Under the pieces are notes generated by a model that was given only the letters and a program-made list of their open reading frames with translations, had not been told where the DNA came from and ran no database searches. Both the position numbers and the translations under genes were made by a program. Source: Mesohalobacter salilacus (lineage in GTDB: Bacteria > Bacteroidota > Bacteroidia > Flavobacteriales > Flavobacteriaceae). Taken from it: a stretch of 37,437 nucleotides of DNA. Numbering within the stretch: position 1 is the first letter of the stretch; the number at the start of each line of letters is the position of its first letter. Shown here in pieces: positions 1-37,437 of this stretch. The DNA lies in the NCBI GenBank assembly GCA_003931895.1, contig RRZV01000096.1:1-37437 (forward strand). The letters run 5' to 3'.

Positions 1-70
1 ATCATCATTCCAAAATCATCATTCCAAAATCATCATTCCAAAATCATCATTCCAAAATCATCAATCCTAA
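1..70. repeat. 14-bp tandem repeat array at the window edge
   Basis: Four perfect head-to-tail copies of the 14-mer ATCATCATTCCAAA fill positions 1-56, and a degenerate fifth copy (ATCATCAATCCTAA) follows at 57-70. The array begins at the first base of the window, so its true length is unknown. The unit is not a multiple of three and no ORF spans it, so it is a noncoding minisatellite. It lies beyond the 3' end of the PIN toxin gene. No function can be read from it; slipped-strand copy-number variation is possible. Confidence 0.9.
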
Positions 71-154
71 ATAAATTTGAGTAAAAATACTAAAAGGAAG
101 TTAACCTAAATTGATAAGTCAATATAAAAACTTACTTGGGTAAAATTTAAGGAC

Positions 155-571
155 TCAGTTTTTAAGCGACAAAAACTCTTTAGCTGATAAAACCGGCAAT
201 TTTGAATTTTTAAAATCTTTCTTATTTCTAGTGATAATGATATCGACTTCATTTTCAATTGCAGTATAGTATTGAAGACCATCTTCAAAGTCTGTGAAGC
301 TTTCATCACTTAAAGCAAGTTCAGTAATTTTATCGTCTAAATTTAAAAGTTCTACCATAACTTTAAATTTTCTCAGTATTTCCCTACTTGTTTTAGCTGA
401 TCTCAACTTGGAAAGAATATAGTTAGTATTGGCAAATGTAAGGGTAGAAATGGCAAGTATTAATTCTTTTCTATCCGCTTGAGAAAACAAATCTGCTGCA
501 TCGGCGTAAAATTTTTCTCGTTTAGCCAAAAGGTCAATGACTATATTGGTATCTATTAAAATCCTTTTCAT
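155..571 (-). CDS. PIN-domain ribonuclease toxin (VapC-like)
   Basis: 138-residue PIN-domain protein, the usual size for a VapC-type toxin; the family cuts RNA with a Mg-dependent acidic site. The N-terminal strand carries the first catalytic Asp (ILIDTN, Asp7). Glu96-Asp97 in FEDGLQ and the C-terminal ITRNKKDF segment supply the later acidic positions. The gene follows its antitoxin with an ATGA overlap (antitoxin TGA, toxin ATG), the classic sign of translational coupling in type II toxin-antitoxin operons. The RNA target cannot be predicted. Family assignment is firm; toxicity is inferred from family and operon layout. Confidence 0.88.
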   Translation of the reverse strand: MKRILIDTNIVIDLLAKREKFYADAADLFSQADRKELILAISTLTFANTNYILSKLRSAKTSREILRKFKVMVELLNLDDKITELALSDESFTDFEDGLQYYTAIENEVDIIITRNKKDFKNSKLPVLSAKEFLSLKN

Positions 572-813
572 TTGTATTTTTCAATTAAATATTTGGCATA
601 TTCATCTTTTACGTCAAAATCATTATCTATAGAAATTACACCGCTGAGGCTTTTGACTAATGGTGTGATATTATTCCTGCTTCCCTTTTGCTGTGTTAAA
701 GATGCTAAATAAGATTCTATGAGTTTTGAGAGACTTGTATTGCTTTGTTTAGCGTAATTTTTAGCCATTTCAATAACGCTTTCATTTAAACTTAATGTGA
801 GTTTTTTATCCAT
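568..813 (-). CDS. Antitoxin of the PIN toxin (ribbon-helix-helix-like, DUF6364-type)
   Basis: 81-residue protein directly upstream of and overlapping the PIN toxin by 4 nt. The N-terminus reads like a ribbon-helix-helix DNA-binding fold: a short beta strand (KKLTLSLNESVIEMAK) followed by two helices, with the second region SNTSLSKLIESYL. The C-terminal part (about residues 55-81, rich in Asp, Glu, Lys and Tyr) would be the toxin-neutralising tail. Such antitoxins usually repress their own operon, and the upstream region carries repeats that could be the operator. The resemblance to DUF6364 comes from motif memory, not a search. Confidence 0.8.
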   Translation of the reverse strand: MDKKLTLSLNESVIEMAKNYAKQSNTSLSKLIESYLASLTQQKGSRNNITPLVKSLSGVISIDNDFDVKDEYAKYLIEKYK

Positions 814-820
814 AGTTCTA

Positions 821-870
821 TTTTTACGTGTAAATATATTATTTTTTTACGTAATACAAATAGTATTTGT
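821..870. promoter_or_regulatory. Putative operator of the first toxin-antitoxin operon
   Basis: The space between the antitoxin start (813) and menC (952) holds a 9-bp direct repeat TTTTTACGT at 821-829 and 844-852, 23 bp apart or about two helical turns, and a 15-bp palindrome ACAAATA-G-TATTTGT at 856-870. Paired half-sites on one DNA face suit a ribbon-helix-helix autorepressor. The minus strand of the palindrome reads TACTATTTG, one base longer than the TAnnTTTG -7 consensus, so promoter and operator may overlap. Binding is inferred. Confidence 0.45.
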
Positions 871-951
871 TAAATTTTATGAAGCATTTAAATGACAATT
901 AAAATAACATTTCGTATTAATTTGATATTTTTAAACTTTTAAAATTCACTT

Positions 952-2004
952 ATGCTGAAAGCCTTTTTTAAGCCTTACAATTTAATTTTTAAACAAGCCA
1001 GCGGAACGTCTCGTGGCATTTTAAGAGAGAAAAAAACTTATTTTTTAATCCTTGAAGATGGTCAAAATAAAGGCATTGGCGAATGTGGACTTTTTGAGGG
1101 TTTAAGCTATGATGACCGCCCTGATTACGAAGATAAACTTTCATGGGTTTGTGAGCATATTGAATTGGGTTTAGATGAATTACTAAAGCAAACCATTGAC
1201 TTCCCTTCTATACAATTTGGCTTAGAAATAGCGTTCTTGTCACTTCAAGCCAAAGACAATTTTGAATTGTTCCCTTCTAAATTTGCGCAGGGTCAAGACA
1301 AAATTGCTATCAACGGCTTAATTTGGATGGGTGAAAAGCCGTTTATGAAATCACAAATTGAAGATAAAATTCAAGAAGGGTTCCGTTGTGTAAAACTTAA
1401 AATCGGAGCGATTGATTTTGAAGAAGAATTAGCCTTATTAAAATATATAAGGCAAGAGTTTTCAGCTCAAGATATTGAATTGCGTGTCGATGCCAATGGT
1501 GCTTTTGAACCGCATCAAGCTTTAGAAAAATTAAATCGCCTGAGTGAATATGATTTACATAGCATCGAACAACCCATTAAACCCGGTCAATGGGAAACAA
1601 TGGCTGAGCTATGCAAAAAAACACCTTTAGATATTGCGCTAGATGAAGAATTAATTGGTGTGCAAAATGTAACAAAACGGCAAAACCTCTTACAAACTAT
1701 ACAGCCACAATACATTATTTTAAAACCCAGTTTGGTGGGCGGATTTGAACAGAGTAAAATGTGGATGACAATGGCAGATCAAAATCATATTGGTTATTGG
1801 ATAACCAGTGCTTTAGAAAGCAATATCGGGCTTAATGCCATAGCACAATTCACTTACAGCTTGGGTCTGAAACGACCACAAGGCTTGGGCACAGGCAGTT
1901 TGTTTACCAATAATATTAAAAGTCCTTTGGAAGTTAAAGGCGAATATTTAACTTATAATCCCAATAAAAAATGGGTTAATTTAAATAAAATCATAAGCGT
2001 CTAA
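952..2004 (+). CDS. menC: o-succinylbenzoate synthase (enolase superfamily)
   Basis: 350-residue enolase-superfamily enzyme that dehydrates SHCHC to o-succinylbenzoate in menaquinone synthesis. The expected catalytic set is visible: the Lys pair KLK (Lys148/Lys150), metal ligands Asp180 (RVDANGAF), Glu206 (IEQPI) and Asp231 (LDEELIG), and the opposite Lys258 (ILKPSLVGG). Enolase-superfamily members can be dipeptide epimerases or muconate cycloisomerases, but menE two genes downstream on the same strand decides for MenC. The gap to the next gene is 31 bp, so menC, the CPBP protease and menE could be one transcript, although 120 bp separate the last two. Confidence 0.92.
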   Translation: MLKAFFKPYNLIFKQASGTSRGILREKKTYFLILEDGQNKGIGECGLFEGLSYDDRPDYEDKLSWVCEHIELGLDELLKQTIDFPSIQFGLEIAFLSLQAKDNFELFPSKFAQGQDKIAINGLIWMGEKPFMKSQIEDKIQEGFRCVKLKIGAIDFEEELALLKYIRQEFSAQDIELRVDANGAFEPHQALEKLNRLSEYDLHSIEQPIKPGQWETMAELCKKTPLDIALDEELIGVQNVTKRQNLLQTIQPQYIILKPSLVGGFEQSKMWMTMADQNHIGYWITSALESNIGLNAIAQFTYSLGLKRPQGLGTGSLFTNNIKSPLEVKGEYLTYNPNKKWVNLNKIISV

Positions 2005-2035
2005 TAACTAAAAGCTAAAGACTAAAAACAAAAAC

Positions 2036-2995
2036 ATGAAAGGATTTATAGAACAAGCGTTTAAAGGTAACACCAATTGGGCGCTTTATCTTGTTGGTTT
2101 TTTTGTCATATTTATTATTTGGCAACTTGGCACAACTATTCAGGGTGTTTTTGTGTTTTTAAAACTTCTTAATGATGGTCTATCCACTAATGAAATCCTT
2201 ATGAAGCTTTCAGACATAAGTGTTTTGATGGGAACATTAGAATCAAATTTTAATTTTTTCCTACTATTACTCGGTTTTGTCTTTGGCTTTGGGGGGATAA
2301 TATTAGTCGTAAGGCTTTTACATAATTTAAAATTAAAAAACCTCATCACTTCCAGAGAAAAAATCGATTGGAACCGTATCGGGTTAAGTTTCGGAGTCAT
2401 TGCTGTGCTGATTTCTGGCTCAATTTTATTAGACTATAAACTCTCGCCAGAAGATTATCAATATAATTTCGAACTCAATCGATTTTTAATTTTAGCTTTA
2501 ATTGGCATTACAATGGTGCCTATTCAGACCACCTTTGAAGAATTGCTGTTTCGTGGTTACTTAATGCAAGGTTTTGGCAGTGTTTTTAAAAGTCGTGCTG
2601 TAGCTTTAATCTTAACTTCTGTTTTATTTGGTGGCTTACACGTTTTTAATCCTGAAGTAGCTAAATTGGGGTATCAAGCTTTAGTTGTTTATATCGGCAC
2701 TGGTTTTTTCTTAGGCATTATCACTTTAATGGATGAAAGTTTAGAGTTGGCTATTGGTTTTCACGCAGGCAACAATCTTTTAACGGCTTTACTATTAACT
2801 GCAGACTGGACCGCCTTTCAAACCCATTCTGTTTTTAGATATCTTGGCGAGCCTTCTTTGGTGAGCGATGTTTATATTCCTGTTTTGGTGTTTTACCCTA
2901 TTTTAATTTTCATATTTGCTAAGATTTACAAATGGAAAAACTGGAAACAAAAACTTTTTGGAAAAGTAAAATACGAACCTTCAAACGAAGTTTAA
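2036..2995 (+). CDS. CPBP-family intramembrane metalloprotease
   Basis: 319-residue polytopic membrane protein with about eight hydrophobic segments. The three CPBP (CAAX protease / bacteriocin-processing, formerly Abi) motifs are present: EExxxR at Glu168-Glu169...Arg173 (FEELLFRG), FxxxH at Phe198...His202 (FGGLH), and HxxxN around His243 (FHAGNN). These glutamates and histidines form the intramembrane metal site. The family covers Rce1-like prenyl-protein proteases and bacteriocin-immunity proteins; the bacterial substrate is usually unknown. It sits between menC and menE, which may be mere co-transcription. Confidence 0.88.
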   Translation: MKGFIEQAFKGNTNWALYLVGFFVIFIIWQLGTTIQGVFVFLKLLNDGLSTNEILMKLSDISVLMGTLESNFNFFLLLLGFVFGFGGIILVVRLLHNLKLKNLITSREKIDWNRIGLSFGVIAVLISGSILLDYKLSPEDYQYNFELNRFLILALIGITMVPIQTTFEELLFRGYLMQGFGSVFKSRAVALILTSVLFGGLHVFNPEVAKLGYQALVVYIGTGFFLGIITLMDESLELAIGFHAGNNLLTALLLTADWTAFQTHSVFRYLGEPSLVSDVYIPVLVFYPILIFIFAKIYKWKNWKQKLFGKVKYEPSNEV

Positions 2996-3115
2996 CCCAA
3001 ATTTAATAAGGGATTTAAGATTTTGTCGACTTAGCTATCAAATTTTTATTAAATTTACATTACGAGATTAAAAGTATCGTAACATAAATTTTAATTTGGT
3101 CAATACATTTTAAAT

Positions 3116-4213
3116 ATGGCAAAGCACAAATTTGAAATTCATCCCAGCTTCAAATTAAATGGCACGCATTTTTCGAGAATGCACCTTCACAAAGTTGCTT
3201 ATAGTTTTATTAAAGAAGGACAACCTTTTGAAGAGCGTGTGGGTAATTTCCTCTTAGATTGGCTAAATGAAGATTACAACGATATTAAAGTAAGAACTTC
3301 AGGCTCTACTGGAGAACCCAAAGAAATTTTTATCGGTAAACAAAAAATGGTTAATTCTGCTATAGCCACGGGTAAACATTTTAAAGTTAATGAAGAAACC
3401 AAAGCACTCATGTGTTTACCGCCTAAACACATTGGCGGGATGATGATGATGGTTCGGGCTATGACCTTGGGTTGGCATATCGATGTCGTTAAGCCGACTT
3501 CAAATCCATTAGACCAACTCTACAAAACTTATGATTTTTGTGCGATGACACCATTTCAGCTCGACAATTCTTTAAATCGATTGCATTTAATTAAAAAATT
3601 GATTGTTGGCGGCGGACATATTTCTGAAAATCTCAAACAAATGGTTCAAGGTATTCCGACTAAAGTTTACGAAACCTTTGGTATGACAGAAACCGTTTCG
3701 CATATTGCTGCAAGAAAGGTCAACAACAGAAAGTCAAACAAAACGGAACCTAAACCATTTAAAACACTACCTAATATATCTGTCGCTGCTGATGAAAATA
3801 ACCGACTGATTATTAAAGCTCCAAAATTACTAGACGAACCTTTGCTAACTCATGATATTGTAGAAATCGAAACCTATAAAAAATTCTACTGGAAAGGTCG
3901 TGCCGATAATGTCATCAATTCTGGGGGAATAAAAATACATCCTGAAGAAGTCGAAAAAAAGCTTCAAAAACTTATCACTCAACGCTTTTTTATCAGCGCC
4001 ATACCCGATGACGCACTCGGTGAAAAAGTCGTACTTTTTGTAGAACTCCCTTTCTCTGAAAAAACCATAAGTGATTTAAACGAAGCCATTCATAACATGG
4101 ATGAATTGACTAAATATGAAAAACCCAAGAAAATTTATTTAGTCGAAAAGTTTGAACAAACCCCAAGTGGTAAAGTTAACAGAAAACTTACTGTCAGTGC
4201 AGAAATGCAATAA
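3116..4213 (+). CDS. menE: o-succinylbenzoate-CoA ligase
   Basis: 365-residue ANL-superfamily adenylating enzyme that converts o-succinylbenzoate to its CoA thioester, the menaquinone step after MenC. Motifs in order: the phosphate loop TSGSTGEPK near residue 61, the A5 motif YETFGMTET, the A8 hinge motif GRADNVINSGGIKI, and the A10 lysine in TPSGKVNRK near the C-terminus. It is shorter than the proteobacterial enzyme of about 450 residues because the N-terminal domain is reduced, as I recall being normal in Bacteroidota. The pairing with menC supports the substrate assignment. Confidence 0.9.
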   Translation: MAKHKFEIHPSFKLNGTHFSRMHLHKVAYSFIKEGQPFEERVGNFLLDWLNEDYNDIKVRTSGSTGEPKEIFIGKQKMVNSAIATGKHFKVNEETKALMCLPPKHIGGMMMMVRAMTLGWHIDVVKPTSNPLDQLYKTYDFCAMTPFQLDNSLNRLHLIKKLIVGGGHISENLKQMVQGIPTKVYETFGMTETVSHIAARKVNNRKSNKTEPKPFKTLPNISVAADENNRLIIKAPKLLDEPLLTHDIVEIETYKKFYWKGRADNVINSGGIKIHPEEVEKKLQKLITQRFFISAIPDDALGEKVVLFVELPFSEKTISDLNEAIHNMDELTKYEKPKKIYLVEKFEQTPSGKVNRKLTVSAEMQ

Positions 4214-4224
4214 CTCGCCTTTTT

Positions 4225-4259
4225 AAATTTGAAGTTAGAAACCTTAGCAACTCAAATTT
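4225..4259 (+). terminator. Weak hairpin after menE
   Basis: AAATTTGAAGTT (4225-4236) pairs with AACTCAAATTT (4249-4259) with one bulged A and a 12-nt loop. Only a short T-run follows. It may end the menC-menE transcript, but the AT-rich stem makes this uncertain. Confidence 0.4.
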
Positions 4260-4402
4260 TAGTAATGGCTCTGTTTTTCATTTGAAATAAATTTTTCCCC
4301 ATTTTATATCGTACTAAAGAGCAAGTGAGTTGACCATTTGACCTCAAATCACTAAAAATTTTTAAATAAACTTAAAGTGTTTTTATTTCATGATTATTAT
4401 TC

Positions 4403-4410
4403 TATTTTTG
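4403..4410 (+). promoter_or_regulatory. pdhA promoter -7 box
   Basis: TATTTTTG matches the Bacteroidota housekeeping -7 consensus TAnnTTTG exactly. It ends 34 nt before the pdhA ATG, predicting a leader of about 28-30 nt. No convincing TTTG -33 element is seen at the usual distance. Confidence 0.55.
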
Positions 4411-4444
4411 TATTCCTGTCAAACAGATTTATATTTTTAATCCT

Positions 4445-5443
4445 ATGAAAAAAATAACCAAAAGTACTTATCTCGATTGGTATGAAAACATGCTATTTTG
4501 GAGAAAGTTTGAAGACAAATTAGCTCAAGTTTACATCCAACAAAAGGTAAGAGGATTTCTACATTTATATAATGGTCAAGAAGCTATTCTAGCTGGGGCT
4601 TGGCATGTTATGGATCACAAAAAAGACAAAATGATTACCGCTTATCGTAATCACGTGCAGCCTATTGGCATGGGTGTCGATCCTAAAAAAGTGATGGCAG
4701 AATTGTATGGAAAAGCTACCGGAACATCTCAAGGTCTGGGCGGTTCGATGCATATCTTTTCGCCTGAACACAATTTTTACGGCGGTCACGGTATTGTTGG
4801 TGGTCAAATTCCACTCGGTGCTGGTTTAGCCTTTTCAGAAAAATATTTTAATCGCGGAGGTGTTGTTTTAACATTCCTTGGTGATGGTGCTGCAAGACAA
4901 GGTTCTTTACACGAAACGCTCAATATGGCGATGACCATGAAACTGCCAGTTGTATTTTGTGTAGAAAATAATGGTTATGCTATGGGAACTTCAGTTAAAA
5001 GAACTTCTAATCATGAAGATATTTGGAAGCTCGGTTTAGGCTACGAAATGCCCTGTGGTCCTGTTGATGCCATGAAACCAGAAAAAGTAGCAGAAGCCTT
5101 AGATGAAGCTATTGAAAGAGCGCGTTCTGGTGAAGGCCCAACCTTTTTAGATTTAAAAACTTACCGTTACAGAGGACACTCCATGAGTGATGCTCAAAAA
5201 TACAGAACAAAAGAAGAGGTTGAAGAGTATCAAAAAATAGATCCTATCAACTATGTAAAAGAAATTCTTTTGGATAAGAAATATGCATCCGAAGATGATA
5301 TAAAAGACATAGATAAGCGCGTAAAAGATAAAGTTAAAGAGTGCGAAAAATTTGCTGACGAATCAGATTTTCCTGACAAAAATGTCATGTATGATGTCGT
5401 TTACGAACAAGATGATTATCCGTTTATACCTCACAAATTATAA
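4445..5443 (+). CDS. pdhA: Pyruvate dehydrogenase E1 component, alpha subunit
   Basis: 332-residue alpha subunit of the alpha2-beta2 E1 enzyme, which decarboxylates pyruvate on thiamine diphosphate and passes the acetyl group to the E2 lipoyl arm. The thiamine diphosphate motif is complete: GDG at 146-148 (FLGDGAARQG) through NN at 175-176 (CVENNGYAMGT). The phosphorylation-loop region YRYRGHSMSDA is conserved. The E1 beta gene is not next to it; pdhC follows after 6 bp. Dedicated pdhA-pdhC pairs with pdhB elsewhere are, to my knowledge, common in flavobacteria. Confidence 0.94.
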   Translation: MKKITKSTYLDWYENMLFWRKFEDKLAQVYIQQKVRGFLHLYNGQEAILAGAWHVMDHKKDKMITAYRNHVQPIGMGVDPKKVMAELYGKATGTSQGLGGSMHIFSPEHNFYGGHGIVGGQIPLGAGLAFSEKYFNRGGVVLTFLGDGAARQGSLHETLNMAMTMKLPVVFCVENNGYAMGTSVKRTSNHEDIWKLGLGYEMPCGPVDAMKPEKVAEALDEAIERARSGEGPTFLDLKTYRYRGHSMSDAQKYRTKEEVEEYQKIDPINYVKEILLDKKYASEDDIKDIDKRVKDKVKECEKFADESDFPDKNVMYDVVYEQDDYPFIPHKL

Positions 5444-5449
5444 AACATT

Positions 5450-7123
5450 ATGGCAGAAGTAGTCAATATGCCGCGTTTGAGCGATACCATGGAAGAAGGT
5501 GTTGTCGCGAAGTGGCTTAAAAAGAAAGGCGATAAAGTTGAAGAAGGCGATATCCTTGCCGAAATAGAAACCGATAAAGCAACCATGGAGTTTGAGTCAT
5601 TTTACGATGGTACACTCTTACATATTGGTATTGAAGAAGGCGATGGCGCACCCGTAGATTCACTTCTGGCTATTATTGGCGAAGAAGGAGAAGACATTTC
5701 TGATTTGATAAAAGAAGCTGAATCTAAGGAAAACTCTTCAGATCAAGACAAATCTTCTGATGACAAAAAAGACGATGACACTTCTGATGATAAAAAACAA
5801 GAAGATGATGATTCTGATGATGCTGGCGAAATTCCAGACGGCGTAGAAGTCGTTACCATGCCTCGCTTAAGCGATACTATGGAAGAAGGAACCGTTGCAT
5901 CGTGGCTTAAAAAAGAAGGCGATAAAGTTGAAGAAGGCGATATCCTTGCCGAAATAGAAACCGATAAAGCCACTATGGAATTTGAGTCTTTTTACGACGG
6001 CACGCTTCTATACATTGGTATTGAAGAAGGCGGTTCTGCTCCCGTAGATGATGTTTTAGCTATTATAGGTCCTGAAGGTACAGATGTAGATGCCGTCTTA
6101 AAAAGTATAAAAAGCGGTGATTCCTCTTCAGACAAATCTTCCAAAAAATCAACAAAATCAAAAGAAGAGTCATCTTCAAGTGATAAAAGCGAAACCTCTT
6201 CAACCGAAGCCCCAGAAACAGCTGATGGAGAGCGTGTTTTTGCTTCGCCATTAGCCCGTAATATGGCTGAAGAAAAAGGTTACGATTTAGCCAAAATAAA
6301 AGGCAGCGGCGAAAATGGACGCGTGGTTAAAAAAGATATTGAAAGTTATAAACCACAAGATTCTGCACCAGCCAAAGAGTCAAAATCAGCAGAAACAAAA
6401 GTGGAGTCAAAACCCGTTGAAATCTACAAACCTGTTGGTGAAGAACAATTTGAAGAGGTTAAAAACTCTCAAATGCGTAAAACCATTGCCAAACGTTTAG
6501 CGGAGTCTAAATTTAACGCTCCCCATTATTATCTCGACATAGAAGTCGATATGGATAATGCTATGGCTTCACGTCAACAAATCAACGAGATACCAGATAC
6601 TAAAATTTCGTTTAACGATTTAGTCATCAAAGCTTCGGCGATGGCATTAAGAAAGCATCCGCAAGTCAATTCACAATGGCAAGGCGATGTCACAAAAATT
6701 GCTAAGCATATTCATATCGGTGTGGCTGTAGCTGTAGATGAAGGTCTCGTGGTTCCCGTTTTAGAATTTACCGATCAACAATCCTTGACGCAGATAGGTC
6801 AAAATGTAAAATCTCTCGCCACAAAAGCCAGAGACAAAAAACTTCAGCCTGACGAAATGGAAGGTTCAACCTTTACTGTCTCTAATTTAGGTATGTTTGG
6901 CATTACGGAATTTACAAGTATTATCAATCAGCCTAATTCAGCTATTTTATCAGTTGGTGCGATAGTTGAAAAACCTGTGGTCAAAAACGGAGAAATCGTT
7001 GTGGGTCACACTATGAAGCTAACTTTAGCCTGCGATCACAGAACGGTTGACGGCGCTACAGGAGCTAAGTTTTTACAAACCTTAAAAACTTACATTGAAA
7101 ACCCCGTCACCATGCTGGCTTAA
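5450..7123 (+). CDS. pdhC: Pyruvate dehydrogenase E2, dihydrolipoamide acetyltransferase
   Basis: 557-residue E2 core protein that transfers acetyl from lipoyl-lysine to CoA. Order: lipoyl domain 1 (about 1-78, lipoylated Lys43 in IETDKATME), an Asp/Ser/Lys linker, lipoyl domain 2 (about 131-208, Lys173 in the same motif), a second Ser-rich linker, the peripheral subunit-binding domain (about 262-297, ASPLARNMAEEKG), an Ala/Pro/Lys linker, and the C-terminal catalytic domain ending with DHRTVDG (His530, Asp534). The linkers are acidic rather than Ala/Pro-rich as in E. coli. The two lipoyl repeats share a 55-bp identical DNA stretch. A strong terminator follows. Confidence 0.95.
   Translation: MAEVVNMPRLSDTMEEGVVAKWLKKKGDKVEEGDILAEIETDKATMEFESFYDGTLLHIGIEEGDGAPVDSLLAIIGEEGEDISDLIKEAESKENSSDQDKSSDDKKDDDTSDDKKQEDDDSDDAGEIPDGVEVVTMPRLSDTMEEGTVASWLKKEGDKVEEGDILAEIETDKATMEFESFYDGTLLYIGIEEGGSAPVDDVLAIIGPEGTDVDAVLKSIKSGDSSSDKSSKKSTKSKEESSSSDKSETSSTEAPETADGERVFASPLARNMAEEKGYDLAKIKGSGENGRVVKKDIESYKPQDSAPAKESKSAETKVESKPVEIYKPVGEEQFEEVKNSQMRKTIAKRLAESKFNAPHYYLDIEVDMDNAMASRQQINEIPDTKISFNDLVIKASAMALRKHPQVNSQWQGDVTKIAKHIHIGVAVAVDEGLVVPVLEFTDQQSLTQIGQNVKSLATKARDKKLQPDEMEGSTFTVSNLGMFGITEFTSIINQPNSAILSVGAIVEKPVVKNGEIVVGHTMKLTLACDHRTVDGATGAKFLQTLKTYIENPVTMLA
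5526..5970 (+). repeat. Direct repeat encoding the two lipoyl-domain cores of pdhC
   Basis: Positions 5526-5580 and 5916-5970 are identical over 55 bp and lie 390 bp (130 codons) apart in the same frame. They cover the codons from the turn before Gly-Asp-Lys-Val through the lipoyl-lysine motif. Flanking codons for the same amino acids differ, for example GCA ACC ATG GAG against GCC ACT ATG GAA. Confidence 0.9.
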
Positions 7124-7144
7124 GTTTTCAAACTTTTATAACCT

Positions 7145-7185
7145 AAAAAACCTTCAAGATAACTACTATCATGAAGGTTTTTTTT
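7145..7185 (+). terminator. Rho-independent terminator of pdhA-pdhC
   Basis: A6CCTTCA (7145-7156) pairs over 12 bp with TGAAGGT6 (7172-7183) around a 15-nt loop, and a T-run continues to 7185. It lies 22 bp after the pdhC stop. The A-run on the 5' side means it could also stop minus-strand transcripts coming from rpoD. Confidence 0.85.
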
Positions 7186-7200
7186 GATGAATAGTATTTT

Positions 7201-7308
7201 GGGGCTTCCACTGACAAACGCAAAGCGTTGTCAGCGTCGGGCTTTCGGCAGTCGCTTTGCCTTGCTTATGGCAAGGCAAGAGCTCCAACAAAGCCTCAAT
7301 CCCTAAGC
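7201..7308. repeat. Palindromic GC-richer intergenic element, copy 1
   Basis: Noncoding block between the convergent pdhC and rpoD genes, visibly richer in G+C than its surroundings. It holds two hairpins: 7211-7234 (CTGACAA, bulged A, CGC, loop AAA, GCG, TTGTCAG) and 7257-7279 (TTGCCTTGC, loop TTATG, GCAAGGCAA). A CGGGCTTTCGG block (7238-7248) and a CAATCCCTAAGC end (7297-7308) recur in inverted orientation in the element at 15112-15236. It looks like a dispersed REP/MITE-like flavobacterial intergenic repeat. Confidence 0.6.
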
Positions 7309-7355
7309 TATGAAAAACAAAGTCAAGTGAACAAAATGAACCTCTAGCTCTTAAA

Positions 7356-8219
7356 CTATCCTAAGTAATTTTTAAGAATTCGGCTTCTGTTCGTGTGTTT
7401 AAGACGTCTTACGCCTTTTTCTTTTATTTGTCGAACACGTTCACGGGTCAAACTAAACATTTGTCCAATTTCTTCAAGCGTCATAGGTTGCTGATTATTT
7501 AATCCAAAATACAATCGAATAACATCAGCTTCTCTTGAAGTTAGCGTTTCTAAAGCGCGTTCAATTTCAGTTTGAAGCGATTCATGTAAGAGTTGCCTAT
7601 CTGGATTTGGAGACTCACCAAAGTTAAGCACATCGTACAAATTAGAATCTTCACCTTCAACCAAAGGTGCATCCATAGACAAGTGACGTCCTGAATTTTT
7701 GAGAGATTCTTTAACATCACTTATACTCATATCCAGTTCCTTAGCAATTTCATCAGGACTTGGTGGACGTTCATTATTTTGCTCTAAAAGGGCGTAGGCT
7801 TTATTAATTTTATTAATTGTACCTATCTTATTAAGTGGAAGTCTTACCACACGAGACTGCTCGGCTAAAGCTTGTAAAATAGACTGTCTAATCCACCATA
7901 CAGCATAAGAAATAAATTTAAAACCACGCGTTTCATCAAAACGTTTAGCGGCTTTAATTAATCCCAAGTTACCTTCGTTAATTAAGTCTGGCAAGGTTAA
8001 GCCTTGATTTTGATATTGTTTAGCCACAGAAACTACAAACCTTAGATTAGCATTCGTTAATTTTTCTAAAGCTTTATCATCTCCAGCTCTAATACGCTGA
8101 GCCAGTTCAACTTCTTCTTCGGCTGTAATTAAATCGACTTTACCTATTTCCTGAAGGTATTTGTCTAACGAGGCGGTTTCACGATTGGTAACCTGCTTGG
8201 TGATTTTGAGCTGTCTCAT
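7356..8219 (-). CDS. rpoD: RNA polymerase primary sigma factor (RpoD/SigA)
   Basis: 287-residue group-1-like sigma factor. It begins at region 1.2 ([16 protein letters not shown], about 17-32) with no region 1.1, the form typical of Bacteroidota. Region 2 is complete, including the -10-recognising segment [17 protein letters not shown]. Region 3 ([15 protein letters not shown]) and region 4.2 ([20 protein letters not shown]) follow. This sigma reads TAnnTTTG/TTTG promoters, matching the boxes found upstream of many genes here. Its own upstream region holds a TAACTTTG box and an imperfect hairpin in the predicted leader. Confidence 0.95.
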
Positions 8220-8229
8220 CCTATTAAAA

Positions 8230-8262
8230 TTGTTTTTACATATGTTTATACGTAAAAAACAA
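8230..8262 (-). other. Inverted repeat in the predicted rpoD leader
   Basis: TTGTTTTTAC (8230-8239) is followed by GTAAAAAACAA (8252-8262), an inverted repeat with one bulged base and a 12-bp spacer. It lies between the rpoD start codon and the putative -7 box, so it would fold in the 5' leader or serve as a protein site. Function unknown. Confidence 0.4.
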
Positions 8263-8278
8263 TCTAAGGTTACATAAT

Positions 8279-8286
8279 CAAAGTTA
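8279..8286 (-). promoter_or_regulatory. rpoD promoter -7 box
   Basis: On the minus strand this reads TAACTTTG, an exact match to TAnnTTTG. A TTG at 8310-8312 lies 23 nt upstream and could be the -33 element, inside the 3' end of the M28 peptidase gene. The predicted leader is long, about 55-60 nt. Confidence 0.5.
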
Positions 8287-8303
8287 AATTTTCAAATTTT
8301 ATT

Positions 8304-9641
8304 TTATCTCAATATTCCTGATGGAAAAGAAACTACGCTTTCAAAGCCATTTTCGCCAACAGCGACCACACCAAATAAATAATTATCAATGACAATATTT
8401 TTAAGTGTAAATTCATTAACATTGCCGACATAACGACTGTATTGCCAAGTTGGTGAAGTGGTATCTCGCCAATAAATTTTATAGCCTTTTACGTTTGAAT
8501 CATCAGATTTTTTCCATTTTAATGTTGTAGAAGGCTGAACAGCACCGCCAATTTCTACATTTTCTGGTTTTAATGGAGCCCAACCTAGACTTGCTAAATT
8601 AATGGCATTGACAGCGGTGAGTTTTTTTGCATAATCAAAATTAACATGTTCAACCACATCGCCGTATTCAATTCCATTTTCAACGCGAACATCTTGGTGC
8701 TGCCATATATAATTTTCATGAGCTTCCATGATTCTAATGCCTGGAAAGCCTAAATCATTAAAGGGTTTATGATGACCACCTCGCCCAAAACGATCTAATC
8801 TATAAATCATCATAGGGTTCATTTCTGGCATATAAGTGTTCACAGTTTTATGAATATATCTGGCCAATTGACGAGATTCACCGTCAACTTCACCACCATA
8901 ATAACGCTTCATAACTCGCTCTCTTTCTGTTTCCGTGGGATTATGTGCTTCGCTGAAAATCCTAAAACTTCGATTATCAATCACGCCATCAATACCTTGT
9001 ATGTTACCTATCATATCGTTATTAAAAATACCGATGATATTCCAGTTATTTTCTTTAGCGTATTTGGCTAAAAATTGCCCACCAAATAAGCCTTGCTCTT
9101 CACCACTTAAACCTACAAAAGCAATGCTATTTTTAAATTTGTATTTAGACAAAACTCTGGCGGCTTCTATTGTGCCAGCCATACCACTCGCATTGTCATT
9201 GGCTCCAGGCGCATCGGTAGTAAAATCTTGTGTATCAGAAGCTCTGGAGTCAATATCGGCACTCATCATGACATAAGAATTTGGATTTTGGGTACCTCTT
9301 AAAATAGCAACCACATTCACGACTTCGGCATCTTTTGGTACACGTCGTCCCATATCGGTAGTGACCATAGTACGGTGATAAAATACTTCTAAACATCCGC
9401 CACACGCTTTTGATATTTCATCAAACTCAGCTTTTATCCAGCGCCGAGCTGCACCAATACCTCGCGTTTCGCTAATAGTGTCACTAAACGTATTTCGCGT
9501 ACCAAATCCGGCTAGCTGTCGAATATCTTCTTCTATTCTATCAGCCGATACATTGTGTATAATATCATAAATCTTGGAGTTTTGCTGTGCATACGAGCTA
9601 CATACAAAAATAAAAATTGCAAATTTTAAAAGGGTTTTCAT
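8304..9641 (-). CDS. Secreted M28-family zinc metallopeptidase with C-terminal FN3 domain
   Basis: 445-residue exported protein: signal peptide at 1-19 (hydrophobic core, cleavage near SSYAQ), M28 peptidase domain about 100-350, and a fibronectin type III-like beta domain about 356-445. M28 residues: Asp149 in GANDNASG (bridging ligand), Glu181-Glu182 in SGEEQG (general base and ligand), Asp209 in NNDMIG and His291 in GHHKPF. The first ligand, normally His in an AHYDS-like motif, is Asp129 (ADIDS). The family contains aminopeptidases acting on short peptides outside the cytoplasm. The start lies 4 bp after the gldA stop, so the two are co-transcribed. No type IX sorting tail is evident. Confidence 0.88.
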   Translation of the reverse strand: MKTLLKFAIFIFVCSSYAQQNSKIYDIIHNVSADRIEEDIRQLAGFGTRNTFSDTISETRGIGAARRWIKAEFDEISKACGGCLEVFYHRTMVTTDMGRRVPKDAEVVNVVAILRGTQNPNSYVMMSADIDSRASDTQDFTTDAPGANDNASGMAGTIEAARVLSKYKFKNSIAFVGLSGEEQGLFGGQFLAKYAKENNWNIIGIFNNDMIGNIQGIDGVIDNRSFRIFSEAHNPTETERERVMKRYYGGEVDGESRQLARYIHKTVNTYMPEMNPMMIYRLDRFGRGGHHKPFNDLGFPGIRIMEAHENYIWQHQDVRVENGIEYGDVVEHVNFDYAKKLTAVNAINLASLGWAPLKPENVEIGGAVQPSTTLKWKKSDDSNVKGYKIYWRDTTSPTWQYSRYVGNVNEFTLKNIVIDNYLFGVVAVGENGFESVVSFPSGILR

Positions 9642-9645
9642 GTTC

Positions 9646-10545
9646 TCATGTTTTAATAGTTATTTCTCTAAATAAGTTTTCTAGGCTTTGGTGTTTTCGA
9701 TTAAGGGTTTTGATTTTTAGCCCACTATCATGAGCAAAATCAAATATATATGAACGCATATCTTGAGAAGTCTCAAAATACAATTCATATTCATATAAAC
9801 CAATTTCTTTGGCTTTTTGGACTTTATTTAAGCGTTCTAAAGCTTCTAATTCTACACTGTAGTCAAATTCAACATGTATAATTTGTTGTTGATTCTGAGC
9901 TAAATCTTCTAGCATTTCATCAGCTACTAATTGGCCCTGATTCATGATAATGACACGATTGCAAATGGCTTCAACTTCTTGCATTATATGGGTTGACAAC
10001 AATGTTGTTTTGTTTTGGCCTATACTTTTAATTAAATGTCGTATTTCAACCAATTGATTAGGGTCGAGACCTGTAGTTGGTTCATCTAAAATTAATATTT
10101 CCGGATCGTGAACCAAAGCAGCTGCCAAACCAACCCTTTGACGATAGCCTTTAGAGAGTTGGTTAATTTTTTTATGAGATTCGCTTCCTAAATTTGTAAG
10201 TTCAATAACTTGGTTTATTCGTTTGGGCGAGCATTTGTAAATATCAACGTTAAACTTTAAAAATTCTTTGACGTACATATCTAAATACAACGGATTGTGT
10301 TCGGGCAAGTAGCCAATTTGACGTTGAATAGATAAAGCATTATCTTTTATATCAGTTTCATTAATTTTTGCAAGCCCTTCATAATTACTAATGTAGCCTG
10401 TCAATATTTTCATCATGGTAGATTTTCCCGCGCCATTAGGTCCTAAAAACCCAACAATCTGACCTTTTGGAATATCAAAACTGACCTCATCTAAAGCTTT
10501 TTGGCTTTGATAATGTTTCGTAATGTTTTTAGCAGATATAGACAT
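9646..10545 (-). CDS. gldA: Gliding-motility ABC transporter ATP-binding protein GldA
   Basis: 299-residue ABC ATPase. Walker A is GPNGAGKST (35-43), the signature is LSKGYRQRVGLAAAL, Walker B is ILILDEPTTGLDP and the switch His is in STHIMQE. The length and the C-terminal extension of about 80 residues after the ATPase domain fit GldA, the nucleotide-binding subunit working with membrane partners GldF and GldG in flavobacterial gliding. Those partners are not in this window, so a related ABC-2 exporter ATPase cannot be fully excluded. It heads a two-gene unit with the M28 peptidase. Confidence 0.82.
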   Translation of the reverse strand: MSISAKNITKHYQSQKALDEVSFDIPKGQIVGFLGPNGAGKSTMMKILTGYISNYEGLAKINETDIKDNALSIQRQIGYLPEHNPLYLDMYVKEFLKFNVDIYKCSPKRINQVIELTNLGSESHKKINQLSKGYRQRVGLAAALVHDPEILILDEPTTGLDPNQLVEIRHLIKSIGQNKTTLLSTHIMQEVEAICNRVIIMNQGQLVADEMLEDLAQNQQQIIHVEFDYSVELEALERLNKVQKAKEIGLYEYELYFETSQDMRSYIFDFAHDSGLKIKTLNRKHQSLENLFREITIKT

Positions 10546-10567
10546 TTAAAATTCTATTTATTGACCT

Positions 10568-10575
10568 CAAACATA
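10568..10575 (-). promoter_or_regulatory. gldA promoter -7 box
   Basis: Minus-strand TATGTTTG matches TAnnTTTG and ends 22 nt before the gldA ATG. No clear -33 TTTG is seen at normal spacing. Confidence 0.5.
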
Positions 10576-10652
10576 GTGGATTTTTACGATAATTTGAATT
10601 TAGGCAGAAAAACCTTAACATTTTGATAGTAAGTCTTTTTGATAAAACCGAC

Positions 10653-10660
10653 TATATTTG
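10653..10660 (+). promoter_or_regulatory. -7 box 4 nt from a start codon (possible leaderless promoter)
   Basis: TATATTTG matches TAnnTTTG exactly and ends 4 nt before the ATG at 10665. If used as the -7 element, transcription would start at or next to the ATG. Confidence 0.5.
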
Positions 10661-10664
10661 TGAT

Positions 10665-11303
10665 ATGAAATTGTTTACAACTATATTGGTTTTAATTTTT
10701 GGTGCTACGTCTTTTGCTCAAGTTGACTCAGGCAAAAAGACCTCAAGTGGCAATATATTTAATTCCTCAAACAATTCTTCATCTACAAACAACAGCTTTG
10801 GCATTCCTGATCGTAAAGCTGAAGGCTTATTCCTTAACAAAAATAAAGAGCAAGGTGTAGATTTTACAGCCAAAAGCAAATACAGCGACCCGGGTAACCT
10901 TTGGGATAGTCAGTACAAAGTCAAAACTGGTGATGAAGGCAAAGAATTTGACCGTGAGAAATATAAAAATGATATGGATTTTGGCGTTATCAATAGTAAT
11001 GCTGACAGAATGACCTTTATGTTCCGCGACCATATGGCCTTTGATGGTGACCGTGTTAATGTCTTACTGAATGGTGAAATTGTAGCTGAAAATGTTTTAC
11101 TCAGACCAGGTTTTACCACTTTAGATATCCCAATGAAAATTGGATTCAACAAAATTATTTTTGTTGCCCTCAATCAAGGTCAATCTGGCCCAAATACGGC
11201 TCAACTTCGTATTGCTGATGATGAAGGATATGTAGTTTCAAACAATGTATGGAATTTGTTGACTGGCGTAAAAGCTTCTGTTGTCGTGGTCAAAGAAAAA
11301 TAA
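10665..11303 (+). CDS. Conserved secreted protein of unknown function
   Basis: 212-residue exported protein that I cannot name. The start is the ATG at 10665; a longer TTG-initiated reading from 10623 would put 14 residues before a well-formed signal peptide (KLFTTILVLIFGATSFAQ). After cleavage comes a low-complexity Ser/Asn/Thr segment (about 20-45) and then a beta-rich domain, with a conserved-looking C-terminal half containing DGDRVNVLLNG, LNQGQSGPNTAQL and NNVWNLLTGVKAS. No catalytic motif, lipobox or membrane helix is seen. It is divergent from gldA and 59 bp before the M1 peptidase gene. A surface or periplasmic binding role is only a guess. Confidence 0.75.
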   Translation: MKLFTTILVLIFGATSFAQVDSGKKTSSGNIFNSSNNSSSTNNSFGIPDRKAEGLFLNKNKEQGVDFTAKSKYSDPGNLWDSQYKVKTGDEGKEFDREKYKNDMDFGVINSNADRMTFMFRDHMAFDGDRVNVLLNGEIVAENVLLRPGFTTLDIPMKIGFNKIIFVALNQGQSGPNTAQLRIADDEGYVVSNNVWNLLTGVKASVVVVKEK

Positions 11304-11362
11304 GTTTTGCTTTCTGCTTCATTTTTTTCTTTTTATTTAAAATCAAACTGTATTTTTAGCCT

Positions 11363-13447
11363 ATGATTCGATTGGTTTTCATAGGGATTTTTATTTGTTT
11401 TTCTTCAATTATTGCTCAAACCCATAACTTTGATGTTCACAAGATTTCAGCAGAAATTACACCAAATCTTGAAAATGAAAGTGTTTCAGGTGAATTAAGT
11501 TTTAGCTTTAATACTAGCCAAGATACCGACTCCATTTTTTTAGATGCTAAAAATATGGCAGCTCAAATTATGGGCTCAGATATAAAAGTGTCTTTAAATA
11601 TTTCTGAGGATAAGTTATGGTTTGTAGGTGATTTTGAAGTTGATGAAACTTACAATATCAATTTCAGCTATCAAGCACAGCCAAAGCAGACACTTTATTT
11701 TGTTGGCTTTGAAGATGATGCTAAAACCAACGACCAAGTTTTCACTCAAGGTCAAGGCAAATACACCTCACATTGGTTGCCGAGTATTGATGATATGAAT
11801 GATAAAATTGAGTTTGACCTCTCTATTATTGTCCCAAAATTTTATGGTGCTTTGGCTAACGGAAAACTCATCGAACAGTGGAAAGAAAATGACAGCCTTA
11901 GCCGATGGACTTACGATATGAAAAAGCCAATGAGCAGCTATTTGGTTGCGATAAGCGTCGGCGATTACAAGAGAGAAATTCAACAATCTAATTCTGGAGT
12001 AGACTTACATCAATATTTACTTAAAAAAGACTCGCTGTATTTAGAACCCACTTACAGACATACCAAACAAATTTTTGATTATTTAGAAAACAAAATTGGT
12101 GTCGATTATCCGTGGCAAAATTACAAACAAGTTCCGGTAAGAGATTTTTTATATGCAGGAATGGAAAATACATCACTCACCATCTTTTCTGATGCTTTTG
12201 TAGTTGATAGTATTGGGTATTTTGATAGAAATTATGTCAACGTCAACGCTCACGAATTGGCACACCAATGGTTTGGAAATCTTATTACTGAAACTGAGTC
12301 TAAACATCACTGGCTACATGAAGGCTTTGCAACTTATTATGCGCTTCTGGCTGAACGCCAGATTTTTGGAGACAATTATTTTTACCACAAACTTTATCAA
12401 TATGCTGAATCCTTGAAATCCGCAAGTGATAATGGCAAAGGTGAGAAGCTACTTAAACCCAACGCCAGCTCTTTGACTTATTACCAAAAAGGGGCTTGGG
12501 CTTTGTTTATGCTCAATCAAATTGTAGGCGAAGACGTATTTGACCGAGCAGTGCAAATTTTTTTAAATAAATATGCCTTTCAAAATGTAACTACCGATGA
12601 TTTTATGAATGAGGTCAAAGCATTAACTAATGTTGATTTATCTGATTTTGAACAACAATGGTTTAAGCAGTCGGCCTTTCAAGCAGAACAAGCTTTAGAA
12701 GCTCTTGAAACTTCTTTGTTTATTCCAGAATACTTCGAATTGATTGCCAAACGACCTTTAGACATAAGTAAAAAAATAGGAGCTATTGAAACTGCTTTTG
12801 ATTTTCCTATTAATATTTATATCGCACAAGAAGCGGTTTCTCAATTAGCAAGCGAACCAGCCAATGATGAAGTGATACAACTTTACCAAAGCGCTTTTAA
12901 TACAGGAAACCTTTGGGTGAGACAAGCCATTTCTGAAAGTTTGACTGAAATTCCCTTAGCTTTAAAATCAGCTTACGAAACTTTACTTCAAGATCAATCT
13001 TATCAAACTCGAGAAAATGCGTTTTTACATTTATGGATGAATTTTCCAAAAGATCGAAAACGCTATTTAAACCAAATGCAAAACCAAGATGGTTTTCGAG
13101 ATAAAAACCTAAAACAGCTTTGGTTAACCCTAAATCTGGCAACACCTGATTTTCAAGCTGACAAAACAACTCAAACCTATCAAGAGTTAGCACAATACAC
13201 ATCACCAAAATATAGATTTCAAATTCGGGAGCACGCTTTCGGTTACCTTTACCAAATCGATGCTTTTTCAGATCAGGTCCTTATTAATTTATTAGACGGT
13301 TGTTTTCATCACACTTGGCGTTTTAGAGATTTTTGTAGACAATTACTTAAGACTTTACTAAAAAATCCGACTTATCAATCACAAATCAATAATTTAAAAC
13401 CCAAGTTAAACGATAAAGCTTTGACTTATCTAAATAAAATACAATGA
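11363..13447 (+). CDS. Secreted M1-family metallopeptidase (aminopeptidase N-like)
   Basis: 694-residue exported zinc aminopeptidase: signal peptide 1-19, N-terminal beta domain, then the catalytic domain with the substrate-binding GMEN motif at 266-269 and HELAH at 297-301, with the third zinc ligand Glu320 in WLHEGF. A helical C-terminal region (about 440-694) follows, as in full-length M1 enzymes. It removes N-terminal residues from peptides, presumably in the periplasm or outside. A near-consensus TATTTTTA box ends 4 nt before the ATG. The stop overlaps the patatin gene start by 4 nt (ATGA), so the two are coupled. Confidence 0.9.
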   Translation: MIRLVFIGIFICFSSIIAQTHNFDVHKISAEITPNLENESVSGELSFSFNTSQDTDSIFLDAKNMAAQIMGSDIKVSLNISEDKLWFVGDFEVDETYNINFSYQAQPKQTLYFVGFEDDAKTNDQVFTQGQGKYTSHWLPSIDDMNDKIEFDLSIIVPKFYGALANGKLIEQWKENDSLSRWTYDMKKPMSSYLVAISVGDYKREIQQSNSGVDLHQYLLKKDSLYLEPTYRHTKQIFDYLENKIGVDYPWQNYKQVPVRDFLYAGMENTSLTIFSDAFVVDSIGYFDRNYVNVNAHELAHQWFGNLITETESKHHWLHEGFATYYALLAERQIFGDNYFYHKLYQYAESLKSASDNGKGEKLLKPNASSLTYYQKGAWALFMLNQIVGEDVFDRAVQIFLNKYAFQNVTTDDFMNEVKALTNVDLSDFEQQWFKQSAFQAEQALEALETSLFIPEYFELIAKRPLDISKKIGAIETAFDFPINIYIAQEAVSQLASEPANDEVIQLYQSAFNTGNLWVRQAISESLTEIPLALKSAYETLLQDQSYQTRENAFLHLWMNFPKDRKRYLNQMQNQDGFRDKNLKQLWLTLNLATPDFQADKTTQTYQELAQYTSPKYRFQIREHAFGYLYQIDAFSDQVLINLLDGCFHHTWRFRDFCRQLLKTLLKNPTYQSQINNLKPKLNDKALTYLNKIQ

Positions 13448-14352
13448 GAGCCTTAGTTATTTCTGGTGGTGGAAGCAAAGGCGCCTTTGCAGGAGGCGTA
13501 GCCGAATATCTTATCGATGTTGCTCAACACGACTATAAATTATTTGTTGGTTCTTCTACAGGCAGTTTGTTGATTTCTCAACTGGCACTTGGCAACACGC
13601 AAAAGGTCAAACAAATTTACACTAACGTCTGTCAATCCGACATCTTTAGTCTCAATCCATTTATAAAACGTAAAGAAGGCGACCGTGAGTTTGTCACTAT
13701 AAACTACCTCAACACGGTCATACAATTCATCAAACGTAAACGCACATTTGGAGAAAGTAAAAACCTACGCAAAACCATCTGTAAAAACTTCAGCAAATCT
13801 GAGTTTGAACAAGCCCGTTGTTGCGGTAAAGATGTCGTAGTGACAGTTTCCAATTTGACCAAAAACAAAGTAGAATACAAATCTATACAAGATTTTGATT
13901 ACCAAGACTTTGTCGATTGGATTTGGATGTCCTCTAACTTGGTACCATTTATGAGTTTAGCCTCTAAAAATGGTTCAGATTATGCCGATGGTGGTTTTGG
14001 CAGTATGGTGCCAATTAGAGAGGCTGTTCGTCGTGGTGCCACCGAAATTGATGCCATCATCCTTGAGGCTGAAAACATGGAGCACAACAAGGTTTTAGGC
14101 AAAAATCCTTTTTCACTCTTGATGAATTTATTTGGCTTTATGCTCGACCAAGTCGAAAAGCACGATGTTCGTGAAGGTAAACTCGCCTCCATACAGCGTC
14201 AAGTCAAACTGAATTTGTATTACACGCCAATTCAACTCACAGAAAATTCTCTAATTTTCAATCAACAACTGATGACCCAATGGTGGCAAGATGGTTTTGA
14301 ATATGCTAAAAACAAAACTGCTGATAATAAAGTTGTATTTGATGATGATTAG
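13444..14352 (+). CDS. Patatin-like phospholipase
   Basis: 302-residue patatin-family acyl hydrolase. The oxyanion-hole glycine loop GGGSKG is at residues 8-13, the nucleophile elbow is GSSTG (Ser38) and the catalytic-dyad Asp182 lies in YADGGFG. There is no signal peptide, so the enzyme is probably cytoplasmic or membrane-associated from inside. Translation is coupled to the upstream M1 peptidase through an ATGA overlap. The lipid substrate cannot be predicted. A palindromic element begins immediately after the stop codon. Confidence 0.9.
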   Translation: MRALVISGGGSKGAFAGGVAEYLIDVAQHDYKLFVGSSTGSLLISQLALGNTQKVKQIYTNVCQSDIFSLNPFIKRKEGDREFVTINYLNTVIQFIKRKRTFGESKNLRKTICKNFSKSEFEQARCCGKDVVVTVSNLTKNKVEYKSIQDFDYQDFVDWIWMSSNLVPFMSLASKNGSDYADGGFGSMVPIREAVRRGATEIDAIILEAENMEHNKVLGKNPFSLLMNLFGFMLDQVEKHDVREGKLASIQRQVKLNLYYTPIQLTENSLIFNQQLMTQWWQDGFEYAKNKTADNKVVFDDD

Positions 14353-14354
14353 GA

Positions 14355-14441
14355 GCTGAAACCCGCTATTCGTTTCAATTCCTCAGCTGACCTTGCAGGT
14401 CAGCCTGCGGGATTTCCTCTTCTATCGGGGCTAAGGGTTTT
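14355..14441. repeat. Palindromic GC-richer intergenic element, copy 2
   Basis: Noncoding block between the convergent patatin and hisH genes. It contains a perfect stem GCTGACCT-TGC-AGGTCAGC (14386-14404) and the words CCCGCTATTCG and TATCGGGGCTAAGGG, which I recall from dispersed repeats in flavobacterial intergenic regions. It lies next to the inferred left breakpoint of the his-operon inversion and might also act as a bidirectional transcription end. Confidence 0.5.
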
Positions 14442-14483
14442 GAGGTAAAATAGGCCTTTATAGGTTTAACTATATATTGAAAA

Positions 14484-15077
14484 TTAGGTTGTCAACTTTA
14501 AAAAATTGTCCAGTATGTTTTCACCCCATTCACCGCTTTTCTCTGGATGAAATTGCACGCCGTAAAAGTTATTTTTTTGTAAAGCTGCACAAAAATTTAA
14601 ATCATAGTCACTGTCGGCAATACTATCTGGATTTGATGGCACGTAATACGAATGCACAAAATACATATAAGTCTCATGAGGTAAGTCTTGAAACAAATCA
14701 GTTTTTAGATTTTTGATTAAATTCCAACCCATATGTGGCACTTTAAGCTGGGTTTGAAAACGCTTGACTTCCACATCAAAAATACCTAAACCATCTGTTG
14801 GACCTTCTTCAGTCGATCGACACATGAGTTGCATACCAAGGCAAATACCTAAAACAGGTTGTTTTAATTCCTGTATGATGTGATGCAATTCGGTTTCTTT
14901 GAGTTTTTGCATAGCACTTTCGGCGTGACCAACGCCGGGAAAAATAACTTTATCTGCGGCTTTTATGGTTTTGGCATCGGCTGAAGTTTGGGCTGAGACG
15001 CCTAAACGGTTTAAGGCAAATTTTAAACTCTGAATATTGCCTGCGCCGTAATCAATTATGATGATGTTTTGACTCAT
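14484..15077 (-). CDS. hisH: Imidazole glycerol phosphate synthase glutaminase subunit HisH
   Basis: 197-residue class I glutamine amidotransferase that feeds ammonia to HisF for making imidazole glycerol phosphate and AICAR. The nucleophile is Cys79 (GICLGMQLM), and the catalytic pair is His177/Glu179 (GVQFHPEKSG). N-terminal IDYGAGN is characteristic. It is the last his gene on this strand and is cut off from hisB by a toxin-antitoxin pair and a palindromic element, about 870 bp in all. Its partner hisF lies more than 15 kb away on the other strand. Confidence 0.95.
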   Translation of the reverse strand: MSQNIIIIDYGAGNIQSLKFALNRLGVSAQTSADAKTIKAADKVIFPGVGHAESAMQKLKETELHHIIQELKQPVLGICLGMQLMCRSTEEGPTDGLGIFDVEVKRFQTQLKVPHMGWNLIKNLKTDLFQDLPHETYMYFVHSYYVPSNPDSIADSDYDLNFCAALQKNNFYGVQFHPEKSGEWGENILDNFLKLTT

Positions 15078-15111
15078 AGTTTGCTTAGTTCAATGGCTGT
15101 TGGGTTTAGTG

Positions 15112-15236
15112 GCTTAGGGATTCCCGACAAAATAAATTTAATAAAATGTTGTCGGGACAAGATTCGCGGCATCTCCTGCACGTGCGGGAATATAGCGGAT
15201 AGCTTGCCTGCCGATAGGCAAGCCTACTCGAAGCCC
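15112..15236. repeat. Palindromic GC-richer intergenic element, copy 3 (inverted relative to copy 1)
   Basis: Noncoding block between the second antitoxin gene and hisH. Its ends, GCTTAGGGATT (15112-15122) and CGAAGCCC (15229-15236), are the reverse complement of the end sequences of copy 1. Internal stems are CCCGACAA/TTGTCGGG (15123-15130 with 15149-15156) and GCTTGCCT/AGGCAAGC (15202-15223). It lies inside the his operon, where the hairpins could lower hisH expression or stabilise upstream mRNA. Confidence 0.55.
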
Positions 15237-15266
15237 ATAAGAAAACTCAAGTTACTTACAAATACG

Positions 15267-15431
15267 CTAAACACCGGACTTGACACTTGATTTATCGTGT
15301 TTTTTATCAAAGTATTTAACGATTTCTTCTGGACTTAAGTTCATAATATCTTTAGAAATACGATCTCTTTGTTCGCGCATATACTTCACGGCGTCAAAGG
15401 TGTTTTTCTTGTTGTTTTCTTTAATTTTCAT
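15267..15431 (-). CDS. Small antitoxin candidate paired with the PIN toxin
   Basis: 54-residue ORF. It begins with MKIKENNKKNTFDAVKYM, continues with charged helices (REQRDRISKDI, then LSPEEIVKYF) and ends with a short Lys/Ser tail. It overlaps the 3' end of the upstream PIN toxin gene by 11 nt and runs the same way, so the pair has toxin-first order. Size, charge, helical content and the overlap all suit an antitoxin. I place it in no named family with certainty; the FDAVKYMRE...LSPEEI pattern resembles small proteins that commonly accompany flavobacterial PIN genes. Confidence 0.75.
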   Translation of the reverse strand: MKIKENNKKNTFDAVKYMREQRDRISKDIMNLSPEEIVKYFDKKHDKSSVKSGV

Positions 15432-15885
15432 AATTTAATAATTCTCTTGGTGAACGAATGTCAATTGTTTTGTAGCCTTCAGATGTGTTGACTGAGTTGT
15501 AACCTACTATTCTAACAACATTCACAATATGTTTAAAGTTCCAGCTTACTAATATGTTTGCATTATGCTTGGTTGCTAATGCTATATGTAAACAATCAGC
15601 ATACGATGTTGCTCCAACAACTCCTGCTTTAATGTATTTTTTTGCCAAATTTACCGTTTCAATATCAGATTTCACAAACTCAGTTGAATTTTTTGGTAGT
15701 AATTCAGTTGTCTTTTTTATTTTATTAGGTGCGTTTTCTAATTCCTGTTCTGTAATGTTAGAATAAATTATTTCAAATTCTGAGTTTTTAATTCTTTCAA
15801 ATAAATGTTCTGTGAAATCTTTAAACTCTTCATCATATAATCCGCCAAAGATAGAAGTGTCCAAATAAACTCGTTGTTTTTTCAT
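15421..15885 (-). CDS. PIN-domain protein, probable toxin inside the his operon
   Basis: 154-residue PIN-domain protein. Asp9 in VYLDTSIFGG is the first catalytic acid, Glu46/Glu48 in ITEQELE the second, and Asp97 in YADCLHIA the third; the C-terminal position is Asn116 (SWNFKH). The family is metal-dependent RNases, usually type II toxins. It sits 59 bp after hisB in the same direction, and I see no TAnnTTTG promoter in that gap, so read-through from the his operon is likely. Two TTTACGA repeats (15894-15900 and 15904-15910) lie just upstream and could be an operator. It is unlike the 155-571 toxin in sequence and gene order. Confidence 0.82.
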   Translation of the reverse strand: MKKQRVYLDTSIFGGLYDEEFKDFTEHLFERIKNSEFEIIYSNITEQELENAPNKIKKTTELLPKNSTEFVKSDIETVNLAKKYIKAGVVGATSYADCLHIALATKHNANILVSWNFKHIVNVVRIVGYNSVNTSEGYKTIDIRSPRELLNYEN

Positions 15886-15944
15886 AATACTAATTTACGA
15901 ATTTTTACGAGAACTTTAATTTAAGAGGATTTTGTTGGTTTTTC

Positions 15945-17081
15945 TTATAGTTGACCTTTAGTTGAAGGTAAAACTACTTTCTCAGTATCTCTGCGAATCG
16001 CGGCTTTTATGGCTCGGGCAAAGGCTTTAAAAATACTTTCAATTTTGTGGTGTTCATTTTGACCTTCGGCTTTGATGTTGAGATTGGCTTTAGCAGCGTC
16101 AGTAAAAGATTTAAAAAAATGCATAAACATTTCGGTAGGCATATCGCCGATGTATTCCCTTTTGAAATCAGCCTTCCAAACCAACCAGGGTCGGCCACCA
16201 AAATCAATTGTCACGTGGGCTAAGGCATCATCCATTGGCAGATAAAAACCGTAGCGCTCCATGCCAAGTTTGTTGCCGATGGCTTGCTGAAAGGCTTCGC
16301 CAAGCGCGATGGCTGTGTCTTCTATGGTATGGTGCTCATCTACTTGTAAATCGCCTTGGACTTGCATATTAAGGTCAATTAGAGCGTGGCGGGCAATTTG
16401 CTCCAACATATGGTCAAAAAAGGCTAAACCTGTGGTGGCTTGAAATTGTCCGGTGCCGTCAAGGTTAATTTCTATATCAATTTGGGTTTCTTTGGTGTGT
16501 CGGCTATGTTTTACCGTTCGTGTGCCAAGACGTAAAATGTTGTAAATATCGCTCCAAGTCTGAGTTTCTAAGATGATATGCTGTTGAAGGTCATTTTTAG
16601 AATTGCTGAGTTCGTCATCTCCAAGTCCGCGATTGTTGTTAATGTAAATGCCTTTTCCGCCAATGTTTTTGGCGAGTTCAATATCGGTTAAGCGGTCTCC
16701 TATTACGATAGAATTTTTTAAATCGTAGTCGCCATTCATAAAGGGTTTTAAAAGCCCTGTTTTAGGTTTTCGGGTATCGGCATTTTGGTGAGGAAACGTT
16801 TTATCGATTAAAATATCTTTAAATACAATACCTTCATTTTCTAAAGTTTGGACAATAAAATTTTGAACTGGCCAAAAGGTGTTTTCGGGATAAGCTTTGG
16901 TGCCAAGACCATCTTGGTTGGTAATCATTATCAACTCGAACTCTTTGAGTTTGCCAATTTTTGATAAAAATGAAATAGCTTCTGGATAAAATTCCAATTT
17001 TTCAAAGCTGTCTATTTGTTCGTCTTCAGGTTCTTTGATAATGGTGCCATCGCGATCTATGAGTAGTAATTTTTTCATCAC
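15945..17081 (-). CDS. hisB: Bifunctional histidinol-phosphatase / imidazoleglycerol-phosphate dehydratase
   Basis: 378-residue fusion. The N-terminal HAD phosphatase (about 1-165) has the DxDGT nucleophile motif (Asp9, Asp11 in LLIDRDGT) and dephosphorylates histidinol phosphate. The C-terminal dehydratase (about 188-378) carries the two metal-binding signatures DEHHTIEDT and NEHHKIES. The HAD half has TFPHQNADTRKP where the E. coli enzyme has a zinc loop with three Cys, so the zinc site is missing. The start overlaps the hisC stop (ATGA). Confidence 0.94.
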   Translation of the reverse strand: MMKKLLLIDRDGTIIKEPEDEQIDSFEKLEFYPEAISFLSKIGKLKEFELIMITNQDGLGTKAYPENTFWPVQNFIVQTLENEGIVFKDILIDKTFPHQNADTRKPKTGLLKPFMNGDYDLKNSIVIGDRLTDIELAKNIGGKGIYINNNRGLGDDELSNSKNDLQQHIILETQTWSDIYNILRLGTRTVKHSRHTKETQIDIEINLDGTGQFQATTGLAFFDHMLEQIARHALIDLNMQVQGDLQVDEHHTIEDTAIALGEAFQQAIGNKLGMERYGFYLPMDDALAHVTIDFGGRPWLVWKADFKREYIGDMPTEMFMHFFKSFTDAAKANLNIKAEGQNEHHKIESIFKAFARAIKAAIRRDTEKVVLPSTKGQL

Positions 17082-18127
17082 TTAAATTGATTTAGAATTT
17101 TAATGAGGTAAGCGTTTTCTTTTGGTGTTCCAATAGTGATTCTGAGGCAATTTTTGCATCCAGGTTGGTTATGTCGGTTTCTGACCACAATGTTTTGGTC
17201 TATAAGCATTTGATAGCGTTCGTTGGCATTGTCAACTTTAACCAGCAAAAAATTGGCATCACTTGGGTAAACTTGCTCAACCCAATCCACGTTTTTTAAA
17301 GCATTTTTAAGCTTTAATTTTTCTTCTTGAAGAATATGGATTTGGTTTTGAACTTCTTCGGTATTTTTTAATTGTTTCAACGCGGCGTCTTGGGTCAGTT
17401 GATTAACATTATATGGTGGTTTGATGCGATTAAGATATTGAATAATTTCAGCATTGGCAAAACACATCCCTAATCTTGCTCCCGCTAAACCAAAAGCCTT
17501 TGAAAAGGTTTGCATCACGACAAGATTTTTAAAATCATTTAAGTTTTCCACCATCGATTTTTGAGTTGAAAAATCTTGATAGGCTTCATCTACTACAACT
17601 ATGCCTTTAAAATGCTTGAGCAATTGAATAATATCTTGTCGAATTATAGAATTTCCTGTAGGATTGTTGGGCGAGCAGATAAAAATCAATTTGGTTTGAT
17701 TTGTAATTTCGCTTAAAGCTTTTGCAACATCAATTTGAAAATCAGCATTCAAATTTACAGTTTTGATTTTTACCGCATTAAGTTCTGCTACAACTTGATA
17801 CATGCCATAAGTTGGTGGAAAAACAAGGATGTCATCTTGATACGGTTTGCAAAACAAACGCACCAGCAAGTCAATGATTTCATCACTGCCATTCCCGAGT
17901 AAAATTTCTTGTAGGCTCAGATTTTTGAGCTGAGCAATTTCAGTTTTGAGTTCAGTTTGATAGGGGTCCGGATAACGGTTTAAGTGGGTTTGAAATGGAT
18001 TCTCATTGGCGTCTAAAAAAGTCATAGCTTTAGACGAAGTGCTAAACTCATCCCTTGCCGAAGCATAAGGTTTTAGTTCAAGCAATTCAGGCCTTATGAG
18101 TTTTTTTATGTCAAAATTGTCTGTCAT
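17078..18127 (-). CDS. hisC: Histidinol-phosphate aminotransferase
   Basis: 349-residue fold-type I PLP enzyme that converts imidazole acetol phosphate and glutamate to histidinol phosphate. The Schiff-base lysine is Lys210 (MQTFSKAFGLAGARLG). Other motifs are LDANENPF near the N-terminus, CSPNNPTGN for cofactor and substrate binding, and VVDEAYQDF. Both ends overlap neighbours by 4 nt (hisD TGA with hisC ATG; hisC TGA with hisB ATG), showing tight translational coupling. Confidence 0.95.
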   Translation of the reverse strand: MTDNFDIKKLIRPELLELKPYASARDEFSTSSKAMTFLDANENPFQTHLNRYPDPYQTELKTEIAQLKNLSLQEILLGNGSDEIIDLLVRLFCKPYQDDILVFPPTYGMYQVVAELNAVKIKTVNLNADFQIDVAKALSEITNQTKLIFICSPNNPTGNSIIRQDIIQLLKHFKGIVVVDEAYQDFSTQKSMVENLNDFKNLVVMQTFSKAFGLAGARLGMCFANAEIIQYLNRIKPPYNVNQLTQDAALKQLKNTEEVQNQIHILQEEKLKLKNALKNVDWVEQVYPSDANFLLVKVDNANERYQMLIDQNIVVRNRHNQPGCKNCLRITIGTPKENAYLIKILNQFK

Positions 18128-19410
18128 TCTAAATCTTTTAAACGCAATGTTACCGCATTTTTATGCGCTTGAAGTTCTTCAGTTTCTGCCATAATTTCTA
18201 TGTGTGGCCCAAGATTTTTCAAGCCTTCTTTGGTGATTTTTTGATAGGTGATTTTTTTGTGAAACGCATCTAAGTTTACACCACTATATTGTTTGGCATA
18301 AGCATTGGTAGGTAAGGTATGATTAGTGCCAGAGGCATAATCACCTGCGCTTTCTGGAGTGAAATTACCTATAAAAACTGAACCTGCATTATGGATTTGC
18401 TCGACGACTTCATCTTCGTTAGTCACACAAATAATTAAGTGTTCAGGACTGTAAAAATTTGTCATTTCGATAGCTGTTTCTGTATCGGAAACCACAATGA
18501 ACTTTGAATGTTGAATGGCTTCTGTGGCGATGGCTTTTCGAGGGAGTTTATCCAGTTGAACTTGCAAAGCATTTTGTGTTGCTAAAGCAAATTCTTTAGA
18601 GGTCGTGACTAAAACCACTTGACTATCTGCACCGTGTTCCGCTTGACTTAATAAATCTGAGGCCACATATTCCGGATTAGCAGAATCATCTGCCAAAACC
18701 AGTAACTCAGATGGGCCAGCAGGCATATCGATTGAGACATCATAACTTGTGGCGACTTGTTTAGCCACGGTAACATATTGATTACCCGGGCCAAATATTT
18801 TATACACTTTTGGTATGCTTTCGGTGCCAAAAGTTAGTGCCGCAATGGCTTGAATTCCGCCAACTTGAAAAATTTTATGTATTCCACATTTATGAGCAGC
18901 ATACAACATTGCAGGATGGACTTGACCAGATTTTTGTGGTGGCGTGGTCATCACAACTTCATCGCAACCCGCGATTTGAGCAGGAATACCCAACATCAAA
19001 ATACTTGAAAACAAGGGTGCTGTGCCGCCTGGAATGTATAAACCAACTTTTTGAATGGGCTTACTCGCTTGCCAACAGGTGACGCCAGGTTGTGTTTCAA
19101 CTTTGATGGATGGTTGTTTTTGAGCTTTATGAAACTTATAAATATTGTCGTAAGCTATGTCAATAGCTTTTTTTAAGTCTGAAGAAATTGTTTTTTTAGA
19201 AGCCTTTATTATGGTTTCGTCAACCTTGGTTTGGTCAATTTTTAAACCATCAAAAAGTTCTGTATATTTTGAAACAGCGGTATCGCCGTGATTTTTAATA
19301 TCCTGAAAAATAGCTTTGACATCGTGTTCTAAAGCTGCATAATCTTGAGTTGGTCTTTTTAATAAGTCTTTCCAAGATTCTGGCTTTGGGTTTTCAATTA
19401 TTTCCATCAA
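18124..19410 (-). CDS. hisD: Histidinol dehydrogenase
   Basis: 428-residue zinc enzyme that oxidises L-histidinol to L-histidine in two NAD-dependent steps. Characteristic segments are VGLYIPGGTAPLFS, FGPGNQYVTVAK, PAGPSELLVLAD, SQAEHGADSQ (Gln and His zinc ligands) and FSPESAGDYASGTNH-like FTPESAGDYASGTNH near residue 355-370. Length matches the family. It starts 9 bp after hisG; an alternative Met lies one codon further in. It overlaps hisC by 4 nt. Confidence 0.95.
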   Translation of the reverse strand: MMEIIENPKPESWKDLLKRPTQDYAALEHDVKAIFQDIKNHGDTAVSKYTELFDGLKIDQTKVDETIIKASKKTISSDLKKAIDIAYDNIYKFHKAQKQPSIKVETQPGVTCWQASKPIQKVGLYIPGGTAPLFSSILMLGIPAQIAGCDEVVMTTPPQKSGQVHPAMLYAAHKCGIHKIFQVGGIQAIAALTFGTESIPKVYKIFGPGNQYVTVAKQVATSYDVSIDMPAGPSELLVLADDSANPEYVASDLLSQAEHGADSQVVLVTTSKEFALATQNALQVQLDKLPRKAIATEAIQHSKFIVVSDTETAIEMTNFYSPEHLIICVTNEDEVVEQIHNAGSVFIGNFTPESAGDYASGTNHTLPTNAYAKQYSGVNLDAFHKKITYQKITKEGLKNLGPHIEIMAETEELQAHKNAVTLRLKDLE

Positions 19411-19419
19411 ATTGTTTTT

Positions 19420-20277
19420 TTAAAGAATCATTTTTTCGATTGGTGCGACTAAAATCCCTTCTGCGCCGGCAGATTTGAGTTGGTCAATCACTTCCCAAAA
19501 ATCATTTTCATCTATGACTGTATGCACTGAAGACCAATCACTTTCAGCCAAAGGTAAAACCGTTGGACTTTTCATCCCTGGTAAAAGTTTAATGACGTGG
19601 TTTATTTTATCGTTTGGCACGTTCATTAAAATGTATTTCGAGGTTTTAGCTTTTAAAACCGCGTCGATCCTAAAGCTCAACTTGTCTAAAATATTCTGAG
19701 TTTCTTTATCAATAACAGGAGAAACTGCTAAAATCGCTTCACTATGTAGCACGACTTCTACTTCTTTTAAATTGTTTTTAAACAAGGTACTACCCGAAGA
19801 GACAATGTCGCAAATAGCATCGGCTAAGCCAATATTAGGGGCAATTTCTACCGAACCGTTAATGATATGAATATCTGCTGAAATTCCATTGTTGTTTAAA
19901 AACTGCTGAACCGTGTTAGGATAAGACGTTGCTATTTGTTGTCCATCAAAATCTTTTACACCATTATAAGTTTTAGATTTAGGAATAGCCATACTGACTT
20001 TACATTTTGAAAAGCCAAGCTTCATTTGAATTTTTAGGTCTTGGGCTTTTTCAATCAGTAAATTTTCACCGAGAATAGCGCAATCTATCACGCCATCTTT
20101 GAGGTATTGTGGAATATCACCATTTCTGAGGTAATAAATTTCTAATGGGAAATTGGACGCGGCAACTTTGAGTTGATCTTTTCCATTATCGATTGAAATA
20201 CCACATTTTTTAAGGATTTCTATTGATTTATCGTGGAGTCGTCCAGATTTTTGAATACCGATTTTTAAGTTTTTCAT
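19420..20277 (-). CDS. hisG: ATP phosphoribosyltransferase, long form
   Basis: 285-residue first and committed enzyme of histidine synthesis, joining ATP and PRPP. It is the long, self-regulating form: the catalytic periplasmic-binding-like domains (KIGIQKSGRLHDKSIEIL, then the PRPP loop near ICDIVSSGSTL) are followed by a C-terminal domain of about 75 residues (from about LLPGMKSPTVLPLAE) that binds histidine for feedback inhibition. No hisZ is therefore needed. The upstream leader holds an apparent histidine attenuator. Confidence 0.95.
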   Translation of the reverse strand: MKNLKIGIQKSGRLHDKSIEILKKCGISIDNGKDQLKVAASNFPLEIYYLRNGDIPQYLKDGVIDCAILGENLLIEKAQDLKIQMKLGFSKCKVSMAIPKSKTYNGVKDFDGQQIATSYPNTVQQFLNNNGISADIHIINGSVEIAPNIGLADAICDIVSSGSTLFKNNLKEVEVVLHSEAILAVSPVIDKETQNILDKLSFRIDAVLKAKTSKYILMNVPNDKINHVIKLLPGMKSPTVLPLAESDWSSVHTVIDENDFWEVIDQLKSAGAEGILVAPIEKMIL

Positions 20278-20289
20278 TTTCTATTTATT

Positions 20290-20325
20290 TAAATAAAAAA
20301 ACCCGCTTGATTATTCAAACGGGTT
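20290..20325 (-). terminator. Attenuator terminator in the hisG leader
   Basis: In minus-strand RNA, AACCCGUUUGA (20325-20315) pairs with UCAAGCGGGUU (20310-20300) around loop AUAA, 11 bp with one U-G wobble, followed by seven U in a row. The wobble is a mismatch in the opposite strand's RNA, which supports minus-strand use. It lies 13-22 nt before the hisG start codon, so it would end transcription before hisG unless the antiterminator forms. Confidence 0.85.
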
Positions 20326-20326
20326 G

Positions 20327-20345
20327 TATATTTTTAGGCATCACA
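20327..20345 (-). promoter_or_regulatory. Antiterminator pairing in the hisG leader
   Basis: Minus-strand RNA segment AAGCGG-UA-GUUGU (20357-20345) can pair with ACAACCCGUUU (20327-20317): five pairs, a 2-nt UA bulge, then six pairs including one G-U. This takes up the 5' arm of the terminator, so the two structures exclude each other. A rival hairpin CGCU-GUCA-AGCG (20364-20353) would free the terminator. The coordinates given mark the spacer between the two antiterminator arms. Confidence 0.7.
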
Positions 20346-20348
20346 CAA

Positions 20349-20402
20349 CTACCGCTTGACAGCGTTTAAGAAGTTATGAAAATGTAGCCATTGTTTTTTC
20401 AT
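20349..20402 (-). CDS. hisL: Putative his leader peptide, 17 residues
   Basis: Short ORF MKKQWLHFHNFLNAVKR followed by TAG. His codons are at positions 7 and 9 (CAT TTT CAT). It starts 4 nt after a TACATTTG promoter box and ends inside the antiterminator 5' arm, so a ribosome that reaches the stop codon would cover that arm and allow the terminator, while one stalled at His7-His9 would cover the pause-hairpin 5' arm (AACGCU) and allow the antiterminator. Only two His codons is few compared with the seven of enterobacterial HisL. Function is inferred from layout; the ORF is too short for compositional support. Confidence 0.72.
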   Translation of the reverse strand: MKKQWLHFHNFLNAVKR

Positions 20403-20406
20403 ATTG

Positions 20407-20414
20407 CAAATGTA
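20407..20414 (-). promoter_or_regulatory. his operon promoter -7 box
   Basis: Minus-strand TACATTTG matches TAnnTTTG exactly and ends 4 nt before the leader-peptide ATG, which predicts a leaderless or nearly leaderless his mRNA. No TTTG -33 element is clear upstream. Confidence 0.6.
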
Positions 20415-20497
20415 AATATATAATTTAATATGCCTTTATTGCTAACAGATATTTAATAAAAGTAAATTAAAATAATTTGGTTTTACAATAAAATCAT

Positions 20498-21313
20498 TTA
20501 ATTATTCCCTAAAATAATCGGCATACCACTATCACCAGAGCCGATAACAATCACTTTAGAATTATCAGATTTAGATAATTCAATAGTGGCTTGAATTCCT
20601 TTTTCTTGAAGAATTTTATCGGTTAGAGAGGCGCTTAAAATACGGTTGGCAGCTGCTTTACCTTCTGCTTCTATACGTTGTCTTTGTTTTTCTTTTTCAG
20701 CTTTTTCTAATCTAAATTCGTATTCTAAAGACTCTTGTTCTTGTTTTAATTTTCTTTCGATAGCGTCTTTAATGGTTTGGGGTAAAGACACATCTCTAAC
20801 CAGAATTTCGTTGACTTGAACATATTGATTTTCAAGTAAAGCTCTCGTTTCTTCAAGCATTTCATTCTGAATGGTTTCACGCTTTTGAGCATAAAGTTCT
20901 TCAGGCTTGTACCTACCAACTACTGATCTTGTGGCAGAACGCACAGCTGGTTTAATTAGTAGTTCAAGATAATTTTCACCTCTTTTTTGATGTAAAAGTC
21001 CTATTTCGTTGGGTTGCGGCTGAAACCAAATGGTAGCATCTAATTTAATATCCAATCCATTTGAAGATAAAACAGTCATTTTTTCATCTATAGATTGCTG
21101 TCTAACGTTGTAAACATAAACTGTATTCCAAGGCGCTATGATATGAAAACCTTCACTCAATGCCTGCTCATCAGTCACAACACCTCCTCCTAAAGGTTCA
21201 AATAAAACTCCAGCTTCACCTGAGCCGATAGTGACAACGGTATTAGCTAAAATGATAATGCCAACAATCACTACAATAATTATTGCAACAACTGATTTTG
21301 ATAATTTTTCCAT
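20498..21313 (-). CDS. Prohibitin-family SPFH membrane protein
   Basis: 271-residue protein with one N-terminal membrane anchor (about 7-25, VVAIIIVVIVGIIILAN) followed by an SPFH/prohibitin domain (about 27-215, opening GSGEAGVLFEPLGGGV) and a charged coiled-coil segment rich in Glu, Lys and Gln (about 190-225). Prohibitins form ring-like membrane scaffolds and often restrain FtsH-type proteases. The start is 13 bp after the stop of the VWA protein gene, so they share a transcript. The specific partner is unknown. Confidence 0.88.
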   Translation of the reverse strand: MEKLSKSVVAIIIVVIVGIIILANTVVTIGSGEAGVLFEPLGGGVVTDEQALSEGFHIIAPWNTVYVYNVRQQSIDEKMTVLSSNGLDIKLDATIWFQPQPNEIGLLHQKRGENYLELLIKPAVRSATRSVVGRYKPEELYAQKRETIQNEMLEETRALLENQYVQVNEILVRDVSLPQTIKDAIERKLKQEQESLEYEFRLEKAEKEKQRQRIEAEGKAAANRILSASLTDKILQEKGIQATIELSKSDNSKVIVIGSGDSGMPIILGNN

Positions 21314-21326
21314 AATTTTTAAATTT

Positions 21327-23345
21327 TTATATTAATCCGTGGTACTTTCTACTCAACCACTCAATCCCCAAAAATACGATTATTAAAATGAAAAGCATCC
21401 ACCATTGGATTAAAGATTCCTTTTTTTCTATTGATTTCTGGAGAGGTTTGAACTTTTGTTGTGTTGTTAAGTAAGTTTTAAGGTTTTCAAGTTGGTCCGC
21501 ATAAAATAAAGTGTCAGAAATCTGCTGAAGTTTTTCAACATTAGCGCGGTAAAATTGTTTTTCAAGAACAAAATCTATCAATGTAAACTGTCCGCTTTCT
21601 GAAACATTTTCATCTTCAACAAGAATTTTATATGTGTAATCACCAGCGGGTAAATCATTAATTTTTGTAGAATAGTTTCGGTCTTTCAAAACAAAGGTGT
21701 AGGAAAAATTTTTGTCAGTTGTTTCTTCAGTTACCTTAAGGTTTATCTTTTGATTAGGATCAAAATTGTAGTTTTTATCAAAATATTGAAGGCTAATTCG
21801 GTTATTTTCTCCTTTGTTATAAAACGATTTTACATCAGTAACTAAACGCTTTTTGGTGGTTGTAGAGCTTACAAATTGTATCAATTGATCCATAAAACGA
21901 TCAAAAGTTTTAAAATCGCCTTGGTCAACATATGAACGCATACGCCATCTCCAAAGGTTTTCGCCGAACAGATACGCCGCCTTTTGATTGTTTTCTGAAA
22001 TGGTCATCAATAGGGGTTGTTGAGTTGAAATGCCATCGATATTTTGAAAGAGTAAAATATCACTTTCAGAAGTCATTTCAATATCACCAAAAGTGTTTTT
22101 TAAAGGCGGGAAATTTGCAAAACCGATATCTTCGACTTGGTAACTGCTAAAGCTTTCATTTAATTCTGGATAATAATCTTCAGTAGCTCGAGATAAAGTT
22201 TTGTTGAAATAGGTTTGGTTTCGATTTAAAACATTGTAATCGGTTTGGATTCCACCAATAACAATATAGTTCAAATTTTGAGATTGAACCGTTTTAAACA
22301 CTTCTTGAAAATTAGCTTCCGGCTGATAAAGCATAATCAGGTTATAAGTTGCTAAATCTTCATTGAAATCTCTGATATTGTGAAGTTTAATCTGGCGTTG
22401 TTGATTTGATTCTATACTTTTTTTCAATAGGCCTAAATCTGGATGAAGTGTATTATAAAGTATTAATATTTTTGTACGTTCATCAATGACTTCAACAGCA
22501 AATTGTTGGGTGTTATTTTGAGTATTTTTCTCATTGACGGGTTTTAACTCTGCTGTTATGGTATTTACTCCAAATTGGTTTGCTTTTAAGTATATTTCAA
22601 AATTTTGAACTTTATTATCCTTGTTAAAAGAAATAGATTTTCTTGCAATGACTTTATTTTGTCGTTTTAAAACAAACTCTGTTTTGAACTCTTTTTCTGT
22701 ATTTGAACTTAAAAAAACTTCTACAGGAAATTGGTTATTGAGAAAGGCATAACGGTTGGCATTGATACGATCAATTTTTAAATCTTTATTATTGGTGGTA
22801 TCGCCAACAACAACAGGAATGAGGTTTTGGGATAAGGATTTTGAGGCATAAACATAATCTTGACCCAAGGTTTGTTGACCATCAGTAAACACTAAAACAT
22901 GTGATGATGTTGAGCGATAAATATTAGACATTTCATTTATAAAATTACTGATATAGGTTTGTGTATCAGTAAAATTTAAGCTATCTAGAGTTGAGTAATT
23001 TTCGCCAAATTGGTAGCGCTGAAGATTAAAAGCATCGGCTAAGCCTTCATCATTAATCCATTTTAAAAGATTAGACTTGTAAACTGCTGTATCTGTCAAT
23101 TCAGCGATTGACATAGAATTGTCTATGCCAATCACTAAGTTTGGTTTTTCTGTAAAATAAGTGGTTTGTTTAATTTGTGGGTTTAACAACAAAAAACCTA
23201 AACACAGATAGGCTAAAAATCTTGGAGTTGCAAATAGAAAGGCTCTTTTGGACTGTTTTTTAAATTGCTTTTGATATTGAAACCAAGTTAAACCTAAGCT
23301 TAAAACAACGATTAAAAAAACCCACAACACATCAAATTCATTCAT
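21327..23345 (-). CDS. VWA-like membrane protein of unknown function
   Basis: 672-residue protein starting at the ATG at 23345 (a TTG two codons upstream is not needed). Two N-terminal membrane helices (about 5-20 and 36-56), a von Willebrand A-like domain with the metal-site motif DNSMS near residue 76 and a second acidic loop in VFTDGQQTLG, then a long beta-rich middle region (about 220-600), and one C-terminal membrane helix (about 641-658). This layout resembles BatA/BatB-like and other Bacteroidota VWA proteins anchored in the inner membrane with most mass in the periplasm. It sits between fabG and an SPFH protein gene. Function not assigned. Confidence 0.8.
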   Translation of the reverse strand: MNEFDVLWVFLIVVLSLGLTWFQYQKQFKKQSKRAFLFATPRFLAYLCLGFLLLNPQIKQTTYFTEKPNLVIGIDNSMSIAELTDTAVYKSNLLKWINDEGLADAFNLQRYQFGENYSTLDSLNFTDTQTYISNFINEMSNIYRSTSSHVLVFTDGQQTLGQDYVYASKSLSQNLIPVVVGDTTNNKDLKIDRINANRYAFLNNQFPVEVFLSSNTEKEFKTEFVLKRQNKVIARKSISFNKDNKVQNFEIYLKANQFGVNTITAELKPVNEKNTQNNTQQFAVEVIDERTKILILYNTLHPDLGLLKKSIESNQQRQIKLHNIRDFNEDLATYNLIMLYQPEANFQEVFKTVQSQNLNYIVIGGIQTDYNVLNRNQTYFNKTLSRATEDYYPELNESFSSYQVEDIGFANFPPLKNTFGDIEMTSESDILLFQNIDGISTQQPLLMTISENNQKAAYLFGENLWRWRMRSYVDQGDFKTFDRFMDQLIQFVSSTTTKKRLVTDVKSFYNKGENNRISLQYFDKNYNFDPNQKINLKVTEETTDKNFSYTFVLKDRNYSTKINDLPAGDYTYKILVEDENVSESGQFTLIDFVLEKQFYRANVEKLQQISDTLFYADQLENLKTYLTTQQKFKPLQKSIEKKESLIQWWMLFILIIVFLGIEWLSRKYHGLI

Positions 23346-23382
23346 ACACAAAGATTCAAAACCAAAACATTAAAATTATCGT

Positions 23383-24129
23383 TTAGGTGAGCATTCCACC
23401 ATCAACATTCAGTGTTTGTCCCGTGATGTAAGCACTCATATCACTGGCCAAAAACACACAAGCATTGGCTACATCTTCAGGTGTTCCACCACGTTTTAGC
23501 GGTATAGCTTGTCGCCAACCTTCTACTGTTTTTTCCTCTAATTTTTCAGTCATTTCGGTTTCTATAAAACCTGGAGCAATGACATTAGTTCTGATATTTC
23601 TTGAGCCTAGTTCTAACGCCATAGATTTTGAAAATCCAATCACACCTGCTTTTGAAGCCGCATAATTACCTTGACCGGCATTACCTTTAACGCCAACGAC
23701 AGAACTGATATTGATAATGCTGCCGTGACGTTGTTTCAGCATTGGTCTTAAAATGGCTTTGGTTAAGTTAAATACCGAATTGAGATTCACTTTAATAACT
23801 TTATTAAAATCCTCTTCACTCATACGCATCATCAAGTTGTCTTTAGTAATGCCAGCGTTGTTGATTAAAACATCAATTTGTCCAAAATCTTCCAAAACCG
23901 TTTTGACTAACTCCTGAGCTTGGTCAAAGTCAGCGGCGTCAGATTGATAAGCTTTGGCTTTTACACCTTCGGCTTCACAAAGTTTAACCAATTCTTCAGC
24001 GGGGCCAGCAGATGAATTATACGTAAATGCAACGTTTGAACCTTGCTTGGCAAAATGTAAAGCAATACCGCGACCTATTCCACGGCTTGCACCTGTAATT
24101 AGTGTGTTTTTATTGTCGAGTAAACCCAT
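23383..24129 (-). CDS. fabG: 3-oxoacyl-[acyl-carrier-protein] reductase
   Basis: 248-residue classical short-chain dehydrogenase of FabG length, reducing beta-ketoacyl-ACP with NADPH in fatty-acid elongation. Motifs are TGASRGIGRGIA (cofactor loop), LINNAGIT, the catalytic Ser in INISSVVG, and YAASK (Tyr and Lys). The C-terminal NVDGGM is typical of FabG. The ATG at 24129 is chosen; a TTG nine codons upstream adds nothing family-like. A TATATTTG box lies 24 nt upstream. It is probably the first gene of a fabG-VWA-SPFH operon. No other fab genes are nearby. Confidence 0.9.
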   Translation of the reverse strand: MGLLDNKNTLITGASRGIGRGIALHFAKQGSNVAFTYNSSAGPAEELVKLCEAEGVKAKAYQSDAADFDQAQELVKTVLEDFGQIDVLINNAGITKDNLMMRMSEEDFNKVIKVNLNSVFNLTKAILRPMLKQRHGSIINISSVVGVKGNAGQGNYAASKAGVIGFSKSMALELGSRNIRTNVIAPGFIETEMTEKLEEKTVEGWRQAIPLKRGGTPEDVANACVFLASDMSAYITGQTLNVDGGMLT

Positions 24130-24153
24130 ATTTAAATTTTTTTTGATTGAAAG

Positions 24154-24161
24154 CAAATATA
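24154..24161 (-). promoter_or_regulatory. fabG promoter -7 box
   Basis: Minus-strand TATATTTG, an exact TAnnTTTG match, ends 24 nt before the fabG ATG. It would fall inside the coding region if the longer TTG start were used, which supports the ATG. Confidence 0.5.
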
Positions 24162-24268
24162 ATTAAAGTTGTGGGTTTCAGGCTTAAATTATAAGTATCA
24201 AAACCTACCAAAGTAACTAAAATTATAATGATCTCTTGATAATTATACACTTGAAATAAAAAACCCTA

Positions 24269-27200
24269 TCAATTTTTAATACTGTCTTGTGCTTTAAATT
24301 GTGTTTTGGATTGATCTACAGAAGCGTTGGTTTCAGCTTCTTTAGCTTTCAAAATACTTAATTCTTTTTCAGCTTCTTCAGCAAGTTTCGGGTATTTATC
24401 TGCATAATTTTTGACTACAGACTCTAAGATATAATTGGCTTGAAAAGCATCGCCTAAAGCGTAATAATTTTTGGCCATGATTACTAAAGCCTTAACACCA
24501 AATTCGCGATAACGTGAGTAATTTTTGGCTAATTGATTTTGAATGACTTGATTAGATTGTTCAAAGTCATCAGATTGATTTAAAAAATAGGCTTTGTAGT
24601 ATAAAGCTTCTGCCATACGCTCGCCTTCAGCAACTTTTCCTACATTTTGGTATGCTGATTTAGCACGTTCTTCATCATTAGTGGCTATGGCTGAACGGGC
24701 TGTAAAAATATAGGCGTCACTTTTAATTTGATTATCTACACTCTCAATTTTTAAAACAGTATCAGCGTAGTCAAGCGCTTTTTGATAATTTTCAAGTTCG
24801 TAGTGAGCTTTCATTAAATTGGTTTGCGCAAAGATTTTATTCTCAGTAAAATTAGCTTCAGTTTCTAATTGACTCAGATAAGTGATTGCATCTTGATAGT
24901 TTTGATTTTCAAGATAAATTTGAGACAATTTTCGTAAAGCTTCTTCCAAAAATTCTGATTTTGAGGCTTCGGCTACAAATTGATAATGTGGTAAACTGTT
25001 TTCCAATTCATTTTTATTGTAATACAATTGGGCCAAGTAAAAATGGGCTTTTAAAGCGTGAATACCTTTTGGAAATTGTTGTAAATAATTTTCAAAACCT
25101 TTGATAGCCGCTTCTGGTTTGTTGTCAATAAATTTGTTTTCTGCGGATTCGTATGTCGTATCATCTATTTCGGCATCGGTGACATTGACAAAATCTAAAC
25201 CTTTTACCCAATTGGCGTAAGCTTCGGGTTGTTGTTGGTCTATATAAATGAGTCTGACAGTTTGTACGGCTTGTCGTGCTTCATCTGTAGCTGGATAATC
25301 GGCTACTAATTTTTTTAGTGTGCCCAGCGCATTTTTATTTTGGTTAGTGTTATAATAAGTCAAGCCGATTTTTGATAAAGCTTTTGGTACAAATGGACTT
25401 TGAGTTCGTGCATTCATCAAACTTTGGTAGGCTTGAAGTCCTTTTGCATTATTGTTTTCAGCGATGTAAGTATTGCCCAGTTGATAATAAGCATCATCGA
25501 GATAAACTGATGATTTGAAATTAGAAACGTAATCGTTTAATTCTTTGATTTTAGTCTCATTTTTACCCACAAAACCATAACTCATTGCTTTTTGATAAGC
25601 TACATAGTTTTTATTATAACCTGGCATTTTTAGAGCCTTGTTATAGTTTTCCATAGCCGACCAATAATCGTTAGTCACAAAATAAGTATCTCCTAATCTC
25701 ACGTAAGCATCAAATAATTTGTCTTGATTTTTTAAGTCAATTACGGCTATTTTGAAATGAGATTTGGCTTGTTCATAGGCTTTTGTTTTAAAATAAGCGT
25801 AGGCAATATCGTAATCGACTTGTTTAAATTCTTCAACTTGACGAGCTTCGGGTAAAGCTTCAAAGGTTTTAAAGCCAATAAGAGCTTCTTCAAATCGACC
25901 TAAATTGTATTCGGTTTCGGCTTTCCAATAGGTGGTTTTTGCCGTGATTTTTTTATCTAACGGTTGAGACAAACTTTGATTGAAATATTCTAAAGCTTTA
26001 GGATATTCTGCAGCTCTAAAAAACTCAATGGCATAGTAATAGTTTGCTTTTTGCCAGATAATTTTATCTTCGTATTGCTTACTGTTTTCAAGTAAGTCAA
26101 TGGCTTCTTTATAATTTTTTGAAGTTAAATAAGAATCGATCAATAAGTTTTTGATGGTTTGGGTTTCTTCAGAATTTGGGTAAGTTTCTAAAAATCTGTT
26201 TAATACCACGGGCACACTTTCATAACTGTTTCCAATATCATAACTGAGTTTGGCATAGTTTAAAAAGGCATCTTTTTGAATGGTTTTGTCAAACTCCATT
26301 TCCATCGCATTTTTAAAAGCGTTGAGGGCTTGAGGTTTTTTATCTGATTTGATATAGGACTGCGCTAAATGGTAATAGGCATTTTGAGCCACGGCATTTT
26401 CGCCATCAATAATTTTATTGAATTCGGAAATGGCTTTATCATATTTACCTTGTTTGTAGTAAGCATAGCCCAATTGATAATAATCCGTATTATTCCATTT
26501 ACCACGTTGACCTTGATATTCTTTTAAATATGGTAAAGCTTTATCGTATTGCTTGAGGTTGAAATAACTTTCGCCAATAATTTTATTGAGTTGAGATTGC
26601 TCTTGACGGTTAGATTTTGGCAGTTTTTCCAAGCCGAGTTCAATGGCTTTTTCAAAATTGCCTAATTTAAAATTCATATCACTCATAAAATATGACAATT
26701 CTCGTTGAGAGCCCTGTTGTTGCGCTTCTTCAAAAAGTTCAGTCGCTTCGTCGTAACGGTCTTCTTGATAAGCCATATAGCCGATATAGTATTTAGCATC
26801 AGCACCGTATTTGGCAGAAGTTCTTAAATTTTCAAAGTAAGATTTAGATGCTTTATAGTTATTGGTTTGAAATAAAGTATAGCCGTATTGAAATTGATAT
26901 TGTTCTTTTTGATTGTAGCTAAAACCCGAAGTGTTTACTTTTTGAAACCATGGTTTTGCACGGTTATAGTCGCCAAAATTGAAGTAATATTCTGCAACGT
27001 CAAGATAAGCTTGATTGCGCTTAGGACTTGTAGGGTAATCTTTTACGAAATCTTCAATTTGTTGTTGTGCATTAGGCTCATTAAGACGAATGGCCGTATT
27101 GGCAAGATAATAAGCCGAATTGGTTTTAATCTCTTGACTTTCTGCTTGGTACTTAACTTTTTTGAATAAAGCTTGTGCGGCTTGATATTGATGGTTCTGA

Positions 27201-27316
27201 TATAATTGCAAAGCTTGTTGGTAAGTCGTTAAAACATTGGTATGCCCAACAGACTGCTGAGCTTGCAATGTGCTTAAACCCAAAATTATTAAACAAAAAG
27301 AAATATAACGCGTCAT
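24269..27316 (-). CDS. Large secreted tetratricopeptide-repeat protein
   Basis: 1015-residue protein with an N-terminal signal peptide (cleavage near LSTLQAQ, residue 20) followed almost entirely by TPR units from about residue 25 to 970. Helix pairs repeat every 33-36 residues with the W/Y-G-A-Y/F-P pattern, for example YYQLGYAYYKQGKYDKAISEF-like units. No enzymatic domain is visible. Such periplasmic or outer-membrane-associated TPR superhelices act as protein scaffolds. The C-terminal 30 residues are Lys/Glu/Gln-rich and disordered-looking. It appears to be a single-gene unit. Function unknown. Confidence 0.88.
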   Translation of the reverse strand: MTRYISFCLIILGLSTLQAQQSVGHTNVLTTYQQALQLYQNHQYQAAQALFKKVKYQAESQEIKTNSAYYLANTAIRLNEPNAQQQIEDFVKDYPTSPKRNQAYLDVAEYYFNFGDYNRAKPWFQKVNTSGFSYNQKEQYQFQYGYTLFQTNNYKASKSYFENLRTSAKYGADAKYYIGYMAYQEDRYDEATELFEEAQQQGSQRELSYFMSDMNFKLGNFEKAIELGLEKLPKSNRQEQSQLNKIIGESYFNLKQYDKALPYLKEYQGQRGKWNNTDYYQLGYAYYKQGKYDKAISEFNKIIDGENAVAQNAYYHLAQSYIKSDKKPQALNAFKNAMEMEFDKTIQKDAFLNYAKLSYDIGNSYESVPVVLNRFLETYPNSEETQTIKNLLIDSYLTSKNYKEAIDLLENSKQYEDKIIWQKANYYYAIEFFRAAEYPKALEYFNQSLSQPLDKKITAKTTYWKAETEYNLGRFEEALIGFKTFEALPEARQVEEFKQVDYDIAYAYFKTKAYEQAKSHFKIAVIDLKNQDKLFDAYVRLGDTYFVTNDYWSAMENYNKALKMPGYNKNYVAYQKAMSYGFVGKNETKIKELNDYVSNFKSSVYLDDAYYQLGNTYIAENNNAKGLQAYQSLMNARTQSPFVPKALSKIGLTYYNTNQNKNALGTLKKLVADYPATDEARQAVQTVRLIYIDQQQPEAYANWVKGLDFVNVTDAEIDDTTYESAENKFIDNKPEAAIKGFENYLQQFPKGIHALKAHFYLAQLYYNKNELENSLPHYQFVAEASKSEFLEEALRKLSQIYLENQNYQDAITYLSQLETEANFTENKIFAQTNLMKAHYELENYQKALDYADTVLKIESVDNQIKSDAYIFTARSAIATNDEERAKSAYQNVGKVAEGERMAEALYYKAYFLNQSDDFEQSNQVIQNQLAKNYSRYREFGVKALVIMAKNYYALGDAFQANYILESVVKNYADKYPKLAEEAEKELSILKAKEAETNASVDQSKTQFKAQDSIKN

Positions 27317-27453
27317 AAATTTTGATTTCGATATAGTATTTAAACGATTTAAGTTGTGTAAAATTATAGGGCTAAGATAAGATATTTAGAATGGATAAAT
27401 ACTCAATATTAAAAGGTTTGTAAATTTCAAATAAAGTTTAAGCTTATGAAATT

Positions 27454-27750
27454 TTATAGCTTTGGCTGAAGCTTAATTTTTAAATCAACTGATTTTTCAT
27501 TTAATTTTTCAAACTTCAATTTATATTCCGATTTATCAAACAGCAACTCATCACTTAAACCATTGGTGTTGATTTTAAAATAACCTTTTTCATTTGAATA
27601 TGTATAAATATCTGTACCATTAACTAACACTTTTACGCTATCTAATGCTTGATTTTGAGCACCATAAACCTTTCCGCTAATCAAGTTGTTGTTTTGGCAA
27701 GACAATAAAACCATAAAAAAACAACAAAGACTTAATTGAATTAAACGCAT
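27454..27750 (-). CDS. Small lipoprotein with carboxypeptidase-regulatory-like fold
   Basis: 98-residue putative lipoprotein: hydrophobic signal ending in the lipobox VLLSC (lipidated Cys18), then a single beta-sandwich-like domain with the pattern ISGKVYGAQNQALDSVKV and NEKGYFKIN that marks carboxypeptidase regulatory-like (CarboxypepD_reg/DUF4480-like) domains. It is divergent from the second M1 peptidase gene with only 32 bp between start codons. Likely anchored in the outer or inner membrane facing the periplasm; no enzymatic role is seen. Confidence 0.78.
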   Translation of the reverse strand: MRLIQLSLCCFFMVLLSCQNNNLISGKVYGAQNQALDSVKVLVNGTDIYTYSNEKGYFKINTNGLSDELLFDKSEYKLKFEKLNEKSVDLKIKLQPKL

Positions 27751-27769
27751 TCTCTTAAATTTAGACGTT

Positions 27770-27777
27770 CAAATATA
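27770..27777 (-). promoter_or_regulatory. Lipoprotein gene promoter -7 box
   Basis: Minus-strand TATATTTG, an exact TAnnTTTG match, 19 nt before the lipoprotein ATG and only 5 nt from the divergent M1 peptidase ATG. Any factor bound here could affect both genes. Confidence 0.5.
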
Positions 27778-27782
27778 TTGTT

Positions 27783-29414
27783 ATGAAATCAATTATCATC
27801 TTATTTAACCTTTTGATAGGGCTTTCTTGTTGGTCGCAATTACTATCTAACAAATCTAATTTCACAAAAAAAGACAGTCTCCGTGGTGGTTTAAGGTCAG
27901 AGCGCACGGCTTTTGACATGCTAAAATACAACTTGAATATTTCTGTTGACCCTGACACCAAATCCATTTCAGGTTACAATGCTATAAGCTTTGAAGCGCT
28001 TGATAATCAAAACGTCATGCAGATAGATTTATTTGAAAATATGAAAATTGACTCCATCGTTTTTCAAAATAAAAAATTGAAATATAAGAGAGAATTTAAT
28101 GCCGTTTTTATCAACTTTGAAAAGGAATTAAAAAAAGGCGCAAAGCATCAATTGACGTTTTATTATCACGGCAAACCTATTATTGCTAAAAGACCACCTT
28201 GGGATGGTGGTTTTGTGTTTGACAAAGACACTAATGGTAACCCGTGGATAGCTGTTGCTGTTCAAGGCACAGGCGCAAGTTTATGGTTTCCCAACAAAGA
28301 CCATTTAAGCGATGAACCCGATCAGGCTGAAATTAATATAACCGTGCCAAAAGATTTGGTAGCGGTGTCTAATGGAAGACTAATTAATGTAGAGCAAAAT
28401 GGAGATTTAAAAACTTATCAGTGGCAAGTGACATATCCAATTAACAACTATAATATCACTTTAAACATTGGTGATTATATTCATTTTTCAGACCAATTTC
28501 AAGATTTAGATTTAGACTATTATGTGTTAAGAGAAAACTTAGATAAAGCCAAAAAACATTTCGAGCAAGTGAAACCAATGATGGCTTGTTTTTATGATAA
28601 ATTAGGCGAATATCCTTTTAAAAATGACAGTTTTAAAATGGTAGAAACACCCTATCTTGGTATGGAGCATCAAAGTGCAGTGGCGTATGGCAATCAATAC
28701 TTAAATGGTTATCTCGGTGGCGATTTGTCTGGTACAGGCTATGGCCTTAAGTTTGATTTTATAATCATTCACGAGTCAGCTCACGAGTGGTTTGGCAATA
28801 GTATTTCTGTAAGAGACATTGCTGATTTATGGATCCACGAAGGATTTACCACTTATGCGGAGTCTATTTTTGTAGAATGCGAATATGGCAAACAAGCCGC
28901 TTTAGATTATATTCACGGTCAACGCCAAATGATAAGCCACAACAAGCCAATAATAGGAAATTATGGTGTGAATTCTGAAGGTTCATCAGATATGTATGCC
29001 AAAGGCAGTAACATTATCAACACACTACGAACGCTTGTGGATGATGATGACTTATGGTGGAAAACGCTAAAAGATTTTAATAAAACATTTGCTTACAAAA
29101 CAACATCAACTGAAGAAGTTATCAAGTTTTTCAGTCGATCACTCGAAAAAGATTTAGATGAATTTTTTAAGCAATACTTATATCATAAAAACATCCCCGA
29201 ATTGGTTTTTAAATCAAATCAATCCAATAAAGAAATTCAATATAAATGGAACGTGGATGTTGAAAATTTTGATATGCCTGTAGAAATAAAAGTAGGTAAA
29301 AATTCTAAGTGGATTTATCCTGAAGCTGAAACTTGGAAAACATTAAAAATCAAACCCAATCAAGTAATAGAAATAGATAATAAGAAGTTTTATATTGATG
29401 TCAAGTTTAAATAG
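27783..29414 (+). CDS. Secreted M1-family metallopeptidase, short form
   Basis: 543-residue exported protein (signal peptide 1-19, ending near SCWSQ). The M1 zinc site is complete: HESAH at 330-334 and the third ligand Glu353 in WIHEGFTTYAE. The exopeptidase motif is GMEHQ at 293-297 in place of GAMEN, so recognition of the peptide N-terminus may differ. It lacks the large helical C-terminal domain of the 694-residue M1 enzyme at 11363-13447, with only about 100 residues after the catalytic domain. The two are paralogues at the family level only. Confidence 0.9.
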   Translation: MKSIIILFNLLIGLSCWSQLLSNKSNFTKKDSLRGGLRSERTAFDMLKYNLNISVDPDTKSISGYNAISFEALDNQNVMQIDLFENMKIDSIVFQNKKLKYKREFNAVFINFEKELKKGAKHQLTFYYHGKPIIAKRPPWDGGFVFDKDTNGNPWIAVAVQGTGASLWFPNKDHLSDEPDQAEINITVPKDLVAVSNGRLINVEQNGDLKTYQWQVTYPINNYNITLNIGDYIHFSDQFQDLDLDYYVLRENLDKAKKHFEQVKPMMACFYDKLGEYPFKNDSFKMVETPYLGMEHQSAVAYGNQYLNGYLGGDLSGTGYGLKFDFIIIHESAHEWFGNSISVRDIADLWIHEGFTTYAESIFVECEYGKQAALDYIHGQRQMISHNKPIIGNYGVNSEGSSDMYAKGSNIINTLRTLVDDDDLWWKTLKDFNKTFAYKTTSTEEVIKFFSRSLEKDLDEFFKQYLYHKNIPELVFKSNQSNKEIQYKWNVDVENFDMPVEIKVGKNSKWIYPEAETWKTLKIKPNQVIEIDNKKFYIDVKFK

Positions 29415-29506
29415 AATAAATGTATGGTCAAGTTTTCCTTAATCTTTATCAAAGATTGTATTTCATATAAATTTTTTACCTCACTTTTGCTTAAATTTTA
29501 GATGAT

Positions 29507-30220
29507 ATGAGAATTATTCCCGCTATTGATATTATAGACGGTAAGTGTGTGCGCTTGACTAAAGGCGATTACAATACAAAAAAAATATATAATGAAAATC
29601 CGCTTGAAGTTGCTAAACAATTTGAAGACAGAGGAATTAAATATTTACACCTTGTCGATTTAGATGGTGCTAAATCTCAACAAATTGTCAATTATAAAAT
29701 TTTAGAACAAATCACTTCTAAGACCAGTTTAAAAGTTGACTTTGGCGGTGGTTTAAAATCAGATAAAGATTTAAAAATAGCTTTTGAAAGTGGTGCCCAT
29801 CAAATTACAGGTGGAAGCATTGCTGTTAAAACTCCTGATGTATTTGAACACTGGATTTCAAAATACGGTTCTGATAAAATCATCCTTGGTGCAGATTGTA
29901 AAAATGAAAAAATAGCCGTTAGTGGTTGGCAAGAAGAAAGTCAATTGGAGGTTTTCCCTTTTATTTCAGATTATGTTTCCAAAGGCATTCAATATGTTAT
30001 TTGTACTGATATTTCTAAGGACGGTATGCTCGAAGGCCCTTCATTTCAATTATACCAATCCATTTTAAAAGAAAATAAAACTCTAAAACTCATTGCCTCA
30101 GGCGGAATTTCAAGCCTAAATGATTTACATCAACTCAAAGCTATAGGATGCGAAGGCGCAATCGTTGGAAAAGCTATTTATGAAAACAAGATAAGTCTTA
30201 AAGAGGTTATGGGGTTATGA
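29507..30220 (+). CDS. hisA: ProFAR isomerase HisA
   Basis: 237-residue TIM-barrel isomerase converting ProFAR to PRFAR. The first catalytic Asp is Asp8 ([14 protein letters not shown]); the second lies in CTDISKDGM. Phosphate-binding GGG(L/I) and GGIS loops are visible ([18 protein letters not shown]). In the usual his order hisA follows hisH; here it opens a separate plus-strand unit, 92 bp after an M1 peptidase gene. No good promoter consensus or attenuator is seen in that gap. Confidence 0.95.
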
Positions 30221-30324
30221 GGTTGTGGAGTTCCCAAATTTTTAAAATTCAGTTGTAATCTGTGATCTGGGCTTATAAAATCTCATCTTTTTGTTAAACT
30301 AAACAACATTGTTTATTTCATAAA

Positions 30325-30332
30325 TATTTTTG
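30325..30332 (+). promoter_or_regulatory. Possible internal promoter before hisF
   Basis: TATTTTTG matches TAnnTTTG in the 257-bp gap between hisA and hisF. It lies 145 nt before the hisF ATG, which is far, and the -33 position is poor. Nothing else is recognised in the gap. Confidence 0.3.
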
Positions 30333-30477
30333 TTCTCTTATTTTGATTTCATGAAATAGGTTGACAAAAAAATTGTTAGTAAATTTCAGCAAAATTCAAT
30401 TTTATGAAACCAAAAAAAGTTTTAAAAAGCAAATGTTCACCTTTTAAACCTATAACCTTATAAACTAATAACCCTCA

Positions 30478-31233
30478 ATGTTAACAAAACGTATCATTCC
30501 TTGCTTAGATATCAAAAACGGTAGAACGGTTAAAGGCATCAATTTTGTCAACTTGAGAGATGCTGGTGACCCTGTAGAATTAGCCAAATTATACGCTGAA
30601 AATTCTGCAGATGAATTGGTGTTTCTTGACATTACAGCAACTGAAGAAAAACGTAAAACATTAATTGATTTGGTCAAACGTGTTGGCGAAGCGGTCAATA
30701 TTCCTTTTACCGTTGGTGGTGGCGTTTCGAGTATTGAAGACGTCAGTGCTATACTCAATGCTGGAGCTGATAAAGTCGCTATCAATTCTGCAGCGGTTAA
30801 GAACCCTGATTTAATCAATCAGCTCTCGGCTAAATTCGGCAATCAATGCATTGTTGTAGCTATTGACGCTAAAAAAATTAACGACCAATGGAAAGTCCAT
30901 CTCGTTGGTGGTAAAGTCCCTACCGAATTAGATCTATTTGAGTGGGCAAAGGAAGTTGAAATCCGTGGTGCTGGAGAAATTTTATTCACCTCAATGGATC
31001 ACGATGGCACCAAAAATGGATTTGCCAACGTAGCCTTAAAACAACTGAGTCAAATGCTAAATATACCTGTTATAGCATCTGGTGGTGCTGGAAAAATAAA
31101 GCATTTTACAGACACTTTTACTTTAGGCGAAGCTGATGCTGCATTGGCGGCCAGTGTATTTCATTTTGGCGAAATTCCCATTCCGGCTTTAAAACAAGAA
31201 CTCAGAAACAGTAACATTAAAGTAAGATTATGA
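30478..31233 (+). CDS. hisF: Imidazole glycerol phosphate synthase cyclase subunit HisF
   Basis: 251-residue TIM-barrel cyclase that uses ammonia from HisH. Catalytic acids: Asp11 ([13 protein letters not shown]) and Asp130 region (IVVAIDAKK). Glycine phosphate loops are VGGGVSS and ASGGAGK. The barrel is full length. The unusually long gap to hisA (257 bp) contrasts with the 4-nt overlap to hisIE downstream. Confidence 0.95.
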
Positions 31234-31829
31234 ACATAGATTTCAATAAAAATAAAGACGGTTTAGTCCCAGCTATTATTCAAGATGCCAAGACCAAAAA
31301 TGTATTAATGCTCGGTTATATGAATAATGAAGCTTTTGAAAAAACTAAAGCTACAAAACAAGTAACATTTTTTAGTCGAAGCAAACAACGCCTTTGGACC
31401 AAAGGTGAAGAAAGTGGTAACATTTTAAATTTAGTAGATTATAAAATAGATTGCGACAATGACACTTTACTCATTTTCGCCAATCCCGAAGGCCCAACTT
31501 GTCACAAAGGTACTGATACTTGCTGGGGCGAAGATAATCATTCTACTTATGGGTTTTTGTCAACTTTAGAACAAGTGATTGAAAAACGTCAAAATTCGGC
31601 GCAAAGCGATGACTCTTACGTAGCCTCTTTATTTGAGAAAGGCATCAATAAAATTGCTCAAAAAGTCGGTGAAGAAGCTGTTGAGGTTGTTATTGAAGCT
31701 AAAGACGATGATGATGATTTGTTTTTAAATGAAAGTGCAGATTTGCTATTTCATTATTTAATTTTATTGCGCGCAAAAGGTTTTCAACTAGATGACATTG
31801 TGAAAGTTCTGAACGAAAGACATCAATAA
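31230..31829 (+). CDS. hisIE: Bifunctional phosphoribosyl-AMP cyclohydrolase / phosphoribosyl-ATP pyrophosphatase
   Basis: 199-residue fusion for steps 2 and 3 of histidine synthesis. The HisI half (about 1-105) has [18 protein letters not shown] and the metal-binding cluster DCDNDT and CHKGTDTC. The HisE half (about 110-199) is a MazG-like helical domain with [13 protein letters not shown] and the acidic DDDDD stretch. It begins in the hisF stop codon (ATGA overlap). Confidence 0.95.
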
Positions 31830-31831
31830 AA

Positions 31832-32611
31832 ATGCAGCCTAAACGCTATTATTATCTGATTAGTTTACAATACTTGGGCTTCCGCTTTCATGGTTGGCAA
31901 ATTCAACCTGAAGTACCTACTGTGGAATTAATGATTAAAAAAACTTTAAGGTTTATTTTACCCGATGTCAAAACCAAAGTTATGGCTTGTGGTCGTACTG
32001 ACGCTAAAGTCTCAGCAGAGCAAACCTATATCGAGTTATTCTCTGATCAAAAATTACCTAATTTAGACGTTTTCTTAGGTACTTTTAATCACAACCTTCC
32101 TGCTGATATTAAGGCTTTAGATATCAAAGAAGTTGATAAAAGTTTTAATATCATTCAAGACTCAAAAGTTAAAGAATATCATTATTACTTTGCTTTTGGC
32201 GAAAAATTTCATCCATTTAGTGCGGCTTTAATGTGTCACGTTCAAGCCCATTTAGATATTAAAATTATGTCTAAAGCAGCAATAGCATTTGAAGGGAAAA
32301 AAGATTTTTACTCTTACACGTTCAGACCAAAAGCACTAACTCAGACCACAGGTGAAATTTTATCTTGTCAGCTTCAAGAAAATACTGAATTGACAGCAAG
32401 CTTTTTTCCTGAAACATCTTACGTTTTAAAAGTCAAAGGCACAGGATTTAAGCGCAATCAAATCCGATTAATGATGGGAATGCTATTTGATTTAGGGCAA
32501 GACAAAGTAAGCTATGATTACTTTTTAAAAACCTTAGACGGTCAACAAAAAATAAAGCTGGAACATATCGCTCCAGCTTCAGGTTTAATTTTACACAAAG
32601 TTGAATTTTAA
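31832..32611 (+). CDS. TruA-family tRNA pseudouridine synthase, atypical motif
   Basis: 259-residue TruA-family protein. The family isomerises uridine in the tRNA anticodon arm (positions 38-40). The nucleophilic Asp57 lies in CGRTDAKVSA where typical TruA has GRTDAGVHA, so the two positions after RTDA differ (Gly to Lys, His to Ser). Later TruA-like segments are YHYYFAF, FYSYTFRP and FKRNQIRLMMG. It starts 2 bp after hisIE, so it is in the his transcript. I leave out the symbol because a more canonical truA may exist elsewhere. The stop overlaps the convergent ompH gene. Confidence 0.82.
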   Translation: MQPKRYYYLISLQYLGFRFHGWQIQPEVPTVELMIKKTLRFILPDVKTKVMACGRTDAKVSAEQTYIELFSDQKLPNLDVFLGTFNHNLPADIKALDIKEVDKSFNIIQDSKVKEYHYYFAFGEKFHPFSAALMCHVQAHLDIKIMSKAAIAFEGKKDFYSYTFRPKALTQTTGEILSCQLQENTELTASFFPETSYVLKVKGTGFKRNQIRLMMGMLFDLGQDKVSYDYFLKTLDGQQKIKLEHIAPASGLILHKVEF

Positions 32612-33126
32612 TTTTGTGCTGCTGTTTCTTCAACGGGAATATTAAGTCGCTTCATTACTTTGATAGTAATATCGTATTCAGGTGCTATATATATTAACGA
32701 GTTGGTTTCATTAAATATATGAGTAAAGCCTTCTTCTTTTACAATTTTATCAACTTCATTACCAATTTTATTGTATAGAGGTCTCAACAATTCATCTTGT
32801 CTGACTTGTAATAGTTTTCCAGAATTAGTTCTTAATTTTTGAATGTCCTCTTCAAGTTTAACAATATCCTTTTGTTTTAACTTCTTTAAAGATTCTGTGT
32901 AGGTTGATTCTTTTTCGGTATAAGCCTTCACTTTTTCTTGATATTCATCAAACTTTTCTTTTAAACCTGCATCAAGGGTTTTACCATAAGTTTCTAATTT
33001 TTTTTGAACCTCTTTAAATTCTGGCATTTTAGAAATGATGTATTCTGTATTTATCGTGCCTACTTTAGTTTGAGCAAACGATATTGATGTTAAAATAAAA
33101 GCAATAATTAAAAATCTAATTTTCAT
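32608..33126 (-). CDS. OmpH/Skp-family periplasmic chaperone
   Basis: 172-residue exported protein: signal peptide (IRFLIIAFILTSISFAQ) and one OmpH/Skp domain of two long coiled-coil helices (about 45-125, Lys/Glu-rich) between a short beta strand and a C-terminal beta segment. The family binds unfolded outer-membrane proteins in the periplasm. ATG at 33126 is used; a TTG ten codons upstream is rejected because it lies across the promoter box. Convergent with the TruA-like gene, sharing a TTAA at the stop codons. Confidence 0.88.
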   Translation of the reverse strand: MKIRFLIIAFILTSISFAQTKVGTINTEYIISKMPEFKEVQKKLETYGKTLDAGLKEKFDEYQEKVKAYTEKESTYTESLKKLKQKDIVKLEEDIQKLRTNSGKLLQVRQDELLRPLYNKIGNEVDKIVKEEGFTHIFNETNSLIYIAPEYDITIKVMKRLNIPVEETAAQN

Positions 33127-33153
33127 AATAAAATGTTTTGTGCAAATAAAAAA

Positions 33154-33161
33154 CAAAAATA
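33154..33161 (-). promoter_or_regulatory. ompH promoter -7 box
   Basis: Minus-strand TATTTTTG, an exact TAnnTTTG match, ends 27 nt before the ompH ATG. The 82-bp gap to ligA must also hold the ligA promoter, for which I see no clear box. Confidence 0.5.
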
Positions 33162-33181
33162 CAGCTTATATATTATTTTAG

Positions 33182-35771
<2,590 letters not shown>

Positions 35772-35795
35772 AAAAGCCTCCCATACGGAAAGCTT
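35772..35795 (-). terminator. Terminator after tRNA-Asp (minus strand)
   Basis: Minus-strand RNA AAGCUUUCC (35795-35787) pairs with GGGAGGCUU (35782-35774) around loop GUAU, 9 bp with two G-U wobbles, then a U-run of six. The plus-strand version has two mismatches, so the structure favours the tRNA transcript. Confidence 0.7.
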
Positions 35796-35851
35796 CTCTT
35801 CGGTTTTACAAACCAGACACAATTAAGTGTCTCAACACAACTTTGTAGATG

Positions 35852-35925
35852 CGGTCTGGACGAGACTCGAACTCGCGACCCCCTGCGTGACAGGCAGGTA
35901 TTCTAACCAACTGAACTACCAGACC
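35852..35925 (-). tRNA. tRNA-Asp (GTC)
   Basis: The minus strand folds as a standard cloverleaf of 74 nt. The acceptor stem GGTCTGG/CCAGACC is a perfect 7-bp match; the anticodon stem CCTGC/GCAGG holds loop CTGTCAC with anticodon GTC; the T arm is GCGAG-TTCGAGT-CTCGT. The discriminator base is G, as expected for aspartate. The CCA tail is not encoded (GCA follows). A terminator-like hairpin lies downstream. Confidence 0.96.
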
Positions 35926-35988
35926 AATTAGCGGATGCAAATATAAACTGAATTTTAATTCTAACAAGTAAAAACAAAAAAATATTAA

Positions 35989-36906
35989 TCAAAAGTTTTG
36001 TTTTTCTAAGAGGTAAGTTAGAATGACTTTTTCGAAACCCTTATTAATATCAGCATCAACATATTTGATTTGATATTGTCTACACTTTTGCAATAAATCT
36101 GACTTAAAAGATTGAGCTAAATTTTGATAATCTTCTTTAACTTGTTCTGGATACAAATCGATTTTCTTTTGACTCTCTACATCAATAAATCGTCGTGGAA
36201 ACTCAGAAAAATTAAAATTAATTTCTTTTTCTAAATCGGTAGTATGAAACAGTATCACTTGATGTTTGTTATATTTTAGATGCCGTAAGGCTTCAAAAAC
36301 ATCTTTAGATTGTGATTCATTTTGAAACATATCAGAAAAAATAAAAACCAAAGAGCGTCTTTTTAAATTTTCTGCGATATAATGTAAACTTTTAAGCGTG
36401 TCAGTTGTTTTAGATGACTCTTGATTTTTAAAATGCTTTTCTAGTGTATTTGAAACAATCTGTAATTGATTATAGCTACTTTTTTCAGAAATATTAAAAT
36501 CAATTTGATTTGAAAACAAAGACAAACCAAAAGCATCATTTTGCTTGAGTAAAATATTTATTAAAGCTAAAATTGAAATAGACGAAAATGTATATTTACT
36601 ACAGTTATCCAAATCAAACTTATCGACTCTAGGATAATGCATTGAAGAGGAGTTGTCTAAAATAAAATGACACCTCAGATTAGTTTCGTCTTCATACTTT
36701 TTAGTATACAGCTTATCTGTCTTGGCATACAATTTCCAATCAATAAATTTTGTGCTGTCGCCTTTATTATAAAGCCTATGCTCATCAAATTCAGCAGAGT
36801 ATCCGTGAAACGGGCTCTTATGTATACCAGACATAAAGCCTTCAACAATTTGATTCGCTAAAATATTAAGTTGAGAAAAGTTAAATTTAGATTGTTTTAA
36901 ATCCAA
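35989..36906 (-). CDS. DUF58-domain (VWA-like) protein
   Basis: 305-residue DUF58 protein. The family signature is near the N-terminus (KSPFHGYSAEFDEHRLYNKGD), followed by WKLYAKTDKLYTKKYEDET and a VWA-like metal motif LDNSSSM. It begins with TTG at 36906: the reading frame upstream meets a stop after four more sense codons (ATA being the nearest other option) and contains no ATG, and the first internal ATG would cut into the conserved segment. It starts 2 bp after the thioredoxin stop. DUF58 proteins often act with MoxR ATPases and VWA proteins, but none is visible here; function unknown. Confidence 0.85.
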   Translation of the reverse strand: MDLKQSKFNFSQLNILANQIVEGFMSGIHKSPFHGYSAEFDEHRLYNKGDSTKFIDWKLYAKTDKLYTKKYEDETNLRCHFILDNSSSMHYPRVDKFDLDNCSKYTFSSISILALINILLKQNDAFGLSLFSNQIDFNISEKSSYNQLQIVSNTLEKHFKNQESSKTTDTLKSLHYIAENLKRRSLVFIFSDMFQNESQSKDVFEALRHLKYNKHQVILFHTTDLEKEINFNFSEFPRRFIDVESQKKIDLYPEQVKEDYQNLAQSFKSDLLQKCRQYQIKYVDADINKGFEKVILTYLLEKQNF

Positions 36907-36908
36907 AT

Positions 36909-37226
36909 TTATAAGAGATTATCAAGGGTTTCAGTATAGTTTTCTTTAGGCGCAACACCAACTTTTCTGTCAACGAGCTCTCCGTCTTTAAAAAATAAAA
37001 CTGTAGGGATGTTTCTTACACCATATTTAGCTGCAAACTCTTGATTGGAGTCAACGTCTAATTTAGCTACAATAGCTTTGTCTTTATATTCGTTACTAAT
37101 TTCTTCGATTACTGGGCCAACCATTCTACAAGGACCACACCATTCAGCCCAAAAATCAACTAAAACTGGTTTATTGCTTTTTAAGACTTTTTCTTCAAAA
37201 TTTGTATCTGTTATTTCTAATGCCAT
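36909..37226 (-). CDS. trxA: Thioredoxin
   Basis: 105-residue single-domain thioredoxin, the general cytoplasmic disulfide reductant. The active site is WCGPC (Cys30 and Cys33), preceded by VLVDFWAEW; the cis-Pro loop is NIPTVLFF and the C-terminal GVAPKENY region is typical. No signal peptide. It is first in a two-gene unit with the DUF58 gene. A TAATTTTG promoter box lies 19 nt upstream of its ATG. Confidence 0.95.
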   Translation of the reverse strand: MALEITDTNFEEKVLKSNKPVLVDFWAEWCGPCRMVGPVIEEISNEYKDKAIVAKLDVDSNQEFAAKYGVRNIPTVLFFKDGELVDRKVGVAPKENYTETLDNLL

Positions 37227-37245
37227 ATTATTTTTATTTTGAGTT

Positions 37246-37253
37246 CAAAATTA
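37246..37253 (-). promoter_or_regulatory. trxA promoter -7 box
   Basis: Minus-strand TAATTTTG matches TAnnTTTG and lies 19 nt before the trxA ATG. Confidence 0.5.
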
Positions 37254-37391
37254 CGATAAGTTGATTTATAATTAAAATGTATTAACAATTATTAGAGATT
37301 TAATCTACCAATTATAAGTACTTAGACAAGACAAAACCTTACAAAAAACTATTAACTATTATATTTTGTTTTAACTCCCTTTTATAAATAA

Positions 37392-37423
37392 CAAAAGCCA
37401 CTTCAATTACGAAGTGGCTTTTG
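37392..37423. terminator. Perfect 13-bp terminator hairpin
   Basis: CAAAAGCCACTTC (37392-37404) and GAAGTGGCTTTTG (37411-37423) form a perfect stem around loop AATTAC, with A- and T-runs on both sides, so it can work in either direction. It most likely ends a minus-strand gene lying to the right of the window, isolating trxA. Confidence 0.8.
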
Positions 37424-37437
37424 ATTTAAAGAAGGCG

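Follow-up and report, generated by a model that had tools for sequence, protein, structure and literature searches.

A predicted ribosome-mediated histidine attenuator upstream of hisG in Mesohalobacter salilacus and its relatives

The region upstream of hisG in Mesohalobacter salilacus (minus strand, 20414–20295, about 20 nt before hisG) is very probably a ribosome-mediated transcription attenuator of the hisGDCBH operon, with an inferred response to histidine; we place the probability of this reading at about 0.92. The assignment draws on the anatomy of the leader, its conservation in relatives, covariation across species and the computed dependence of the RNA fold on the position of the ribosome. 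An attenuator of this type had been proposed in an earlier note on the window, that is, the whole 37,437-nt stretch analyzed here (contig RRZV01000096.1, assembly GCA_003931895.1), and it is still the best reading, the leader and its stems being conserved and stem 1:2 covarying.

Under this reading, RNA polymerase would start at or beside the leader AUG. When histidyl-tRNA is plentiful, the ribosome would reach the UAG codon and cover arm 2, leaving arm 3 to pair with arm 4, and transcription would stop before hisG. With histidyl-tRNA in short supply, the ribosome would stall at His7–His9 on top of the 5' arm of stem 1:2, and pairing of arm 2 with arm 3 would keep the terminator from forming, so that the operon would be transcribed. 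Of this mechanism, we infer where transcription starts, that the leader is translated and how the operon responds to histidine.

Anatomy of the leader and its operon

The features of the locus, all on the minus strand, are as follows.

20407–20414 (−): TACATTTG, a sigma-A type −7 box (TAnnTTTG) of exact consensus, 4 nt (CAAT) 5' of the leader ATG
20402 (−): predicted transcription start on the A of the leader ATG, give or take about 2 nt, from the box position in Flavobacterium psychrophilum
20349–20402 (−): leader ORF of 17 codons plus TAG, MKKQWLHFHNFLNAVKR; from the sequence, with a homologous His leader at 101 hisG loci (best 80 of 568 named plus 21 of the genus)
20376–20384 (−): control codons CAT TTT CAT (His7-Phe8-His9); from the sequence, both CAT codons being the same in the closest relative (L082)
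20372–20378 (−): 5' arm of stem 1:2, CAUAACU, including His codon 9; from the minimum free energy (MFE) fold and the swap test (0/20000)
20344–20350 (−): 3' arm of stem 1:2, AGUUGUG, overlapping the stop codon; from the MFE fold and the swap test
20353–20364 (−): CGCU-loop-AGCG apical hairpin of stem 1:2; from the fold
20345–20359 (−): antiterminator arm 2, UCAAGCGG-UA-GUUGU, containing the leader stop; from the sequence, with a homologous arm in relatives
20315–20327 (−): arm 3, ACAACCCGUUUGA, common to antiterminator and terminator; its core CCGUUUGA is nearly invariant in relatives
20300–20325 (−): intrinsic terminator stem-loop of 11 pairs with loop AUAA; equivalents in 80/80 (best 80 of 568 named) and 21/21 genus loci
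20295–20301 (−): T run of the terminator, 7 T, two of them closing the stem; from the sequence
19420–20277 (−): hisG, first gene of the operon (PF01634 and PF08029)
14484–19410 (−): hisD, hisC, hisB, a PIN-domain gene and hisH, from ORFs, the PIN and glutamine amidotransferase (hisH) genes being recognized by Pfam

Several properties of a ribosome-mediated his attenuator are thus present together. His7 and His9 lie in a short leader ORF, and the attenuator is flanked by a promoter-like box (20414–20407), which is a predicted promoter, and by the first his gene, which begins at 20277. Antiterminator and terminator are mutually exclusive since arm 3 is common to both. In the MFE fold, stem 1:2 consists of CAUAACU:AGUUGUG and GGC:GCC around the CGCU/AGCG hairpin; it competes with the antiterminator, would be masked by a ribosome positioned on the control codons and is 5.3 kcal/mol weaker than the 2:3 pairing in the window. 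A 110-nt stretch of the leader folds at −30.0 kcal/mol, compared with −17.1 ± 3.2 kcal/mol for its shuffles (z −4.07; 0/200).

Most of this anatomy had been described in the earlier note, and the promoter box, the 17-codon ORF with His-Phe-His at codons 7–9, the UAG codon inside the 5' arm of the antiterminator (stop at 20351–20349) and the 11-bp terminator with its run of seven U were all recovered on the minus strand. Two elements had to be redrawn: the proposed CGCU/AGCG pause hairpin is present but forms only the tip of stem 1:2 in the predicted fold, with His codon 9 in the 5' arm, and the antiterminator, given as 11 pairs, exists but is two pairs longer by hand count (13 pairs with a 2-nt bulge).

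Downstream of the attenuator, hisD, hisC and hisB are presumed identities, taken from recognizable translations and the conserved gene order rather than from a family search. The his operon breaks off after hisH, and hisA-F-IE lies on the other strand (window 29507–31829, +). In three relatives of the same clade (L171–L173), hisA-F-IE is likewise absent from the stretch after hisH, and two other loci of the genus (L174 and L175) have the intact order hisG-D-C-B-H-A-F-IE-truA. In a further genome (G013), hisG and hisA lie on different contigs. No terminator or His leader was seen by eye in the 160 nt before the split-off hisA at four loci of the window clade, so this part of the pathway may escape attenuation. 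The PIN-domain gene (PF01850; window 15421–15885, −) sits between hisB and hisH; it was not found in the five genus stretches searched, and no neighboring ORF of the window stood out as a partner gene. Just 3' of hisH, at window 14355–14436 (−), there is a Flavo-1 RNA (RF01705, 45.6 bits), for which the part consulted of a published F. psychrophilum study finds no clue to function (PMC9723704).

Conservation and covariation in relatives

Two sets of relatives were compared. The named loci, the 80 best of 568 hisG search matches, are close relatives by virtue of that choice; their titles mostly indicate Flavobacteriaceae or genera that we take to belong there. The genus set comes from 27 genomes, 21 of which have hisG (the M. 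salilacus window included). A His leader precedes hisG at 80/80 of the best 80 of 568 named loci and in 21/21 of the hisG-bearing genus genomes, and a terminator is present in 80/80 and 21/21 of the same loci, so that the arrangement is not a product of chance. The conservation check that the earlier note had called for therefore came out in its favor: the ORF, its His codons and the stems are kept in relatives (best 80 of 568 named plus 21 genus loci), with covariation in stem 1:2.

The typical leader among the best 80 of 568 reads M-x5-HHH(H) with a tail like QAR. It has 14–15 codons at four of these named loci (L019, L030, L045 and L054). In these four and in L089 the peptide tail is variable and stops early while the RNA arm is kept, which suggests that the constraint there is on the RNA rather than on the peptide. 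The number of His codons ranges from 3 to 6 in the best 80 of 568 named leaders and from 2 to 5 in the 21 of the genus, so the two of M. salilacus are at the low end of the family range; two-His leaders make up 6/21 of the genus (L001, L082–L086). The window belongs to a small clade with G006, G024 and G021, whose hisG identities to it are 91, 80 and 78%, compared with at most 73% for the rest of the genus. The leaders of these three relatives also have two His codons, preceded by a Trp codon.

The low number of His codons raises the question of decay, in which an attenuator with two non-adjacent His codons would have lost histidine sensing and left the operon basally expressed. The contrast with the 3–6 His codons of the best 80 of 568 named leaders is in keeping with this; six of the 21 genus leaders have two. 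A large share of control codons is said to be important for sensitivity in the portion of the literature consulted (PMC1183508). The ribosome-free fold in the window clade favors read-through, and the leader of the closest relative (L082) starts with GTG (1377–1379) where the window has its ATG, directly at the predicted +1. Against decay, the comparison of the window with that same relative reveals 0/56 changes at arm and His positions and 11/51 elsewhere (p 0.00015), with His-Phe-His and all arms kept in both. We therefore consider decay improbable.

Pairing was compared by direct inspection of the arms and by a swap test, because RNAalifold on a MAFFT alignment of 48 leaders recovered only the terminator; in that alignment, arm 2 of the window clade seems to be out of register. 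In the cross-species swap, the arms of 32 non-redundant leaders were exchanged in 20000 permutations, a design in which relatedness is reduced and not removed. Own arms of stem 1:2 pair at −12.0 kcal/mol and swapped arms at −9.0 (0/20000), and the own partner has a median rank of 5 of 31. For the 3:4 pairing, own arms reach −16.3 and swapped arms −15.6 kcal/mol (0/20000; median rank 17.5 of 31), and for 2:3 the slight difference between −10.3 and −9.9 kcal/mol was matched in 26/20000 permutations (median rank 12.5 of 31). As judged by these median ranks, the swap test supports only stem 1:2 broadly, and the 2:3 and 3:4 results come from a minority of species. From these pairing energies, the predicted stem 1:2 covaries across species.

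Arm 3 hardly varies among the 32 leaders of the swap test. An upstream partner matching it at 8 of 8 positions is found in 68/101 leaders (best 80 of 568 named plus 21 genus), compared with 106/2020 shuffled regions, and 12 of the same 101 reach at most 6 of 8 gapless pairs. In one leader (L096), arms 2, 3 and 4 have changed together (CUUAAGCG, CGUUUAAG and UUUAAACG) with both alternative pairings kept; two others (L095 and L098) share its change in arms 3 and 4 with a poorer arm 2.

To follow the distribution across the phylum, we surveyed 148 genomes, 128 of them with hisG, and fetched the region 5' of hisG from 80 of the 126 other hisG-bearing genomes, picked by genus. A His-rich leader, defined as an ORF of 8–40 codons with an ATG or GTG start and at least 3 His in 7 codons, occurs in 31/31 regions of the same class, 23/49 of other classes and 14/800 shuffles. 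The same scan of the 31 same-class regions for other amino acids returned 5 for F, 7 for N, 6 for K, 3 for R, 2 for P, 1 for Y and none for W or Q. Many sampled families outside the class have no His-rich leader (e.g., 0/4 in family f15), and the terminator scan was positive in only part of the phylum-sample regions.

These counts bear on two other explanations. One holds that the hairpin merely terminates the upstream SPFH/Band-7 gene and that the small ORF is there by chance. An SPFH gene (PF01145) does lie upstream of the leader on the same strand (20498–21313), and a homologue is upstream at 77/101 loci (best 80 of 568 named plus 21 genus). Yet the 24 of these 101 loci without an SPFH homologue still keep leader and terminator; 23 of the 24 have an upstream ORF of at least 80 codons, the longest of which points the opposite way in 17/23. 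With His-rich leaders at every sampled same-class locus and in so few shuffles, termination of SPFH transcripts as the sole role is very unlikely. The other explanation, a riboswitch, T-box or protein-bound leader in place of ribosome sensing, found no support besides the structured RNA itself. Rfam holds a histidine leader family, and on this leader no Rfam family reaches its gathering score: the 11 weak matches score 14–22 bits against cut-offs of 41–99, Trp_leader among them with 17.9 bits against 41, and no histidine leader family appears among the matches up to E 10. Since in-frame His codons moreover recur across the class, we regard this explanation as scarcely credible.

Predicted start site and ribosome position

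Two features of the locus are less expected. One is the computed weakness of stem 1:2 relative to the antiterminator in the window clade, though not there alone; the other is the predicted start of the transcript at the leader AUG, a prediction from the spacing of the promoter box. In F. psychrophilum the TAnnTTTG box is at −12 to −5, according to the part of the study consulted (PMC9723704); combined with the 4-nt gap of M. salilacus, this puts the predicted +1 five nt after the G of the box, on the A of the leader ATG. The promoters of Bacteroides thetaiotaomicron are described, in the portion consulted, as centered at −7 (PMC7366714), so the predicted position may err by 1–2 nt. Leaderless mRNAs make up 5.5% in F. 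psychrophilum by the same partial source (PMC9723704). An exact box within 10 nt precedes 0/27 other ATG starts, hand-picked from the 41 ORFs of the window, and a box with a single mismatch precedes 7/27, so that one-mismatch boxes are weak evidence. ATCTGTTAGCA occurs at window 20440–20450 (−), roughly 25 nt 5' of the promoter box, and also in two clade relatives (L082 and L083), and may be an upstream promoter element.

A box with at least 5/6 matches precedes 100/101 his leaders (best 80 of 568 named plus 21 genus). When ties are settled towards a gap of 7, the gap to the start codon in these 100 is 4–8 nt in 73, 9–10 in 7 and 17–20 in 20. Without this choice, 66 of the 101 have a single best box and 35 are ambiguous, and the gaps of the 66 are 4–8 nt in 45, 9–10 in 7 and 17–20 in 14. 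In the genus, a WWW leader precedes trpE at 24/24 strong loci (L122–L145; six weak paralogue loci, L146–L151, and further weak matches were left out), with ties here settled towards a gap of 5: the gap is 4 nt in 14, 5 in 7, 7 in 2 and 16 in one, the genome of the window itself (L144). The gap of 4–5 nt at 21/24 of these leaders predicts leaderless trp attenuators, the leader with gap 16 being ambiguous. Phe/Tyr-rich leader ORFs precede prephenate dehydratase at 19/20 loci (L102–L121; window genome L108) in a scan run without a shuffle control, and these are probably phe attenuators. At the nine ilvD loci of the genus, a scan for Ile alone found no recurring leader.

The influence of the ribosome was computed in a model in which arm 3 has been made and arm 4 has not yet, with pairing of arm 3 to upstream RNA as the outcome. 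Across the 101 leaders (best 80 of 568 named plus 21 genus), the mean probability of the full-arm antiterminator is 0.67 with a ribosome on the His codons, 0.11 with one at the stop codon and 0.23 without a ribosome; it is higher at His than at stop in 100/101, by more than 0.3 in 91. With the 8-nt core arm and footprints of 9–17 nt, the difference exceeds 0.3 in 81–93 of the same 101, and the means at a 13-nt footprint are 0.87 (His), 0.27 (stop) and 0.50 (ribosome-free). The M. salilacus leader gives 0.97 at His, 0.03 at stop and 0.97 ribosome-free with the full arm. This ribosome-free preference for the antiterminator weighs against the attenuator reading, as do the GTG start in L082, the four named leaders of 14–15 codons, the 12 leaders with at most 6 of 8 pairs to arm 3, the recovery of the terminator alone by RNAalifold and the minority of species behind the 2:3 and 3:4 swap results.

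The ribosome-free values of the clade relatives L082, L083 and L084 are 0.97, 0.89 and 0.68, and 2:3 outweighs 1:2 in them by 5.4, 2.0 and 5.4 kcal/mol. In the 97 other leaders the advantage of 2:3 has a median of 0.0, is zero or less in 53 and reaches 5.4 kcal/mol at most, a maximum that puts the window clade at the edge of the distribution without making it unique; the ribosome-free average of 0.50 with the core arm also makes it less special. A leaderless and default-on attenuator in the window clade is accordingly a tentative idea, and on balance a doubtful one: the ribosome would have to load on a 5'-terminal AUG and reach the stop codon for termination to occur, and without translation arm 2 would escape the weak 1:2 stem and the operon would read through, contrary to the usual protected state. 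As the full-leader ribosome-free MFE fold contains the terminator, the choice between a default-on and a default-off state is a matter of kinetics and beyond the reach of folding. Were the idea true, his and trp attenuators in this group would as a rule have leaderless or near-leaderless (0–4 nt) leader peptides, a design that would solve translation without Shine-Dalgarno sequences.

Relation to known attenuators

Both the mechanism and the gene have been anticipated in print. In the part consulted, the 2021 F. psychrophilum study reports strong clues to leader-peptide attenuation upstream of amino-acid operons, and it names a structured 5' element ahead of hisG, conserved in other Flavobacteriaceae genera and with no Rfam match (PMC9723704). 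The novelty claimed in the earlier note was thus overstated, and that of the present account is modest. The F. psychrophilum element precedes the same gene as the M. salilacus leader, and section 19 of that paper describes no leader peptide, stems or covariation, which its supplement may hold; the present analysis adds the leader and its stems, the covariation, the distribution in relatives and a transcript predicted to begin on the AUG. A literature search for Bacteroidetes or flavobacterial attenuators returned nothing besides the papers cited in this text. Lists of Bacteroidetes attenuators reportedly may already exist in Vitreschak et al. 2004 and Lopatovskaya et al. 2010, and we do not claim a first description.

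The mRNAs of this group are described as having no Shine-Dalgarno sequences in the parts of two studies consulted (PMC7366714, PMC9723704). The present analysis gives, for such a group, a sequence-level account of a his attenuator that recurs across a class (31/31 sampled), where the section of the F. psychrophilum study mentioned above only flags an element. If the predicted starts are right, these leaders would be a natural system for studying the timing of leaderless initiation relative to transcription.

A precedent for a leaderless leader peptide is the Trp attenuator trpL of the alphaproteobacterium Sinorhizobium meliloti, in which the RNA begins with the leader ATG itself, by the part of the report consulted (PMC7298713); in M. 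salilacus such a start is only predicted. Some Firmicutes his leaders (Bacillus cereus group, Eubacteriales and Erysipelotrichales) are similar in having a His-codon leader, with 3–5 His in a row, and a terminator and antiterminator before the his operon; the main text of that work, as consulted, contains the word "Bacteroidetes" 0 times (PMC9413887). The his attenuator of Escherichia coli and Salmonella likewise combines a short His-codon leader, alternative hairpins and a terminator before the first his gene. Its 18-residue leader carries seven His in a row in the source as consulted (PMC3896937), compared with 17 residues and two His in M. salilacus, where the promoter is of a different type and the predicted 5' UTR is of near-zero length.
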